A stretch of DNA of 62,203 nucleotides from IMG/VR virus record IMGVR_UViG_3300008117_000089, positions 1-62,203 of that record. One strand, written 5' to 3'. This DNA is from a virus. Both the position numbers and the translations under genes were made by a program. A model generated the notes under the pieces. That model saw only the letters and a program-made list of their open reading frames with translations, was not told the DNA's origin and searched no databases. Positions 1-62,203 of this stretch are shown here, piece by piece; within the stretch, counting starts at the first letter, position 1; every line of letters starts with the position of its first letter.

Positions 1-1782
1 AACACTGGCTATTACGTCGATCCTTCAAATGCTTCAAATTTGGTAGGTCAAGTTCAGATTAACGGCGGCACTGCTATGACGGGTGGGTGGAATAGGTCGC
101 TATACCTTGCAGCTACTTTTCCTGTTATTGTTTTTAATTCAAATAATACCAAATACTCTGCAATTGGTGTTGATTATAGTGCAGCAGCTGCAGGTATGTA
201 CTTTTGGGTAAACGGCAGCAGTGCAGACATTTCTGGCACAGGTACATTAGCTTTAAGTATTAACACTGGAAACTTTGTCACTGCAGTTGGGTCATTCCGT
301 GCACCAATCTTCTATGACAGCGACAACACTACGTATTTTATCGATGGAAATAATGTCAGCAGTTTATTTGGCGTGGCCATTCGTGGAGATGCTAATAATA
401 TCGGAACTGGTAATCAACTAACTCTTTGGGATGGTGGCGGTACAACAACATCCGCAATCGGTTTTAAGGCAAATGGCGGGGTTTTTACTAACCCAACGGG
501 AGCTGGCGATGGTTATAACACCTACTTAACCATGGATAGCGCTGGTCGTGGCTGGGTTTTTCGGCGCGGAACTGGCGGTACTGACTTTACAGCAGCATAT
601 ACATCTGGTTGGATTTTGAATAATGGTATTTGGCAAGCAAATGCAAGTATGCGTTCTCCTATTTTCTATGACAGCGACAACACTGCTTACTATTTGGATG
701 CTGCTAACGCAGGCAGTTATGATGCATTGAAGTTAAATGGCGGGATTCAATTCGCTATCGCTAATCCATATTTGCAATCATCAAGCTACTTTGTAATTCC
801 TGGTGGTGCATACTTTAACTCTGGAACAGTTTACGCAGAAGCAAATATTAAAGCTAGAGGTGGTGTTGGTAATGATACCGCAGCTGCATTAACTCTTACG
901 GGTGGTACTGGTGGATATACGCAAATTAATGGATCTGCAAGATCTCCTATCTTCTACGATAGCGATAACACAGGATATCTTATAGATGGAACTGGAAGTT
1001 CTTTCCTCAATGCTCTTGGTCTTAACGGTAATCTAGATGTATATGGTCAAACATATATTAGAAGTCATCTTAATATTCTAAACACTGCTGGTAATGGTTG
1101 GAACACAGTAATAGATAGAAATGGCGGTGATACTTGGATCGTTTATGGCGGTAACAGTGTTCGCGCCCCAATCTTCTATGACAGCAATAATACAGCATAT
1201 TATCTAGATGCAGCCAGCACAGGAACATCATTAATTCTTGGTGGGTTACTAGTAGGCGGTTCATCTGCTGCAACGGATGTTAATGCTGATGGTGATAATG
1301 GATCGTTCTCTGCTCGTGGAAATTCTAGCACAGTTGCAATGATGTCTTTCCATCGCACTGGCGCATATGCTATGAATATGGGTCTTGGTACAGATAACGT
1401 ATTCCGCATCGGCGGATGGTCTGCGTCTGACAATGCCTTCCAGATGGATGGCTCTGGCAACCTCACAATGCTCAACAATGTCACGGCTTATTCTGACGCT
1501 AGACTGAAAAAAGATATTGTTAAGATTGAAAATGCTTTAGATAAGGTACAACAAATAAATGGCTATACATATACTAGAACTGACACAGGTTCTAGACAAA
1601 CTGGTGTTATTGCACAGGAAGTGATGAAAGTACTGCCAGAAGTTGTGATGGGTAGCGAGGAAACAAACTACAGCGTTGCATACGGTAATATGGTTGGTCT
1701 TTTAATAGAAGCAATTAAAGAGCAACAAGAGCATATAAATAGATTAGAAGTAAAAATTAACTTATTGCAACAAGGAAATTGA
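1..1782 (+). CDS. Tail fibre protein with C-terminal S74 autoprotease/chaperone (5' partial)
   Basis: The frame is open from base 1, so the N-terminus lies outside the window; 593 residues are visible. A module with core FYDSDNTAYYLDAAN recurs near bases 300, 655, 950 and 1170, and the first codons are the tail of a further copy. This is typical of elongated beta-structured phage fibres that bind host surface receptors. The last 100 residues match the Peptidase_S74 intramolecular chaperone: SDARLKKDI near base 1493 carries the Ser/Lys pair of the family, followed by GVIAQEV and a C-terminal coiled coil. In characterised relatives this domain drives trimer folding and then cuts itself off before the Ser. 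Four small fibre-region genes follow. Function is secure; the receptor is unknown. Confidence 0.85.
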   Translation, partial: NTGYYVDPSNASNLVGQVQINGGTAMTGGWNRSLYLAATFPVIVFNSNNTKYSAIGVDYSAAAAGMYFWVNGSSADISGTGTLALSINTGNFVTAVGSFRAPIFYDSDNTTYFIDGNNVSSLFGVAIRGDANNIGTGNQLTLWDGGGTTTSAIGFKANGGVFTNPTGAGDGYNTYLTMDSAGRGWVFRRGTGGTDFTAAYTSGWILNNGIWQANASMRSPIFYDSDNTAYYLDAANAGSYDALKLNGGIQFAIANPYLQSSSYFVIPGGAYFNSGTVYAEANIKARGGVGNDTAAALTLTGGTGGYTQINGSARSPIFYDSDNTGYLIDGTGSSFLNALGLNGNLDVYGQTYIRSHLNILNTAGNGWNTVIDRNGGDTWIVYGGNSVRAPIFYDSNNTAYYLDAASTGTSLILGGLLVGGSSAATDVNADGDNGSFSARGNSSTVAMMSFHRTGAYAMNMGLGTDNVFRIGGWSASDNAFQMDGSGNLTMLNNVTAYSDARLKKDIVKIENALDKVQQINGYTYTRTDTGSRQTGVIAQEVMKVLPEVVMGSEETNYSVAYGNMVGLLIEAIKEQQEHINRLEVKINLLQQGN

Positions 1783-1783
1783 A

Positions 1784-2143
1784 ATGGAACTGACCTATAC
1801 TTGGAAATTAACAAAATTAAAAAAGACAGATGATCCGTCTGTAGAACTTAATGACATCGTTGTTCAAACATATTGGGAGTGCATAGGAACTGATGAGTTT
1901 GGAAATATTGGTGTTTTTAATGGAGCGACTCCATTTGAACCAGATAAGATCGATGCTGAAAACTTTACAACATACGAAAATCTAACTGAAGCTCAAATTC
2001 TTGGTTGGATTCAAGATGTTGTAGAAAACAATCCTGGATATAAAGCACATATCGATGGGCAAATTAAGAAGCAAATCGATGCTATTATCAAGCCAGTTGT
2101 TGAAATTGATGGGGGTGACTTCCCGTGGTTACAAACTGAATAA
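1784..2143 (+). CDS. Hypothetical protein of tail-fibre region
   Basis: 119 residues, starting one base after the fibre stop codon, so probably translated with it. The N-terminus is a short beta-rich segment (YTWKLTKLKK), followed by an acidic middle and a helical C-terminal half with the pattern TEAQILGWIQDVVENNPGYKAHI. Short proteins of this shape are common next to fibre genes in T4-like marine phages, but I cannot name a function. A role in fibre assembly is only suggested by position. No signal peptide or membrane segment is visible. Confidence 0.6.
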   Translation: MELTYTWKLTKLKKTDDPSVELNDIVVQTYWECIGTDEFGNIGVFNGATPFEPDKIDAENFTTYENLTEAQILGWIQDVVENNPGYKAHIDGQIKKQIDAIIKPVVEIDGGDFPWLQTE

Positions 2144-2158
2144 TTATTGGAGAATATA

Positions 2159-2341
2159 ATGTCAACAAATAATGAACTAGACTCAAAATTGATTGAAAAC
2201 CAACAACAACCAGAAGTGTCGCTTCGCGTAACGGTTCAAGAACTGAACGTAGTGATGGCTTCGCTACAAGAAATTCCACATCGTATAGCAGATCCAATTC
2301 TGCGTAAATTGTTGCAACAAGCGCAAGAGCAACTAAAGTAA
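2159..2341 (+). CDS. Small helical hypothetical protein
   Basis: 60 residues beginning MSTNNELDSK. The ATG at 2159 is preferred over an upstream in-frame TTG (2147) because the Shine-Dalgarno GGAGAA (2149-2154) overlaps that TTG and sits correctly for the ATG. The C-terminal half looks like one long amphipathic helix (VQELNVVMASLQEIPHRIAD), a pattern seen in small phage proteins of fibre and tape regions. It is unrecognised. It lies 15 bases after the previous gene and 6 before the next. Confidence 0.6.
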   Translation: MSTNNELDSKLIENQQQPEVSLRVTVQELNVVMASLQEIPHRIADPILRKLLQQAQEQLK

Positions 2342-2347
2342 CGATAA

Positions 2348-2956
2348 ATGCCACTACAAACGTCAGGTACAATTACTCTTGCTCAAATTCAAACTGAATT
2401 CGGTGGTTCTAATCCGATCGGTTTGAGTGAGTATTATCGTGGTGGCGGATTGGTGCCAAATACTACTGCCAACGCTAGTATTCCCACATCAGGAATTATT
2501 AGACTTTCAAATTTTTATGGTGGTAGTAATGTCGTGTTTTCAGTTGTAATAACTGGAACAGAGAATACTCTAACTCAAACCACCAGTTCTTCTGATTTGA
2601 GTATTCGTGGTTTTACTTTAAGAACTGATGGGTATACCTATGATTATGCTAATTCTTCGGAATCAGTCACCTTTGCAAACTGGGGTTCTCCTGTAGGAAG
2701 CACTGGCGCGGGAAATAATTATTGGGCAAGGGTTACTGCAACAACAACTGATCCTACTCCTGGATTAACTCTTCAAGGAAGTGCACGTAATACTTGGTTA
2801 CAATTAAATACTGCTAGATCGTTTGGATATAGAAAAACTACAACTGGAACGACTGGAACTAACGAAGTAGAATTTCAAGTAGAAATAGCAACAGATGCTG
2901 CTGGATCAAACGTAGTTGGAACAGTACTTTGGACTGTAAGAAGAACATATGTTTAA
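2348..2956 (+). CDS. Virion structural protein, fibre-region beta-rich type
   Basis: 202 residues. The N-terminus MPLQTSGTITLAQIQTEFGG is a recurrent opening of structural proteins near tail fibres and adhesins in large phages. The remainder is rich in Ser, Thr, Gly and Asn and predicted beta-strands (VVFSVVITGTENTLTQTTSS). Part of its C-terminal half, with NNYWARVTAT, WLQLNTARSFGY and VGTVLW, resembles the C-terminal part of the protein encoded at 50318-51475 (NNYWVKATTI, SWLQLNTARTWSV, VGTVLG), so these two genes share a duplicated domain. Probably exposed on the tail; no catalytic motif is seen. Confidence 0.65.
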   Translation: MPLQTSGTITLAQIQTEFGGSNPIGLSEYYRGGGLVPNTTANASIPTSGIIRLSNFYGGSNVVFSVVITGTENTLTQTTSSSDLSIRGFTLRTDGYTYDYANSSESVTFANWGSPVGSTGAGNNYWARVTATTTDPTPGLTLQGSARNTWLQLNTARSFGYRKTTTGTTGTNEVEFQVEIATDAAGSNVVGTVLWTVRRTYV

Positions 2957-2967
2957 TAGGATAACAA

Positions 2968-3147
2968 ATGGCAACTACTCCTGTGACTCGTACTTACACA
3001 ACGGGTACGGCTGCAACTGAAACTGCCCCTTCTGGCGCAACAAACGTTATCATCGCGGTCTGGGGTGGCGGTGGTGGTGGCGATAACAGGCTTGTCAATG
3101 ATGCTGGTGATGGCGGACGTGGCGAAGTATCTTTCTATTACACATAA
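2968..3147 (+). CDS. Short glycine-rich adhesin-like protein, apparently shortened
   Basis: 59 residues starting MATTPVTRTYTTGTA. The beginning and the end resemble the two ends of glycine-rich phage adhesin domains: an opening beta segment TNVIIAVWGGGGGG, then GDGGRGEVSFYYT. The long glycine-loop region normally lying between them is almost absent. The gene may be an internal-deletion remnant or a minimal version. A late-promoter-like CATAAATA overlaps its stop codon. Such adhesins form receptor-binding tips in some T4-like phages; whether this short form folds is unknown. Confidence 0.5.
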   Translation: MATTPVTRTYTTGTAATETAPSGATNVIIAVWGGGGGGDNRLVNDAGDGGRGEVSFYYT

Positions 3148-3150
3148 ATA
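3143..3150 (+). promoter_or_regulatory. Late-promoter-like box CATAAATA
   Basis: One base away from the T4 late consensus TATAAATA and 25 bases upstream of the next start codon (3175). It overlaps the stop codon of the preceding short gene. Recognition by gp55 is inferred. Confidence 0.4.
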
Positions 3151-3174
3151 AATAACTAACAACCGAGATATATT

Positions 3175-4164
3175 ATGAAAGATGATAATTTTGTAAAAAC
3201 CGTCATACAAAATGGCGGTGTGCTTAGACCCATTGTGATACCAAATAATGTGACAAAGGGAACAGGATTATTCAATCCTTCCATATACTATGATGAAAAG
3301 AACGATCAGCTTCTTTTGAATCTACGACATTGCCAGTACACTTTCTATCATTCTGAGAAAAAAATGTTCGAACACGAGTTCGGACCGCTTTTGTATCTAA
3401 ACCCAGAAAACGATATAACGCTAACAACAACTAACTATCTGTGCTATCTGAATGAAGATCTGTCTCTTCAGAAATTCAGTAAAATCGACACTTCAAAGTT
3501 TGATGTTACTCCGATTTGGGAGTTCGTTGGTCTTGAAGATGTTCGACTATTTCGTTGGGACGATAAACTATACGGCTGTGGTGTACGAAGAGACACAACA
3601 CCGAATGGCGTTGGTAGAATGGAACTGTCTGAGATAAAGACAGACTTCATGGGTAATGCATCAGAGGCTTCTAGATGGCGAATCCCAGCACCAGGCGAAG
3701 ATGATACTTATTGTGAAAAGAATTGGATGCCAATTTTAGATCAACCATATCATTATGTTAAGTGGAGTAATCCGACAGAGATCGTAAAGGTTGATCCAGT
3801 CAAAAAAACTTGTATCACTACCTACACAGGCAAGCATGATCCAACTGCTGGCTACTATAGAGGTGGTTCACAGGTACTAAATATAGACGGATACTACGTT
3901 GCTCTTACTCACACTGTAAGATTATTCAAGAGCGAGGCGGGTAAAAAGGATGCCATATACAGACATGCTTTTGTGGTCTGGGATAAAGACTGGAATGTTA
4001 TCAAGTATACTGATGAGTTTTCTTTCATGGGTGCTGATGTTGAATTCAGCTGCGGTATGGCTGAATACAAAGGCAATATCTTAATATCCTTTGGTTTCCA
4101 GGACAACGCAGCATATGTTTTATCAGTACCTAAACAATTTTTGAGTGATTTTATTAATGGATAA
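3175..4164 (+). CDS. GH130-like five-bladed propeller protein (glycosidase/phosphorylase-like)
   Basis: 329 residues. Features resembling GH130-type mannoside phosphorylases and related propellers are visible: FNPSIYYDEKNDQLLLNLR at about residues 36-55, GLEDVRLFRWDDKLYGCG at about 121-138 (an E-D pair plus Arg, as in the GH130 core), CEKNWMPI near 180, YRGGSQV near 229 and ADVEFSCGMAEY near 289. It has no signal peptide, so it would act in the cytoplasm or in the virion. Its 3' end overlaps the start of the next gene by 8 bases (stop 4162-4164, ATG 4157), implying coupled translation with the methyltransferase/radical-SAM fusion. A role in handling a nucleotide sugar or glycan is inferred. 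It could instead be a structural propeller without activity. Confidence 0.55.
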   Translation: MKDDNFVKTVIQNGGVLRPIVIPNNVTKGTGLFNPSIYYDEKNDQLLLNLRHCQYTFYHSEKKMFEHEFGPLLYLNPENDITLTTTNYLCYLNEDLSLQKFSKIDTSKFDVTPIWEFVGLEDVRLFRWDDKLYGCGVRRDTTPNGVGRMELSEIKTDFMGNASEASRWRIPAPGEDDTYCEKNWMPILDQPYHYVKWSNPTEIVKVDPVKKTCITTYTGKHDPTAGYYRGGSQVLNIDGYYVALTHTVRLFKSEAGKKDAIYRHAFVVWDKDWNVIKYTDEFSFMGADVEFSCGMAEYKGNILISFGFQDNAAYVLSVPKQFLSDFING

Positions 4165-6985
4165 TCTGCAACGGATTCTTGAAGAATATATTTTCGATAA
4201 AGAAAACCCACAAAAAAACTATAATCTGGCTGTCGAATACGAGTCTATCGGTCAGACAGCTTCTGCCATATCTTTCTTTTTAAGAGCAGCCGAAAGAACA
4301 CGAGATAAAGTTCTGAGTTATGAGTGTCTGCTGAAGATCGGTTTGTGCTTCGAGCGTCAGGGTAACAGAAACAATAGTGCACTTGGATCTTTCAAGCAAG
4401 CGTTGATGCTTCTACCCAATAGACCAGAAGCATACTTCTTGGTGGCACGTAACTATCAAAGAAATAATCTGCATGTTGATGCCTATACCAACAGCGTTTT
4501 CGGTTTAATGCAAGCCGATATTAAAGCCAAACCACTGTCTGGATATGTTGAGTATCCTGGCGAGTACGCCCTTCTGTTCCAGAAAGCAGTATCTGCTTGG
4601 TGGTGGGGAAGAGAAAACGAATCAAGAATTCTGTTCAGAGAGATAGCAGATAATTATTATGATGTTCTGGACGAGTCGCACTTCACTGCTGTCAAGAATA
4701 ACCTACATAACCTGGGTATTGGTCCAGAGTGGGTGACCCACAAGCACTACGAAACATGGAAGCATAATCGTCTACGATTCAAGTTTAACGGATCCGAAAA
4801 GATGAAATACAGCCACGGACAGGCATATCAAGATCTGTTCGTGCTGTCAATGCTTAATGGTAAGACAAACGGCACATACTTAGAGGTTGGTAGTGCTGGT
4901 CCTTACTACGGAAACAACACAGCCCTTCTGGAAGAAACCTATGGCTGGTCTGGCGTTGGTATTGACTTTGATGATAACTTCGTCAAAGAGTATACAGCTG
5001 CCAGAAAGAATCCCGTCTTGAATCAGAACGCACTTACAGTTGACTATTCGAAAGTTCTTGGTGAGCTTGCTGCCGATGGTGTCGTTGATTACCTACAGTT
5101 GGACTGTGAACCATCGTCTATTACCTACGAGATCATGACCAAGATTCCATTTGATCAGTTCAAGTTCCGTGTCATTACCTATGAACATGATCATTACTTG
5201 GATATGACCAAATCATATCGTAAGAAATCACGCGACTATCTATCTGCGCTTGGTTACGTTCTGGTTGTACCAGATGTGTCAACTGATGGTCATTCTTCAT
5301 TCGAAGACTGGTGGGTTCATAAAGATTTAGTCGAACCTGGTGTGATCGAGAAAATGCAGATCAAGGTCGGCAATATTACTGACGTTGAAAAATATATGTT
5401 CCCAGCAGTGCCATACATGGCAGATTTTGATTGGGGAGAAATCGCTGAGAATGAGTGGTTCCACGGTGTTGTTTACAACGAAATATTTGTAGATAACGTA
5501 TACGAAAGATTTGTTTCTGTGGACGAAGGTGATGTGGTCGTTGATGTTGGAACAAGTGTCGGACCGTTCATCAAAAAGATACTTGATAAGAAACCAGCAA
5601 TAATTCATGGGTTTGAGCCAAATAAATCTCTATGTGAAACCGCTGTTAAAAATGTTGGTGGTGATAATGTCAAGATTCACAATTTTGGTATTGCACCTAA
5701 AAATGCAACAACTCTTGGCGGTATGTTCGATAAAGATGTTATCAATATTCAAGATGTTCCAAAGGAAGTTAACTGCATAACATTTTCACAATTCATCAAA
5801 GACAACAACATCGAAAAGATCGACTTCCTAAAGACTGACTGCGAAGGCGGTGAGTATGATATATTCAATGACGAGAACTTTGATTGGATCATAAAAAATG
5901 TCAAAAAGATATCTGGCGAATTCCATCTTTGCAGCCCAGAGCAAAAAGCTCAGTTCAGAAAATTCAGAGACACTTATCTCAGACACTTTAGAAAATACAA
6001 AGTAGAATCAATTGATTATGTTGATATTCAATGGGATATGTGGAACGACAGCTTTATCGAGTTCTACTATGCGATCAATATCCATATCGACAATACGGAG
6101 CCTGTAGAGTTTGAGCACTGGAGAGCTACTGACTTCCCGACTATGGAAATCACAACTAACATCGCAGCCAAAGGTTGCGTAGTTGACTGCACCTTCTGCC
6201 CACAGAGAACCCTTGAGAAGGCATACAAAGGAACTCGTATTCTATCTCTCGATGATTTCAAAATGGCTATAGACAAGTTGCCTAAAGAAGTCCGTGTGAC
6301 ATTTGCTGGATTCACTGAACCCTGGTTGAACAAGCACTGTACGGACATGGTTGAGTATGCCCACGAAAAGGGACACCCAATATCAGTGTTTACCACTGCG
6401 GTTGGTATGACAGTTGACGATGTGCATAGGCTGAAGAAAATTCCATACGCTGGTAATCCAAACGGTGGATTCGTTCTCCACCTACCTGATCAAGAGCGTA
6501 TCGCCAAACACCCGCTGAACAAGAACTTCATAGCAGTCATGGAAGCCTTCCACGAAGTCCAGCACGAGATTCAGAACTTCACCACCATGTGTATGAGTGA
6601 TACTGTTCACGAGAAGGTCAGACACCTGTTCCCAACGTCCTATGTCCCTCAGTTCTGGGATAGGGCTGGTAACTTGTCTGGTGAAGGTTCCTTGAAGCCA
6701 GAGCTTGATAAGCTACGAGATAAATACCTTTCGGTACACTATAGTGATACACCAAAGACCTGTGGCTGCGTGGAAGATCTATACCACAATGTCATGCTAC
6801 CAAACGGTGATGTATCCTTGTGTTGTATGGATTATGGGCTAGAGAACATTATTGGGAACCTGTTTGAACAGGAATACAATGATGTTGTTCCAAAAAGGCA
6901 TACCTGTTTCGAGATGTGTAAGACTTGTGAGAATGGTGTAGACCCACCAGGATTTAAGGGTATCCCAATCACAATAGTGCAGTAA
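4157..6985 (+). CDS. TPR - FkbM-type MTase - FkbM MTase - radical SAM/SPASM fusion protein
   Basis: 942 residues from ATG 4157; an in-frame GTG at 4145 is the alternative. Domains in order: helical TPR-like repeats (about 15-190); a first SAM methyltransferase of FkbM type (about 215-390, motif I LEVGSAGPYYGNNT, then VDYLQLDCE); a second FkbM methyltransferase (about 435-615, DVVVDVGTSVGPF, GFEPN, DFLKTDCEGGEYD); and a radical-SAM domain (about 660-940) with the CX3CX2C iron-sulfur triad CVVDCTFC (C674, C678, C681; codons from 6164). A SPASM-like C-terminus follows, with CGC, NGDVSLCCMD and CFEMCKTCENG. All key residues appear intact and there is no frameshift. It probably modifies a sugar or peptide, with O-methylation by the FkbM units; substrate unknown. 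It is translationally coupled to the GH130-like gene. Confidence 0.75.
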   Translation: MDNLQRILEEYIFDKENPQKNYNLAVEYESIGQTASAISFFLRAAERTRDKVLSYECLLKIGLCFERQGNRNNSALGSFKQALMLLPNRPEAYFLVARNYQRNNLHVDAYTNSVFGLMQADIKAKPLSGYVEYPGEYALLFQKAVSAWWWGRENESRILFREIADNYYDVLDESHFTAVKNNLHNLGIGPEWVTHKHYETWKHNRLRFKFNGSEKMKYSHGQAYQDLFVLSMLNGKTNGTYLEVGSAGPYYGNNTALLEETYGWSGVGIDFDDNFVKEYTAARKNPVLNQNALTVDYSKVLGELAADGVVDYLQLDCEPSSITYEIMTKIPFDQFKFRVITYEHDHYLDMTKSYRKKSRDYLSALGYVLVVPDVSTDGHSSFEDWWVHKDLVEPGVIEKMQIKVGNITDVEKYMFPAVPYMADFDWGEIAENEWFHGVVYNEIFVDNVYERFVSVDEGDVVVDVGTSVGPFIKKILDKKPAIIHGFEPNKSLCETAVKNVGGDNVKIHNFGIAPKNATTLGGMFDKDVINIQDVPKEVNCITFSQFIKDNNIEKIDFLKTDCEGGEYDIFNDENFDWIIKNVKKISGEFHLCSPEQKAQFRKFRDTYLRHFRKYKVESIDYVDIQWDMWNDSFIEFYYAINIHIDNTEPVEFEHWRATDFPTMEITTNIAAKGCVVDCTFCPQRTLEKAYKGTRILSLDDFKMAIDKLPKEVRVTFAGFTEPWLNKHCTDMVEYAHEKGHPISVFTTAVGMTVDDVHRLKKIPYAGNPNGGFVLHLPDQERIAKHPLNKNFIAVMEAFHEVQHEIQNFTTMCMSDTVHEKVRHLFPTSYVPQFWDRAGNLSGEGSLKPELDKLRDKYLSVHYSDTPKTCGCVEDLYHNVMLPNGDVSLCCMDYGLENIIGNLFEQEYNDVVPKRHTCFEMCKTCENGVDPPGFKGIPITIVQ

Positions 6986-6986
6986 G

Positions 6987-6993
6987 CTAAATA
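6987..6993 (+). promoter_or_regulatory. Late-promoter-like box CTAAATA upstream of gene 13
   Basis: The box lies 22 bases upstream of the gp13 start codon, in the only gap between the cargo region and the neck genes. The same CTAAATACTG context recurs at 21042, upstream of the gp3-like gene. Use as a gp55 promoter is inferred. Confidence 0.4.
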
Positions 6994-7015
6994 CTGCATA
7001 TTACGGGAGATTTAC

Positions 7016-7756
7016 ATGTTACCATCATCGAGAAACGAACTAAAAGAATACTGTCTGAGAAAACTTGGTAAACCAGTCATTGAAATCAACGTAGACGATG
7101 ATCAGGTTGAAGACCGCATTGACGAAGCCTTGCAGTACTATTGGGATTATCACTTTGATGGTACTGAGATGATCTATTACAAGCATCAGCTCACCGAAGA
7201 AGATAAGGTCAACAAGTACATTATTCTCCCAGAGAATATTATCGGTGCTGTCGAGGTTTTCCCAATAGGTGACCCGACAGTCCGATCAGACGATCTGTTC
7301 AACATCCGTTATCAGATCGCCCTGAACGACCTGTACACCCTAACCAGCGTTTCGATGGTTCCATATTACATGGTTATGGAACACCTGGCTTTGATTACTC
7401 AGCTTCTTGTTGGTCAGAAGCCAATTCGATATAACCGTCACCGCAATCGCTGTCACATCGACATGGATTGGGATACCGTCAATATTGGCGAGTATCTATT
7501 GATTCGCGGTTACGAGGTTGTGGATCCTGAGCAGTTCACTGATGTTTATAAAGATCAGTGGCTGACCAGATATATCACCGCGCTTGTTAAGCAGCAGTGG
7601 GGTCAGAACCTAACCAAGTTCACTGGTATGCAGTTGCCAGGTGGTGTGACGTTTAACGGAAAGCAAATCTACGATGATGCTACTGCTGATATCGAGCGTA
7701 TGCGTCTGGAAATAATTAATACCTACAGCTTACCAGTTCTTGACATGGTTGGATAA
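7016..7756 (+). CDS. 13: Neck protein gp13 (head completion)
   Basis: 246 residues, shorter than T4 gp13 (about 309). The opening SRNELKEYCLRKLGKPVIEINVDDDQ and the following DRIDEALQYYWDYHFDGTE are characteristic of the T4 gp13 family. gp13 joins gp14 on filled heads so that tails can attach. A clear Shine-Dalgarno GGGAG precedes the ATG. It is the first gene of a tightly packed run 13-14-15-16-17 in T4 order, which supports the assignment more than similarity alone. Confidence 0.85.
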   Translation: MLPSSRNELKEYCLRKLGKPVIEINVDDDQVEDRIDEALQYYWDYHFDGTEMIYYKHQLTEEDKVNKYIILPENIIGAVEVFPIGDPTVRSDDLFNIRYQIALNDLYTLTSVSMVPYYMVMEHLALITQLLVGQKPIRYNRHRNRCHIDMDWDTVNIGEYLLIRGYEVVDPEQFTDVYKDQWLTRYITALVKQQWGQNLTKFTGMQLPGGVTFNGKQIYDDATADIERMRLEIINTYSLPVLDMVG

Positions 7757-7759
7757 TAA

Positions 7760-8476
7760 ATGGCGACTTCCGTCTACTTTAACAACTTTCAGTCTAGTCA
7801 AGAACAGCTACTGATTGAAAATCTGATTATTGAGTCTATAAAAATTTATGGGCATGATGTGTATTACATGCCAAGGATCCTGGATAATAAAGATCCTATC
7901 TACGGTGAAGCAACTTCATCGTCTTACGAGAACGCTTTCTTTGTTGACATGTATATCAAGAACGTCCAGGGCTTCAAAGGACAAGGCGATTTCATGTCCA
8001 AGTTTGGTCTACAGATCCGCGATGAAATCACATTCACAATCGCTCGTAGAACGTTCTCAGAAGAAGTCGGAATGTATGATGATTTGGTTCGCCCCCGTGA
8101 AGGCGACCTAATTTATTTACCACTCAACAAAAAGATATTTGTTGTTAAGTTCGTTGAACATGAAGCGATTTTCTATCAAATGGGTGCATTGCAAACCTAT
8201 GATTTAGAATGTGAATTGTTCGAATACTCTGGCGAAACTTTCAATACTGGCATTCCAGAAATCGACAGCTTGATGGATGGTTACAATCCAAACATGACAA
8301 GCGAAGAAATGATGATGGAAGATGGGTTGGTCTTTATTGACGAAGACGGATTTCCGATTATCAATGAGGCATATGCTTTGGATCCGAACACATCTGATAA
8401 CACAGATTTTGAACTTGAAGCCAATACCGTTATTGACTGGACGGAACTGGATCCATTCAGTGAGGGTAGATACTAA
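7760..8476 (+). CDS. 14: Neck protein gp14
   Basis: 238 residues (T4 gp14: 256). The N-terminus MATSVYFNNFQSSQEQLLIENLIIE and the segment GHDVYYMPR match the T4-like neck protein gp14, which forms the neck ring with gp13 beneath the portal. The middle contains a beta-rich part ending DLECELFEYSGE; the C-terminal 80 residues are strongly acidic. The stop codon shares one base with the start of gene 15 (TAATG at 8474-8478), so translation is coupled. Confidence 0.85.
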   Translation: MATSVYFNNFQSSQEQLLIENLIIESIKIYGHDVYYMPRILDNKDPIYGEATSSSYENAFFVDMYIKNVQGFKGQGDFMSKFGLQIRDEITFTIARRTFSEEVGMYDDLVRPREGDLIYLPLNKKIFVVKFVEHEAIFYQMGALQTYDLECELFEYSGETFNTGIPEIDSLMDGYNPNMTSEEMMMEDGLVFIDEDGFPIINEAYALDPNTSDNTDFELEANTVIDWTELDPFSEGRY

Positions 8477-9296
8477 TGTTTAATACCACCTATTACCACG
8501 ATACCCTACGAAAATATGTTATCTACTTCGGAACATTGTTCAACGATATCTATGTTAATCGTGAAGTCGATGGCGAAGTAACACAGACTCTTAAAGTCCC
8601 ATTATCATATGGACCAAAAGAACCAATGCTGGCTCGTCTTGAGTCTGATCCAAACCTTAACAAACCAACCGCTATCGTGCTGCCCCGCATGTCATTTGAA
8701 ATGACAAGTTTCAAGTATGATAGATCTCGCCACCTTTCTACAGTCGGTAAGCGTGGTAAGACAGCCACAGCCAACGAAAGCTTGAAGTATATCTACAATC
8801 CAGTACCATACAACATTGATTTCCAGCTATACATTATGGTCAAGAGTGCCCAGGATGGTACGAGAATTGTTGAGCAGATCCTTCCATACTTCACACCAGA
8901 GTGGACGGCGACTCTTAACCTCATCCCAGAAATGGCTATAACCCATGACGTTCCTGTTGTCATGACCGATATATCCATGCAAGATACCTATGACGTGAAA
9001 TTCACACAGCGCAGAGCAATTATCTGGACGCTGAAGTTTACCATGAAGGGTTACTTGTACGGTCCAGCAAAAGAAAGCAAGATAATCAATACTGCAAAAA
9101 TGAATCTGTATGCCCCATACAAGATCGAAATACCTCAATCGATTCTTGAAGGTGATCCAGATGAAACATTGACAATCTATCCAGGGCTTACCGCAAATGG
9201 TGAGCCAACATCTAACTCATCAATATCTGTTCCAATAAGTGAAATAAATGCTGATGATAACTATGGTTTTATTACTGAGTACGAATCTCTTACCCT

Positions 9297-9300
<4 letters not shown>
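8476..9300 (+). CDS. 15: Tail sheath stabiliser / tail completion gp15
   Basis: 274 residues, nearly the length of T4 gp15 (272). Diagnostic segments are YYHDTLRKYVIYFGTLFNDI, the basic-polar VPLSYGPKEPMLARL and LPRMSFEMTSFKYD. gp15 forms a hexameric ring that caps the finished sheath and connects the tail to the neck. The start shares a base with the gene 14 stop, and the end overlaps gene 16 by 4 bases (ATGA). Confidence 0.88.
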
Positions 9301-11259
<1,959 letters not shown>

Positions 11260-11263
11260 TAAT

Positions 11264-11271
11264 TATAAATA
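11264..11271 (+). promoter_or_regulatory. T4-type late promoter TATAAATA upstream of gene 18
   Basis: Exact T4 late consensus in the 59-base gap between genes 17 and 18, 47 bases before the start codon. In T4 this element is read by RNA polymerase with gp55, gp33 and the gp45 clamp; gp55 and gp45 are both encoded in this window. Confidence 0.75.
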
Positions 11272-11318
11272 TAAACGATAGTTACAATACAACAACAACC
11301 TATTTTTAGGAGAACCAT

Positions 11319-13673
11319 ATGGCATTTCAAGTTAGCCCAGGTGTAAGAGTAAGTGAAATTGATCTTACCACCGTTGTCCCAGGCGTTTCTACCAACATTG
11401 GTGGCTTCGCTGGCGTTTTTAGATGGGGTCCAATTGACCAGCTCGTTTTGGCTGCTTCCGAAATTGATCTAGTAAATCGCTTCGGTAAACCAACCAATTT
11501 CAATGCTGAAACATTCTTCTCGGCTGCAAACTTCCTATCCTATGGTGGTGCTCTGTTCATCAACCGTGCAGCAAATACTTCTGACGTTTCTGGTGTTACT
11601 GGTGTTCTTACTGCGGTTGCCAACGTTGGCGCACTGTCAGAAGCAAATACAACCTTCATTATCAAGAACGAAGATCACTACAATACAAAAACAACGTTTG
11701 ATACCAATGCTAAGTATCTGGCTAAGTACCCAGGTAAGCTCGGTGACTCACTGAAGATCTCGGTTTGCGACAGCGCAAATACCTATGAGTCAGTCGTTAA
11801 CATTAAAACTGATGTTGGTGTAAACGTTGCTGCAACAAAAATTCAATTTGTTATCGGTTCCAACACAGCAACTATTACTGTTGCTAACGCTGCAACATAC
11901 AGCGCAACAAAAACTATTGAAGTTGCTAACAGTGTCTTCAATAAGATTACTGTCGGTGACTATATTGCTGCTGGTAATACCACTATCGGCAAGCAGTATT
12001 TAAAAGTTACTGGAACTACGCTGACTGAAGGTTACATTGAAATAGCACAAACATTCTCTTCGAATTCTACTGGTGTTAATGGCACTACTGAAGAAATTAC
12101 AATTTCTGGAACAACCACAGGTTTTGCTGTAGATATGCCTGTTCTTTACACAACCCCAGCTGGAAATACTGTTGTTGGTGGTCTGACTAGTAACACAACC
12201 TACTACATCAAAACACTGACTACAAACTCAACCGCAACAGCCATAACCCTGTCTTCAACGGTTGGCGGTTCAACTATAAATCTTACGCCTAAAGCAGAAA
12301 ACGAAACACACAACCTGGTAAGAGTTGGTAGCGGTAATTCGACAGTTACAATTAACTTTGCTTCGAAGTACAACCTTGCTCAGAATGCCGAAGACACACA
12401 GTTCACCCGTAACTGGGAGTTCTTTAATGTCATTGATCGTGCACCAGGCAAAACTTTTGCTGGTGACCAGGCTGGTATCTCTGCAAATGACGCACTCCAC
12501 GTTGTTGTGGTTGATGAAAATGGTGATATCACTGGTGTCAAGAACAATGTTCTGGAAGTATTTCCAGAATTGTCTCGTGGTACAGATGCCAAGACCGAAG
12601 ATGGTGCAACTGCATACTACAAAGATGTGATCAACGATCAGTCTGCGTATGTCTGGTGGGCTAATGATCGTGCTAGTGCTGCATCGGGTCTTCTGTCTGC
12701 CCTGTCAAGCTCTACCAACAGCAAGCCACTAACTCTTTCGTTTGCTGGTGGTTCTGATGGTGCTGACGAATCGACTCTTTCTGTTGGTATTGTCTCTCTG
12801 GCATATGACAAGTTCGCATCGCCAGAAGACGTTGACGTTTCCTTCCTGTTGACTGGTAAGGCTCGTGGTGGTTCGCATGGTGAACAGCTTCCAAATTACA
12901 TCATCGACAATGTTGCTGATGTTCGTAAGGACTGCATCGTGTTTGTTTCCCCAGATCGTGCTGACGTTGTTAACAACATCGGCTTGGAAGCTGCTGATAT
13001 CGTTGAATTCCGCAACGCTCTGACAGCATCGTCATATGGCTTCCTGGATTCAGGCTACAAGTATCAGTACGACAAGTACAATGACGTATACCGCTATATC
13101 CCACTGAACGGTGATATCGCTGGTCTGGCTGTTCGCTCGGACAATGAGCGCGATCCTTGGTACTCACCAGCTGGCTTCAGCCGTGGTGTGATCAAGAATA
13201 TCGTCAAGCTGGCTTACAATCCTAAGCAAGCAGATCGTGACACCCTGTACAAGTCGGATGTTAACCCTGTTGTTGCATTCCCAGGACAAGGTATCATCTT
13301 GTTTGGTGACAAGACTCTTCTGGGTCGCCCAAGCGCATTTGATCGCATCAATGTTCGCCGTCTGTTCATCGTTCTGGAAAAAGCAATCGCAGTCGCTGCT
13401 CGTTCTTACCTGTTCGAATTCAATGACGAGTTCACCCGTGCGCAGTTCAAAGGTCTGGTTGATCCATTCCTTGCTGACATTCAGGGTCGCCGTGGTATTA
13501 CTGACTACCGTGTGGTCTGTGATAGCACCAATAATACTGCCGAAGTCATTGATAGAAATGAGTTTGTTGGCGATATTTACATCAAACCAGCCAAGAGCAT
13601 CAACTACATTCAGCTCAACTTTGTTGCCGTGAGATCTGGCGTTGAATTCAACGAAATCGTTGGACGATTCTAA
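11319..13673 (+). CDS. 18: Contractile tail sheath protein gp18
   Basis: 784 residues (T4 gp18: 659). The N-terminus MAFQVSPGVRVSEIDLTTVV and GGFAGVFRWGP are hallmark sheath sequences, and the C-terminal DFNEIVG-type ending and the sheath core around FSRGVIKNIVKLAYNP are also present. The extra length comes from a beta-rich insertion at about residues 140-340. Within it, residues about 255-330 (AVDMPVLYTTPAGNTVVGGL, TYYIKTL, GGSTINLT) resemble a module in the structural protein at 56328-57167. The sheath contracts to drive the tube through the envelope. A late promoter and a good Shine-Dalgarno (AGGAGA) precede it. Confidence 0.92.
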   Translation: MAFQVSPGVRVSEIDLTTVVPGVSTNIGGFAGVFRWGPIDQLVLAASEIDLVNRFGKPTNFNAETFFSAANFLSYGGALFINRAANTSDVSGVTGVLTAVANVGALSEANTTFIIKNEDHYNTKTTFDTNAKYLAKYPGKLGDSLKISVCDSANTYESVVNIKTDVGVNVAATKIQFVIGSNTATITVANAATYSATKTIEVANSVFNKITVGDYIAAGNTTIGKQYLKVTGTTLTEGYIEIAQTFSSNSTGVNGTTEEITISGTTTGFAVDMPVLYTTPAGNTVVGGLTSNTTYYIKTLTTNSTATAITLSSTVGGSTINLTPKAENETHNLVRVGSGNSTVTINFASKYNLAQNAEDTQFTRNWEFFNVIDRAPGKTFAGDQAGISANDALHVVVVDENGDITGVKNNVLEVFPELSRGTDAKTEDGATAYYKDVINDQSAYVWWANDRASAASGLLSALSSSTNSKPLTLSFAGGSDGADESTLSVGIVSLAYDKFASPEDVDVSFLLTGKARGGSHGEQLPNYIIDNVADVRKDCIVFVSPDRADVVNNIGLEAADIVEFRNALTASSYGFLDSGYKYQYDKYNDVYRYIPLNGDIAGLAVRSDNERDPWYSPAGFSRGVIKNIVKLAYNPKQADRDTLYKSDVNPVVAFPGQGIILFGDKTLLGRPSAFDRINVRRLFIVLEKAIAVAARSYLFEFNDEFTRAQFKGLVDPFLADIQGRRGITDYRVVCDSTNNTAEVIDRNEFVGDIYIKPAKSINYIQLNFVAVRSGVEFNEIVGRF

Positions 13674-13680
13674 TAAACGG

Positions 13681-13688
13681 TATAAATA
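13681..13688 (+). promoter_or_regulatory. T4-type late promoter TATAAATA upstream of gene 19
   Basis: Exact consensus, 21 bases before the gene 19 start codon, in the 36-base gap after gene 18. Confidence 0.72.
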
Positions 13689-13709
13689 AAGAAGCTAAGG
13701 AGAAAATAA

Positions 13710-14279
13710 ATGGCTAATCCAGATTTTGATGTAAACGTTCTTAGAAGCCGTCTGGTTACGGGTGGTGCACGTCCCACCCTGTTCCAAGTGCAAGTTCTAA
13801 GCCCACCAGGTGTTACCCTACCATTGTCTTCAACACCATTCTTCGTTGAAGCAACTAGCATCCCAGAATCAACCCTGGGTGTTATTGGTCAAGCATACAT
13901 GGGTCGCCAGATCCGTCTTGCTGGTGACCGTAAGTTTGGTGACTGGGGCGTTACTGTTGTCAACGATGAAGACTTCACCCTGCGTAATGCATTCGAAGCA
14001 TGGTCATCGAACATCAACACAATGCACGGAAACCTTCGTACCGAAAACACACGCCGTGTTCTTGAGTACAAAGCTGATGCTATCGTTTCGCAGTTCGCCA
14101 AGACTGGTGAGTTGCTAAGACGTTACCGCTTCAATGGTATTTTCCCAGCTGGTGTTGGCAACATCTCGCTGTCCTGGGGTGCTGTTGATCAAATTGAAAA
14201 GTTTGCCGTTACATTTGCCTACGATTACTGGGTACTTGAACAGGAAGGCACAAGCATCAATGACGGCGTATTGAGTTAA
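13710..14279 (+). CDS. 19: Tail tube protein gp19
   Basis: 189 residues (T4 gp19: 163). MANPDFDVNVLRSRLVTGGARPTLFQVQ followed by FFVEATSIPESTLG and FEAWSSNIN fits the T4 tail tube family, which stacks as hexameric rings inside the sheath. It lies between the sheath and portal genes, as in T4. The Shine-Dalgarno AAGGAG is 6 bases before ATG after a late promoter. Confidence 0.9.
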   Translation: MANPDFDVNVLRSRLVTGGARPTLFQVQVLSPPGVTLPLSSTPFFVEATSIPESTLGVIGQAYMGRQIRLAGDRKFGDWGVTVVNDEDFTLRNAFEAWSSNINTMHGNLRTENTRRVLEYKADAIVSQFAKTGELLRRYRFNGIFPAGVGNISLSWGAVDQIEKFAVTFAYDYWVLEQEGTSINDGVLS

Positions 14280-14298
14280 TCTAAAGGAATAATTAGTT

Positions 14299-15840
14299 AT
14301 GGCTGAATTGTTTGGCTTCCAAATTAAACGCAAGCGTGAAGATATGCCGTTACCAGCGGTTACCAGAATGGATCCAGATGATGGATCGCTTGAGGTAGCT
14401 GCTGGTGGGATGTACGGTACTGTCGTTGATCTAGACGGTACCGTGCGTTCTGAGGCAGAACTTATTGACAAATACCGTCAAATGTCAGAGCACCCAGAAG
14501 TGGATAGTGCTATTGACGATATCACCAACGAAGCAATCACTGTCGATCAACAAAAAGATAAAGTGTCTGTGGACCTCACAGAACTGATGATGGACGATAA
14601 GATTAAAGATGCTATCGTTATTGAATTCAACAATATACTTCAACTATTAGAATTCAATACCTATGCGTATGATATCTTTAGAAGATTTTATATTGATGGT
14701 CGCCTCTACTATGAGGCAGTGATTGATCCTAAGATGCCAGATGCTGGTATCCAGGAGCTTCGTTATATCGATCCTCGTAAAATCCGTAAGGTGAAAGAGG
14801 TGAAGCGTAAGCGTGAACAGCGTACTGGTGTTCTTATGCCAGAAATCGCATCAGAATATTACGTCTATAACGAAAAGGGTTTTACCAAAGCCCTACAGAA
14901 TAACTCAGGTAACTATGCACAGCAGTCTGGCATTAAAATCGCCAAAGACGCAGTAGTGCATATTATCTCTGGTATGATGAGTGCGAAGGGTGATATGGTT
15001 CTGTCACACCTACACAAAGCTATCAAACCACTTAACCAGCTGCGTACAATGGAAGACTCGCTGGTTATCTACCGAATTTCTCGTGCCCCTGAACGCCGTG
15101 TCTTCTATATTGACGTTGGCAACCTACCAAAAATGAAAGCGGAACAATACGTCAAGGATATCATGACTCGATTCAAGAATCGAATCGTCTATGATTCCGC
15201 GACAGGTGATATCCGTGATGATCGCAAGTTCATGACCATGCTTGAAGACTTCTGGTTACCTCGCCGTGAAGGTGGTAAAGGTACAGAAATTTCAGTTCTT
15301 CCTGGTGGTCAGAACCTGGGTCAGATGGACGATGTTACCTACTTCCAACAAAAGCTGTATCGTTCACTGAACGTGCCTGTTACCCGCATGGAAACATCGG
15401 CAATCTATGGTACGGGTCGTGCAACCGAAGTCAGCCGTGACGAAGTTAAGTTCTCTAAATTCATTGACCGTCTCCATGTTCGTTTCGCTATGCTTTTCTC
15501 GAAGATACTTGAGCGTCAACTGATCCTGAAGAAAGTAATCACACCAGATGATTGGTACTTGATTTCTGACAAGATTCAGTTTGTGTTTGCTAAAGATAAC
15601 TTCTTCCAGGAGCTTAAAAACTCTGAGATTTTGACTGGTCGTTTGAACCTACTGAATGCTCTTTCGAGTGGTTCTATTGGTAAATACTACTCACATGATT
15701 GGGTCAGAAGAAATGTTCTGATGCAGACCGATGAAGATGTCAAAATGATCGATCAGCAAATCTTGGTTGAGCTTCAGAACCCGATTTACAACCCACCCCC
15801 ACCACCACCAGAAAACGTTCCTGGTGGGTCACAGAAATAA
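14299..15840 (+). CDS. 20: Portal vertex protein gp20
   Basis: 513 residues (T4 gp20: 524). The segments YRQMSEHPEVDSAIDDITNEAI, FRRFYIDGRLYYE and LGQMDDVTYFQQKLYRSLNVPVTRM are diagnostic of the T4-like portal widely used as a myovirus marker. It forms the dodecameric DNA gate, nucleates the prohead and binds gp17. It ends in a proline run near the C-terminus (NPPPPPPENVPGG), probably disordered. Confidence 0.94.
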   Translation: MAELFGFQIKRKREDMPLPAVTRMDPDDGSLEVAAGGMYGTVVDLDGTVRSEAELIDKYRQMSEHPEVDSAIDDITNEAITVDQQKDKVSVDLTELMMDDKIKDAIVIEFNNILQLLEFNTYAYDIFRRFYIDGRLYYEAVIDPKMPDAGIQELRYIDPRKIRKVKEVKRKREQRTGVLMPEIASEYYVYNEKGFTKALQNNSGNYAQQSGIKIAKDAVVHIISGMMSAKGDMVLSHLHKAIKPLNQLRTMEDSLVIYRISRAPERRVFYIDVGNLPKMKAEQYVKDIMTRFKNRIVYDSATGDIRDDRKFMTMLEDFWLPRREGGKGTEISVLPGGQNLGQMDDVTYFQQKLYRSLNVPVTRMETSAIYGTGRATEVSRDEVKFSKFIDRLHVRFAMLFSKILERQLILKKVITPDDWYLISDKIQFVFAKDNFFQELKNSEILTGRLNLLNALSSGSIGKYYSHDWVRRNVLMQTDEDVKMIDQQILVELQNPIYNPPPPPPENVPGGSQK

Positions 15841-15844
15841 AAGT

Positions 15845-15852
15845 TATAAATA
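15845..15852 (+). promoter_or_regulatory. T4-type late promoter TATAAATA upstream of gene 67
   Basis: Exact consensus 14 bases before the gp67 start, overlapping the short leader after gene 20. The spacing to the start is short, so any leader would be brief. Confidence 0.6.
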
Positions 15853-15865
15853 ATTGGAGAACATT

Positions 15866-16087
15866 ATGTCAGAATCTATTGAAATTGTAAGAAGTGCTAT
15901 GAATGACGATGCTGTTGATGTCGCTGCTACCATTGATGCTCTGTTGAAAGACAGAATCCTTGATAGGCTGGCTGATAAACAGCAAGAAATTATGCATAGT
16001 CTTTATAACGAACCAGAAGAAGCGGAAGAGATCATTGATATTCCAGACCTTGATGATGAAGATCTTTCTCTTAATGCAGAAGATTAA
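15866..16087 (+). CDS. 67: Prohead core protein gp67-like
   Basis: 73 residues from ATG 15866; an in-frame TTG at 15854 overlaps the Shine-Dalgarno (GGAGAA) and is rejected. A helical N-terminal half is followed by a very acidic tail (EEAEEIIDIPDLDDEDLS), matching T4 gp67 (80 residues) in size, charge and place directly after gene 20. gp67 is a small scaffold protein cleaved by gp21 during maturation. Assignment rests on position and composition. Confidence 0.7.
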   Translation: MSESIEIVRSAMNDDAVDVAATIDALLKDRILDRLADKQQEIMHSLYNEPEEAEEIIDIPDLDDEDLSLNAED

Positions 16088-16106
16088 TAGGTAAAAAGGA
16101 AACACA

Positions 16107-17468
16107 ATGAAATCAAAATCAGAGTTCGATGCAAAAAGATACGTCCAGCTATTCATGGCTGGCTACGTGCCAAGATCTAAGGACGAAAAGAAGTTCGTAG
16201 ACAAGCACGTTGCTCAGCTTCACCAGGACGTTAACGGCAATAAAGACGATATCTTCAAAGCCACAAATATTCCACCCCACAAGCGTCTGCCATATCATGG
16301 TTATGAGAAAGGTGCTGACGAAAGAATGTATGAAGATGTCGAGCAGATCGATGAGTGGAGCAAAGATAAGCTAACTTCGTATATCATTAGTGCCGCATAT
16401 GATCTAAGAAGAAGAGGTTTCGAAGATGGTATGCAAGCACACAAGGATTTAGAACCAAATAATGATGATTTTCAACGTAGGAACAAGAAGCGCAGTAAGA
16501 GACAAATTGGAATAGGACGCGCTGCTCTGAAGTTGGCTTACAGAAAACTACCTGAAGATGTTGAGCAGATTGATGAAGCATCTCTTGTTGCTGGAACAAA
16601 GTTAATATCAAAGCACGAAGGTGCTGATGGTCACCATGCAGAAGTTCGCTACAGCAAAGAATGGGACGATTATCAAGTGCATCATTATCTGAACGGTAAA
16701 CACTTGGGTGAAGGTCCAGTGTCTTATCACTATGAGGATAAAAAAGACGCTGAAAATGTAGCAAGATACACCACATCAATAAGAAATCACGATTACACTG
16801 ATGGTAATAGCCCAACCAAAAGAACTTATGGTAAAGATCCAGTGCAAGAAGCTATTGAAGCACTTGAAGAAGAAATGTCAGATGCACAAATGGCAAAGCG
16901 TGAGCGCATTGTCAAGTCTATGAAGAAGAAAGCTGGTACATTCAAAAAGCGTTATGGTGAAAAAGCCGAAGACGTTATGTATGCAACCGCCACTAAAATG
17001 GCTATGGAAGATCTGGATTATGTCAATCTTGACATGACAGATGCTGTTGCTGATCTTATTGAAAGTGAACACAATTTAGTCGGTAAACAAAAAAATATCG
17101 ACAAGAATGACAACGGAAAGATTGATGCAGAAGATCTTAAACTTCTTCGTGATCAAAAAGGCTTGAAGCATATGGAAAATCAAGCTAAGAAAGTCCGTGA
17201 AGTTACCAAGAAGTATCCAATGGCTCAAAGAGACGAATCTGTAATCGAACAGCTGCTTTCTCAGATCGATGAAGAAACCGTTGTCCTGGAATTCAACAGC
17301 GGTGAAACCATTGAAATTGTTGGAACACTTGCTGAAAGTATTCTTAATATTTTCATGGAGTTATCCGAAGACAACCAAGCTCAATTCGAAGAATTGATTT
17401 CAGAAAGCATGACTGACTTCGAAGATGCTCTTTCATTCATTGCCGAAGCATATGAGGGGAATGAATAA
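16107..17468 (+). CDS. Prohead core / internal structural protein with EF-hand-like loop
   Basis: 453 charged residues located where T4 carries the core gene 68, between 67 and 21. The motif EDVEQIDE occurs twice (about 75 and 150), each giving an I-x-E site suitable for gp21 cleavage. A segment near 275-310 (MSDAQMAKRERIVKSMKKKA, then GEKAEDVMYATATKMAM) is of a type found in internal proteins of T4-like phages. Near 330, DKNDNGKIDAED fits the 12-residue EF-hand/dockerin calcium loop. The C-terminus is acidic and helical. Probably a scaffold or internal head protein processed on maturation; its calcium dependence is a guess. Confidence 0.6.
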   Translation: MKSKSEFDAKRYVQLFMAGYVPRSKDEKKFVDKHVAQLHQDVNGNKDDIFKATNIPPHKRLPYHGYEKGADERMYEDVEQIDEWSKDKLTSYIISAAYDLRRRGFEDGMQAHKDLEPNNDDFQRRNKKRSKRQIGIGRAALKLAYRKLPEDVEQIDEASLVAGTKLISKHEGADGHHAEVRYSKEWDDYQVHHYLNGKHLGEGPVSYHYEDKKDAENVARYTTSIRNHDYTDGNSPTKRTYGKDPVQEAIEALEEEMSDAQMAKRERIVKSMKKKAGTFKKRYGEKAEDVMYATATKMAMEDLDYVNLDMTDAVADLIESEHNLVGKQKNIDKNDNGKIDAEDLKLLRDQKGLKHMENQAKKVREVTKKYPMAQRDESVIEQLLSQIDEETVVLEFNSGETIEIVGTLAESILNIFMELSEDNQAQFEELISESMTDFEDALSFIAEAYEGNE

Positions 17469-17821
17469 TGCCATTAGTCTATACACAAAATAAAGGCGGT
17501 AAAGCTGTCATTCGTGACACAGCAAACGCAACTTACATAGTTGCTGGTAACTCTGCTGCTTCAAACGTTGCTTCTGCTGGTGAAACAGTTGTTGGTGCAT
17601 CGATCTCTCAGATCTGGTGGACTGGTGACTGGACTGTCAAGCGTGGCGCAAACACTGTTCTTGTTCTCAAAGACTCTGGATCCTGGGATCTAAATGGTTC
17701 TGGTATTAATCTTGGAGAATTCCCAGCTGCTAACCTTGTTGTCGAAGCTGCTAACACAGGAACCATTATTGTTGAGTTGTCGAAGAACTCGAATTTTGTT
17801 TCCGAATACCTGGTAGGATAA
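17468..17821 (+). CDS. Small virion structural protein (hypothetical)
   Basis: 117 residues, beta-rich, Ala/Gly/Val/Asn-rich (MPLVYTQNKGGKAVIRDTAN, SQIWWTGDWTVKRG). It starts on the last base of the preceding stop codon and ends 3 bases before gene 21, so it belongs to the head operon. Proteins of this shape recur between core and protease genes in T4-like marine phages. A capsid-associated role is inferred from position. No catalytic motif is visible. Confidence 0.55.
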   Translation: MPLVYTQNKGGKAVIRDTANATYIVAGNSAASNVASAGETVVGASISQIWWTGDWTVKRGANTVLVLKDSGSWDLNGSGINLGEFPAANLVVEAANTGTIIVELSKNSNFVSEYLVG

Positions 17822-17824
17822 TCA

Positions 17825-18490
17825 ATGAAACTATTCTCAGAATTGTTAGAAGATGTTCAATACATTACCGAAACTCGTGAAGACGGTAAAAAGAATCTGT
17901 ACATCACTGGTCCATTCCTTCAGTGTGAAGTGAAAAACCGTAATGGTCGCCTGTATGAGAAGGCAATCATGTCACGCGAAGTCGCTAGATACAATAAAGA
18001 TCTTATTGAATCTGGTCGTGCTTTCGGTGAACTCGGTCACCCAGCTGGACCACAAATGAATTTAGAGCGAGTCTCTCACCGTATTATCAGTCTGAAAGAA
18101 GACGGTAATAACTATATCGGTAAGGCTATGCTTATTGACACCCCTTATGGAAATATCGCAAAAGGTATCATCGAGTCTGGTGGTCGCCTGGGTGTTTCTT
18201 CTCGTGGTCTTGGTTCTCTTGAAGAACGCAACGGTACTAAGTATGTCAAAGACGATTTCATGCTGGCAACAGCTGCTGATATCGTTGCTGATCCTTCTGC
18301 ACCTGACGCATTCGTTAATGGGATCATGGAAGGTGTTGAATGGATTTGGGACAACGGTGCTCTTCGTGCTGAAGAAATTGCTGCTCAGACCCGCAAAAAG
18401 ATCGATGAGTCAGTGAAAAAACAGGGTATTACGGAAGAAATGAAGTTTAAAGCTTTCTATTATTATCTTGAAAAGCTTTCAAAATCGTGA
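17825..18490 (+). CDS. 21: Prohead maturation protease gp21
   Basis: 221 residues (T4 gp21: 212). The catalytic His is in AFGELGHPAG (H72) and the Ser in RLGVSSRGLGS (about S125/S126), the S77 protease arrangement. gp21 degrades the scaffold and trims capsid and internal proteins after [L/I]-x-E. Its own N-terminus MKLFSELLED carries such a site (LLE) and resembles the capsid-targeting peptides seen on several other proteins in this window. It is followed by the scaffold gene 22 after a late promoter. Confidence 0.92.
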   Translation: MKLFSELLEDVQYITETREDGKKNLYITGPFLQCEVKNRNGRLYEKAIMSREVARYNKDLIESGRAFGELGHPAGPQMNLERVSHRIISLKEDGNNYIGKAMLIDTPYGNIAKGIIESGGRLGVSSRGLGSLEERNGTKYVKDDFMLATAADIVADPSAPDAFVNGIMEGVEWIWDNGALRAEEIAAQTRKKIDESVKKQGITEEMKFKAFYYYLEKLSKS

Positions 18491-18494
18491 ATGT

Positions 18495-18502
18495 TATAAA
18501 TA
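18495..18502 (+). promoter_or_regulatory. T4-type late promoter TATAAATA upstream of gene 22
   Basis: Exact consensus 36 bases before the gene 22 start, in the 47-base gap after gene 21. Confidence 0.75.
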
Positions 18503-18537
18503 AAGATACAGATTAACATATAGTCAAGGAGTAGGGA

Positions 18538-19524
18538 ATGAGTGACAACAGAGAAACCCAATACCTGGATGAAGCATCGGCTGTCGATACTTTAAGACCA
18601 GGTTCCATGCCAGCAAACATCCCAGATAGCAAGGCTGCAATGCTTGCTTATGTGATGCAAGTTGCTGGTGGTATGTCGAAAGATGATCTGAACGGATTTG
18701 CGCAATCTCTTGCACAGATCGGTCATGAAGCAGATCAAGTCCCAGCTGATGCAGATAGCAATCGCGCTACCATCGCTGCTAAGGGCGCAATGAAGGAAAG
18801 CATTGATGAGATGTTCATTGATGAAAACCTTTCGGAAGAATTCAAACAAAAAGCTTCTACTCTGTTTGAAGCTGCTGTACACGCACGTTTGGTTATCGAG
18901 TCTGCTAATATCCAAGAAGCATACGAAGAGATTCTTGTCGAACAAACTGCTGAAATTGTCGAAGCCGTCACCACCAAGGTTGACGAGTATCTCGACTATG
19001 TTGTAGAAAAGTGGATGGAAGAAAATGAAGTCGCAATTGAGTCTGCCCTGAAAGCAGAAGCAATGGAAAGCTTCATTGAAGGTCTGAAGACCCTATTCCA
19101 AGAACATTACATTGAAATCCCAGACGATAAAGTTGATGTACTTGAAGAACTGGGTAACCAAGTAGAAGACCTGGAAGCACAGCTGAACGAGTCGATTAAC
19201 GAAACCATCGAACTCCGTAAGCAACTTGCAGAAGCTTCTATGGAACAAATTTTTGCTGATATGACAGAAGGACTTGCTGCTACGCAGATCGAGAAATTCC
19301 GCACATTAGCAGAAGGTGTCTCGTTTGAAGGTGACTTACATGATTTTGCCAATAAGCTTTCTGTTATCAAGGAATCGTACCTTGGTGGCAAAAGACATTC
19401 CACTGGCATGATCATGGAAGAATCCCCAAGCCGTGACATTAACGAGCTACATGATGTTGTTCCTGAGTCTGGTGTAATGTCCGTCTATACACAAGCAATT
19501 TCACGTACTGTTAAAAAGCAGTAA
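18538..19524 (+). CDS. 22: Major prohead scaffold protein gp22
   Basis: 328 residues (T4 gp22: 269), highly charged and almost wholly helical, with long coiled-coil segments such as VDVLEELGNQVEDLEAQLNE. It lies between protease 21 and capsid 23, as in T4. gp22 builds the inner core around which gp23 assembles and is then degraded by gp21; several [L/I]-x-E sites are visible. Strong Shine-Dalgarno (AAGGAG) before ATG 18538. Confidence 0.88.
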   Translation: MSDNRETQYLDEASAVDTLRPGSMPANIPDSKAAMLAYVMQVAGGMSKDDLNGFAQSLAQIGHEADQVPADADSNRATIAAKGAMKESIDEMFIDENLSEEFKQKASTLFEAAVHARLVIESANIQEAYEEILVEQTAEIVEAVTTKVDEYLDYVVEKWMEENEVAIESALKAEAMESFIEGLKTLFQEHYIEIPDDKVDVLEELGNQVEDLEAQLNESINETIELRKQLAEASMEQIFADMTEGLAATQIEKFRTLAEGVSFEGDLHDFANKLSVIKESYLGGKRHSTGMIMEESPSRDINELHDVVPESGVMSVYTQAISRTVKKQ

Positions 19525-19526
19525 TT

Positions 19527-19534
19527 TATAAATA
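19527..19534 (+). promoter_or_regulatory. T4-type late promoter TATAAATA upstream of gene 23
   Basis: Exact consensus 38 bases before the capsid start codon. The leader contains AAGGAG. A strong late promoter is expected for the most abundant virion protein. Confidence 0.78.
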
Positions 19535-19572
19535 ATAAGTAAACAAGTTTTTTACGCAAGGAGATAAGAAGT

Positions 19573-20904
19573 ATGTTATTAAATGAAGAAGTACAAAGAA
19601 AGTGGGCACCAGTCCTTGAACACGCAGATTTGAGTCCAATCAGAGATGCTGTTCGCAGAAACGTCACTGCTGTTGTTCTAGAAAATACGGAAAATGAACT
19701 CCGTAAGGCTGGATCAATGGTCGGTGGTCAACAGCTGCTGGGCGAAGCTGCTCCAACCAACGCAACAGGTTCTGCTGTTGATAACTTCGATCCAGTTCTG
19801 ATTTCGCTGGTTCGCCGTGCAATGCCAAACCTGATCGCTTACGATATCTGTGGCGTTCAGCCAATGACTGGTCCTACTGGTCTGATTTTCGCAATGCGTT
19901 CGCGTTACGCAAACCAAACTGGTGACGAAGCTTTCTACAACGAAGCTAACACCGCATACGCAACCGTTGTTGGTGGTGCTAACACTCTTGGTGACAAGCA
20001 CGTTGGTGGTTTCCCAGGCAACACAACCACAGGTACAGCTAACCTGGCTGAAGAAGGCATCTATAACTTCGGTGATGGTATGTCAACAGCTCAGTCCGAA
20101 GCTCTGGGTACATCTGGCAACACTGCATTCCCAGAAATGGCATTCAGCGTTGAGAAGGTCACTGTAACTGCTAAGAGCCGTGCTCTGAAAGCTGAGTACA
20201 CCCTAGAACTGGCACAAGACCTGAAAGCAATTCATGGTCTGGATGCTGAAACCGAACTGTCGAACATTCTGTCTACCGAAATTCTGGCAGAAATCAACCG
20301 TGAAGTTGTTCGCACAATCAGCGTAACTGCTGAAAAAGGTGCTACCGAAGGTACAACCACAGCTGGTGTGTTCGATCTTGACACCGACTCGAATGGTCGT
20401 TGGTCCGTTGAGAAGTTCAAAGGTCTGATGTTCCAAATCGAGCGCGAAGCTAACCAAATTGCGAAGGGTACCCGTAGAGGGAAAGGTAACATCATCATTT
20501 GCTCGTCCGATGTTGCATCGGCTCTGCAAATGGCTGGTGTTCTGGATTACACCCCAGCTCTGAACAGCAACCAACTGAACGTTGATGATACAGGCAACAC
20601 CTTCGCTGGTGTCCTGAATGGTCGTCTGCGTGTCTACATCGATCCATATGCAACTGGCAACTACATGGTTGTTGGTTACAAAGGTGCCTCGGCATTCGAT
20701 GCTGGTCTGTTCTACTGCCCATACGTTCCGCTGCAAATGGTCCGTGCCGTTGATCCTTCGAGCTTTGCTCCTAAGATCGGCTTCAAGACCCGTTACGGTA
20801 TCGTTGCTAACCCATTTGCACAAGGCACCACAGATGGTCTGGGCGCTCTTGTCGTGGACAGCAACAAGTACTACCGCCGTGTCCTTGTTCGCAACCTGAT
20901 GTAA
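19573..20904 (+). CDS. 23: Major capsid protein gp23
   Basis: 443 residues (T4 gp23: 521). ENTENELRKAG, GLIFAMRSRY and the C-terminal KIGFKTRYGIVANPFA are gp23 signature regions. A propeptide is evident: QQLLGE ends at residue 58 and gives an L-x-E gp21 cleavage site, so mature capsid protein would start AAPTN. No gene 24 vertex paralogue is found in this window. A terminator follows 29 bases after the stop. Codons are mostly C- or T-ending in this highly expressed gene. Confidence 0.95.
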   Translation: MLLNEEVQRKWAPVLEHADLSPIRDAVRRNVTAVVLENTENELRKAGSMVGGQQLLGEAAPTNATGSAVDNFDPVLISLVRRAMPNLIAYDICGVQPMTGPTGLIFAMRSRYANQTGDEAFYNEANTAYATVVGGANTLGDKHVGGFPGNTTTGTANLAEEGIYNFGDGMSTAQSEALGTSGNTAFPEMAFSVEKVTVTAKSRALKAEYTLELAQDLKAIHGLDAETELSNILSTEILAEINREVVRTISVTAEKGATEGTTTAGVFDLDTDSNGRWSVEKFKGLMFQIEREANQIAKGTRRGKGNIIICSSDVASALQMAGVLDYTPALNSNQLNVDDTGNTFAGVLNGRLRVYIDPYATGNYMVVGYKGASAFDAGLFYCPYVPLQMVRAVDPSSFAPKIGFKTRYGIVANPFAQGTTDGLGALVVDSNKYYRRVLVRNLM

Positions 20905-20933
20905 TTAAAACAATAACAGGTGTTGTAACATTC

Positions 20934-20961
20934 AGAGGGAGCAGAAATGCTCCCTCTTTTT
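20934..20961 (+). terminator. Rho-independent terminator after gene 23
   Basis: A 9-bp stem AGAGGGAGC / GCTCCCTCT (20934-20942 with 20949-20957) with a 6-base loop is followed by a T run. It closes the late head transcript. Confidence 0.85.
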
Positions 20962-20965
20962 GCAC

Positions 20966-20993
20966 TTGACAAATCTAAAAATCCTGGTATAAT
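20966..20993 (+). promoter_or_regulatory. Host sigma70-type promoter (TTGACA-16-TATAAT)
   Basis: -35 TTGACA at 20966-20971 and -10 TATAAT at 20988-20993, immediately after the capsid terminator. The sequence around the -10, including TCCTGGTATAATTGGG and a downstream TGTTCTC, is nearly repeated at the gene 61 promoter (59823-59850). A CTAAATA late-like box lies 49 bases downstream. Confidence 0.75.
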
Positions 20994-21041
20994 TGGGATG
21001 TTCTCCTTCATATATTATGGTTCTATGTATATTATGAGATA

Positions 21042-21048
21042 CTAAATA
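21042..21048 (+). promoter_or_regulatory. Late-promoter-like box CTAAATA
   Basis: In the context ACTAAATACTGTATAA, 23 bases before the gp3-like start codon; it matches the gene 13 upstream box at 6987. With the sigma70 site at 20966 this gene may have both early and late promoters. Confidence 0.4.
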
Positions 21049-21071
21049 CTGTATAACATAAGGAATCATAT

Positions 21072-21617
21072 ATGAGTCTAGTTAATAACCAACCCGTCAA
21101 TAATAACTTTCTATCACCACTTGGCTACAAGTTTCATATTGATAGAATGCCAACGTTTAATTTCTTTGTACAGGCTGTTAAAGTACCAAATATTAACCTA
21201 CCAGCAGCCTTGCAGACCACTCCATTCTCTGTCATGCCGTTCCCTGGTGATCACCTACAGTTTGGTGTTCTAGATGTTATATTCAAGATGGACGAAGCAT
21301 TACTTACCTACACAGAGATCTTCGACTGGATGCAAGCCCTTGGCTTCCCAGAACAGTACGAACAATACCGTGCTGGTACGATTCCTACCAATTCATCTAC
21401 AGGTAAAAGAAACACAGTTTCAGATGCTTCTTTGACAGTCCTGTCTTCTGCGATGAATCCGATATTCATCTACAAGTTCCGTAATCTGTTCCCAACCTCA
21501 ATTGGTTCTTTCAACTTCGATACCCGTGATTCTGAAGTAACTTACATCACTTGCGAAGTTCAATTCAAGTTTGGTTTCATGACCGTTTCAAGAGACCCAC
21601 AAGAATACGGGGCTTGA
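21072..21617 (+). CDS. Tail completion protein, gp3-like
   Basis: 181 residues, close to T4 gp3 (176). Visible features: FLSPLGYKFHIDRMPTFNFF, then VKVPNINLPAALQTTPF, MDEALLTYTEIFDWMQALGF and a C-terminal beta segment FKFGFMTVSRD. The position between 23 and uvsY is that of gene 3 in T4-like marine phages, where the product caps the tail tube. The fold pattern also resembles tail-tube-like proteins (gp19/gp54 types), so a baseplate or tube-cap role is the alternative. It has its own upstream promoters. Confidence 0.55.
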   Translation: MSLVNNQPVNNNFLSPLGYKFHIDRMPTFNFFVQAVKVPNINLPAALQTTPFSVMPFPGDHLQFGVLDVIFKMDEALLTYTEIFDWMQALGFPEQYEQYRAGTIPTNSSTGKRNTVSDASLTVLSSAMNPIFIYKFRNLFPTSIGSFNFDTRDSEVTYITCEVQFKFGFMTVSRDPQEYGA

Positions 21618-21642
21618 TTATATCATAGAAATATGTTATAAT
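21614..21642 (+). promoter_or_regulatory. Sigma70-type promoter for uvsY (TTGATT-17-TATAAT)
   Basis: -35 TTGATT at 21614-21619 overlaps the stop codon of the preceding gene; -10 TATAAT is at 21637-21642. It is 20 bases upstream of the uvsY start. Confidence 0.72.
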
Positions 21643-21661
21643 CAAATCTTTGGGAATTGCT

Positions 21662-22096
21662 ATGCGTATTGATGAAATTCAAGCACTTTGGGAAGCAGAC
21701 GCTAATATAGACCGTATGGAACTTGGTAATGAAGCTATCAAGATTCCTAAGCTGCACTCGAAGTATTACAAGATCTATATCGATGAACGTCTTGCCTTGC
21801 GTAAGGCACAGGCTGATTATAAGGTCTTGCTCAAAGATAAGCAAGTCTACTACATGGGTGGTATGGACAAAGCAGAACTTGACGAGCGTGGATGGGAACA
21901 AAACCCTATACGAGTTCTCAAAGCCGACCTACCAACCTATATTGATGCAGACCCAGATATTATCAAACAAGCCCTGAAGATCGGATATCAGCAAGAGAAG
22001 GTAGACTTCCTGGAAAGTGTTATCAAGACTCTGCGTGAAAGGGGTTTCAATATCAAGTCTGCTATCGAGTGGGCGAGGTTCCAAGTTGGTGGTTAA
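21662..22096 (+). CDS. uvsY: Recombination mediator UvsY
   Basis: 144 residues from ATG 21662 (T4 UvsY: 137); the in-frame TTG at 21650 is rejected because GGGAA lies just 5' of the ATG. Matching features are RIDEIQALWEADANIDRMEL, HSKYYKIYIDERLAL and DKQVYYMGG, followed by LKADLPTYIDADPDI. UvsY loads UvsX onto gp32-coated single-stranded DNA. The stop overlaps the uvsW start (TAATG), giving a coupled uvsY-uvsW pair; uvsX is at 40152. Confidence 0.88.
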   Translation: MRIDEIQALWEADANIDRMELGNEAIKIPKLHSKYYKIYIDERLALRKAQADYKVLLKDKQVYYMGGMDKAELDERGWEQNPIRVLKADLPTYIDADPDIIKQALKIGYQQEKVDFLESVIKTLRERGFNIKSAIEWARFQVGG

Positions 22097-23550
22097 TGAG
22101 TGATTTGGTAAAGCTAGAACATTACAGTGAAACGTTTTTGAGGGTTCGATGTGAACCCTCTATCATGTATGAAATGTGCGATGCCTTCACCTTCATGGTT
22201 CCTGGGGCTAAGTTCTCACCGAAATACAAAAACAAGATATGGGACGGCAAGATACGCCTACTCAACACCACGACAGGCTTGATATATCGCGGTCTGGTCG
22301 ATAGTATTGTACGCTTCTGTGATGATAAAGAATACCCCGTCATAGTGGATCCCTTGTTCGCAGCAGACGAGTTCTCGCTACACGAATTGGAACAACTGGT
22401 AGAAAGTCTGAAGCTTCCATTCAAACCGCACGACTATCAGCTCGATGGTGTGGTTCATGCGATAAGAAACAAGAGAAGTCTTTTGATTTCGCCTACTGCT
22501 TCTGGTAAGTCGCTGATGATCTATCTGATCACCAGACACTATCGCAAGAAGACGTTGATCGTAGTACCATCGATATCCCTGGTCCACCAGCTCTACTCTG
22601 ACTTTGCTGAGTATGGATTTGATTCTGAAAAGTATGTCCATAAGGTCTATCAGGGACAAGACAAAGTAACTGACAAACCCGTGGTCATTACCACATGGCA
22701 GTCTATTGTTGATATGCCGAAGAAGTGGTTTGAGTCTTACGATGTTGTCATTGGTGACGAGGCGCATAACTTTAAAGCCAAGTCGCTGGTTAGTATCATG
22801 TCGAAGATGGAAAACATCGGATACCGCTTCGGCTTCACGGGTACGCTGGACGGCACACAGACCAACAAGCTGGTGCTGGAAGGGTTGTTTGGTAAGATGA
22901 ATCAGGTGATCACCACTGCCGAAATGATCGACCAGAAACACGCATCAGACTTCATCATCAAAGCTATTGTGCTTCTGTACAAAGAAGAAGAAAGAAAAGT
23001 TGTTGCCAAAATGACCTACCCGCAAGAGATGGACTTTTTGATATCGAATGCAGCACGAAATAAGTTCATCAAAAACCTGACGCTTTCTTTGAAAGGTAAT
23101 ACACTTTTGCTGTTCCAATTTGTAGACAAACACGGCAAAATACTGTATAATATGATAAAAGAAGAAGCTGAAGCGCAGGGGCGTAAAGTGTTCTTTATTC
23201 ATGGTGGTGTTGCTGGTGATGAGCGTGAAGCTATTCGCCATATTGTCATGAAAGAAAAGAATGCAATTATCATCGCATCATTCGGAACAATGTCTACGGG
23301 TACAAACATTCCGAACCTGGACGATGTGATATTTGCAAGTCCATCGAAGGGCAAGATTAGAAACCTACAGTCTATTGGTCGTGTGTTGCGTAAAGCAGAT
23401 GGTAAGACCATCGCCACACTCTATGACATTGCAGACGATCTTGCCTGGAACGATAAAAAGAACTATACGCTGCTGCACTTTGTCGAGCGAATGAACATCT
23501 ACGCACAAGAGCAGTTTGAATACAAAACATACACAGTGAAAATAACATGA
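22096..23550 (+). CDS. uvsW: Recombination helicase UvsW
   Basis: 484 residues (T4 UvsW about 500). The superfamily 2 helicase motifs run in order: Walker A SPTASGKS (about 132-139), DEAH in GDEAHNF (about 222), GFTGTLDG, and motif VI QSIGRVLRKADGK. The N-terminal double-stranded-DNA-binding part (KFSPKYKNKIWDGKIRLLN) is typical of UvsW. The enzyme unwinds branched intermediates and R-loops and helps switch from origin- to recombination-dependent replication. The end overlaps the next gene by 4 bases. Confidence 0.93.
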   Translation: MSDLVKLEHYSETFLRVRCEPSIMYEMCDAFTFMVPGAKFSPKYKNKIWDGKIRLLNTTTGLIYRGLVDSIVRFCDDKEYPVIVDPLFAADEFSLHELEQLVESLKLPFKPHDYQLDGVVHAIRNKRSLLISPTASGKSLMIYLITRHYRKKTLIVVPSISLVHQLYSDFAEYGFDSEKYVHKVYQGQDKVTDKPVVITTWQSIVDMPKKWFESYDVVIGDEAHNFKAKSLVSIMSKMENIGYRFGFTGTLDGTQTNKLVLEGLFGKMNQVITTAEMIDQKHASDFIIKAIVLLYKEEERKVVAKMTYPQEMDFLISNAARNKFIKNLTLSLKGNTLLLFQFVDKHGKILYNMIKEEAEAQGRKVFFIHGGVAGDEREAIRHIVMKEKNAIIIASFGTMSTGTNIPNLDDVIFASPSKGKIRNLQSIGRVLRKADGKTIATLYDIADDLAWNDKKNYTLLHFVERMNIYAQEQFEYKTYTVKIT

Positions 23551-23972
23551 AGCTATGGGTTATCAAGACAAATAATATAGAGATTATCTGCGAGATCGTC
23601 AAGCGTGGATTATTCTCTATCGCAGTTAAAAACCCAGTTCGTATCCTGGACACAGCTGCTACAGGGAAACTATCTCTTGGATATACTGTCTATAGTCCAT
23701 TCACTACCAATGAAAATATCTCTATAAATAGGATGAACATTGTCTCAATCAGTGAACTCAAAGGTCAGCATGTTGAGTTCTATAACAAGACAGTCACCCT
23801 ACTAAACACCCTAGTTATCCCAGAGCTTGATGGGGAAATCGGGAAGTTTGCAATAGAAATAGACCAAGCCATGAAACGTTTTGCTGATCGAAAGGAGTAT
23901 CTTGAAGATGATGCTGACAGCGATGTGGTGATAGTTAATAACAAAAAACCACCTAGGAATAAGCTTAATTGA
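23547..23972 (+). CDS. Conserved phage protein of unknown function (paralogue of 60902-61204)
   Basis: 141 residues. The layout is a beta-rich N-terminal unit (KTNNIEIICEIV, then KNPVRI), a GYTVYSPF-type loop, VSISELKGQHVEFYN, then helices and a basic C-terminal tail (KKPPRNKLN). The first 80 residues line up by eye with the protein at 60902-61204 (TGEDIIAEVV, NPVQL, FVPYPSY, FNDQHIIFV), so the two look paralogous. It is sandwiched by overlaps between uvsW and 55. Such small beta-barrel-like proteins occur in this position in related phages. RNA binding of Sm type is speculative. Confidence 0.6.
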   Translation: MKLWVIKTNNIEIICEIVKRGLFSIAVKNPVRILDTAATGKLSLGYTVYSPFTTNENISINRMNIVSISELKGQHVEFYNKTVTLLNTLVIPELDGEIGKFAIEIDQAMKRFADRKEYLEDDADSDVVIVNNKKPPRNKLN

Positions 23973-24619
23973 GTACACATTACGTAGATAATAAAAAAAT
24001 GTATGAGGCGATTGTAGAGCACAAAAAAGCAGTCAAGGCTGCTTTAGATGCTGGAGAAAAACCGCCTAGAATACCAGAGTATGTTGGAAGTTGCTTTTTG
24101 ATGATCGCTAAAAACGTAGTCAAGAAGCCTAACTTCTACAACTATCCATTCAAGGAAGAAATGGTTTCTGATGGAATAGAAAACTGCTGTATGTATTTTC
24201 ACAACTTCGATCCGAATAAGACCCAGAACCCATTCTCTTATTTCACGACAATTATCTGGTACGCATTCCTTAGAAGAATCCAGAAAGAAAAGAAACAGCT
24301 TTACATGAAGCAAAAGTTGTTCGAGCATTCCGTCACATTCAACGAGATGTTCGATGTGTCCGACCAGGACATGGATGAAGGTATCACAATTGCCTTCACT
24401 ACAAGCAGCGATAAGATGAATGATTTTACAACAACCTACGAAGCCTGGATGAAGAAAAAGCACCGTAGACGAGAACGCCAAGTTGACGCACTAGAAGACA
24501 GCGCAACCGAAGCACATTTTGAATTAGAGGATTTAATAGATGGAACAGAGATCGAACCACCAGATTCCTGGGATGATACAGGACTGGGCGAAACAGGCAA
24601 CGAATCGGAAGCTTCCTGA
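23969..24619 (+). CDS. 55: Late sigma factor gp55
   Basis: 216 residues (T4 gp55: 185). The start is TTG 23969, preferred over ATG 23999: AGGAA lies 9 bases upstream and the resulting HYVDNKKMYEAIVEHKK aligns with the beginning of T4 gp55. The core segments EEMVSDGIENCCMYFHNFDP and NPFSYFTTIIWYAFLRRIQKEKK are sigma region 2-like. gp55 directs RNA polymerase to TATAAATA late promoters together with clamp gp45. A strong hairpin covers its stop codon. Confidence 0.9.
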   Translation: MSTHYVDNKKMYEAIVEHKKAVKAALDAGEKPPRIPEYVGSCFLMIAKNVVKKPNFYNYPFKEEMVSDGIENCCMYFHNFDPNKTQNPFSYFTTIIWYAFLRRIQKEKKQLYMKQKLFEHSVTFNEMFDVSDQDMDEGITIAFTTSSDKMNDFTTTYEAWMKKKHRRRERQVDALEDSATEAHFELEDLIDGTEIEPPDSWDDTGLGETGNESEAS

Positions 24620-24645
24620 ACACATAAGATATAATTATGTTCAGG
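24615..24645 (+). other. Imperfect hairpin across the gp55 stop codon
   Basis: CCTGAA pairs with TTCAGG and CATAA with TTATG (one 2-base bulge, 7-base loop). No U-run follows, so it is not a standard terminator. It may protect the mRNA 3' end or be a processing site; nothing further can be said. Confidence 0.4.
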
Positions 24646-24667
24646 TGCTGACGGTTATCCGTGAATT

Positions 24668-24695
24668 TTGTGATACCGCTATTCGTTCTTATAAT
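24668..24695 (+). promoter_or_regulatory. Sigma70-type promoter for gene 47 (TTGTGA-16-TATAAT)
   Basis: -35 TTGTGA at 24668-24673 and -10 TATAAT at 24690-24695, 14 bases before the gene 47 start. The leader would be very short. Confidence 0.55.
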
Positions 24696-24709
24696 AATGA
24701 AAGAAAAAA

Positions 24710-25774
24710 ATGACATCAAAAATTGCCATGATAAACGACACTCACTGGGGTGTTCGCAACGATGATCAAAATTTCTCAGAATATTTTAAACGCTTTTACG
24801 AAGGCGTTTTCTTTCCTACGCTTAGACGGCAGGGCATCAGCCGTATTTTCCATCTGGGTGATATTGTTGATCGTAGAAAGTATATTAATTTTGCTTCTGC
24901 GAAACGACTGAGAGAAGACTTCATTGAAATGTGTGTAGCCAATGGTATTGAGCTGCACATCATTCTTGGAAACCATGATGTGTTCTATAAGAACACCAAT
25001 GACCTGAACGCGATGGAAGAGTTGAACGTAGACAAGTACCCGAATGTATTTGTGTACAAAGACGCTACCGAAGTGATGATCGATAATCTGAAAGTGTTGC
25101 TTATGCCCTGGATCTGTTCTGGCAACTATGAACATGCAATGAAGGCAATTGAAACAACAGACGCACAGGTTCTGTTTGGTCACCTGGAACTGTCTGGCTT
25201 TGCCATGTATAAAGGTAATGTCAACGACCACGGTATGTCGCCAAAGGTATTTGAGAAATTCGATCAGGTCATGACAGGTCACTACCACCACAAGTCGAGT
25301 TCTGGCAACATCAATTATCTTGGTGCGCCTTACCAAATGACCTGGAGTGACTACGGTGATGTGAGAGGGTTTCATATCTACGACACTTCCAACCGAATCC
25401 TTGAGCATATCGTTAATCCATTCGAGATGTTCCATAAAGTTACCTACAACGATGAAGGTAAAAGCATGGAAGATGTTCTGATTGACTGTGAGCCATACCG
25501 AGATAACTATGTGAAGTTGGTTGTTGAGAAAAAGACCAACCCCTACTGGTTCGATATGCTGATCAATAAGTTTGAGGCTGCTGGCGTTAAGGACTTGAAA
25601 ATACTTGATGATGGTGATAAAATTGACCTTGACGATGATGATTTTGTCGATGAAGCACAAGACACTTTGACTATTTTGAACGGCTTCATTGACCAGATGG
25701 ATATCAAAGGTAACCGTCAGGATTTGACGGAGTTACTTCGTGACCTTTACAGAGATGCTGCGAGTTCTGAATGA
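24710..25774 (+). CDS. 47: Recombination nuclease subunit gp47 (Mre11-like)
   Basis: 354 residues (T4 gp47: 339). Metallophosphoesterase motifs are in order: NDTHWG (about 9-14), HLGDIVDRRK (about 46-55), GNHDVF (about 87-92), GHLELSG and GHYHHKS. With gp46 it resects double-strand breaks to supply ends for UvsX-dependent recombination and replication. It overlaps gene 46 by 4 bases, as is usual for this pair. Confidence 0.93.
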   Translation: MTSKIAMINDTHWGVRNDDQNFSEYFKRFYEGVFFPTLRRQGISRIFHLGDIVDRRKYINFASAKRLREDFIEMCVANGIELHIILGNHDVFYKNTNDLNAMEELNVDKYPNVFVYKDATEVMIDNLKVLLMPWICSGNYEHAMKAIETTDAQVLFGHLELSGFAMYKGNVNDHGMSPKVFEKFDQVMTGHYHHKSSSGNINYLGAPYQMTWSDYGDVRGFHIYDTSNRILEHIVNPFEMFHKVTYNDEGKSMEDVLIDCEPYRDNYVKLVVEKKTNPYWFDMLINKFEAAGVKDLKILDDGDKIDLDDDDFVDEAQDTLTILNGFIDQMDIKGNRQDLTELLRDLYRDAASSE

Positions 25775-27486
25775 TAACCTTTAAGAAAGTACGCTGGCGT
25801 AATTTTCTAAGCACTGGCGACTGCTTTACCGAAGTGCAACTGAATCGTTCCCACACCACTTTGATTGTTGGTGATAACGGTGCTGGCAAATCTACTATCC
25901 TTGACGCGATATCGTTTGCTCTTTTTGGAAAGCCTTTCAGGAACGTCAAGAAAGACCAGTTGGTTAACAGCATCAACAACGGTAAGACTGTCGTTGAGTT
26001 GGAGTTTGCTATCGGCTCGAAAGAGTATATGATCAAGCGTGGAATCAAACCAGCAGTGTTTGAGATTTACCAGGACGGTGTTTTGGTAGACCAGAATGCT
26101 GCGGTCCGTGAGTACCAAGAGTATCTCGAAGACAACATCCTGAAGATGAATCAGAAATCTTTTGCCCAGATCGTTGTCATTGGATCCGCTTCCTATGTTC
26201 CGTTCATGCAACTTACCGCTGCACATCGAAGAGAAGTGATCGAGGATCTCCTTGACCTTCAGGTATTCAGCACCATGAACACACTTCTGAAAGAGCGAAT
26301 CTCTCAGAACAAACAGGACATTCAATCTACAGATCACAGCATCATGCTGGCTCAACAATATATCAAGTTAGTCAACGACAACCTAGAAGCCATGAAACGT
26401 TTTGATGGTGAGAGCATCACCAAGCTTCAACAGAAGATTGACCAGGAAACCGAGAAAGCCAAAGATAAGATTCGATATGTTGACGAGATGAGGGGTAGGA
26501 TTGCTCAGATCAAAGAAAGCCACAGTGAACGCTCAAGAATTGAGGGTGCTGCTAGGAGTGCCAGAGAGTATCAGAACAAACATGCACGGATAGCATCAAA
26601 ACTGCAAAATGAAGTTGAGTTCCTGGAAAAGCATGTTGATTGTCCGACCTGTAAGCAAAATATCACAGAAGAGTTTAGGGCAAACACTATCAAAGAAAAA
26701 GAATCTATTATTATGGAGTCTATTTTAGAGATGGAAAAATGTGACCATGTGTTCGACAAAATCGAAGACGATCTGAATCGATTTATTGAGGATGATAATG
26801 ATATCGCTGCTATGGAAGCTTCGATTCATAATACGACTTTTGAAGCAAAGACCCATGCCAAGCTTGCCCAGACTTACATGACCGAGATGGATAACATCAA
26901 GAATAGAACTTCTGTGGATCCAGTCGCTGAGTCACAGGCTAAAGCAAAAGAAAAAGAGTTGGCAGATCTTATTGAAAACAAGAAACAGATATTGAAAGAT
27001 AAAGACACTCTTGAGACCGCATCACTTCTTCTCAAAGACGGTGGCATCAAAGCTAAGATTATCAAGCAGTATGTTCCTATCATGAACAAGCTGATCAACA
27101 AGTATCTTGCATCGATGGACTTCTTTGTCCAGTTTGAATTGGACGAGAACTTCAGCGAGACCATCAAGTCCAGGTTCCGTGACGAGTTCAGTTATGCATC
27201 ATTCTCTGAAGGTGAGAAGACCAGAATCGATCTGGCACTACTTTTCACCTGGAGAGCCATTGCCAGAATGCGTAACTCAACCACAACAAATCTGTTGATT
27301 CTGGACGAGATCTTCGATGGTGCTCTGGATAGTAGTGGTACGGACGAGTTCCTAAAGATCATCAATACCATCGATGGTGACAACAATACTTTCGTTATCA
27401 GCCACAAGACAGACCAGATGTACGATAAGTTCCACAGCATTATTAAGTTTGAGAAGTACAAATCATTTTCAAGGATTGCAGCATGA
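25771..27486 (+). CDS. 46: Recombination ATPase subunit gp46 (Rad50-like)
   Basis: 571 residues (T4 gp46: 560). Walker A GDNGAGKS (34-41), a long heptad region broken by the zinc-hook CPTC (about 291-294), the ABC signature SFSEGEKTRIDLAL (about 476-489) and Walker B LLILDEIFDG (about 508-517). SMC/Rad50-type architecture is complete. It forms the nuclease complex with gp47. The 3' end overlaps the deformylase gene by 4 bases. Confidence 0.94.
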   Translation: MITFKKVRWRNFLSTGDCFTEVQLNRSHTTLIVGDNGAGKSTILDAISFALFGKPFRNVKKDQLVNSINNGKTVVELEFAIGSKEYMIKRGIKPAVFEIYQDGVLVDQNAAVREYQEYLEDNILKMNQKSFAQIVVIGSASYVPFMQLTAAHRREVIEDLLDLQVFSTMNTLLKERISQNKQDIQSTDHSIMLAQQYIKLVNDNLEAMKRFDGESITKLQQKIDQETEKAKDKIRYVDEMRGRIAQIKESHSERSRIEGAARSAREYQNKHARIASKLQNEVEFLEKHVDCPTCKQNITEEFRANTIKEKESIIMESILEMEKCDHVFDKIEDDLNRFIEDDNDIAAMEASIHNTTFEAKTHAKLAQTYMTEMDNIKNRTSVDPVAESQAKAKEKELADLIENKKQILKDKDTLETASLLLKDGGIKAKIIKQYVPIMNKLINKYLASMDFFVQFELDENFSETIKSRFRDEFSYASFSEGEKTRIDLALLFTWRAIARMRNSTTTNLLILDEIFDGALDSSGTDEFLKIINTIDGDNNTFVISHKTDQMYDKFHSIIKFEKYKSFSRIAA

Positions 27487-27992
27487 TATACAAGCTTTTA
27501 CCCGAAAATCACGAAATGCTGTTTCAAGAGATGCAAAAATTTGATTTTGAAAATCCACCCTGCGACCCAGAGCAGCTGGCACTCGATCTGATCGAAACTA
27601 TGAGAGCCAACCAGGGAATAGGCTTATCTGCAAATCAAGTTGGTTTACCCTACCGTGTTTTTGTCATGGAAGGTAGCCCAGCATTCGTATGCTTCAATCC
27701 AAAAGTCGTGGCGGTCAGCTCTGGACTTGCCAAGATGCAAGAGGGTTGTTTATCCTACCCAGACTTTTGGATTGACATTAAACGCCCACACACGGTTAAG
27801 GTTCGTTTTACTACCCCATCTGGTACTACCACAACCAAGACCTTTGATGAGTGGCACTGTCGATGTTTCCTACACGAACTAGACCACCTGAACGGAACCC
27901 CGTTCTACAAAAACGCAACTAATATGCAAATAGAAGCTGCCCGTAAACTCCGTACTAAAATAACCCGAAACAAGAAAAGGATGCTAAAATGA
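27483..27992 (+). CDS. def: Peptide deformylase
   Basis: 169 residues with the three hallmark motifs: GIGLSANQ (45-52), EGCLSYP (87-93, metal ligand C89) and HELDHLNG (131-138, H131, E132, H135). It removes the N-formyl group from new proteins. Phage deformylases are usually compact like this one. It is embedded between 46 and a GroES-like gene with 4-base overlaps on both sides, so it is expressed with recombination genes and not with the virion genes. All catalytic residues are present. Confidence 0.93.
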   Translation: MIYKLLPENHEMLFQEMQKFDFENPPCDPEQLALDLIETMRANQGIGLSANQVGLPYRVFVMEGSPAFVCFNPKVVAVSSGLAKMQEGCLSYPDFWIDIKRPHTVKVRFTTPSGTTTTKTFDEWHCRCFLHELDHLNGTPFYKNATNMQIEAARKLRTKITRNKKRMLK

Positions 27993-28276
27993 ATGAACTA
28001 GCCAGAATGAATCATGTATTCCCGCTACACAAGCGTATTTTAATCAAAGCAAATGACGTACAAACCAAAACGCTTTCTGGTATCATAGTTGAAAGTGGTA
28101 CGGGTGATGAATCTCGAACCGCAACTGTGATCGAGTGTGGACCTGATGTAGAGCACGTCAAGCCAGGATACACCATCTATATCATGTGGACGAAAGCCTT
28201 ACCCGTCAGAATCAGTGGGCTAGACTATTCATTCATCAATGAAGAAGACGTTGTTGCAATTCTGGATAAGGTGTGA
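27989..28276 (+). CDS. GroES-like co-chaperonin (functional analogue of T4 gp31)
   Basis: 95 residues, the length of bacterial GroES (97). FPLHKRILIKANDVQTKTLS, SGIIVESGTG (mobile-loop position, with the hydrophobic GII triad), ATVIECGPDVEHVKPGYTIYI and INEEDVVAIL match the Cpn10 pattern. Phage co-chaperonins such as T4 gp31 pair with host GroEL to fold the capsid protein. Unlike gp31, this one is GroES-like in length and the mobile loop is recognisable. It overlaps the deformylase gene. Confidence 0.85.
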   Translation: MNELARMNHVFPLHKRILIKANDVQTKTLSGIIVESGTGDESRTATVIECGPDVEHVKPGYTIYIMWTKALPVRISGLDYSFINEEDVVAILDKV

Positions 28277-28282
28277 TATAAT
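28254..28282 (+). promoter_or_regulatory. Sigma70-type promoter (TTGCAA-17-TATAAT) opening the RNA island
   Basis: -35 TTGCAA at 28254-28259 lies inside the end of the co-chaperonin gene; -10 TATAAT is at 28277-28282. An exact TATAAATA late box follows at 28288-28295, giving stacked early and late signals. Confidence 0.65.
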
Positions 28283-28287
28283 TCTTG

Positions 28288-28295
28288 TATAAATA
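28288..28295 (+). promoter_or_regulatory. T4-type late promoter box TATAAATA
   Basis: Exact consensus only 7 bases before the ATG at 28303. If used, transcripts would start at or near that ATG, giving a leaderless mRNA for that gene; its real target may be the downstream tRNA and tmRNA array. Confidence 0.4.
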
Positions 28296-28302
28296 ATACA
28301 CA

Positions 28303-28848
28303 ATGACTTTTTTAGTTGATACTCCATACACAAGATGTTTTATTCGTCAAGAATTTTTCTATGACGAAAAACGTGGTTATGGGGATTTTACTGAAGCCTA
28401 TGTATTTGGTTTCCGAAGTGAACCGCAGCGAGTGCCTATGTTCCAGGTTATGCTTGCTAATGGAGCACAGTGGGCTAGAGTTCCGATACATATGATATGC
28501 AGTAAACCCTGTGATCCACTCCCCCTGGATGTTAGCGTTTGGTGGGACTGCTATAGTAGATATTGCACGGTTCATGAATTTGCTTTTCTAAGAAACCATG
28601 CGGTAAATTGCTATGGACGAGATAAACAACTAAGACGAGGCTCGTATCTATTCACAATAGATTGGGCTACTGGTGGCTTCAGTGAAATACCAGATCAACA
28701 CAAGAATCATCATATAATTAGTTTAGAGTCTGGGCAGTGGGTGGCTTATCCTAACAATAAATTATTATGGCTTGATGATAGTTGGATAGAAGGCAAACCA
28801 AGTTTTGATTGGGTCAGCCCAAGTAAAGTTTATAGTGTAGAGGGTTAA
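28303..28848 (+). CDS. Hypothetical conserved phage protein
   Basis: 181 residues, rich in Trp, Tyr and Cys for its size. The sequence begins MTFLVDTPYTRCFIRQEFFY and contains PMFQVMLANGAQWARVPIHM and DVSVWWDCYSRY. The middle half looks beta-rich. No Shine-Dalgarno is visible before the ATG. I recognise it only as a type of protein seen in T4-like marine phages, with no function. It is the first gene after the stacked promoters and directly precedes the tRNA-Thr gene (12 bases). Confidence 0.55.
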   Translation: MTFLVDTPYTRCFIRQEFFYDEKRGYGDFTEAYVFGFRSEPQRVPMFQVMLANGAQWARVPIHMICSKPCDPLPLDVSVWWDCYSRYCTVHEFAFLRNHAVNCYGRDKQLRRGSYLFTIDWATGGFSEIPDQHKNHHIISLESGQWVAYPNNKLLWLDDSWIEGKPSFDWVSPSKVYSVEG

Positions 28849-28860
28849 TGCACACAATAC

Positions 28861-28936
28861 GCTGTCTTAGCTCAGTCGGTAGAGCACCTGCCTTGTAAGC
28901 AGGATGTCGTGAGTTCGATTCCCACAGACAGCACCA
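28861..28936 (+). tRNA. tRNA-Thr (anticodon TGT)
   Basis: Acceptor GCTGTCT / AGACAGC, anticodon arm CCTGC-CTTGTAA-GCAGG and T-arm GAGTTCGATTC are present, with an encoded CCA end (28934-28936). It reads ACA. Confidence 0.95.
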
Positions 28937-28939
28937 AAT

Positions 28940-29013
28940 GCGTCCATAGTTTAACGGTAAAATGTGATCCTTCCAAGTTCAGGTCGTGGGTTCGACTCCC
29001 ACTGGACGCTCCA
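28940..29013 (+). tRNA. tRNA-Gly (anticodon TCC)
   Basis: Acceptor GCGTCCA / TGGACGC, anticodon loop CTTCCAA with one T-T mismatch in the anticodon stem, T-arm GTGGG-TTCGACT-CCCAC, and encoded CCA. It reads GGA. Confidence 0.93.
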
Positions 29014-29019
29014 AACGAA

Positions 29020-29027
29020 CATAAATA
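29020..29027 (+). promoter_or_regulatory. Late-promoter-like box CATAAATA
   Basis: One base from consensus, 23 bases before the methyltransferase start codon at 29050, directly after the tRNA-Gly gene. It would make the methyltransferase a late gene. Confidence 0.4.
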
Positions 29028-29049
29028 CTTGACAATATTAGGAATTATT

Positions 29050-29685
29050 ATGTTATCCTTTAGTCAATTTATTAATGAAGAAACAAAACTTAACAACACC
29101 AGGAAAACCCAGGTAGCCACCACTGGTGGAACCTACGAGAAGACTGGTGTATATTTGAGTGATAAGCTTGAACCGAAGTCTAAGATTATTAGCATCGGTG
29201 CTGGTTTAGATCACACAAAGAAAGCATTGATGAAAGGTCTGGGTAAAGGTTATGTTGTTCATGACCACGAACCAAACCCAGAAGGACGTAAAGAAGCACC
29301 AGAGTATACAAACGCATCTAAGATACCAAAGAATGGTTATGATGCAGCAGTTTGCCATAATGTGTTGAATGTTGTAGAACCAAATGTTAGAGAGCATGTA
29401 ATGCACTCCATATTCAACTCCATTAAGGAAGGTGGACACGCTATTATCGGCACACGAAAGTGGAAAGGTGATATCGAGAAGAACAAGAATTCTGAACCCG
29501 CTGAAGAAAAGAAAGCGATGTGGGTTAAGAAAGGTTCTGAAAGATCCTACCAAAAAGGGTTTGATGGTGATGAACTGAAAGACTATGTTCATGACTATGC
29601 GAAAAGAAACGGACACCAGGTTGAGGTTAAAAAGTTAACTGGTATCGCAGCTTCTGGTGTTCATGTTAAGTTATTAAAAAAATAG
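29050..29685 (+). CDS. SAM methyltransferase-like protein with capsid-targeting-like N-terminus
   Basis: 211 residues. ATG 29050 has GGAAT upstream; any longer reading would run into the tRNA-Gly gene. The N-terminus MLSFSQFINEE resembles the T4 capsid-targeting peptide, with an I-N-E gp21 site. Then a class I methyltransferase-like core: KIISIGAGLDHTKKALMKG (motif I, GAG), VVHDHEPNPEG, AAVCHNVLNVVEPNVREHVM and EGGHAIIGTRKW. The substrate is unknown. It sits between tRNA genes with a late-like box upstream. If the peptide is functional, the enzyme would be packaged in heads and injected. Confident in the fold, moderate on packaging. Confidence 0.65.
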   Translation: MLSFSQFINEETKLNNTRKTQVATTGGTYEKTGVYLSDKLEPKSKIISIGAGLDHTKKALMKGLGKGYVVHDHEPNPEGRKEAPEYTNASKIPKNGYDAAVCHNVLNVVEPNVREHVMHSIFNSIKEGGHAIIGTRKWKGDIEKNKNSEPAEEKKAMWVKKGSERSYQKGFDGDELKDYVHDYAKRNGHQVEVKKLTGIAASGVHVKLLKK

Positions 29686-29688
29686 TAC

Positions 29689-29776
29689 GCGCCTGTAGAG
29701 GAATTGGGAGACTCTCTGGATTTAGGTTCCAGCGTCCGAAAGGGCACTGTCGGTTCGACTCCGACCAGGCGTACCA
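29689..29776 (+). tRNA. tRNA-Leu (anticodon TAG)
   Basis: Class II tRNA with long variable arm, anticodon arm CTGGA-TTTAGGT-TCCAG, discriminator A and encoded CCA. It reads CTA. It begins 3 bases after the methyltransferase stop. Confidence 0.93.
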
Positions 29777-29777
29777 T

Positions 29778-29806
29778 TTGATTAACAATAAGTTTTATGA
29801 TATAAT
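29778..29806 (+). promoter_or_regulatory. Sigma70-type promoter inside the tRNA array (TTGATT-17-TATAAT)
   Basis: -35 TTGATT at 29778-29783 and -10 TATAAT at 29801-29806, between tRNA-Leu and tRNA-Arg. It can supply the downstream tRNAs and tmRNA independently. Confidence 0.7.
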
Positions 29807-29813
29807 AAGTTAT

Positions 29814-29890
29814 GCGCTCGTAGCTCAACTGGATAGAGCAACGGACTTCTACTCCGTTGGTTGTGGGTTCGACTCCTACCGAGTGCGCCA
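29814..29890 (+). tRNA. tRNA-Arg (anticodon TCT)
   Basis: Acceptor GCGCTCG / CGAGTGC with one G-U pair, anticodon arm ACGGA-CTTCTAC-TCCGT, encoded CCA. It reads AGA. Confidence 0.95.
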
Positions 29891-29898
29891 AATTATAT

Positions 29899-29975
29899 CG
29901 GAGTATAGCACAGCTTGGTAGTGCGCTTGCTTTGGGAGCAAGAGGTCCAAGGTTCGAATCCTTGTACTCCGACCA
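29899..29975 (+). tRNA. tRNA-Pro (anticodon TGG)
   Basis: Acceptor CGGAGTA / TACTCCG, anticodon arm CTTGC-TTTGGGA-GCAAG, encoded CCA. It reads CCA codons. The C1-G72 start is usual for bacterial tRNA-Pro. Confidence 0.95.
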
Positions 29976-29981
29976 ATTTAC

Positions 29982-30057
29982 GGGTCCATAGCTCATCTGG
30001 GAGAGCGCCAGCTTTGCAAGCTGGATGTGGTCGGTTCGAGTCCGACTGGATCCACCA
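29982..30057 (+). tRNA. tRNA-Ala (anticodon TGC)
   Basis: Acceptor GGGTCCA / TGGATCC with the G3:U70 pair that AlaRS recognises, anticodon arm CCAGC-TTTGCAA-GCTGG, encoded CCA. It reads GCA. Confidence 0.95.
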
Positions 30058-30059
30058 AA

Positions 30060-30146
30060 ATGCGTGGATGTGCCTAAAGCACATGTACCCAAGTAGCCCT
30101 AATTGAACAGGTGAACGAGGACTTGGAATTAACCGAGGGCGCGCAA
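30060..30146 (+). ncRNA. Unassigned structured RNA candidate between tRNA genes
   Basis: This 94-base stretch between tRNA-Ala and tRNA-Ser has no T-arm and no CCA. The ends pair (TGCGTG / CGCGCA), followed by a perfect 6-bp hairpin ATGTGC-CTAAA-GCACAT. CCAAGT pairs with ACTTGG and GCCCTAATT with AATT plus AGGGC in a crossing arrangement, so a pseudoknot is possible. It may be a stable small RNA comparable in position to the T4 species 1/2 RNAs in its tRNA cluster, or a decayed tRNA. Confidence 0.4.
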
Positions 30147-30151
30147 TTTAA

Positions 30152-30243
30152 GGAAGTGTGGCAGAGCTTGGTTTAATGCACCTGACTTGAAATCAGACGA
30201 TCCTGAGAAGGATCCGTGGGTTCAAATCCTACCACTTCCGCCA
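30152..30243 (+). tRNA. tRNA-Ser (anticodon TGA)
   Basis: Class II tRNA with a variable-arm hairpin (GATCC-TGAGAA-GGATC), anticodon loop CTTGAAA, acceptor GGAAGTG / CACTTCC, discriminator G and encoded CCA. It reads TCA. Confidence 0.94.
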
Positions 30244-30257
30244 ATAAGAGGTATACA

Positions 30258-30383
30258 ATGGAAAAGCAAGTATTAACTGAAGTAACACCACCAGGTGAAG
30301 AAACTGAAAAGACCGACAAGGAACTTATTCAAGAGATCGTTGAAGCCACAAGTGACCTTCACGATCTCGACTACGCGAAATAA
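30258..30383 (+). CDS. Small acidic protein within the tRNA array
   Basis: 41 residues, MEKQVLTEVTPPGEETEKTD followed by a helical EIVEATSDLHDLDYAK ending. It is acidic throughout, with no Cys and no membrane segment. AAGAGG lies 6 bases before the ATG. It fits exactly between tRNA-Ser and tRNA-Met: the next tRNA begins at the base after the stop codon. Function unknown; the tight placement and good ribosome binding site argue that it is real. Confidence 0.6.
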   Translation: MEKQVLTEVTPPGEETEKTDKELIQEIVEATSDLHDLDYAK

Positions 30384-30459
30384 GTGCCTATAGCTCAACG
30401 GTTAGAGCAGAGGACTCATAATCCTTTGGTTCTAGGTTCGAATCCTAGTGGGCGCACCA
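30384..30459 (+). tRNA. tRNA with CAT anticodon (Met, possibly Ile2)
   Basis: Acceptor GTGCCTA / TGGGCGC with G-U pairs, anticodon arm GAGGA-CTCATAA-TCCTT, T-arm CTAGG-TTCGAAT-CCTAG, encoded CCA. CAT may be elongator Met or, if C34 is lysidinylated, Ile for ATA. A separate TAT-anticodon tRNA at 30811 makes Met somewhat more likely. Confidence 0.9.
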
Positions 30460-30468
30460 ATACTTAAA

Positions 30469-30475
30469 CTAAATA
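30469..30475 (+). promoter_or_regulatory. Late-promoter-like box CTAAATA before the tmRNA
   Basis: It lies in the palindromic context AAACTAAATAGTTTA, just upstream of the tmRNA acceptor piece. It may be a late promoter or part of the tmRNA 5' structure. Confidence 0.3.
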
Positions 30476-30543
30476 GTTTATATGGTTGTATGAAGGAACG
30501 AGAAGGTTTCTTGGACACGGGTGCAAATCCCGTCTGCTCCACC

Positions 30544-30571
30544 AAAAATGTTTTCTGAGTAAAATATTTTT
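30544..30571 (+). other. Intervening-segment hairpin of the permuted tmRNA
   Basis: AAAAATGTTTT (30544-30554) pairs with AAAATATTTTT (30561-30571), 11 bp with one G-U, loop CTGAGT. It joins the CCA end to the 5' G of the other piece and would be removed in maturation. Confidence 0.7.
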
Positions 30572-30660
30572 GATGGGGCAGTTTCAGATTCGACAGGGAA
30601 AGATATCCGACTGGACAACCAGTGAGGCGACTGACTCAATCAGCGCAAACCAAAGTAATC

Positions 30661-30699
30661 GCAAATGACGATAACTACATTCAGGCACTTGCTGCTTGA
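30661..30699 (+). other. tmRNA tag-peptide reading frame
   Basis: From the resume codon GCA to TGA the frame encodes ANDDNYIQALAA. The ANDxNY start and ALAA end match bacterial proteolysis tags that are recognised by ClpXP and related proteases. Confidence 0.88.
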
Positions 30700-30810
30700 T
30701 CCAACTGTTCTTCCGAGTGGGTTTCTCAACGGAAGTGGTCGTCCTCTCCAGTAGAGGGCTATCAAAAGCATATTGACTTAGTATGTTTTTGATAACAGGA
30801 TAAGCAATTT

Positions 30811-30900
30811 GGTTCTCTAGCATAATGGTAATGCACCGAGCTTATACCTCGCACTCCAGATTAGAGGGTTATACAGGTTCAAGTCCTGTGAGAACCACCA
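30811..30900 (+). tRNA. tRNA with long variable arm and apparent TAT anticodon
   Basis: Acceptor GGTTCTC / GAGAACC, T-arm ACAGG-TTCAAGT-CCTGT and encoded CCA are clear. The anticodon stem CGAG/CTCG encloses CTTATAC, giving TAT (Ile, codon ATA). The variable region contains a CTCC/GAGG hairpin, normal for Leu, Ser or Tyr tRNAs but not Ile. The D-arm is short. Identity is therefore uncertain. Confidence 0.75.
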
Positions 30901-30907
30901 GAAACAT

Positions 30908-30982
30908 GCGCGATTAGCTCAGCGGTAGAGCAGTGCCTTTACACGGCGAAGGTCGGGGGTTCGAACCCCTCATTGCGTACCA
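30908..30982 (+). tRNA. tRNA-Val (anticodon TAC)
   Basis: Acceptor GCGCGAT / ATTGCGT with G-U pairs, anticodon loop TTTACAC, T-arm CGGGG-GTTCGAA-CCCC region, encoded CCA. It reads GTA. The outer anticodon-stem pairs are weak. Confidence 0.92.
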
Positions 30983-30985
30983 AAT

Positions 30986-31061
30986 ACGGGTGTGATGGAA
31001 TGGTATACGTATCAGACTTAAAATCTGAGTTTTGTGGGTTCGAGTCCCACCACCCGTACCA
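30986..31061 (+). tRNA. tRNA-Leu (anticodon TAA) with short variable region
   Basis: Acceptor ACGGGTG / CACCCGT is perfect; the D-arm TGATGGAATGGTATACG resembles tRNA-Leu; anticodon arm TCAGA-CTTAAAA-TCTGA; encoded CCA. The variable region is only GTTTT, whereas tRNA-Leu normally has a long arm. It reads TTA. Confidence 0.9.
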
Positions 31062-31074
31062 CAATAAATAAAGA

Positions 31075-31560
31075 ATGGCTATGTTTGATTATAAAACAAA
31101 AATTAATTTTGAAGAAGTAAAAGCTTACATAGAAGCCAATCCAAACTCAAAACTTTATATCGGCTGTGACTCTGAACGAGTTATAATCAAAGATGTTTGG
31201 TATGCTGATTACGCATCTGTTATTGTTGTCCACATTGGTGGTCGCCACGGTTGTCGTGTATTTGGTCAAGTAGATCGTGAGCGCGATTATGATCAAAACA
31301 AAGGTCGCCCACGTATGCGTCTGATGAACGAAGTTATTAAAGTGGCTGAACTATACATTAACCTTGGGAAAACCCTGGGTGAAGATTTTGAGTGCGATGT
31401 TCACCTTGACATTAACCCGAATGAGATTTATGGATCTTCTTGCGTTGTCCAGGAAGCTATTGGATACATTCGTGGTATGTGTAATGTCATACCGATGGTC
31501 AAACCACAGGCATGGGCTGCTACCCACTGTGCAGACCGTCTAAAAGAACTTCGCGCTTAG
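31075..31560 (+). CDS. RNase H-like protein (YkuK-type)
   Basis: 161 residues from ATG 31075; ATG 31081 is an alternative. The segment SKLYIGCDSERV (first catalytic-type Asp), the beta strand SVIVVHIGGRHGCRVFG and CDVHLDINPNEIYGSS (further Asp) match the YkuK-like RNase H-fold family. A nuclease role is inferred from the fold; a substrate is not known. It begins 14 bases after the last tRNA gene, so it may share its transcript and could act in RNA turnover. A late-like AATAAATA lies at 31063-31070. Confidence 0.65.
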   Translation: MAMFDYKTKINFEEVKAYIEANPNSKLYIGCDSERVIIKDVWYADYASVIVVHIGGRHGCRVFGQVDRERDYDQNKGRPRMRLMNEVIKVAELYINLGKTLGEDFECDVHLDINPNEIYGSSCVVQEAIGYIRGMCNVIPMVKPQAWAATHCADRLKELRA

Positions 31561-31563
31561 CTA

Positions 31564-31592
31564 TTGCATATATCACAGAAATGTGATATACT
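31564..31592 (+). promoter_or_regulatory. Sigma70-type promoter of the beta-barrel gene with overlapping dyad
   Basis: -35 TTGCAT at 31564-31569 and -10 TATACT at 31587-31592, spacer 17. A perfect 9-bp inverted repeat, TATATCACA and TGTGATATA separated by GAAA (31569-31590), fills the spacer and enters the -10, in the position expected of a repressor operator. Confidence 0.7.
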
Positions 31593-31599
31593 GCATGAC

Positions 31600-31619
31600 A
31601 CGGTATGAAAAGATACCGT
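31600..31619 (+). promoter_or_regulatory. 5'-terminal mRNA hairpin before the beta-barrel gene
   Basis: ACGGTAT and ATACCGT pair around a GAAAAG loop, beginning at about the predicted transcription start (near 31599). A T-rich stretch follows. A stabilising 5' hairpin or an attenuator are both possible. Confidence 0.55.
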
Positions 31620-31648
31620 TATTTTGTTGTTTAATTAAAGGAGTCAAA

Positions 31649-32170
31649 ATGAAACTGAAAATCGCTTTAGCTGTTCTTTTCCTCGCCTTTGCCGTGGGCA
31701 CTGCTCACGCTGAAGATCGCCTAACCGCTGGATACACTCAGAAGGCTGTTGCCACTCTGAGCGACACCTGGGGTGTTGGTGTTGAGAAAGACTTCGGTGA
31801 ACTAGGTGCAGCAACTGTTGTTGGTGACCTTGGTTTTACCAATGTTCTCAACGGCGCATTTGCAGATACCCTGTGGACCGCTGGACTTGGCGTTGAAGTT
31901 CCTCTGTCAGAATTGCTGAACCTTGAAGTTGGTGCTTCGCGTAGCTTCGTCAATGGTGGACAGGATTTCACCCAGTATCGTGCTGGTGTTGTTTATCAGG
32001 GCATCGCATGGCGTTTCGCTGGTGCAGCTGTAAAGGCTGACGGCGTAGACGTTTTCGCAGAAGCTTCCGCAGAACGCAAAGTCTTTGGTGACCTAGCAGT
32101 CGGTGTTGCTTCGAGCTTCGATCAGTCCGAATACTTTGCTACCACAGTATTCGCGTCCTACTCGTTCTAA
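31649..32170 (+). CDS. Outer-membrane beta-barrel protein with signal peptide
   Basis: 173 residues from ATG 31649, which has AAGGAG 7 bases upstream. Residues 1-21 are a Sec signal peptide: MKLK, a hydrophobic core, and the AHA cleavage site before EDRLTAGYTQ. The mature 152 residues show alternating polar/aromatic strands (DTWGVGVEKDF, YRAGVVYQGIAWRFAG) and end in ATTVFASYSF, the terminal Phe motif read by the Bam machinery. An 8-strand barrel of OmpA/OmpX size is likely. It is monocistronic, with its own promoter, dyad, 5' hairpin and terminator. A superinfection-exclusion or surface-change role is inferred from other phage barrels. Confidence 0.8.
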   Translation: MKLKIALAVLFLAFAVGTAHAEDRLTAGYTQKAVATLSDTWGVGVEKDFGELGAATVVGDLGFTNVLNGAFADTLWTAGLGVEVPLSELLNLEVGASRSFVNGGQDFTQYRAGVVYQGIAWRFAGAAVKADGVDVFAEASAERKVFGDLAVGVASSFDQSEYFATTVFASYSF

Positions 32171-32179
32171 CTGAAAAGG

Positions 32180-32212
32180 AACACCAGCATGGTTCGCCCA
32201 GCTGGTGTTTTT
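32180..32212 (+). terminator. Rho-independent terminator after the beta-barrel gene
   Basis: AACACCAGC (32180-32188) and GCTGGTGTT (32201-32209) form a 9-bp stem with a 12-base loop followed by T residues. The loop also holds the ATG at 32189 of a possible start of the next gene. Confidence 0.8.
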
Positions 32213-32215
32213 CTT

Positions 32216-32410
32216 ATGATAAAAAAAATATACCGCGAATTAGTCTGCCTGATATTTGGTCATGAAACCAAGACCCTGGTATTCAGGGCAGAGAACTTTG
32301 AGATAACATACAAAGCCTGTATCCGTTGCGGGTACGCACAGCAGACAGATTTTGAAGAAATTGACGCAGAAATTGTCGATCTGGATGCAAGTCCAACGGA
32401 TGCTAAATAG
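32216..32410 (+). CDS. Small zinc-binding-type protein
   Basis: 64 residues from ATG 32216. FGHETK near the N-terminus and CIRCGY near residue 40, together with an early Cys (LVCLIFGH), resemble small phage proteins of the C...FGH...CxxC zinc type. An in-frame ATG at 32189 has a better Shine-Dalgarno (AAGGA at 32176-32180) but lies inside the terminator loop and would add 9 residues (MVRPAGVFL). The start is therefore unsettled. The C-terminus is acidic. Function unknown. Confidence 0.55.
   Translation: MIKKIYRELVCLIFGHETKTLVFRAENFEITYKACIRCGYAQQTDFEEIDAEIVDLDASPTDAK
32403..32409 (+). promoter_or_regulatory. Late-promoter-like box CTAAATA
   Basis: It overlaps the stop region of the small zinc protein, 29 bases before the GP88-like start codon. 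Same variant as at 6987 and 21042. Confidence 0.35.
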
Positions 32411-32438
32411 AGGGTAAACCCATCTATTTGAGGACATG

Positions 32439-33506
32439 ATGCTAAATTTCAAACAATTTTTTCAAGACCGCTTGCAGCTTGAACAGACCGTTGAGTCTGA
32501 GATCCAAACCTACGCTATTGATGATTCGTTCTTTGATGATATTATCAGTGAAGCAGATGGTGGAAACTATAATCCAAACAACCCTTGGCACAAACTGAAA
32601 AGAGGTGCTTCTGAATACTTCGGCGCAACGCCAGAAAGACAGAAGGAAATCCACGCCGAAGCAAAGGGTATTGAATCCAAAAAAATGATGACTCCTGAAT
32701 CGGCAAACCCAAAGCTTGCCAAGAACGGAGAAAAGATGCCAGATCATGATACAAAGGCTCTGTTCCTTGCGCCTTCTACCATGTCTGGTGTTGACGTTTG
32801 CCCAGCAGCATCGAAAGAATGTAAAGCTGCTTGCCTGGGTAAAGAAGCTGGTCGCGCCCATATGCGCCCAACTAAAGACGCTAAGATCTGGCGTACCAAA
32901 TTGATGTTTGATCATCCAACCCACTTCTACGCAAAGCTTGACCAGGAAATCACATCTGCCAAGACTGCTGCCCAAAAGAAAGGTAAGCAACTGGCTGTCC
33001 GTTTGAACGGAACCAGTGATATTCCACACGAACAACTAGCACCACAGCTGTTCGAGAAACACAAAGATGTTAAGTTTTACGACTACACTAAAATTGCTGG
33101 TCGCACAAAGAGCACCAAGACCCCAAGCAACTATCACCTAACCATGTCTTCTACTGGTATCAATCACGAAGACAGCAACTGGAAGGATGTACGCAAGCAC
33201 CTGGATAAAGGTGGTGTGGCATCGATGGTATTCAAAGTTCAGACTTCTGCCCGTAATCGCCCAGCTGGTGGTCTACCAACTCATGTCCATGACGAAGAAA
33301 CTGGTAAGAAGTATCGTGTTGTAGATGGTGACGAGCACGATCACCGTCACTTGGATCACAAGTACAACAGCGTTCCAAAAGGTGAGGGCATCATTGCTGG
33401 TCTTCGTATGAAAGGTGGTGCAAAGAATGTTGTACGTGCTGGTAAGTTTGCTGTTGATGTTGATAAAGAATCAAATACAGCTACAGTGAGAAAGGGTGAA
33501 AATTAA
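32439..33506 (+). CDS. GP88-like conserved phage protein
   Basis: 355 residues from ATG 32439; ATG 32436 is too close to AGGA. The central region SGVDVCPAASKECKAACLGKEAGR, KQLAVRLNGTSDIPHEQL and VKFYDYTKIAGR matches a phage family I know as gene product 88, whose Cys cluster suggests metal binding; biochemical function is unknown. The N-terminus MLNFKQFFQDRLQLEQ looks like the capsid-targeting leaders elsewhere in this window but lacks an exact [L/I]-x-E at residue 9-10. A late-like box lies upstream. Confidence 0.6.
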   Translation: MLNFKQFFQDRLQLEQTVESEIQTYAIDDSFFDDIISEADGGNYNPNNPWHKLKRGASEYFGATPERQKEIHAEAKGIESKKMMTPESANPKLAKNGEKMPDHDTKALFLAPSTMSGVDVCPAASKECKAACLGKEAGRAHMRPTKDAKIWRTKLMFDHPTHFYAKLDQEITSAKTAAQKKGKQLAVRLNGTSDIPHEQLAPQLFEKHKDVKFYDYTKIAGRTKSTKTPSNYHLTMSSTGINHEDSNWKDVRKHLDKGGVASMVFKVQTSARNRPAGGLPTHVHDEETGKKYRVVDGDEHDHRHLDHKYNSVPKGEGIIAGLRMKGGAKNVVRAGKFAVDVDKESNTATVRKGEN

Positions 33507-33509
33507 TTA

Positions 33510-33692
33510 ATGCCCATTTATACATATTCATGCCAAAAGCATGGTGATTTTGAAAAGCTAATCAGAATGCAAGAATCGGACAGTGAGCAATCCTGTCCGA
33601 AATGCAACACGCAATGTGAACGCATATTTGCTGCCTCTGGTGGTGGTTTTCAATTGAAAGGTGACTGGTTCAAGACTTCAGGTAAGTATTGA
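33510..33692 (+). CDS. FmdB-type zinc ribbon protein
   Basis: 60 residues. The beginning MPIYTYSCQKHGDFEKLI, the pair CPKCNTQC, then ERIFAASGGGFQLKGDWFKT follow the FmdB-family zinc ribbon (PIYEYxCxxCG, CPxCG, GWxxT). The second Cys of the first knuckle is replaced by His (SCQKHG), still a possible zinc ligand. Members are thought to be regulators; the role in phages is unknown. It starts 3 bases after the previous stop. Confidence 0.75.
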   Translation: MPIYTYSCQKHGDFEKLIRMQESDSEQSCPKCNTQCERIFAASGGGFQLKGDWFKTSGKY

Positions 33693-33717
33693 TTTTTTGC
33701 CAGTTTAGTGGTATACT
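33689..33717 (+). promoter_or_regulatory. Sigma70-type promoter (TTGATT-17-TATACT)
   Basis: -35 TTGATT at 33689-33694 and -10 TATACT at 33712-33717, in the gap between the zinc ribbon gene and the glycosyltransferase gene. AAGGAG follows before the start. Confidence 0.68.
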
Positions 33718-33741
33718 ATTGTTTTATTATAAGGAGTGATA

Positions 33742-34602
33742 ATGTCATTTAAAGTCCAAGTCCCAATTGAAGAACTGAGAAAGCGTAAGCTGTTTGTAGC
33801 AACCCCAATGTATGGCGGTCAATGTGCTGGTATGTATACCCGTTCTATTGCCGATCTTTCTGCAATGTGTGCTGCCCACGGAATTCAGATCCAGTTCTAT
33901 TTCCTATTCAACGAATCGTTGATTACCCGTGCTCGTAACTATTGCGTAGATGAATTCTTGCGTAGTGAAGCATCTCACCTGATGTTCATCGACAGCGACA
34001 TTGGATTCAATCCAAATGACGTTCTGGCTCTAATGGCTATTCAAGACGATGAAAGCCCATATGACGTTCTGGCTGGTCCGTATCCTAAGAAGTGTATCTC
34101 CTGGGAAAAGATTAAGCAAGCCGTTGACAAAGGTTTTGCAGACGAGAACCCACAAGAGCTTGAGAAGTTTGTCGGTGACTATGTGTTCAACCCACGCAAC
34201 GGTCAGAATGAAATCCCGATCAACTCACCAGCAGAAGTTTCCGAAGCTGGTACTGGTTTCATGATGATTCGCCGTGCTACTTTCGAGAAGTACAAAGCAG
34301 CGTTCCCGCATTTGTCCTACAAGCCAGATCACGTCCGTACCGCAGCATTTGACGGTAGCCGTGAGATCCATGCTTACTTTGACTGCATCATCGACCCTGA
34401 TTCTAAACGCTACTTGTCAGAAGACTATATGTTCTGCTATAATGTGCAGAAGATGGGTGGGCAAGTTTGGTTGTGCCCTTGGATGCAACTGCAACACGTT
34501 GGTTCCTACATCTTTGGTGGCTCTCTTGCTGACCTGGCTCGTATCGGTGCTTCGGCTACCGCAGACACAAGCCAAATCAAACACAAGAAGCATAAGAAGT
34601 AA
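33742..34602 (+). CDS. GT-A type glycosyltransferase-like protein
   Basis: 286 residues from ATG 33742 with AAGGAG at 33731-33736; an in-frame GTG at 33736 overlaps that site. KLFVATPMYGGQCAGMYTRS opens a Rossmann-like domain and LMFIDSDIGFNP carries the DxD metal/nucleotide-sugar motif (DSD near residue 90). EAGTGFMMIRR and LSEDYMFCYNVQKMGGQVW are the acceptor side of GT2-like enzymes. The C-terminus is Lys/His-rich (KHKKHKK). It may glycosylate phage or host structures. No signal peptide. It precedes gene 45 but has its own promoter. Confidence 0.72.
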   Translation: MSFKVQVPIEELRKRKLFVATPMYGGQCAGMYTRSIADLSAMCAAHGIQIQFYFLFNESLITRARNYCVDEFLRSEASHLMFIDSDIGFNPNDVLALMAIQDDESPYDVLAGPYPKKCISWEKIKQAVDKGFADENPQELEKFVGDYVFNPRNGQNEIPINSPAEVSEAGTGFMMIRRATFEKYKAAFPHLSYKPDHVRTAAFDGSREIHAYFDCIIDPDSKRYLSEDYMFCYNVQKMGGQVWLCPWMQLQHVGSYIFGGSLADLARIGASATADTSQIKHKKHKK

Positions 34603-34626
34603 TTTTTAATCATTGGAGTTTATATT

Positions 34627-35289
34627 ATGAAGTTTGACCTACGTACTCTTCAGATCCTGAAGAATTTTGCAACAATCAATCCGTCAATCTTGTTCCGTGA
34701 AGGTAATCGTTTGAGCACAATCTCGCTGTCACGCAATGTGATGGCGAGAGCCAAACTTTCAGCTGCTGTTGATAAAGAGTTTGCGGTTTATGACCTAAAC
34801 CGCTTTATCGGTATTCTGTCGTTATTCGAAACCCCTGCAATCACTGTCAATGATAAACAACTTGTCATTGCCAGTGATGATGGTACTCGCCACGTCAACT
34901 TTACTTCTGCTGATAAATCAATGATCTACGCAGCACCTGAGAAGGAAATTGATACTAGCAACTGCAATGTTGAATTCACGCTCAACCAGGATGTTTTCGC
35001 ATCGATTAATAAGGGCTTGAGCATTCTACAACTGCCTGAAATCGCTTTCACGGGTGATGGTAACAACATTTACATAAAAGCCATTGATGTTAAAAACCCT
35101 ACTGGCGATACCTATTCTTATGTTGTTGGTAAAACCGACAAGTGTTTCCAGTTTATTTTCAAAGCTGAAAACATGAAGTTGCTTTCTGATAATTATAATG
35201 TTAAGCTTTCTGAACAGGGGTTTGCATACTTGTATTCTGATGATGTGGAATACTGGATCTCTGGTGATATCACAAGCAAATTTGAATAA
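34627..35289 (+). CDS. 45: Sliding clamp gp45
   Basis: 220 residues (T4 gp45: 228). MKFDLRTLQILKNFATINPSI, LSRNVMARAKL and the C-terminal SGFAYLYSDDVEYW-like strand fit the trimeric T4 clamp. It tethers polymerase gp43 and, in T4, activates late promoters together with gp55 and gp33. It heads the conserved replisome cluster 45-44-62-regA-43. Confidence 0.9.
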   Translation: MKFDLRTLQILKNFATINPSILFREGNRLSTISLSRNVMARAKLSAAVDKEFAVYDLNRFIGILSLFETPAITVNDKQLVIASDDGTRHVNFTSADKSMIYAAPEKEIDTSNCNVEFTLNQDVFASINKGLSILQLPEIAFTGDGNNIYIKAIDVKNPTGDTYSYVVGKTDKCFQFIFKAENMKLLSDNYNVKLSEQGFAYLYSDDVEYWISGDITSKFE

Positions 35290-35300
35290 GGTTATTTTAT

Positions 35301-36242
35301 ATGATGATGGAAGACTATCTTTGGGCGCAGAAGTATCGCCCTAAAACTATTGACGAATGTATCCTATCCGATGATCTGAAGCAAACTTTCAAACAGTTTA
35401 TCAAGGATAAGAATGTTCCCAATCTCATTCTGACTGGACGTGCTGGTATCGGTAAAACAACCGTTGCCCGTGCTTTGCTTGAAGAGATCGGTAGCGATTA
35501 CATTGTAATCAATGGTTCTCTCGATGGTAGCATCGATGTGCTACGAACAAAAATCCAACAGTTTGCATCTACGGTTTCTTTCGTTGGTGGTCGCAAGTAT
35601 GTGATCATCGATGAAGGCGATTATCTTACCCATGCAACACAGCCAGCACTTCGTAATTTCATTGAAGAGTACAGTAAGAACTGCGGTTTCATTCTGACCT
35701 GTAACTTCCTGAATAAGATTATGGAGCCACTCCAGAGTCGATTCAGCGTTATTAATTTCTCGTTTCAAAAGGAAGATGCACCTAAGCTTGCTGCTTTGTT
35801 CTACAAGCGTGTACAAAATATCCTGGGCGAGAATGCTATCAAATACGATCAGGCAGCTGTTGCTGGAGTCATTAAGAAATACTATCCTGACTGGCGTAAG
35901 TGTCTTAATGAACTGCAACGATATTCCGCTACTGGTTCAATTGACAGCGGTATCCTTTCTAACTTCAGCGAGGTATCTTTGAATCAGCTAATCATGCTGA
36001 TGAAAGAGCGTAACTTCACCGAGGTTCGCCAGTGGGTATCAGAGAACACCGACCAGGACACCAGTAGGCTGTTCAGGGCGTTGTATGATAACGCAGTTAA
36101 GTACATCAAACCTTCTTCTATCCCACAGCTTGTTCTTATCCTTGCTGAGTACCAATACAAGAATGCGTTTGTCACAGATCATGAAATCAATCTGGCTGCT
36201 TGTATGGCAGAGATTATGGTTCAAGTTGAATTTAAGGATTAA
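35301..36242 (+). CDS. 44: Clamp loader large subunit gp44
   Basis: 313 residues (T4 gp44: 319). Three tandem ATGs (35301, 35304, 35307) open the frame. AAA+ motifs: YRPKTIDECIL, Walker A GRAGIGKTT (46-54), Walker B VIIDEGD and a sensor region ILTCNFLNKI. With gp62 it loads clamp gp45 using ATP. It lies 11 bases after 45 and 2 bases before the next gene. Confidence 0.93.
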   Translation: MMMEDYLWAQKYRPKTIDECILSDDLKQTFKQFIKDKNVPNLILTGRAGIGKTTVARALLEEIGSDYIVINGSLDGSIDVLRTKIQQFASTVSFVGGRKYVIIDEGDYLTHATQPALRNFIEEYSKNCGFILTCNFLNKIMEPLQSRFSVINFSFQKEDAPKLAALFYKRVQNILGENAIKYDQAAVAGVIKKYYPDWRKCLNELQRYSATGSIDSGILSNFSEVSLNQLIMLMKERNFTEVRQWVSENTDQDTSRLFRALYDNAVKYIKPSSIPQLVLILAEYQYKNAFVTDHEINLAACMAEIMVQVEFKD

Positions 36243-36244
36243 TT

Positions 36245-36487
36245 ATGGCTCGTAAGAAGAAAGTGAAAGTGGAAGATACTGGCGCAATGGACGCTATGAA
36301 CCTGAAAGAGTGCAGCATCTGCTCGTCAGAACTGGATGAAGATGATGGTGATATCCGAGGATACTTCGGTATCATTCCTGTTGCCTTTTGTTGCTGGTGC
36401 ACGAGCAGTCTGCAAGATATGGTCCAACAGATGAATCCCCATGAATGTGAGAAATGTGGTCACATGAATGGTGAGGAAGATGAGTAA
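36245..36487 (+). CDS. Small Cys-rich zinc-finger protein between 44 and 62
   Basis: 80 residues: a basic start MARKKKVKVED, then CSICSSELDEDDGD, FCCWCTSSLQD and CEKCGHMNGEEDE, that is three CxxC-type knuckles able to bind one or two zinc ions. It overlaps gene 62 by 8 bases, so it is co-translated with the clamp loader. T4 itself has no gene here. A replisome accessory or regulator is possible; the sequence does not tell which. Confidence 0.65.
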   Translation: MARKKKVKVEDTGAMDAMNLKECSICSSELDEDDGDIRGYFGIIPVAFCCWCTSSLQDMVQQMNPHECEKCGHMNGEEDE

Positions 36488-36869
36488 TCCTTTTGATTAT
36501 CTGAATGCTATCAATTATGATAAAACGGACTTAATGACTGGTACGGATAACGACCAGTTAGCCGAGTCCGATTATCAGCCATTTCTGATCAACCGTGGTC
36601 TGTCTCAGCATGTGGATACCATCATGTATGCAAACGTGATGAACCAGTATCCAAACCTAGATAAGAAGCTTCAATTCGACTATCTTATAAATATCGTTAG
36701 GAAGAAGAAACGCTATGCTAAGTGGGCTAAGGCAAGTGAGGATTTCGACCTGGAAGCGGTGAAGCAGTATTATGGGTTGAATACGCAAAAGGCTAGTGAT
36801 GCACTGAGAGTATTGACTGAGAAGCAGCTTCACCTGATAAAAGAAAAATTAAAAACAGGTGAACCATGA
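36480..36869 (+). CDS. 62: Clamp loader small subunit gp62
   Basis: 129 residues from ATG 36480, the start that falls inside the preceding gene (T4 gp62: 187, so this is short). SNPFDYLNAINYDKTDLM, FLINRGLSQHVDTIMYANVM and IRKKKRYAKW-like segments match the gp62 family. It has no ATPase motif, as expected. The end overlaps regA by 4 bases. Confidence 0.85.
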   Translation: MSNPFDYLNAINYDKTDLMTGTDNDQLAESDYQPFLINRGLSQHVDTIMYANVMNQYPNLDKKLQFDYLINIVRKKKRYAKWAKASEDFDLEAVKQYYGLNTQKASDALRVLTEKQLHLIKEKLKTGEP

Positions 36870-37270
36870 GTTTATTACAATCATTAATTGAGGTAGAACT
36901 AGGACATGAAGATGATTTTCTGAAAGTCCGTGAAACATTAACAAGAATCGGTGTAGCGTCTAGGAAGGACAACAAGCTTTATCAATCCTGTCATATCCTA
37001 CACAAACAAGGTCGCTATTACATAGTGCACTTTAAAGAGTTGTTTGCCCTAGATGGTAAAGGTACAGACTTCTCTGAAGACGATCTATCCCGCAGAAACA
37101 CCATCGCGCTTCTTCTTGAAGAGTGGGGTCTGGTGAAGATCGTAAACAAAGCAAAAGCAGAAACCCCGAAGTCTCCTTTGAATCAGATAAAGATTCTGAC
37201 TCACAAAGAGAAGAATGAGTGGGAACTGGTTGCAAAATATAACATTGGTGTTAAGAAAGATACCCGATAA
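36866..37270 (+). CDS. regA: Translational repressor RegA
   Basis: 134 residues (T4 RegA: 122). DDFLKVRETLTRIGVASRKD, LYQSCHILHKQGRYYIVHFK and RNTIALLLEEWGLVKIV align closely with T4 RegA, which binds ribosome-binding regions of early mRNAs such as 44, 45 and its own. It lies in the T4 position between 62 and 43. Confidence 0.93.
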   Translation: MSLLQSLIEVELGHEDDFLKVRETLTRIGVASRKDNKLYQSCHILHKQGRYYIVHFKELFALDGKGTDFSEDDLSRRNTIALLLEEWGLVKIVNKAKAETPKSPLNQIKILTHKEKNEWELVAKYNIGVKKDTR

Positions 37271-37276
37271 GGTGTC

Positions 37277-37305
37277 TTGAATTGTGAGTTGTTTTCCTGT
37301 ATAAT
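37277..37305 (+). promoter_or_regulatory. Sigma70-type promoter for gene 43 (TTGAAT-17-TATAAT)
   Basis: -35 TTGAAT at 37277-37282 and -10 TATAAT at 37300-37305, within the 58-base gap after regA and 24 bases before the polymerase start. Confidence 0.7.
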
Positions 37306-37328
37306 GCAGGGATTATTATGGAGTTGTA

Positions 37329-39848
37329 ATGCTTTTTTATACTAATGTACACCTACACAGGGGTAAACTTCTCGTCCGTGGATACGACAATGGTGCTCGT
37401 ATCCGAGAAGAGCATGTGTGCAAACCATATCTGTTCGTGCCTTCTAAATCGGATGATAGTAAGTACAAAACCCTGGATGGAAAGCCTGTAGATCGAGTTG
37501 ACTTCGATACGCCGTCTGAAGCCAGGGATTTTGTCAGTCGTTATGACGATGTTCATGGCTTCCAAATCTATGGTATGACGAACTACGCATACCCATTCAT
37601 CAACGACTACTTCCCAAAGACCATCGAGTATGACGAGTCTAAGATCTCTGTTGTCAATATGGATATCGAGGTCGCAGCCGATGATGGGTTTCCTGATATT
37701 CAGAAAGCCGACAAAGAAGTCACGGCTATCTGTTTGTCGAAGAACAACAAGTTCTATGTGTTTGGTTGCAAGGATTACACGGTAACCGACTCTCGTGTAA
37801 ATTATGTCAAGTGCTTAAACGAGCGCGATCTGCTTCGCAAATTCCTTATGGCATGGAACGCACCGTTCCTCACACCCGATGTTCTGACTGGTTGGAACGT
37901 TGAGTTCTTTGACGTGCCGTATCTGGTGAACCGAATCACGAAAGTGTTGAGTGCTGAAGAAGCTCGTACTCTGTCGCCCTGGCGTTTGCTCGACCAGAAG
38001 AAGATCGAAATCATGGGGAAAGAGAACGAAACGTTTGTTCCTGTCGGAATCACGGTTCTCGACTACCTACAACTGTACAAGAAGTTCTCGTACACACCCC
38101 AGGAATCCTACAAGCTGGATCATATTGCTGAGTATGAATTGGGTGAAAAGAAGCTCGATTACTCCGAGCATGGTTCGTTGCTTGCGTTGTATAAAAACGA
38201 TTATCAGAAGTTCATCGACTACAACATTCGAGACGTTGAACTGGTAGATAAGCTTGAAGCCCAGAAGAAGTTTATCTCGCAAGTGTTTGCTATGGCATAC
38301 GATGCGAAGATCACCTACTCTGACACATTGACTACAGTTCGTATGTGGGATGTTATCATTCATAACCACCTTATGGATCGAAACATTGTCGTTCCTTTTG
38401 TCAAGGTCAGTGAAAGTGACGAGACTTTTGGTGGGGGGTTCGTCAAGGATGTTAAGATCGGTATGAGTAAGTGGGTCGTGTCTTTTGACTTGAACTCACT
38501 GTACCCACATCTTATCATGCAGTACAACATCAGCCCTGAAACAATCATGAATCATATCGATGGTATCAACGTTGATTCCATTCTTGAGAATGGTTTGAGC
38601 GATGAAGTTCGATCAGATCTGATAGCAAAAAATCTTACTGTCAGTGCCTGTGGTTGGACCTTTGATCGTGGCGTACAAGGTTTCCTGGGTGAATTGATGC
38701 AGACCAAATACGATGATCGTGTGTGGTGGAACAACGAGAAGAAGTCTGCCAACAAGCAGCTGAAGGCTCTTGGTAATGATGCAGACCCTGCGGAACGCAA
38801 GCGTCTTGCGAACCGAGTGGATCAGTGCCACAACATGCAAATGGCAAAGAAGATTCAGCTCAACTCAGCCTACGGTGCTCTTGGTAACAAGTATTTCCGT
38901 TGGTATGATTTGAGAAATGCCGAGTCTATCACCATGTCTGGTCAGCTGTCTATCCGTTGGATGGAACGCGACATGAACATCTATCTGAACGACTTCTTGA
39001 AAACAGAAGGCGAGGATTATGTTGTTGCTTCTGATACCGACTCCCTTTACATCACGATGGAAAAGGTTGTTGATAAGATGGGTAATCAGCCAGTCGATGA
39101 TATCGTCACTGCTCTGGACAAGTTCTGCAACGAATACGTCCAAAAGGTTATTAACAAGTCATACGAGAACCTTGCAGACCACATGAATGCTTATGCTCAG
39201 AAGATGTTCATGAAGCGTGAAGCCATTGCAGACCGTGGTATCTGGACAGCCAAGAAGCACTACATTCTCAACATGTATGACCTTGAGGGTGAACGTTTCA
39301 AGGAGCCTAAGCTGAAGATTATGGGCATGGAAGCTATCAAGTCTTCGACTCCAGGTATCTGTCGTGTTGCGATTAAGGAAGGCTTTAAGATTATCATGCA
39401 GAAGACCGAGGATGATCTAATCAAATTCGTATCTGATTTCAGAACCAAGTTCTTTTCGTCTAGTTTCGAAGAAGTGGCTTTCCCCCGTGGTGTGAACAAC
39501 CTTGAGAAATATAGTGATAAAAATACGGTATACAAAAAGAGTACACCGATTCATGCTCGTGGTGCTTTGGTGTATAACTACCTAGTGAACAAGTATGATG
39601 TTGGCAATAAGTATCCGTTGGTATCGAGTTCAGACAAGATCAAGTTTTGCTATCTGCGTGTACCAAACCCGTCAGGCGGTAATGTCATTTCATGCCCAGG
39701 CGAGTTGCCAGTAGAATTTAATGTCGCACCCTACATTGATTATGATACACAGTTCCACAAGACTTTCATTGAGCCACTGAATAGCGTGTTAAAGGTTATC
39801 GGTTGGAATTATGAAAAGAAATTAACCCTAGATAGATTTTTCACATGA
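37329..39848 (+). CDS. 43: DNA polymerase gp43 (family B)
   Basis: 839 residues (T4 gp43: 898). The 3'-5' exonuclease begins at VNMDIEVAAD (about 109-118). The polymerase domain has FDLNSLYPHLIMQYNISPET (region II), KKIQLNSAYGALGNKYFRW (region III) and ASDTDSLYIT (region I, about 567). The C-terminus LTLDRFF is the clamp-binding tail type. It replicates the genome with gp45, 44/62, 41 and 61. The frame is uninterrupted. It overlaps the following short coding region by 4 bases if its upstream ATG is used. Confidence 0.95.
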   Translation: MLFYTNVHLHRGKLLVRGYDNGARIREEHVCKPYLFVPSKSDDSKYKTLDGKPVDRVDFDTPSEARDFVSRYDDVHGFQIYGMTNYAYPFINDYFPKTIEYDESKISVVNMDIEVAADDGFPDIQKADKEVTAICLSKNNKFYVFGCKDYTVTDSRVNYVKCLNERDLLRKFLMAWNAPFLTPDVLTGWNVEFFDVPYLVNRITKVLSAEEARTLSPWRLLDQKKIEIMGKENETFVPVGITVLDYLQLYKKFSYTPQESYKLDHIAEYELGEKKLDYSEHGSLLALYKNDYQKFIDYNIRDVELVDKLEAQKKFISQVFAMAYDAKITYSDTLTTVRMWDVIIHNHLMDRNIVVPFVKVSESDETFGGGFVKDVKIGMSKWVVSFDLNSLYPHLIMQYNISPETIMNHIDGINVDSILENGLSDEVRSDLIAKNLTVSACGWTFDRGVQGFLGELMQTKYDDRVWWNNEKKSANKQLKALGNDADPAERKRLANRVDQCHNMQMAKKIQLNSAYGALGNKYFRWYDLRNAESITMSGQLSIRWMERDMNIYLNDFLKTEGEDYVVASDTDSLYITMEKVVDKMGNQPVDDIVTALDKFCNEYVQKVINKSYENLADHMNAYAQKMFMKREAIADRGIWTAKKHYILNMYDLEGERFKEPKLKIMGMEAIKSSTPGICRVAIKEGFKIIMQKTEDDLIKFVSDFRTKFFSSSFEEVAFPRGVNNLEKYSDKNTVYKKSTPIHARGALVYNYLVNKYDVGNKYPLVSSSDKIKFCYLRVPNPSGGNVISCPGELPVEFNVAPYIDYDTQFHKTFIEPLNSVLKVIGWNYEKKLTLDRFFT

Positions 39849-39856
39849 GGATAAGT

Positions 39857-40111
39857 ATGTCAGACATAGACCTGGATATGGATTTTGACTTCGGATTTTC
39901 CGCAGTCACCGAAGACGAACTAAAAGCCGTTACTGATGCTACAAAAACAGCACAATATTACAAAGATCAGCGTGACGCTCTCTACAAGATGATCGTACCG
40001 CTGCTTAATAATCTGATGAAAAATGCAGATAAACCTTATATTCTTTGGGCAGACCGAGAAGCTAAAATCAAAGAGTTTAAAGTTAGGATCGATAAGCTGG
40101 TTGCCGATTGA
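39857..40111 (+). CDS. Small acidic conserved protein after gene 43
   Basis: 84 residues from ATG 39857 (AGGA 5 bases upstream); ATG 39845 overlaps the polymerase stop and is the alternative. An acidic aromatic start, MSDIDLDMDFDFGF, precedes helices (YYKDQRDALYKMIVPLLNNL) and a basic-helical end. Similar small proteins lie between 43 and uvsX in related phages. Function unknown; an interaction with a replication protein through the acidic peptide is speculation. Confidence 0.6.
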   Translation: MSDIDLDMDFDFGFSAVTEDELKAVTDATKTAQYYKDQRDALYKMIVPLLNNLMKNADKPYILWADREAKIKEFKVRIDKLVAD

Positions 40112-40129
40112 TTAGAAATGTGGTATAAT
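40101..40129 (+). promoter_or_regulatory. Sigma70-type promoter for uvsX (TTGCCG-17-TATAAT)
   Basis: -35 TTGCCG at 40101-40106 and -10 TATAAT at 40124-40129 in a TGGTATAAT context. 23 bases before the uvsX start. Confidence 0.6.
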
Positions 40130-40151
40130 ATTCCTTTACCGTGAGATGCAT

Positions 40152-41216
40152 ATGTCCCTATTAGCAAAGTTATCAAAAAATTCTACGATTAAAGAGTCAG
40201 ATGTTCTGTCTGATTCGTCCTTCTTCAATACGAAGGATATGGTAAGCACATCCGTACCAGCCCTGAATATTGCCCTTGCTGGTGATGTTGATGGCGGTTT
40301 CACTCCAGGTCTTACACAATGGTGTGGTCCATCCAAACACTTCAAGACTCTGTTTACTTTGCTTATGGCTAAAGCCTACATGGACAAGTACGCAGACTCT
40401 GTGTTGCTGTTCTATGATTCAGAATTCGGTACACCGCTGTCTTACTTTGAGTCTGTTGGTATTGACATGAAGCGTGTTCTTCACACACCACTAGTCAACA
40501 TTGAGCTTCTGAAGTTTGATATTATGAAGCAACTTGAAGGTATCAACCGTGGTGATAAAGTATTCATCATGATCGATTCTGTTGGTAACCTTGCGTCCAA
40601 GAAAGAAGTTGATGATGCGCTAGAAGGTAAATCAACCGCAGATATGTCTCGCGCTAAGCAGCTGAAGTCTTTGTTTCGAATGGTGACACCGCTGCTCACC
40701 ATGAAAGATATTCCAATGCATGTGGTCAACCATACCTACAAAACAATGGAACTGTATGCTAAAGATGTTGTTGGTGGTGGTACAGGATCATACTATTCTT
40801 CGGATAACATCTACATCATCGGAAGACAGCAAGAGAAAGACGGTACTGAATTACTTGGCTACAACTTCATCATCAAGGTTGAGAAATCTCGCCATGTAAA
40901 AGAACAGATGAAGATCCCTATTACCGTAAGTTTCGAAGGTGGTTTAAGTCGCTGGTCTGGTTTACTTGAAATCGCCCAGGAAACTGGTCATGTTATGAAA
41001 CCATCCAATGGTTGGTATTCGCGTGTCAATAAGACAACTGGTGAGATCGAGGCTCAAAAGTTCCGTGCAAAAGATACCGATACTGCTGCATTCTGGACAC
41101 CCATTCTGAATGATGAATCATTCAAGCAAGCGGTGCGTGATATGTACCAGGTGTCAAACGGATCTATTCTTTCTGATGAAGAAGTAGCTTCGGCTTATGA
41201 TGTTAGCGAAGAGTGA
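40152..41216 (+). CDS. uvsX: Recombinase UvsX (RecA-like)
   Basis: 354 residues from ATG 40152; ATG 40146 adds two residues (T4 UvsX: 391). Walker A GPSKHFKT (59-66), LLFYDSEFGTP (Walker-like strand), IMIDSVGNLASKKE (Walker B) and the DNA-binding region KSTADMSRAKQLKSLFR are present. It performs strand exchange, helped by UvsY (21662). The 3' end overlaps the convergent minus-strand gene by 14 bases. Confidence 0.93.
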   Translation: MSLLAKLSKNSTIKESDVLSDSSFFNTKDMVSTSVPALNIALAGDVDGGFTPGLTQWCGPSKHFKTLFTLLMAKAYMDKYADSVLLFYDSEFGTPLSYFESVGIDMKRVLHTPLVNIELLKFDIMKQLEGINRGDKVFIMIDSVGNLASKKEVDDALEGKSTADMSRAKQLKSLFRMVTPLLTMKDIPMHVVNHTYKTMELYAKDVVGGGTGSYYSSDNIYIIGRQQEKDGTELLGYNFIIKVEKSRHVKEQMKIPITVSFEGGLSRWSGLLEIAQETGHVMKPSNGWYSRVNKTTGEIEAQKFRAKDTDTAAFWTPILNDESFKQAVRDMYQVSNGSILSDEEVASAYDVSEE

Positions 41217-41916
41217 GCATTCTATCGACCTTGCTTCGGATATAATTCTTTAGCTTGTCGATGTACCCACGGTTTCGTAGGTCTTTGAATACCAGATTCT
41301 CAATGGCAAATTCACCAGCCCTTTGAATCGATGTTGCTCTCAACGAAGCCAGCTTGTCTTTTAGATCGCTGGCTTCTTTGACTGTACCACGCCCGTTGAT
41401 AACCGAATCAATACGGTGCATCTGTTCTTCGATCTTGTGCTTCAGACCAACGTCATTGTTGAAATTCAACTTCAGGTTCTTTGGTTTGACAGTCCACTTA
41501 TCAGAATAGATTGAATAGACACCCTGGGATTTTGGTGTTTTGGTTTGGTGACTATGGGCGTACACTTCAACAGGAAGTCCGTATATTTTAACATCATGTT
41601 GCAATGCCCATAGGTCTTTCTTGGCAAGCATGAATAGACGCATCTGCTCTTCATCTGTGAATATTGTTTTCTTCATATCCACAACCAGGTGAACGTCAAT
41701 ATCCGACTGCTTTGTGTAGTTGTAATTGACATTACCGCCAGTAATGATAATGTCCTCAATGGCATCATCTTCGATCTTGGCGGTCTTAGCCCATACTTTG
41801 GCTATTTTCAAAAGATGTTCACGGACGATAGGTTTTAACTTATCTTCATCGACCCAAAGCTTTGGGTTTAATTCGTCATGGTATTGTAGCGTTAAATCAA
41901 GCTCTTCGTTAATCAT
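41203..41916 (-). CDS. Nucleotidyltransferase-fold protein (only minus-strand gene)
   Basis: 237 residues. The polymerase-beta-like nucleotidyltransferase motif is GGNVNYNYTKQSDIDVHLVV (about 60-79): GG in place of GS, then D-x-D within SDIDVHL. A third acidic residue is likely in PVEVYAH. The N-terminal YHDELNPKLW and KLKPIVREHLLKIA are typical of phage members of this family. GGAG lies 5 bases before its ATG, and a minus-strand TATAAATA (41937-41944) lies 21 bases upstream, so it is probably a late gene facing the early uvsX transcript. It may transfer a nucleotide to RNA or protein; the target is unknown. Confidence 0.7.
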   Translation of the reverse strand: MINEELDLTLQYHDELNPKLWVDEDKLKPIVREHLLKIAKVWAKTAKIEDDAIEDIIITGGNVNYNYTKQSDIDVHLVVDMKKTIFTDEEQMRLFMLAKKDLWALQHDVKIYGLPVEVYAHSHQTKTPKSQGVYSIYSDKWTVKPKNLKLNFNNDVGLKHKIEEQMHRIDSVINGRGTVKEASDLKDKLASLRATSIQRAGEFAIENLVFKDLRNRGYIDKLKNYIRSKVDRMLTLR

Positions 41917-41936
41917 AAGATCTCCAGGTTACGGGG

Positions 41937-41944
41937 TATTTATA
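41937..41944 (-). promoter_or_regulatory. T4-type late promoter on the minus strand (TATAAATA)
   Basis: Plus strand reads TATTTATA; on the minus strand this is the exact late consensus, pointing into the nucleotidyltransferase gene. It abuts the -35 of the gene 41 promoter at 41945. Confidence 0.7.
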
Positions 41945-41973
41945 TTGACAGGCAGTTAGGTTTCGGTTATAAT
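41945..41973 (+). promoter_or_regulatory. Consensus sigma70 promoter for gene 41 (TTGACA-17-TATAAT)
   Basis: Both hexamers are perfect with optimal spacing (41945-41950, 41968-41973), the best host-type promoter in the window. It begins at the base next to the divergent late promoter. Confidence 0.85.
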
Positions 41974-41994
41974 GAAGCATCATTGGAGTCACGC

Positions 41995-43389
41995 ATGTCC
42001 TTAGAAAAAACCATCCTGTCTGGTATGATAGGCAACGAAAATTACCTGTGGAAAGTGCTCCCCCACATTAAGGGCGAATACTTTACTGCACGAGAATACA
42101 AGATCGCCTTTGACCTTGTAAGCAACTATGCGAACAAATACAACCGAGTGCCTGAAAAGGCTGCTCTCTTTATCGATCTCGACAAGCAAGATGGTCTTAC
42201 AGAAGAACTGTTCAAAAAGACCAAAGACCTCATTAACGAATTATCAAGCCCACCTCAAGACTTTGAGTGGTTGGTCGATAACACGGAACAGTTCTGTCAA
42301 AGCCGAGCACTTCACCTTGCGATCTATAATGCAATCTCGATTCTTGACAACAAGAGCAAGGATCTTGACAAGGGTGCTATCCCACAACTTCTGACTGATG
42401 CTCTTGGTGTCTCCTTTGACACAAACATCGGTCACGACTTCCTGGAAGACGCAGAAGAACGTTTCGACTTTTATCATCGTGTAGAGGAAAAGATCCCATT
42501 TGATCTTGACTACATGAACCTGATTACGGGTAATGGCATTGCCAAGAAAACTCTGACTGTTATTTTGGCTGGTACTGGTGTCGGTAAGTCTATGATGATG
42601 TGCCATATGGCTGCACACAATCTGCTTGTCGGTAAGAATGTTTTGTATGTCACTATGGAAATGGCAGAGGAACGAATTGCCGAGCGTATCGATGCGAACA
42701 CACTGAACATCACGATGGACGATCTTGCTATTCTCCCGAAAGAAAGCTACATGAAAAAGATCGAGCGTGTTCGTGGCAAGACTTCAGGCAGACTTGTTAT
42801 CAAGGAGTACCCGACTTCCCAGGCTGGCTCTGGACACTTCCGTCACTTGTTGAACGAGTTGAAGCAAAAGAAGAGTTTTGTGCCCGATATTGTCTATATT
42901 GATTACATCAACATCTGTGCATCTTCTCGTATGAAGATGAGTGGTTCGGTCAATTCCTACACCTACATCAAGGCAATCGCAGAAGAACTTCGTGGTCTGG
43001 CAATGGAATTCAATCTTCCTATTGTCACTGCAACCCAAACGACTCGTAGTGGTTATGATAGTAGTGATGTGAACTTGACCGATACTTCAGAGTCTTTCGG
43101 TCTTCCAGCCACAGCGGATCTGATGTTTGCAATCATGTCGAGTGAAGAGTTGGAACAGCTTGGACAGGTTATGATCAAGCAGCTGAAGAATCGATACAAA
43201 GACCCATCAAGGTACAAACGATTCGTGCTTGGTTTAGATAAGCCTAAGATGCGATTCTATAATGTCGAGCAGACTGCCCAGAAGGATATCACAGACTCTG
43301 GACCAGTTATGGATCAAAGCGACTTCGGGCAAAGAATGAAAGCCGAGAAGAAGTTGAACCGACACATCGGTGTTTCGAGAAGACGGTAA
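41995..43389 (+). CDS. 41: Replicative helicase gp41 (DnaB-type)
   Basis: 464 residues from ATG 41995 (T4 gp41: 475); TTG 41983 overlaps the Shine-Dalgarno. MSLEKTILSGMIGNENYLWKV opens the family; Walker A is LAGTGVGKSMMM (about 191-201), Walker B is VPDIVYIDYINIC, and PIVTATQTTR precedes the arginine finger region. It unwinds DNA 5'-3' as a hexamer and works with primase gp61 (59880). Confidence 0.94.
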   Translation: MSLEKTILSGMIGNENYLWKVLPHIKGEYFTAREYKIAFDLVSNYANKYNRVPEKAALFIDLDKQDGLTEELFKKTKDLINELSSPPQDFEWLVDNTEQFCQSRALHLAIYNAISILDNKSKDLDKGAIPQLLTDALGVSFDTNIGHDFLEDAEERFDFYHRVEEKIPFDLDYMNLITGNGIAKKTLTVILAGTGVGKSMMMCHMAAHNLLVGKNVLYVTMEMAEERIAERIDANTLNITMDDLAILPKESYMKKIERVRGKTSGRLVIKEYPTSQAGSGHFRHLLNELKQKKSFVPDIVYIDYINICASSRMKMSGSVNSYTYIKAIAEELRGLAMEFNLPIVTATQTTRSGYDSSDVNLTDTSESFGLPATADLMFAIMSSEELEQLGQVMIKQLKNRYKDPSRYKRFVLGLDKPKMRFYNVEQTAQKDITDSGPVMDQSDFGQRMKAEKKLNRHIGVSRRR

Positions 43390-43408
43390 AACACTTTATG
43401 AAGTGAAT

Positions 43409-44650
43409 ATGCTTAATGGCAGATTTACTGCTTCTGGCACAGCCACTGATGCGTTTGGTCGTCTGAGAGTATCAGAGCCACTTACTCTGTTTGATTCGTT
43501 TCATCGTTATCAGGACAACGGTAAGTTTGCAACAAGCAATAGCGGAACATCAAATACCGAGTTCAAAACAAATGAATCTATTGTTGATTTGAATGTAGGC
43601 ACAACTTCGGGTGATAAGTGCTACCGTGAATCTAAAAGAGTGTTCGCATACCAGCCAGGAAAGTCATTGCTCATCATGAATACCTTTGTGATGAACGCTC
43701 AGAAAACAAATCTAAGACAGCGTGTAGGATATTTCAATTCAGAAAATGGTATATTTTTTGAGAATGATGGTACAGACAATTACATTGTATTGAGAAGTTA
43801 TACATCAGGGGTAGTAAGCGAAACAAGAGTTGCGCAAGCAAATTGGAACATAGATAAGTTTGATGGAACTGGGCAATCATCTCAATCTAGTCATCCTGAT
43901 CGCGGAAGTTTAAATATAACTAAATCTAATATTCTTTGGATTGATGTTGAATGGCTTGGTGTTGGCGATGTCCGTTGTGGATTTGTAGTTGATGGTCTTA
44001 TGGTTCCAGCGCACATATTCCATAACGATAATCTTAATACAACAACATATATGACAACCGCCATTCTTCCTGTTCGTTATGAGATCGAAAACACAGGAAC
44101 AACTGCTTCTGCTTCTAAGATGAAGCAAATTTGCTCTACTGTTATATCTGAAGGTGGTTACACATTAGAAGGTAAATCTAGAAGCATTATCATTCCTACT
44201 AACGAACCAAAAGACTTGCCTACAGCTGGAACATTTACACCTATCTTGTCAATTAGATTGAAGGATTCATTCAAAGATGCCATCGCTATACTGAAAGATG
44301 TTGAGTTTTTTGGTATCACAAACAATACAAGTTATCGCTACAAAATTATTATTGGTGGAACATTAGATGGTGCATCTTGGACCCCTGCTAGTGCAGATTC
44401 ACCTATAGAATATGATACAACCGCAACTACAGTTACAGGTGGTCGTGATGCTCAAGTTGGATATGTGAACGTGTCAGCGGGTGCTGGTGGGCAAGCGGTA
44501 AATCTTGGAAGAGAAACACTGTTTGCATATCAGTTGGAAAGAGATCCTTTTGCAGCAAGTAACAACGGTATTATTATCACACTTGCAGCAACAGGTTCTA
44601 CAAATGGAAACGATGCTGTTGGTGCTATGAGATGGGAAGAAATAACATAA
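43409..44650 (+). CDS. Accessory virion structural protein
   Basis: 413 residues from ATG 43409; a GTG at 43370, inside gene 41, would add 13. GTATDAFGRLRVSEPLTLFD followed by RESKRVFAYQPGKSLLI is a pattern I recognise from large structural proteins of T4-like marine phages. Beta-rich throughout, with a C-terminal domain containing RETLFAYQLERDPF. No catalytic residues are visible. It is separated from the next late gene by a hairpin and late promoter. Probably exposed on the capsid or tail. Confidence 0.65.
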   Translation: MLNGRFTASGTATDAFGRLRVSEPLTLFDSFHRYQDNGKFATSNSGTSNTEFKTNESIVDLNVGTTSGDKCYRESKRVFAYQPGKSLLIMNTFVMNAQKTNLRQRVGYFNSENGIFFENDGTDNYIVLRSYTSGVVSETRVAQANWNIDKFDGTGQSSQSSHPDRGSLNITKSNILWIDVEWLGVGDVRCGFVVDGLMVPAHIFHNDNLNTTTYMTTAILPVRYEIENTGTTASASKMKQICSTVISEGGYTLEGKSRSIIIPTNEPKDLPTAGTFTPILSIRLKDSFKDAIAILKDVEFFGITNNTSYRYKIIIGGTLDGASWTPASADSPIEYDTTATTVTGGRDAQVGYVNVSAGAGGQAVNLGRETLFAYQLERDPFAASNNGIIITLAATGSTNGNDAVGAMRWEEIT

Positions 44651-44677
44651 TTGAGGTTATAGGGAAGAATGATTTAT

Positions 44678-44685
44678 TATAAATA
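44678..44685 (+). promoter_or_regulatory. T4-type late promoter TATAAATA
   Basis: Exact consensus 58 bases upstream of the GTG start at 44743. A hairpin GCTAAAA / TTTTAGC (44695-44715) lies in the leader. Confidence 0.7.
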
Positions 44686-44694
44686 CAGTATACC

Positions 44695-44715
44695 GCTAAA
44701 ATAAACTGTTTTAGC
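44695..44715 (+). other. Leader hairpin GCTAAAA / TTTTAGC
   Basis: 7-bp perfect stem around a TAAACTG loop, between the late promoter and the start codon. It could be a weak terminator of the upstream gene or a structured 5' leader. Confidence 0.45.
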
Positions 44716-44742
44716 GCATAGGATAAGTCTAAGGAAAACTCC

Positions 44743-45348
44743 GTGAAAAAATTAGATAGAAAAGAGCTTAAAAATAAGCGTCAAGCCAAGACCGATGTTT
44801 ATGTCGATGTGAAGCCAAAGGCGAATACATCTATATTAAATAATGGCATTCTCAGCCCAACTGTGGGTATTGTAGAGAACAAAGTAAACGCTCTTTTTGA
44901 GAAGCGTTTAGCCAAGAAGAAATATTGCGGTGCAATGACCGCGATGGAAAGTGTTTCATTACACAGAAAAGCAAAACAGTCTGGAATCCCTTATCAAACC
45001 CTGGAAGAAGTATTCTACCGTGGTGTTGATGCTTGGGATCAAAATGATTCGAAGACTCCACAACAGTTTGCATTTGATCGCGTAAATTCATTCATTGGTG
45101 GTGGAAAGGCATTCCACCAGGATGATGCAGATCTGCAAGAATCGGCTATGCTTTCTGAATCCTATGCTCCAACTGCACAGCAACTTGGCATTGCTTTTGA
45201 AGCGGGGTTTGCGCACCACCCAAGCGTTGTCGAAGAAATGAAAGAACGCAAAGAAAAAGAAGAAGAAGAAAAAGAAAATGGTGATCTGAGTTTTGAAGAT
45301 GTTGCCAACCTTGTTAAGATTTTGAAGAAGGTCGGTAAGTCGAAATGA
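44743..45348 (+). CDS. Internal/virion-associated protein with DUF5824-like region
   Basis: 201 residues from a GTG start supported by AAGGA at 44731-44735. A very basic N-terminus (MKKLDRKELKNKRQAKTD) and SGIPYQTLEEVFYRGVDAWD plus NSFIGGGKAFHQDDADL resemble a domain I know as DUF5824, which recurs as a module in phage proteins. The C-terminal third is highly charged, with a run of Glu and Lys, probably coiled coil. It overlaps the next gene by 4 bases. A head-internal role is suggested by the neighbour's leader-like peptides. Confidence 0.55.
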   Translation: MKKLDRKELKNKRQAKTDVYVDVKPKANTSILNNGILSPTVGIVENKVNALFEKRLAKKKYCGAMTAMESVSLHRKAKQSGIPYQTLEEVFYRGVDAWDQNDSKTPQQFAFDRVNSFIGGGKAFHQDDADLQESAMLSESYAPTAQQLGIAFEAGFAHHPSVVEEMKERKEKEEEEKENGDLSFEDVANLVKILKKVGKSK

Positions 45349-46391
45349 AGAAGCTGTACGAAGTCCTTGATGTAGAGGGCATTACTAAGTCTGACAAGAT
45401 GGGTGCTGAGAAAGATCTTGGTGTTCCAGTTCCGAAATCAGCTACTCTTTTATCTAAGATGCCAAGCGGTCATTCTATCTACCACAAACAACAAGTTGTA
45501 GGTCGTGATATAACAAATCATTATTATGTTCCAGACTCTACTGGTAAAGTATCTGTAAAGATGGAAACCAGTCAAAAATTTGATGTTGATAGAGGCAAAT
45601 TTGACAAAGGCGAAGAGATCGATAAAGTTGCATCTGACAGTTCAAATCCAGATAGACCAGGTGCACATGAGCTTTACCATCATCTGATCACACATCATGA
45701 CAAAATGCTTACTTCTTTTGCCCAGTCTCCTGGTGGAAGAAAAGTTTGGAAGAAGCTGAGTGGTATGAAGAACATCAATGTTCACGGGTGGGATACAGAG
45801 CAAAATAAACCAGTAAATATTGATATGAAATCTGATGATTATGAACACGAGATTTATGCTTCTCACAAAGACAAAAAAGCTGCCAAAGAAGAAGGCGGTG
45901 GTGTGAAGAATAAAGAGTATCAAGGTGTATCTGCCGTTATGAATATGAATGTTGTGGCGCATAGAAAAACAAAACCAAAAACAGCTGTAGAGGGTAGACA
46001 ATTGAAAACTTTAGGCGATATCCTAAACGAAGCGCAGAAAAAAAAGCATAGAGCTTGTTGCTCTGCTTGCGCAGCTGCTGCTGAAGGTAAAAATCTAGAC
46101 GAAGAACTTATCATTATGGAAGCCGAATATCACGGCAAAACAGTGACCCTAAATAAACCATTCAGAACTTCTGGTGCTCGTAAGAAGTTTGGTGTCTACA
46201 CAATGGGACCAAATGGCAATGTTGTCATGGTTCGATTCGGAGATCCAAACTTGTCTATTAAACGAGATAACCCAGAACGTAGAAAAAACTTCAGGGCGCG
46301 TCACAAATGTGACACCGACAGAGGTCCAAAATGGAAGGCTCGTTACTGGTCGTGTCACCAGTGGAGAGCTGGCGCAAAAGTAGAGGATTAA
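45345..46391 (+). CDS. Two-module putative internal head protein
   Basis: 348 residues. The N-terminus MKKLYEVLDVEG is leader-like. The first module (1-220) is hydrophilic with HELYHHLITHHDKM. Near residue 221 a second leader-like peptide occurs inside the chain, LKTLGDILNEAQ, with an L-N-E gp21 site. The end (about 275-340) is a conserved phage domain: KFGVYTMGPNGNVVMVRFGD, NFRARHKCDTDRGPKWKARY and WSCHQWR. The structure suggests fusion of two once-separate internal proteins. The Cys-rich stretch HRACCSACAAAAEG follows the internal site. Function unknown. Confidence 0.55.
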   Translation: MKKLYEVLDVEGITKSDKMGAEKDLGVPVPKSATLLSKMPSGHSIYHKQQVVGRDITNHYYVPDSTGKVSVKMETSQKFDVDRGKFDKGEEIDKVASDSSNPDRPGAHELYHHLITHHDKMLTSFAQSPGGRKVWKKLSGMKNINVHGWDTEQNKPVNIDMKSDDYEHEIYASHKDKKAAKEEGGGVKNKEYQGVSAVMNMNVVAHRKTKPKTAVEGRQLKTLGDILNEAQKKKHRACCSACAAAAEGKNLDEELIIMEAEYHGKTVTLNKPFRTSGARKKFGVYTMGPNGNVVMVRFGDPNLSIKRDNPERRKNFRARHKCDTDRGPKWKARYWSCHQWRAGAKVED

Positions 46392-46392
46392 A

Positions 46393-46734
46393 ATGGCAGC
46401 CGATACATCAGTAGATATCATCGTAAATCAAAAAGCAAGTCTCGAAGTAACATTCAACGTAAAAACTGCGAATGGTACTGTCTTGAATCTAACAAACTAT
46501 ACTGCTGCTGCGAAGTATAAGACGGACTTCCAGACCCCAGATAGTCAAGCATTACCTTTTACTGCTTCTATTGCAAATGCTGTAAATGGTGAGGTTATGA
46601 TCAGCCTAACCCCAACGCAGACAGCAAATCTGAAAAATGCACGATATGTTTATGACGTTACCATCACAGATGATAATGATTTCAAAACACGAATTGTTGA
46701 AGGCTTCTTGAAGGTAAGTGCGGGTGTCACCTAA
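46393..46734 (+). CDS. Small Ig-like structural protein preceding the collagen-like fibre
   Basis: 113 residues in an Ig-like/BppU-type pattern: [54 protein letters not shown] and [14 protein letters not shown]. Proteins of this kind commonly precede fibre genes in T4-like marine phages and may serve as attachment adaptors on the baseplate or capsid. Its last base is the first base of the fibre start codon (TAATG), so the two are coupled. No enzymatic motif. Confidence 0.6.
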
Positions 46735-49700
46735 TGGCAAATACCGTAACTACTATCGTCTCTGGTGAGCGCGTCACTGTTGGATCTGTATCTAGCCGAC
46801 AAGAGATTGAAGTTGGTGATGCTTTATCTAGAGATGAAGTAACAACTACGGTAAACCCTGGTCCGAGAGGTATCCAGGGTGTAACTGGTATTCAAGGTGG
46901 AACTGGTGTACAAGGCTCCACTGGTGCTGGTACACAAGGCACGACTGGTACACAAGGTACGACTGGTACACAAGGAACAATAGGCACACAGGGTACAACT
47001 GGTGACATAGGAACTCAGGGTACAATAGGTTCTCAGGGAACTACAGGATCACAAGGCAGCATTGGCACTCAAGGTACAATAGGATCGCAAGGCACAACGG
47101 GATCGCAAGGCACAACGGGTTCACAAGGCACAATAGGTTCACAAGGCACCATTGGTATTCAGGGTATAACTGGTGATACTGGTTTACAAGGCACAACGGG
47201 TTCACAAGGCACTACGGGTACTGGTACGCAAGGTACGCAAGGTGTTACTGGTACAGGAACTCAAGGTGCGCAAGGTGCTATAGGATCACAAGGCGTTCAA
47301 GGTGGTACAGGCACACAAGGCACTCAAGGTGTAAATGGCACAACAGGTGCTCAGGGAACCACTGGTGCACAGGGTATAACTGGCGATACTGGTTCACAAG
47401 GCGTTCAAGGCACTGATGGTGCGCAGGGCACTACTGGTAATACTGGCTCTCAAGGCGCAACAGGCACTCAGGGCACAACTGGTGCTCAGGGTACAACTGG
47501 TACGCAAGGTATTACTGGCACTGGTACACAAGGTACTCAGGGTATTACTGGTACAGGCACTCAAGGTGTACAAGGTATAACAGGTACAGGAACTCAGGGT
47601 ACAACAGGTGCGCAAGGCGCAACAGGTACTCAAGGTACTAATGGCACTCAAGGTACAACAGGCTCCCAGGGAACCACAGGAAACCAAGGCACAACTGGAT
47701 CACAAGGTGCAACTGGATCACAGGGCAGCACGGGAACTCAAGGAACAACTGGTGTTCAGGGTTCGACAGGTTCACAGGGCACAACTGGTGCACAAGGTGT
47801 TCAAGGTGTACTAGGCTCTCAGGGCACAACTGGTGCTCAAGGAACTACGGGCACTCAAGGTGCTACAGGCGCACAAGGTACAATAGGATCACAGGGCACA
47901 ACTGGTACTCAAGGTGTTCAGGGTATCACTGGTACGGGTACACAAGGAACTCAAGGAACGCAAGGTGTTATTGGTGCACCTGGCGTTTCAGCCAGTGGTC
48001 GTATTTGGTATTTTACTCAAGATAATAGTGATATATCAGGTTATGAATCTTTAGAGCCTGATGTTCCTGATGGTGCACCGCAAGATGATATGAATGTCAC
48101 CATCACAAGTTCTAGTGGTGATACTATCATTGAAGAATTTGCTACTGCTAGTGGCGATCCAAACATAACTGAAATCCCTGTTGGTGAATATGAATTTAGA
48201 TTCTGGGCATTTGTATCTGATGCGACAGACACATCTACTCTTAAATTTGACGTTTATAAGAGAAGCACTGGCGGAACAGAAACATTCTTGTTCAGTTCTG
48301 GTACACAAGAAATAAATGCTCTGACTTCTACTTTTTCATCTATTCTTGTTGTATCGTCAAGCCCTATAACAATTCTTGCTACAGATAGAATTGTGATAAA
48401 AGTTGTTGCAGCTACAACAAGCGCGACAAACAAGACTATACACTTTCTGCATTCTGGTGCTACACCATCGAATATTAGAACTGCTATTACTACTGGTTTT
48501 AGTGGTGCTCAAGGTGCTCAGGGTGCTACTGGTTCTACAGGATCACAAGGCACTACAGGCGCACAAGGCGCTACTGGTACGCAGGGTACCAATGGTACGC
48601 AGGGTACAACTGGTTCTCAAGGTACATCTGGTACTAACGGCACTCAAGGCGCAACGGGAACACAGGGCACAACAGGTGCTCAAGGTGCCAATGGCACACA
48701 AGGCACAACAGGCGCACAGGGAACCACAGGAACACAGGGTGCGATAGGTACACAAGGTACAGATGGTACTCAAGGTACTTCGGGCACTAACGGTACACAA
48801 GGCGCAACAGGATCACAAGGTGCGACAGGTACACAAGGTACAACAGGTTCTCAGGGTACCACTGGTGCTCAGGGTGCTACAGGTGCACAGGGAATAACTG
48901 GCGACACTGGTTCACAAGGTGCAACTGGTACACAGGGTACAACAGGTTCTCAGGGCACAACAGGCGCACAGGGCGCAACTGGTACTCAGGGTACAACAGG
49001 TACTCAAGGTACTAACGGCACTCAAGGTACTACGGGTGCTCAAGGCACTACAGGCGCACAGGGCACAACGGGAACACAGGGCACTAACGGCACTCAAGGA
49101 ACGACAGGTGCTCAAGGTACTACTGGATCGCAGGGTGCTACGGGTACTCAGGGTGCTACAGGCGCACAAGGTGTTCAGGGTGTTCAAGGTGCTAATGGTG
49201 TCCAGGGGGTACTTGGTACACAAGGTACAACAGGCGCACAAGGTGCAATAGGATCACAGGGTACTAACGGGACTCAAGGAACCACTGGTACTCAGGGTGC
49301 TACAGGTGCTCAGGGTGTACAGGGTCGCCAGGGCACTACAGGAACAGGTACACAGGGTGCACAGGGAGCAACAGGTGCACAGGGTACAACGGGCACTGGT
49401 ACACAGGGTGCTACAGGTGCTCAAGGTACGACAGGTACTCAAGGAACCACGGGTACACAGGGCACTACAGGTACACAAGGTACGACAGGCGTTAGTGGTA
49501 TTGGTGCATCAACAAATACACAAGTTACTTTTAACGACTCTGCTACTGCTAACGGTTCAGCTGGTTTAACGTTTACAAAAACAACAAACGTTCTTGCTAT
49601 ATCGAATACTGTAACAATCGGTGCAAACGTTTCGTTATCAACATCGACTATTTTTGTTGGTAACTCTACTATCAATACATCGATCATAAGCAACCTTGTT

Positions 49701-50318
49701 AAAGTATCAAACTCAACAGCAACAGCCAACCTATCTCCAAATGCTCTTACTATTGGCACATCTATAGTAAATACTATCAGTATATCAGCTGACCAGTTTT
49801 TATCATCAAATAACGGAAACGGAACTAACTATAGAATTGGTGATGATGCTTGGTTAGGTGACGTTAACACTGCGGATACGGTTGGTCTAAAGGGTCAACA
49901 AAATGCTAGTTATGGATATATTAAATTTGGTTCGTCAGCATCTTTGCTTGGATATAACGGTACTGATCTAGTCTATGGCGGTATTGCCGTTGGCTATCGT
50001 GATATTCCGCAAAGCATTCAAAATACTGCATACACTTTTGTATTAACTGATGCTGGTAAGTCAATAGGAAAATCAAACACAACAGCCTACACCTATACCA
50101 TACCAGCAAACGGAACAACAGCGTTCCCAGTTGGTACGGCTATTACTGTGTTCAATGCCAACACAACGGGTAATATAACTATATCAATAACGACAGATAC
50201 CATGTATCTTGCTGGTACAACCACGACTGGTTCTAGAACTCTGGCACCTTGGGGCATCTGCACCTTGTATAAAGCAGCATCAACTATTTGGATCGCATCT
50301 GGAGCAGGGTTAACATAA
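46734..50318 (+). CDS. Giant collagen-like fibre protein
   Basis: 1194 residues. A 45-residue N-terminal anchor is followed by Gly-X-Y collagen repeats (about 45-418), a globular beta-sandwich-like insert (about 420-585, [18 protein letters not shown]), a second collagen stretch (about 588-922), and a 270-residue C-terminal beta domain ending WIASGAGLT. The repeats are mostly GTQGTTG and GAQGAT; proline is almost absent (NPGPRG and GAPGVS only), so stability must come from Thr/Gln-rich triplets. It should form a trimeric thread with a distal receptor-binding tip. The 2OG oxygenase and sulfotransferase downstream could modify it. Confidence 0.85.
46863..47985 (+). repeat. First Gly-X-Y coding repeat tract
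   Basis: Degenerate 9/18-base tandem repeat based on GGTACACAAGGC-type units coding Gly-Thr-Gln. Synonymous drift is high, so protein-level selection maintains it. Confidence 0.9.
48502..49500 (+). repeat. Second Gly-X-Y coding repeat tract
   Basis: Same type of degenerate tandem repeat as the first tract, separated from it by about 515 bases coding a non-repetitive domain. Unequal recombination between tracts could change fibre length. Confidence 0.9.
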
Positions 50319-51475
50319 TGGGTGCAATGCAACAATCACTAATAGCAACTGCAAAAGCAGCAGCAGCAACTTTAGATACTGTAACTTTTGTTGATGCTGG
50401 TGCTTTTTTTGAAAATATAGCTGGTATAACAATCACACCACCACAAAGTTATATCAATAATGATCTTTTGGTTTTAGTTATCACAAGCACAAATCAAACA
50501 ATAACAACACCAACAGATGGCGGTACCTGGACAGAAGTTAGTAACAGTCCTCAAAGCACGGGTACTGCTGGCGCTTCCCAATCTATTCGTGTAGCGGTGT
50601 ACACGAAAATAGCATCTGGATCACAGGCAAACGTTGGTGTTACCGATACAGGTGTACTAACAACTGGACAGATGTTTTCTTTTAGGCGAGTAGATCAAAC
50701 GACACCAGTTGAAGTTACTTCTGGTAGTGTATTGGCTACCGCTGGCACAACTCATACACTACCAGCGGTCACCACGTCAACAAACAACGCAATGATTGCG
50801 CATATTTCTGGTATTGGTAGAGACGCGAATTCGTCTTTTAACTACAGCTCTCCAACAAATGCAAACTTAACAAACTTACTGGTTGTGGTATCAAGAACAG
50901 TATCAACGGCTAATGGTGGTGGTATAGGTCTTGTTACTGGTACTAAAACAACATCTGGCTCTACTGGAACAACTTCTGTTACTGTTGCTGCATCTTCAAA
51001 AGGTGCATTCGTAACTTTAGGTGTGAAACCTAGTGCTGGTTTCGACACTACACTAAGAGTTTTAGGGTGTTTTTCTGGTGTAGCTAATAGTAAATTATGG
51101 GGTGAAGGATCAGCAACTTCTTCTTTAACACTTGAATCAAATGGATCAATAACTGTAGTAGGAGAAGCGACTTTAACGGAAGGTCTTAAATGGGTAAATA
51201 ATCCTGCAACTTCGGTTGGTAATAACTATTGGGTAAAAGCCACAACTATTACTGGAAGTGGTACTGGAACAGTCGGTAGTTGGTTGCAGTTGAATACAGC
51301 AAGAACATGGAGCGTATTTACGGATGCTGGCGGGGGTGTAAATAGTTGGACACTAAAAATGGAATTTTCTACGGATTCTGGTGGAAGTACTATCGTAGCA
51401 ACAAACGAATTAGATTTATTCAGTGGCACTGAATCAGAACCAACAGTAGGTACAGTACTAGGCATTATCCCATAA
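50318..51475 (+). CDS. Virion structural protein following the collagen-like fibre
   Basis: 385 residues from ATG 50318, overlapping the fibre stop (TAATG). The N-terminal part is a long beta domain (VTFVDAGAFFENIAGITITPP, then TPTDGGTWTEV), Ser/Thr/Gly-rich. The C-terminal 110 residues (NNYWVKATTI, SWLQLNTARTWSV, GTVLGIIP) resemble the end of the fibre-region protein at 2348-2956. Low Lys/Arg, no Cys cluster. Probably another receptor-binding or decorating protein. Confidence 0.65.
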   Translation: MGAMQQSLIATAKAAAATLDTVTFVDAGAFFENIAGITITPPQSYINNDLLVLVITSTNQTITTPTDGGTWTEVSNSPQSTGTAGASQSIRVAVYTKIASGSQANVGVTDTGVLTTGQMFSFRRVDQTTPVEVTSGSVLATAGTTHTLPAVTTSTNNAMIAHISGIGRDANSSFNYSSPTNANLTNLLVVVSRTVSTANGGGIGLVTGTKTTSGSTGTTSVTVAASSKGAFVTLGVKPSAGFDTTLRVLGCFSGVANSKLWGEGSATSSLTLESNGSITVVGEATLTEGLKWVNNPATSVGNNYWVKATTITGSGTGTVGSWLQLNTARTWSVFTDAGGGVNSWTLKMEFSTDSGGSTIVATNELDLFSGTESEPTVGTVLGIIP

Positions 51476-51486
51476 GGACATACATA

Positions 51487-52110
51487 ATGAGTATAGACAG
51501 AATTCCACATCACGATTCTCTGATATTTAAAGAAGAACCTCGCATAAGACTTCTTAGTCAATCTACATTATTGACACCAGAACAATGTGATGAAATATTA
51601 AAGATTGATAGTTCTAAGTTTCCGCCAGGAGTTGTGACTTATGATGGGGTGACACATGTAGTCAATGATAATTGGAGAATAGTTAAAGCTGGTTGGGTTC
51701 ATAGAGAAGGTTATGAGTGGCTGTACACAGCTGTTCGAGTAAAAGCCGCAGAGTTAAATGAAACACATTTTGGTGTTAACATCATAGGAATTTTAGACGA
51801 TATATCTTTTATGCGCTATGAAGCAGATGAAAGTGGCGGTGAACGCCACGGTAAGTTTTCTTGGCATAGTGACATAGGTTCTGGTTATACTAATATGCGA
51901 AAACTAAGCATGATTGTCGGTCTATCCGATCCATCTGAATATGAGGGTGGGGAATTAAAATTGTTTATAAATGGCGAACTTAATGTCGGTAAATTAAAAA
52001 AAGGTGAGGTTGTGGTATTCCCGTCTTTTGTTCAGCACTGTGTGACTCCTGTTACAAAAGGAGTAAGGCAGACTCTTGTTGTTTTTGTCAGTGGTCCAAG
52101 ATATAGATAA
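51487..52110 (+). CDS. 2OG-Fe(II) oxygenase (PKHD-type hydroxylase)
   Basis: 207 residues. The iron triad is visible: H127 and D129 in KFSWHSDIG and H184 in FVQHCVTPVT; R194 in KGVRQTLVVFVSGP should hold 2-oxoglutarate. YEGGELKLF and GEVVVFPSF are standard strands of the jelly-roll. It hydroxylates a protein or small molecule; the substrate is unknown. It lies 11 bases after the structural protein and 1 base overlaps the next gene. Such enzymes are common in T4-like cyanophages. Confidence 0.88.
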   Translation: MSIDRIPHHDSLIFKEEPRIRLLSQSTLLTPEQCDEILKIDSSKFPPGVVTYDGVTHVVNDNWRIVKAGWVHREGYEWLYTAVRVKAAELNETHFGVNIIGILDDISFMRYEADESGGERHGKFSWHSDIGSGYTNMRKLSMIVGLSDPSEYEGGELKLFINGELNVGKLKKGEVVVFPSFVQHCVTPVTKGVRQTLVVFVSGPRYR

Positions 52111-52412
52111 TGGCTTCTTATCATCACCAGGCAGCTTTTTATTCTGACGTAAAATCTGAATATTTTGATGAATCTAAAAATGATAAAGTGATAACTAAAA
52201 TAATAGTTCTGTTCACCACAACCAATCTTAAAACACTCGAAAAAGTTAAAACTACACATTACATAGATATACCACCACCGAATGAAAAGTTTATACCATA
52301 TAAATTAATTGATCATCATGTGTTTAGAAAGTGGGCATCAATGTATGGAAATGCGATACATTATCAAGATGCAAACATTGAGAAATTAAATGATAGTATC
52401 AAAGAAAAATAA
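52110..52412 (+). CDS. Hypothetical protein between oxygenase and sulfotransferase
   Basis: 100 residues: MASYHHQAAFYSDVKSEYFD, a beta segment KVITKIIVLFTTTN, and a helical end RKWASMYGNAIHYQDANIEK. The start overlaps the oxygenase stop and the end overlaps the sulfotransferase by 23 bases, so the three genes form a translational unit. No family recognised. The mixed aromatic and charged composition suggests a small globular protein. Confidence 0.55.
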   Translation: MASYHHQAAFYSDVKSEYFDESKNDKVITKIIVLFTTTNLKTLEKVKTTHYIDIPPPNEKFIPYKLIDHHVFRKWASMYGNAIHYQDANIEKLNDSIKEK

Positions 52413-53028
52413 AGTAGTAATATTTTTAGTGCCAAAAACTGGAACATATACTTTATGTAAAACATTTTACGATAAGGGATTAGATGAATGTGCTCATTCT
52501 CATGAGAACTATTCAGCAATTTGTAAAAGACGAGATTTTAGTCAATATACTATGTTTGCGTTCTACCGAGATCCAGTAGAACGAGCAGTATCAATGTTAA
52601 GATATATTAAGCGATGGAGAACCCATGACTTCTTTCATGCGTTCTATGGAAACGAAATCAAAATGTCTTCGTTTGGAGATAATCCATATGAAGATTTATC
52701 TCCAGAACTAAAAGCATTAAACGATAGCGTCTCTCTTATAGAAGTATTTCGCACGATGACTCATCATAGAAATAACGTGTATCGCAAGCAAGTGCATTGG
52801 CTAAACTTCCCAGATATGCAGCTACTAGACTTCAGAAATTATGATGAAGAAGTTCAAAAATTAGCTGAGATATTAGATATAAATATAAGTGAAATTGATA
52901 TTGGAAATCCTAGTTTGAAAATAGAGCATCTTGATAATCTTACTAAAGATGATATTCAAGAAATAAAAAATTACTATACAGAAGATTATATGTATCTCAA
53001 AGAGAGAGGAATAAAATGGCAAGAATAA
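52390..53028 (+). CDS. Sulfotransferase-family protein
   Basis: 212 residues. The 5'-phosphosulfate loop is VPKTGTYTLCKTF (about 14-26) and the 3'-phosphate motif FYRDPVERAVSMLR (about 58-71) has the conserved Arg and Ser. These motifs define PAPS-dependent sulfotransferases; HSHENYSAI could hold a catalytic His. Substrate is likely a glycan or tyrosine, but not visible. It overlaps the upstream gene by 23 bases and the next by 13, in the oxygenase operon. No membrane anchor, so it acts in the cytoplasm. Confidence 0.82.
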   Translation: MIVSKKNKVVIFLVPKTGTYTLCKTFYDKGLDECAHSHENYSAICKRRDFSQYTMFAFYRDPVERAVSMLRYIKRWRTHDFFHAFYGNEIKMSSFGDNPYEDLSPELKALNDSVSLIEVFRTMTHHRNNVYRKQVHWLNFPDMQLLDFRNYDEEVQKLAEILDINISEIDIGNPSLKIEHLDNLTKDDIQEIKNYYTEDYMYLKERGIKWQE

Positions 53029-53342
53029 TCAACACAGAAAATGCGTCAGTAAAAAGAGAACTTGTTTCTCCCACCACTATAATTGATTGGGATCCAATTT
53101 CAAACTCTGGTACTCTTACATATAAAGTAGAAGAGTTGTTGTTTGTTAATGAAGAATTCGTCAAATCAGTACCCTTCGGTAACTTCACCGTAGCCCTCGA
53201 CAGCATGGTGAGCAAGGTGTATAATGTGGAAGTGGAGCCAGGTGTGTTTATTGATGTTCCTGGTGGTTTAATTATGCTTGCTTTCAAAAAAGCGTTTGAA
53301 GAAGCTTTGGTGGAAAGCAACGCTGGATATCGAGTGGAATAA
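53016..53342 (+). CDS. Small structural-type hypothetical protein
   Basis: 108 residues with beta-rich centre: VSPTTIIDWDPISNSGTLTY, VKSVPFGNFTVALDSMVSKV and EVEPGVFIDVPGGLIML, then a helix. The segment pattern is that of small virion proteins in fibre clusters. It overlaps the sulfotransferase by 13 bases and the following mini-gene by 1 base. Function is not known. Confidence 0.55.
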   Translation: MARIINTENASVKRELVSPTTIIDWDPISNSGTLTYKVEELLFVNEEFVKSVPFGNFTVALDSMVSKVYNVEVEPGVFIDVPGGLIMLAFKKAFEEALVESNAGYRVE

Positions 53343-53464
53343 TGACAGTAACATATACCAATTTAAAAATTACATCTAGTGGTGGTGGGGGTGCTAATGT
53401 GCTTGAGGCTATGAATCCGATCCCAGAGGACTATAGAGATAACAAATATTGGCAAGTGGCGTAA
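53342..53464 (+). CDS. 40-residue protein
   Basis: MTVTYTNLKITSSGGGGANV followed by LEAMNPIPEDYRDNKYWQVA. Starts in the TAATG overlap with the previous gene. The Gly-rich turn followed by a Pro/Tyr/Trp-rich tail is reminiscent of small proteins next to structural genes in other T4-like phages. Too short for a functional call; reality is supported by the tight coupling. Confidence 0.45.
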   Translation: MTVTYTNLKITSSGGGGANVLEAMNPIPEDYRDNKYWQVA

Positions 53465-53465
53465 G

Positions 53466-53473
53466 CATAAATA
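53466..53473 (+). promoter_or_regulatory. Late-promoter-like box CATAAATA before the Dps-like gene
   Basis: One base from consensus, 19 bases before the start codon at 53493, with GAGGAT between. Confidence 0.45.
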
Positions 53474-53492
53474 GCTACATAAGAGGATAATT

Positions 53493-53930
53493 ATGTTAAT
53501 TGAAAGTCTAAAATCAGCCCTAGCCGACACCTTTGCATTCTATGTGAAGGCGCAGGGTTTTCATTGGAATGTAGAAGGTGCAGACTTTCATGAGTTTCAT
53601 GCGTTCTTTGGCGAACTTTACGAAGAGACCCAAGGGGCTGTTGATTTGATAGCAGAATTGATCAGAACTACTGGTGCATATTCTCCAGGTTCTCTTTCAC
53701 GTTTGAGAGAGCTTACCATAATTGAAGATGAAGACAGAATTATCCCTGTTGCTGAAATGCTGAAAACACTGCTTCTTGACAATGCCAAAGTGATTGGATC
53801 TTTAACAATAGCATACAACTATGCAGAGCAAGACAAAAACTTTGCAATTTCAAATGTAATTCAAGATCGTCTGACAGCACATGCAAAACACGCCTGGATG
53901 ATCTCTTCGTTTTTAAAAGGTAGACAATGA
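53493..53930 (+). CDS. Dps-like ferritin
   Basis: 145 residues, a four-helix bundle of Dps size. Ferroxidase-type ligands compared with E. coli Dps: H24 (in GFHWNVEG), H36, D51 and E55 are in register, but the residue matching D67 is Gly40, with Glu41 beside it. Dps proteins oxidise iron and shield DNA. The gene follows a late-like box and sits among virion genes; it may protect phage DNA during late infection or be packaged. It overlaps the next gene by 4 bases. Confidence 0.8.
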   Translation: MLIESLKSALADTFAFYVKAQGFHWNVEGADFHEFHAFFGELYEETQGAVDLIAELIRTTGAYSPGSLSRLRELTIIEDEDRIIPVAEMLKTLLLDNAKVIGSLTIAYNYAEQDKNFAISNVIQDRLTAHAKHAWMISSFLKGRQ

Positions 53931-54508
53931 ACAATAAGTACGAGTCTTTAGAAACCAGAATCAAAAAAATGATGATTGGTGAAAAGATTGTCAATTATAA
54001 GATTGGCGATCAGAATGTTGAGAACGATCCAGACGATCAGATCGTTGTTGGGTCTTTCGTGACAAGAAACTTTGATATGTCACCACCAGCACAGAAGCTT
54101 TATTCTGCTCTAGATAAAAGTCTGGATGTTAATGCTGCTGAGAATGCAGCGAGATTTCAAGATCAATTGTTTGCTCTTGAGAAGCAAGTTGTTCTGACCC
54201 AGAAAGCAGACGCTTCTGATGCTAAGCAAGCTCAGCTGATGTATGACCGTGCTATGAAATATGCTGATAAGATTGGTCTTGGAAAAGAACACTCTTACCT
54301 GGCAAAACATCTTGATTTCATCAAATCAAAAGTAGCAGAACCAACATTTGACACCACATTTGATGGTGTCAATGATAATCGCTTTAAGACACCACCAAAG
54401 TCTCTGACTAATCCTGACACTGATCGTGATATTGATAATGTCAAAGGGTACTTAATGTCCAGAAGTCTTAAAGCTCAACGTAAACTAAAAATAATTGACG
54501 GGGATTGA
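53927..54508 (+). CDS. Hypothetical helical protein
   Basis: 193 residues, charged and helical: MNNKYESLETRIKKMMIGEK, ENAARFQDQLFALEKQVVLT and QLMYDRAMKYADKIGLGKEH. Ends with a basic segment (SLKAQRKLKIIDGD). Overlaps the Dps-like gene by 4 bases, and its end is 1 base before the next start. It could be a virion or scaffold-type protein; no family recognised. Confidence 0.5.
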   Translation: MNNKYESLETRIKKMMIGEKIVNYKIGDQNVENDPDDQIVVGSFVTRNFDMSPPAQKLYSALDKSLDVNAAENAARFQDQLFALEKQVVLTQKADASDAKQAQLMYDRAMKYADKIGLGKEHSYLAKHLDFIKSKVAEPTFDTTFDGVNDNRFKTPPKSLTNPDTDRDIDNVKGYLMSRSLKAQRKLKIIDGD

Positions 54509-54509
54509 T

Positions 54510-56069
54510 ATGTCTAAACTAGATATCATAAAAGCGCTTCTTAAAAAAAGAAATATTAAAGAAGGCAAAGGAGATGTTTTAAAAGCTGCGCCTATACCAA
54601 AAGGCATTTCTAAGGGTGTTGATGATGCTTTAGAAAAAGCTATTAAAAATCCTATAGATGATCTTTTTCGTTCTATTGGTATTAACCCACCAAAAGCAAG
54701 TCAAGCTGAACTTGATGCTGCTGCACAGTGGTTAAAACAAAATGAAAAAGCATTGAATCCAGAACAACTTGCACACTATAAATTTAATCTGGGTAGACAA
54801 TCAATTTCAGATGACATGAGAAAATTGTTTGCACCACAAGTAAAGCCATCGCCAGCAAAACCAGCTCCAGATCAAAGACCATTTAAAGAGCCAGTTAAAC
54901 CAGAAGTTAAACCATTTGTTGAACCAAAAACTTACCCACTGGTTGTGCCAAAAACTGATCCACTGGTTAAACCAGAAGTTAAACCAGAAACTAAACCACT
55001 GGTTAAACCAGAAGTTAAACCAGAAACTAAACCACTGGTTAAACCAGAAGTTAAACCAGAAACTAAACCACTGGTTGTGCCAAAAACTAATCCACTGGTT
55101 AAACCAGAAGTCGTACCACAAACTAAAACACTGCCTGTTCCACAAACTAAAATAGTAGTTGTACCACAAACTTCAACAAAGGTCGTAACACAAACTAAAA
55201 CAGATATAAAACCACCAGCACCACCAAAAACACCAACAGGAACAAAACCACCACCAGTAGTACCACCAAAAATACCATTTGGTTTTGGTGGTCGTGCTCG
55301 TGGTAGAGATTTAAGAACAAACATTACAGGTACTGGTGTTCGTGAGGAATATATTTCGGAAGAAGAAGAAAGATTTAAAAAGTTCAAAGTAATGTATATT
55401 ATCAATGGTTCCGAGAAGACAAACGTCTATCGTTATAAGGGTAAAGATACCTTCGCCAAAGCACGAGTCATGAGACAGCTTCGTGAGCGTGGTGCTGGAA
55501 GCATCCGTTTCATGCAGTATGAATCTGTTGATATCGAAGAAGGCGCAACTTGGTCTCCAGGCGTTGGTTGGATCGGCGGTGCATCCGATGAGGGTGTTGA
55601 TGAGCGTGGTGATGGTTACAGAGTAAACCCTAAGACTGGCGAAAACGAAAGAGTCTATCCAAACAAACAGTATGGTTATGGCTACAAGGATAACGGTAGA
55701 AGAAAAGCTCTACCAAGATCCACAGAGAAGATTTATCACGCTGTTTCTTTTCAGCAAAAAGACGCTGCAAAAGAAGAGGGTATGCGTTGGGATCCAGATG
55801 TGAAAAAGTGGTATCACAGCAGCCCAGAAAGATCGGCTAATTCCAAGTTCAAGAAACTGGACGAAGCCTATATGCCAGATGCCACCCGTAAGCCCGTAGT
55901 CTATCGCGCCCCACCAAAGCGTGGCGAGGTTGTTGGTAAGATGAAGGTTCGCCTTATCCGCAGACACCAGGACGTTATGCCAGGTGAAAGAACAGCAACA
56001 TCCGATAACACCAAGCGTCTTCGTAAATTGATCCGCAAGGTTCTGAAGAAGGGTAAACTGAAGAGATAA
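54510..56069 (+). CDS. Pro/Lys-repeat protein with DUF5710-like domain
   Basis: 519 residues from ATG 54510 (GGGGAT upstream). Helical N-terminus (1-110), then a stiff region of Pro-Lys-Glu-Val repeats: three exact 36-bp DNA copies (54960-55067) coding PLVKPEVKPETK, continuing into PQTKTLPVPQTK and KPPAPPKTP. The C-terminal half has two modules: FKVMYIINGSEKTNVYRYKG and a DUF5710-like YHAVSFQQKDAAKEEGMRWD, ending in a very basic tail (RLRKLIRKVLKKGKLKR). The repeat resembles TonB-type extended linkers. The basic tail suits DNA binding inside the head. Function inferred only from composition. Confidence 0.55.
   Translation: MSKLDIIKALLKKRNIKEGKGDVLKAAPIPKGISKGVDDALEKAIKNPIDDLFRSIGINPPKASQAELDAAAQWLKQNEKALNPEQLAHYKFNLGRQSISDDMRKLFAPQVKPSPAKPAPDQRPFKEPVKPEVKPFVEPKTYPLVVPKTDPLVKPEVKPETKPLVKPEVKPETKPLVKPEVKPETKPLVVPKTNPLVKPEVVPQTKTLPVPQTKIVVVPQTSTKVVTQTKTDIKPPAPPKTPTGTKPPPVVPPKIPFGFGGRARGRDLRTNITGTGVREEYISEEEERFKKFKVMYIINGSEKTNVYRYKGKDTFAKARVMRQLRERGAGSIRFMQYESVDIEEGATWSPGVGWIGGASDEGVDERGDGYRVNPKTGENERVYPNKQYGYGYKDNGRRKALPRSTEKIYHAVSFQQKDAAKEEGMRWDPDVKKWYHSSPERSANSKFKKLDEAYMPDATRKPVVYRAPPKRGEVVGKMKVRLIRRHQDVMPGERTATSDNTKRLRKLIRKVLKKGKLKR
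54960..55067 (+). repeat. Three tandem 36-bp coding repeats
   Basis: Identical units start at 54960, 54996 and 55032 with CCACTGGTTAAACCAGAAGT; a partial, diverged fourth begins at 55068. Perfect identity implies recent expansion. Confidence 0.9.
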
Positions 56070-56072
56070 GAA

Positions 56073-56315
56073 ATGGCAATAAACGCTAAAGTGACTATTA
56101 TTGGTAAAAACGCACCCGTGCTAAACCCACGAGTTGAACCAGTTCGTGAACAAGTAAAATCGCTTTCTGACTTGAGAAAAAAGGAAGATCCTGTCGTAGA
56201 ACCACCAAAACAGGTCGTGAAACCTTTAGTGAAGCAGAAAATTATAAATACTGTGTATTCGGATAAACTTGACGTTTCAAAACCGTCTAAATACACAGAA
56301 CATTTTTTAAAATAG
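56073..56315 (+). CDS. Small basic Pro/Val-rich protein
   Basis: 80 residues: MAINAKVTIIGKNAPVLNPR, VEPVREQVKSLSDLRKKEDP, PPKQVVKPLVKQKI. The KPLV and VEPP segments echo the Pro/Lys repeats of the gene just upstream, so it may interact with it or derive from it. An exact TATAAATA (56243-56250) lies near its 3' end and could serve the next gene. Unrecognised family. Confidence 0.5.
   Translation: MAINAKVTIIGKNAPVLNPRVEPVREQVKSLSDLRKKEDPVVEPPKQVVKPLVKQKIINTVYSDKLDVSKPSKYTEHFLK
56243..56250 (+). promoter_or_regulatory. Possible late promoter TATAAATA inside the preceding gene
   Basis: Exact consensus, 78 bases upstream of the 56328 start, followed by CTG as at other late boxes. It is inside a coding region, so chance is possible. 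Confidence 0.4.
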
Positions 56316-56327
56316 GAGTAATACAAC

Positions 56328-57167
56328 ATGGCTCTATGGGGTAACACAGACACCGCTTCGAACTCTTGCATTTTCGCAGCAGCCCAATTCAACAAGACAC
56401 CAAACACAGGTAATCAGACTGATCTGTTTGGTAACACAACTCTCAACTCTTTTGTCACTGGCATGAAGGTCGGTCAATTTGGCGTAGACTCAACCGAAAT
56501 TGGGGTTTCCAACGGTGCTGTTGTTAGCTATACCGTTACTAGCCCAGGTTCAGGTTACTCTGCCAACGCAGTCGTTACTGTCACCATTGCTGGTGCTGCT
56601 AACGTCACTGTTGCCAACTCGACTGTCAACAACTCTGGTAAGGTTTCGGCTCTGACCATCAACGTAGCCACCACAGGCTTGACCACAAGCCCATCGGTCT
56701 CTATCGCTGCGCCAGCTGTTAAGTCGTTTAATGCAAACACCCAGGGTGTTGACGCAGCAGCAGATGCTATTCTGATCTCAACTGCAAACAGCATTTTCCG
56801 TGTTGGCGATTATGTCACTTACAGTGTTGCTGCTGGTAATACTGCTCTGTCGCCATTGGCTTCAGGTAGTCAGTATTATATCGTTGCAGCAAACACAACT
56901 GCTGTTAAGATATCTTCGACCAAAGGTGGCACTGCTGCTAACTTGGAAATCGTTGTCGCTGATGAAGCTGGTCACAGCCTACGTGGTGAAACCGCAACCG
57001 CTGTTGCTGTTGTCAGCGGTCTAAAAGACAAAGTTGCACATACTGGTTGGGTTATCCGTACTGAAGGTACTGGTGGTCGCGCTGGTCGTGTTCAATACGA
57101 AGTTCTTGCTACACTGAACGGTCCAACAACTGACGCATCTGACGATACCTACATCAAGGACGCTTAA
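56328..57167 (+). CDS. Beta-rich virion structural protein
   Basis: 279 residues: MALWGNTDTASNSCIFAAAQ, YTVTSPGSGYSANAVVTVTI (a Gly-rich YSAN repeat unit), and a module FRVGDYVTYSVAAGNTALSP through SQYYIVAANTT, GHSLRG that resembles a part of the gp18 insertion. The end RVQYEVLATLNGPTTDASDD is typical of this family. Strong AGGAG precedes ATG. C- and T-ending codons like the capsid gene suggest high expression, so a capsid decoration or tail protein is likely. Confidence 0.65.
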   Translation: MALWGNTDTASNSCIFAAAQFNKTPNTGNQTDLFGNTTLNSFVTGMKVGQFGVDSTEIGVSNGAVVSYTVTSPGSGYSANAVVTVTIAGAANVTVANSTVNNSGKVSALTINVATTGLTTSPSVSIAAPAVKSFNANTQGVDAAADAILISTANSIFRVGDYVTYSVAAGNTALSPLASGSQYYIVAANTTAVKISSTKGGTAANLEIVVADEAGHSLRGETATAVAVVSGLKDKVAHTGWVIRTEGTGGRAGRVQYEVLATLNGPTTDASDDTYIKDA

Positions 57168-57170
57168 TAA

Positions 57171-57497
57171 ATGAGCGATAGAGCCAAAAAGGTTTCTGAG
57201 CTAACTGCGCTTACGGCTCCAGCTGGAGAGGATCTTCTATACATTGTAGATGATCCTTCTGGTACACCAGCCTCAAGAAAGGTAACAGTTTCAAACCTGT
57301 TTACCAATTGCAGTTCTAATTTAACATTGTCAAACGCTGCGGTTCTATCGGCTAATACAGTAGTTGTTCGTAGAAAACAAACCCCTGCTAACAGTACAAT
57401 TACTGTTACGCAGGGTACGTTTTTCTATGATTCAGACTATCTTTATATCGCAACTTCTAATAATGTTCTAAAGAGAGTGTCACTTTCCGCATTCTAA
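57171..57497 (+). CDS. Small head/tail-fibre-type structural protein
   Basis: 108 residues opening with KKVSELTALTAPAGEDLLYI then VDDPSGTPASRKVTVSNLF, a segment characteristic of short fibre-like proteins in tailed phages. The C-terminal half (NTVVVRRKQTPANSTITVTQ) is beta-rich. It follows the previous gene after 3 bases. Probable fibre or decoration component. Confidence 0.65.
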   Translation: MSDRAKKVSELTALTAPAGEDLLYIVDDPSGTPASRKVTVSNLFTNCSSNLTLSNAAVLSANTVVVRRKQTPANSTITVTQGTFFYDSDYLYIATSNNVLKRVSLSAF

Positions 57498-57500
57498 ACT

Positions 57501-57890
57501 ATGAAATTTGATAACTTGACTGATAGTAATTTTTTACTTTATGCTGCAAAACATTATGATAATCCGCAGTGTTTTAGTATGGATGAATTTCATCAAGATT
57601 TGCTGACATTCAAGTACATAAAAAGATTGTTTAAAAGATATAAGGATTATGACATACTGAAAGAAAAGCTGATCCTAAATCATATTATTTTAATCAGTAA
57701 TGTGTTTGGACCAGAAGCTACTGCCAGGATGTTGTTTTTGAAGTTTGGTGAATATGATACTATGTTGAAACCTTTTCTTGAATATCTTGGAATGCTACCA
57801 GAAGTTGTATACCAGGTTCGAGGAAAGAATATTAAAACAAACGAGATCATTTCAGATCCAGTAATAGAGGCAAACCTAAGCCAAATATGA
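57501..57890 (+). CDS. Conserved helical phage protein of unknown function
   Basis: 129 residues: NLTDSNFLLYAAKHYDNPQC, FKYIKRLFKRYKDYDILKEK, LILNHIILISNVFGPEATAR and LKPFLEYLGMLPEVVYQVRG. This pattern is widespread in T4-like marine phages and is domain-like, but I know no function. It overlaps the next gene by 4 bases. Confidence 0.6.
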   Translation: MKFDNLTDSNFLLYAAKHYDNPQCFSMDEFHQDLLTFKYIKRLFKRYKDYDILKEKLILNHIILISNVFGPEATARMLFLKFGEYDTMLKPFLEYLGMLPEVVYQVRGKNIKTNEIISDPVIEANLSQI

Positions 57891-58072
57891 AGACGTTAAG
57901 ACAAATAATTAATGAAGAGGGTGTAGCTGCCAATGCTGTTGGGTCTGGTAATATCGCTGGTGTTGGTGTCGGTCCTGATGGTGAACCAGGAGTTCCACCA
58001 AGAGCACACAAAAAGCACAAAAGAAAAAACAAAAAAGGACGAAAGCTGATAGGCTTTGGGTACATGAGATGA
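57887..58072 (+). CDS. Small basic protein with capsid-targeting-like leader
   Basis: 61 residues. MKTLRQIINEEGVAANAV has the same design as the T4 internal-protein leader, with I-N-E at residues 8-10, then a Gly-rich linker (GSGNIAGVGVGPDGEPGVPP) and a strongly basic tail KKHKRKNKKGRK able to bind DNA. Cleavage would release a 51-residue basic peptide. A head-internal DNA-associated protein is inferred. Overlaps both neighbours by 4 bases. Confidence 0.55.
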   Translation: MKTLRQIINEEGVAANAVGSGNIAGVGVGPDGEPGVPPRAHKKHKRKNKKGRKLIGFGYMR

Positions 58073-58431
58073 TTCTTGAATATTATAAGCTATATGCACT
58101 ACAGATCAAAATAATCACTTTCTTCATCCTGATGGGGATAAGTTTTTTTTCGGGATACAAACTGAAATCAACATTTGTTGAGGCTGCTGGATCCAGAGAG
58201 CTTAAAGCTCAGGTAGAGGCTCGTAAAGAAGCCGAGAAAAAATATAACGAATTATCTGAAAAGGTTCTTGCGTCTGTTGGTAAGAATGATGTTATTCACA
58301 CCAAGACAATAGAAAAGCAATACAGAGAAGTTGAGAAGCCAGTCTACGAACTTTGCATTATCCCAGAGTCTGGTATTATTATTCAAAACGATCAAATTGA
58401 TGGTTTCAACAAACAAATTAGAAATGACTAA
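58069..58431 (+). CDS. Inner-membrane spanin-like protein (Rz-type)
   Basis: 120 residues with an N-terminal transmembrane segment (IKIITFFILMGISFFSGYKL, about 12-31), then a long periplasmic coiled coil (ELKAQVEARKEAEKKYNELS) and a C-terminal LCIIPESGIIIQNDQIDGFN that resembles the Cys-Pro-Asp end of Rz-like i-spanins. It would link to an outer-membrane lipoprotein, probably the product at 58848, to fuse the two membranes in the last step of lysis. Confidence 0.7.
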   Translation: MILEYYKLYALQIKIITFFILMGISFFSGYKLKSTFVEAAGSRELKAQVEARKEAEKKYNELSEKVLASVGKNDVIHTKTIEKQYREVEKPVYELCIIPESGIIIQNDQIDGFNKQIRND

Positions 58432-58432
58432 T

Positions 58433-58846
58433 ATGAAATCATTTAAGATGTTTATTAAAGAAGCATTTGTACCAGGTACATATAGCGATGGTGATAATCA
58501 TTATAGTATTAATAAATTAGTTCAAGCTGTTTCAAAAAGAAAACCAAATGATACACCAATTCACCAAGTTATAAGTAATAATTCGGATTTAGGTACAAAA
58601 GAAGGCAATTTTTCTGATAATTTAAAAAATCCTAGTGATTCTTTTAAAGAAAGAACAATGAGAGCTGATACACAACATCCTGTACTGTTACACCCAGATG
58701 GTTGGATAATAGATGGTTCTCATAGAGTAGCAAAACAACATTGGGCTGGTGCTGAAACAATCAAAACACATACTATTAGTCATGATGATCTTGAAAATGC
58801 TAAAATAAAAGACCCAGACGAATTAAAGAAATCTAGAGATTTTTAA
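58433..58846 (+). CDS. ParB-like-fold protein with capsid-targeting-like leader
   Basis: 137 residues from ATG 58433; ATG 58424 would add MTN. MKSFKMFIKEAFVPG is a near copy of the T4 internal-protein leader, with an I-K-E cut site followed by Ala. Downstream, HPVLLHPDGWIIDGSHRVAK resembles the ParB/sulfiredoxin-type motif (DG-IIDG-HR), which hydrolyses or binds nucleotides in relatives. It is nested between the two spanin genes. A packaged, injected effector is suggested; activity is not established. Confidence 0.6.
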   Translation: MKSFKMFIKEAFVPGTYSDGDNHYSINKLVQAVSKRKPNDTPIHQVISNNSDLGTKEGNFSDNLKNPSDSFKERTMRADTQHPVLLHPDGWIIDGSHRVAKQHWAGAETIKTHTISHDDLENAKIKDPDELKKSRDF

Positions 58847-58847
58847 T

Positions 58848-59114
58848 ATGAAAATTTTTTACGCTATTCCAGTCCTTTTAATGCTCAGTGGTGCGTCTTG
58901 CCAGACAAAGGTAGACATGCCTGATTATCCAGCCAACACTCTCATTGAGTGTCCTGAAATCCAAAAGCTTGTGGTCGATGCCCAGGCTAATGGTGTCCCT
59001 CTAAAGGATTATTATTTGGCTAAAAGTGAATTGAATAAACAGTACGCTGACTGTGCAACGATTCACAACGAGCTTGTTCGCTTCATCAAAGAACAACAAG
59101 CTCAAAAGAAATAA
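58848..59114 (+). CDS. Putative outer-membrane spanin lipoprotein (Rz1-type)
   Basis: 88 residues. The N-terminal FYAIPVLLMLSGASC resembles a lipoprotein signal, with Cys19; the residues before it (SGAS) are not a perfect lipobox. The mature part has CPEIQKLVVDAQANG and a helix ending FIKEQQAQKK, with two further Cys residues. It follows the i-spanin after one intervening gene, so a two-component spanin is likely. Confidence 0.6.
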   Translation: MKIFYAIPVLLMLSGASCQTKVDMPDYPANTLIECPEIQKLVVDAQANGVPLKDYYLAKSELNKQYADCATIHNELVRFIKEQQAQKK

Positions 59115-59118
59115 AACG

Positions 59119-59125
59119 CTAAATA
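59119..59125 (+). promoter_or_regulatory. Late-promoter-like box CTAAATA
   Basis: 57 bases upstream of the holin-like gene, the only sizeable gap in the lysis region. Variant box, as at 6987. Confidence 0.35.
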
Positions 59126-59182
59126 TATCGATTGATTTACATAAAGATTTTGACTACATTATGATCCACAAACGGGGGTCAT

Positions 59183-59449
59183 ATGTTTAAACGCATACGA
59201 GAATTACTATTCAACGCATTTACTGGTGCTGATAACAAGTCCCTTGACATTGGTCGTATTCTGTGGACTATAGGTACCTTTTTCTATTTTGGTTTATCCG
59301 TGTATGATATTAGCATGGGTGGTAAATTCGTACCTATGGATTGGGCTACTGGTCTTGGTATCGTTCTGGCTGCTGGTGGTGCTGCTCTTGGCATGAAAGC
59401 CAATTCTGAGCCTAAACCCAAGCAAGTTGAAGAGGGTGATAAAAAATGA
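59183..59449 (+). CDS. Holin-like membrane protein
   Basis: 88 residues with two hydrophobic segments, about 25-43 (LWTIGTFFYFGLSVYDI) and 55-71 (TGLGIVLAAGGAALGM), a short charged N-terminus and a polar tail. This shape fits small holins. The segment AAGGAALGMKANSEPKP occurs in such proteins in other T4-like phages. It overlaps the next gene by 4 bases. It would open the inner membrane during lysis. Confidence 0.55.
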   Translation: MFKRIRELLFNAFTGADNKSLDIGRILWTIGTFFYFGLSVYDISMGGKFVPMDWATGLGIVLAAGGAALGMKANSEPKPKQVEEGDKK

Positions 59450-59826
59450 ATGTTGATACAGAAATCGCCCTGATCAAAAAAGACCTAGAAAACGGAAACG
59501 AGATATTTCAAAGATTAGACAAAGCAATAGACAAATTATCGGACGTACTAACAGCGATGCGTGAAGTTACTGTTCTTCAAGAACAACGCATTTCATTCCT
59601 GGAAGATGGGATAGAGGACTTGTATTCAGTTATGGATAACAGAACAAATAAATTGGATGCGGTTAAGTCTGAACTAAAACAAGAGTTTGATGATCGTTTT
59701 GATAAGATAGATCAGAAACTTGATGGTATGTCCAAGAAAGTCTGGATGATTATGGGTGCTGCAACCGTTATTGGGTATCTGCTTGGGGTTGCTGATATAT
59801 TTAAAATATTGGGTTTTGGGGCTTGA
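59446..59826 (+). CDS. Coiled-coil protein with C-terminal membrane anchor
   Basis: 126 residues: heptad-rich helices (EIFQRLDKAIDKLSDVLTAM, FDDRFDKIDQKLDGMSKKVW) end in a transmembrane segment (MIMGAATVIGYLLGVADIF, about 103-121). Tail-anchored coiled-coil proteins of this XhlA-like type accompany holins. It may modulate lysis timing. It is the last gene before the gene 61 promoter. Confidence 0.55.
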   Translation: MNVDTEIALIKKDLENGNEIFQRLDKAIDKLSDVLTAMREVTVLQEQRISFLEDGIEDLYSVMDNRTNKLDAVKSELKQEFDDRFDKIDQKLDGMSKKVWMIMGAATVIGYLLGVADIFKILGFGA

Positions 59827-59850
59827 CAAAGCCCAAAATCCTGGTATAAT
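59823..59850 (+). promoter_or_regulatory. Sigma70-type promoter for gene 61 (TTGACA-16-TATAAT)
   Basis: -35 TTGACA at 59823-59828, overlapping the preceding stop codon, and -10 TATAAT at 59845-59850. A GGGC/GCCC inverted repeat flanks the -35. The box is nearly the same sequence as that at 20966-20993. Confidence 0.75.
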
Positions 59851-59879
59851 TGGGGTGTTCTCATTCTGATTAATATATT

Positions 59880-60902
59880 ATGCTTTGGCTTGACGTTAAA
59901 TACGCTAACATGCTTTCATTCGCGTTACCGCGATTCAAGGTAACCAAACAGAAACCATACACCGCAATATTCCGTTGTCCTTTGTGCGGTGACTCCCAAA
60001 AGAAGAAAACGAAGACTAGAGGTTATCTACTCCAGAAAGAAGATAGCCTGTTCTTCTATTGCCATAACTGCAATCAATCCATGCGATTCAGTCGGTTCAT
60101 TCAAACGGTTGAGCCTGGTCTGCATGGGCAGTACATGACTGAACGCTTCATGGAAAAGCAGCAACTAGAACCACTAAAGAAGAATCTTGAAACCGCAGTG
60201 TTCGAGAAGCCTAAGTTCGTCACGGAAGGTCCGATGAGCAAGCTGAAAAAGATCTCTCAGCTTGAATGGGATCACCCTGCGAAACAGTATGTGGTGAACA
60301 GGAAGATACCAAACCCCTATCACGCCAAGCTCTTTTATACATCCAAATTCAAAGCGTTTGTCAATTATCTCGTTCCAGGGAAGTACCCAGTTATTGAGAA
60401 TGATGAGCCACGTTTGATTATACCATTTATTGATAAGAACAACAAGGTGTTTGGTTTCCAAGGTCGTTCCTTCGCAAAAGACGGTGTGCGTTACATTACA
60501 ATTATTCTCGATCCATCTCACCCGAAAGTGTTTAACTACGACACGGTGGATGTGGATAATCCTGTGTATATCTTTGAAGGTCCGATTGATGCGATGTTCA
60601 TTTCCAACTCGTTGGCTATGGCTGGTTCTGATGGAAACATCGATCTGCTAAATATCAAACCTGGCAATGTTGTTATGGTTTATGACAACGAGCCACGCAA
60701 CAAAGAGATCATGAAGAAGGTTGAAAAATCCATCGATATGGGTTATAATGTGGTAATCTGGGATTCATCTTTGGAATACAAAGATATTAATGATATGGTC
60801 CTTGGCGGTATAGAACCTTACCAAATCAAGCAAATGATTAAGGACTGTACTTATTCAGGTTTACAAGCAAAATTAATGTTAAATAATTGGAAGAGGTGTT
60901 AA
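59880..60902 (+). CDS. 61: DNA primase gp61
   Basis: 340 residues (T4 gp61: 342). The zinc ribbon is formed by C33/C36 (FRCPLCGDS) and C61/C64 (YCHNCNQ). TOPRIM catalytic features include VYIFEGPIDAMF (E near 232) and VMVYDNEPRNKE (D-x-E type). It makes RNA primers with helicase gp41. The stop overlaps the next start (TAATG). Motifs complete. Confidence 0.93.
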   Translation: MLWLDVKYANMLSFALPRFKVTKQKPYTAIFRCPLCGDSQKKKTKTRGYLLQKEDSLFFYCHNCNQSMRFSRFIQTVEPGLHGQYMTERFMEKQQLEPLKKNLETAVFEKPKFVTEGPMSKLKKISQLEWDHPAKQYVVNRKIPNPYHAKLFYTSKFKAFVNYLVPGKYPVIENDEPRLIIPFIDKNNKVFGFQGRSFAKDGVRYITIILDPSHPKVFNYDTVDVDNPVYIFEGPIDAMFISNSLAMAGSDGNIDLLNIKPGNVVMVYDNEPRNKEIMKKVEKSIDMGYNVVIWDSSLEYKDINDMVLGGIEPYQIKQMIKDCTYSGLQAKLMLNNWKRC

Positions 60903-61204
60903 TGGAAATCAAGGCATTTAGATTGATCACTGGCGAAGATATCATCGCTGAAGTCGTTGGAAACAAAGGAGATTGGTGGGACTTGAAGAACCCTGTACAG
61001 CTGGCAATGCTGCCTAGCAAAGCAGACCCAACCAAAAATACATTTGGGTTTGTTCCTTACCCATCCTATACCGAAGTAAAAGAAATCCGCTTCAATGATC
61101 AACACATCATCTTTGTGATTGATCCAGCCGAAGAGTTTAAGGCTCAATATGATCGTATCTTTGGTGCTGGTATCATCATGCCTTCATCAAAGGTTATTTC
61201 ATAA
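60902..61204 (+). CDS. Conserved phage protein, paralogue of 23547-23972
   Basis: 100 residues from ATG 60902 with GAGGTG upstream. MEIKAFRLITGEDIIAEVVG, NPVQLAMLPSK, GFVPYPSYTEV and DQHIIFVIDPAEEFKAQYDR align by eye in the same order with the 23547 protein. The TGEDIIAEV opening with a mostly beta layout recalls small beta-barrel proteins of many T4-like phages. Coupled to 61 upstream and thyX downstream (TAATG on both sides). Confidence 0.6.
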   Translation: MEIKAFRLITGEDIIAEVVGNKGDWWDLKNPVQLAMLPSKADPTKNTFGFVPYPSYTEVKEIRFNDQHIIFVIDPAEEFKAQYDRIFGAGIIMPSSKVIS

Positions 61205-62088
61205 TGGTAGGCAAAGGAAACATATCAGCAACAATTATTGCGGATTCGATCTCGCCAGATGATGTTCGTATAACTACATTTGAACTTGAGTACCCGCGAT
61301 TCATCCATGCTGAATTCATGACGCATCGCCTGTTCTCGCGCAACGCAGCCAGTTCCCGTGCCATTCCAGTCAGCAAGATGATTGACTTGGTAGAAAGCAA
61401 TACAGCCAAACCTATTCACTGGGGCAAGAACCAGCCAGGAATGAGTGCGAAGGAAGAACTAAGCGCAGAAGAAGGAACGATGATTTGGCTTCAGGCTATG
61501 AAGTCTGCGGTTGAATATGCCAATCGTTATGCGTTTGCTGGCTATCATAAACAGCTGGTGAATCGCATCCTTGAACCGTTTACTATGATTAAAGTTGTTT
61601 GTACTGCTACGGAGTTTGACAATTTCTTCTGGCTACGCAATCATCCTGACGCACAACCAGAGATTCACGAACTGGCTGTTGTGATGTGGGAAGAATACAA
61701 CAAGAGTCAAATTCAAAATATTGGTGCTAATGAATGGCACGTTCCTTACTACGCTGATGGCAAGTGGTCGTTTGATTCAGAGGATACACTAGAAGACGCG
61801 CTGGCTATTTCGTCCAGCTGTTGCGCTCAGGTATCCTACCGCAGACTAGATGACTCGCTTGAGAAGGCTCGCGATATCTTTAATCGTCTGGTAGAATCAA
61901 AACCAGTTCATGCTTCACCGTTTGAGCATCAGGCTACACCACTAACATACGGAATGGCTGGTGATGTTCAAGTGAAAGGAACGACTGGGTTTGACAATAA
62001 AGGTAATGCTTGGTCAGGTAATTTCCGACAATGGATACAACACCGTCAGTTGATTGAAGACCACACCTGCTGGTCTTACAAAAAGTAA
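61204..62088 (+). CDS. thyX: Flavin-dependent thymidylate synthase ThyX
   Basis: 294 residues. The ThyX motif RHRxxSxNxxSxR appears as THRLFSRNAASSR (40-52), with Thr for the first Arg. The FAD-binding side (YHKQLVNRILEPFTMIKVV) and C-terminal RQWIQHRQLIEDHT are also typical of phage ThyX. It converts dUMP to dTMP with methylene-tetrahydrofolate and FADH2, supplying thymidine for replication. Followed by a strong terminator. Confidence 0.9.
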   Translation: MVGKGNISATIIADSISPDDVRITTFELEYPRFIHAEFMTHRLFSRNAASSRAIPVSKMIDLVESNTAKPIHWGKNQPGMSAKEELSAEEGTMIWLQAMKSAVEYANRYAFAGYHKQLVNRILEPFTMIKVVCTATEFDNFFWLRNHPDAQPEIHELAVVMWEEYNKSQIQNIGANEWHVPYYADGKWSFDSEDTLEDALAISSSCCAQVSYRRLDDSLEKARDIFNRLVESKPVHASPFEHQATPLTYGMAGDVQVKGTTGFDNKGNAWSGNFRQWIQHRQLIEDHTCWSYKK

Positions 62089-62089
62089 C

Positions 62090-62113
62090 AAGGGAGCTTC
62101 GGCTCCCTTTTTA
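62090..62113 (+). terminator. Rho-independent terminator after thyX
   Basis: GGGAGC and GCTCCC pair around a TTCG tetraloop (62092-62107), extended by AA/TT, and are followed by TTTTT. Confidence 0.92.
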
Positions 62114-62114
62114 C

Positions 62115-62121
62115 CTAAATA
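62115..62121 (+). promoter_or_regulatory. Late-promoter-like box CTAAATA
   Basis: Directly after the thyX terminator, 21 bases before the last gene's ATG. Same variant as at 6987 and 21042. Confidence 0.4.
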
Positions 62122-62142
62122 GATTAAGGCAAAGGAGATTGT

Positions 62143-62203
62143 ATGACTACTTGGGTTAAAGATGCATGGAAAAATGAAGCAGGAGAATTCGAAGGTAGAT
62201 ATG
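62143..62203 (+). CDS. Partial gene at window end
   Basis: ATG 62143 is preceded by AAAGGAG. Twenty codons are visible, beginning MTTWVKDAWKNEAGEF; the frame runs off the window. Too short to identify. The late-like box upstream suggests a virion or late gene. Confidence 0.5.
   Translation, partial: MTTWVKDAWKNEAGEFEGRY

Follow-up and report, generated by a model that had tools for sequence, protein, structure and literature searches.

Why should a T4-like phage carry a gene for a ribosome-rescue RNA that is split into two pieces, and does such a gene belong to the phage or mark its host? The question is raised by a 62,203-base virus record, the whole of which is called the window here, for which a preliminary description had proposed a phage-encoded, circularly permuted tmRNA with a complete tag and alanine identity at 30480-30800. 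The gene is real and complete and lies in that interval on the plus strand; its actual span is about 30484-30790. ARAGORN calls a permuted tmRNA at 30452-30790 (+) with the tag ANDDNYIQALAA, and both Rfam covariance models match above their cut-offs, in the kind of check that had been suggested: RF04321 at 30484-30699 (125.9 bits, cut-off 47, E 3e-24) and RF01850, beta_tmRNA, at 30450-30764 (98.4 bits, cut-off 84, E 1e-28), the latter alignment extending in the 3' part to 30764 with some non-standard pairs. Beta is the best-scoring of the older Rfam subtypes. The predicted fold of 30475-30800, computed without pseudoknots, is much more stable than those of shuffled sequences (z = -5.2). The terminase large subunit, tail sheath, portal, major head protein and DNA polymerase encoded on the contig match PHROGs and provide the T4-like context that makes the gene phage-encoded, as claimed, and the same tmRNA gene is present in two more IMG/VR contigs of this phage (L157 and L158). 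It sits between tRNA-Met and tRNA-Ile of a phage tRNA array (ARAGORN), and its parts are as follows.

28861-31061 (+): tRNA array in the order Thr, Gly, Leu, Arg, Pro, Ala, Ser, Met, tmRNA, Ile, Val, Leu (ARAGORN, Rfam)
30484-30516 (+): 5' part of the acceptor piece, P2/linker strand up to GGAC (RF04321 alignment); identical in the sister phages L263 and L246
30517-30533 (+): T-arm of the tRNA-like domain, ACGGG-TGCAAAT-CCCGT, with G at loop position 55 (sequence, model alignment)
30534-30544 (+): acceptor 3' strand CTGCTCC (30534-30540), discriminator A and encoded CCA (to 30544)
30545-30574 (+): AT-rich intervening segment of 30 nt, predicted to be removed, with a hairpin of 11-12 bp (predicted fold)
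30575-30581 (+): GGGGCAG, the acceptor 5' strand, with which the coding piece is predicted to begin (sequence, model alignment)
30582-30594 (+): D-region with TTCGAC at its end (30589-30594; model alignment)
30595-30660 (+): P2 3' strand, next stem and pre-tag segment, with GTAATC directly ahead of the resume codon (model alignments)
30661-30699 (+): tag reading frame with resume codon GCA at 30661, ANDDNYIQALAA and stop TGA at 30697-30699 (ARAGORN, sequence)
30700-30790 (+): hairpin-bearing 3' domain of the coding piece (RF01850 to 30764, predicted fold)

The acceptor (3') part precedes the 5' part, with the CCA end at 30544, the GGGG start at 30575 and the predicted spacer hairpin between them, which agrees with the arrangement first described. 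P2 is formed by GGTTG (30484-30488) with CAACC (30616-30620). The acceptor strands GGGGCAG and CTGCTCC pair at 7/7 positions, including G3:U70 (G30577:U30538), which bears out the alanine identity, and the GCA resume codon, the tag and the stop are all intact, so that the tag is indeed complete. The intervening segment is identical to that of the sister phages at 27 of 29 aligned positions, and the 3' domain, which ends in an A/T-rich hairpin at about 30761-30793 according to the fold, differs from theirs at 5-7 of 91 positions, including one compensatory pair in L246. Judged from its sequence, the window tmRNA is very probably functional. At the upstream end of the array, an open frame that weakly matches a methyltransferase (28909-29685) begins inside tRNA-Thr; its true start probably lies after tRNA-Gly.

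The tag of the window comprises 12 residues and ends in ALAA, a ClpXP-type signal. Tags ending in AA, mostly in LAA, are found in 105 of the 112 unique ARAGORN calls of the viral set. The VKANDSYYNQALAA tags that ARAGORN prints for L263 and its kin were discarded in favour of the alignment, which reads ANDSYYNQALAA, and the odd tags printed for six other loci (L384, L390, L276, L298, L336 and L254), in which the usual ending is absent, are interpreted as the result of an error in the frame or a very long spacer, or as forms without a tag. At T-loop position 55 the window tmRNA has a G (TGCAAAT), whereas all 11 window tRNAs have the usual TTC. About two in five of the unique viral permuted tmRNAs (L002-L404) share this G, which recurs in several tag families; the same triplet is GGC in the alpha consensus, TTC in the beta consensus and TGC in the window. 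G3:U70 is invariant across the viral set, a regularity that the search patterns partly imposed and that is hence not independent evidence.

The distribution of the gene among related phages was followed from the array-flanking gene at 31075-31560, which encodes an RNase H-like protein (PF04308). A tmRNA is present in 21 of 50 whole records picked as relatives, most of them chosen by this shared gene and four fetched via their tmRNA, and in 6/6 of those longer than 150 kb, none of which is among the four; most of the tmRNA-less records are fragments. All seven related isolates that were tested and have an RNase H-like gene of more than 42% identity contain a permuted tmRNA, namely the Stenotrophomonas phage DLP6, Xanthomonas phage X1, Synechococcus phage BUCT-ZZ01, Rhizobium phage RHph_I1_18, Phaeobacter phage MD18 and the Ruegeria/Roseobacter phages DSS3P8 and RpAliso, and in 0/7 is a tmRNA feature annotated at the place. 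When only the 6 kb around homologous RNase H-like genes were searched with ARAGORN, tmRNAs were found solely in contigs of the window's own phage, which suggested a patchy, recent acquisition; this was overturned by the whole-record searches. No tmRNA was found in Vibrio phage VH7D, whose homolog of the flanking gene is a distant one, or in two marine cyanophages, and thus T4-like phages do not generally need one. Within the clade, the tmRNA is an old and mostly unannotated component. L159, the closest relative as judged by the flanking gene, showed no tmRNA in its record of 68,986 bases, which is a fragment.

Several observations were made alongside this survey. The tRNA array of L159 includes a GOLLD RNA (RF02032, 198.6 bits, L159:1848-2322). 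Xanthomonas phage Rb1 (PQ569993.1, L345:2473-2901) has an unannotated permuted tmRNA with the tag ANDDNFRPALRLAA. The Brevundimonas phages Kabachok and Kikimora (L353 and L354, from 1469) each have a weak, unannotated permuted tmRNA (57 bits) that ARAGORN missed, with a TGCGAAT T-loop close to that of the window.

Whether the gene marks the host can be judged from its divergence. Distance in the tmRNA is correlated with distance in the RNase H-like protein (Mantel r=0.77, p=0.0001, n=23), also when the alphaproteobacterial isolates are left out (r=0.66, n=19) or when two divergent records and every isolate are (r=0.61, n=14); therefore, the gene keeps to the lineage of the phage and marks the host poorly. 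The window and G052 (the phage to which L355 belongs) form a sister pair both in the protein tree and in the tmRNA tree, the latter made from phage sequences; their tmRNAs are nearer to each other than their proteins suggest. The tRNA arrays of the window and L263 are a mosaic, with Thr and Ala identical, Pro at 76/77, Gly at 41/74 (55%) and several others 55-80% alike, which indicates that parts of the array move by recombination. Taken together, these comparisons suggest that the gene belongs to the clade and diverges along with its phages, local exchange taking place inside the tRNA arrays.

A recent capture of a host ssrA, by which the gene would reveal a betaproteobacterium or a relative as host, would be in line with the beta subtype and with the tmRNA-less record of L159, and the preliminary description had likewise expected a hint at the host group. 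However, the tmRNA of this clade occurs in phages of Gammaproteobacteria, Alphaproteobacteria and a cyanobacterium and co-diverges with a phage protein, so that the expected hint does not hold and recent capture is improbable. The own ssrA of Gammaproteobacteria such as Stenotrophomonas and Xanthomonas (Xanthomonadaceae) has the one-piece form. One genome scan with the acceptor helix of the window returned only two bacterial genomes, both MAGs, which were dismissed as donors because their RF04321 scores of 37.7 and 34.8 bits, under the cut-off, are chance or too weak, and a plasmid search gave no match. A different role is conceivable for a tRNA-like RNA that titrates host SmpB as a decoy or inhibitor, as proposed for the RNA of mycobacteriophage DS6A, which consists of the tRNA-like domain (TLD) only; a molecule like the DS6A TLD inhibits tmRNA strongly (PMC4131195). 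The intact reading frame, resume signal and stop of the window tmRNA, together with the degradation end of the tags that is kept across the viral set, make such a role very improbable here. That the gene is a decaying, non-functional relic is hardly credible, given its compensatory changes, intact tag and full-length model match; the one feature that might point to decay, the unusual T-loop, is common to many viral tmRNAs.

The remaining alternative concerns the tRNA-like domain and is compatible with a functional phage gene. In the comparison with L263 and L246, 17 of the 44 positions of this domain differ, against 25-27 of 262 in the rest of the tmRNA, which makes the domain about four times more diverged, an excess with p of about 5e-6 to 1e-5 (5e-6 for 25/262) in a post hoc comparison of one lineage. 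Nevertheless, 12/12 acceptor and T-stem pairs are kept, five of them through double compensatory changes, and none is broken. In a set of 603 viral tmRNA pairs that diverge by 5-25%, many of them related and hence not independent, the window pair has the largest domain excess; the domain is usually the more conserved part and exceeds the rest in only 122 pairs. The outgroup L261 shares the acceptor helix and TTC loop of the sister, and the window is therefore the changed one. The changes fall into two tracts on either side of the conserved spacer, which disfavours recombination of a single tract. No donor of the changed domain was found, the nearest known domain matching at 38/47 positions, and two-tract recombination with an unsampled tmRNA could produce the same pattern; in addition, the window and L263 do not differ in tRNA-Thr or tRNA-Ala. 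Remodelling of the domain by selection, through the AlaRS, SmpB or EF-Tu of a new host or through escape from a nuclease directed against host tmRNA, is a possible but less probable reading, and would make the window tmRNA a variant for counter-defence or host adaptation. The fuller proposal, that the domain was remodelled apart from the rest of the RNA in response to these host factors or to a tmRNA-disabling nuclease and that phage tmRNA is a replaceable counter-defence part, is doubtful.

The preferred reading, to which we assign a probability of roughly 0.8, is that of a functional phage gene for a beta-type two-piece tmRNA that supplies ribosome rescue in infection and has long been part of the clade, with local exchange. 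Its anatomy, its clade-wide occurrence and its structure-preserving change are observed, and the following steps would follow by analogy with established tmRNA biology. A precursor would be transcribed together with the neighbouring tRNAs and then cleaved by the tRNA-processing enzymes of the host; a promoter scan of the array gave fewer sites than shuffled sequences. The acceptor piece, ending with CCA at 30544, and the coding piece, beginning at 30575, would be held together by the acceptor and P2 helices and charged by host AlaRS via G3:U70. Host SmpB and EF-Tu would then bring the tmRNA to stalled ribosomes, translation would resume at GCA 30661, append ANDDNYIQALAA and stop, and the tagged product would be degraded by ClpXP. 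A search for SmpB found none in the window, which is itself a 62-kb fragment with a partial gene set, in the other contigs of its phage or in the relatives covered (16 + 4 records, including tmRNA-carrying isolate genomes titled complete), and therefore a host partner would be needed; SmpB, AlaRS and ClpXP are presumably borrowed from the host. Peptide deformylase and GroES-like (Cpn10) genes adjoin the tRNA array (27483-28276), which would fit a phage module serving the synthesis and quality of proteins.

The phage would thereby gain extra ribosome rescue in infection, most likely as a supplement to host trans-translation. The most economical reading of this benefit is that ribosomes stalled on broken mRNA would be freed; resistance to a host defence that damages tmRNA would fit the changed domain and is unproven.

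Phage tmRNAs of such a kind were known already, and what is new is the clade-wide retention of the two-piece form, together with the anomalous divergence of the tRNA-like domain in the window. Their rarity in phages had been overstated in the preliminary description: the study of phage Melnitz in 2022 counted 402 phages with tmRNA and 133 unique structures, 53 of them two-piece and 50 of the 53 marine or aquatic (PMC9004378), 79 phage tmRNAs are in the tmRNA database (PMC11915505), tmRNA together with SmpB has been reported in huge phages (PMC7162821), and about 100 unique permuted viral tmRNA calls were obtained here from two IMG/VR pattern scans and a few related records. The window tmRNA shares with the RF04321 and RF01850 families the order of the halves, the CCA, G3:U70, TTCGAC, the resume codon and a tag ending in ALAA, and differs from them in its phage tRNA array, its T-loop TGC and its 12-residue tag. 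Like the ssrA of Melnitz and other marine or aquatic phages, it is permuted, is carried by a T4-like myophage and has a lineage that is not simply that of the host; the Melnitz type is alpha-like and has a glutamine riboswitch, whereas the window gene is beta-like and lies inside a tRNA array, and no riboswitch was matched in the window with Rfam.

Also comparable are the Stenotrophomonas phage tmRNAs, those of DLP6 and of the Marzo/IME-SM1/Moby group. DLP6 is a relative of the window phage and has a permuted tmRNA too, which is unannotated and encodes ANDDSFAPMAIAA in place of ANDDNYIQALAA, and the Marzo tmRNA was classed as beta (PMC8928761). A further comparison is with the tRNA arrays by which phages have been proposed to evade anticodon nucleases (PMC10264068): there too the phage supplies translation RNAs, possibly replacing damaged host ones; unlike these tRNAs, tmRNA has no anticodon, and the change in the window lies in the T-arm, acceptor and D-region. 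A split ribosome-rescue RNA is thus standing equipment, mostly unannotated, of a broad T4-like group with very different hosts, and a host should not be guessed from it. DLP6, X1, RpAliso and MD18 offer cultured test cases for why phages carry it.
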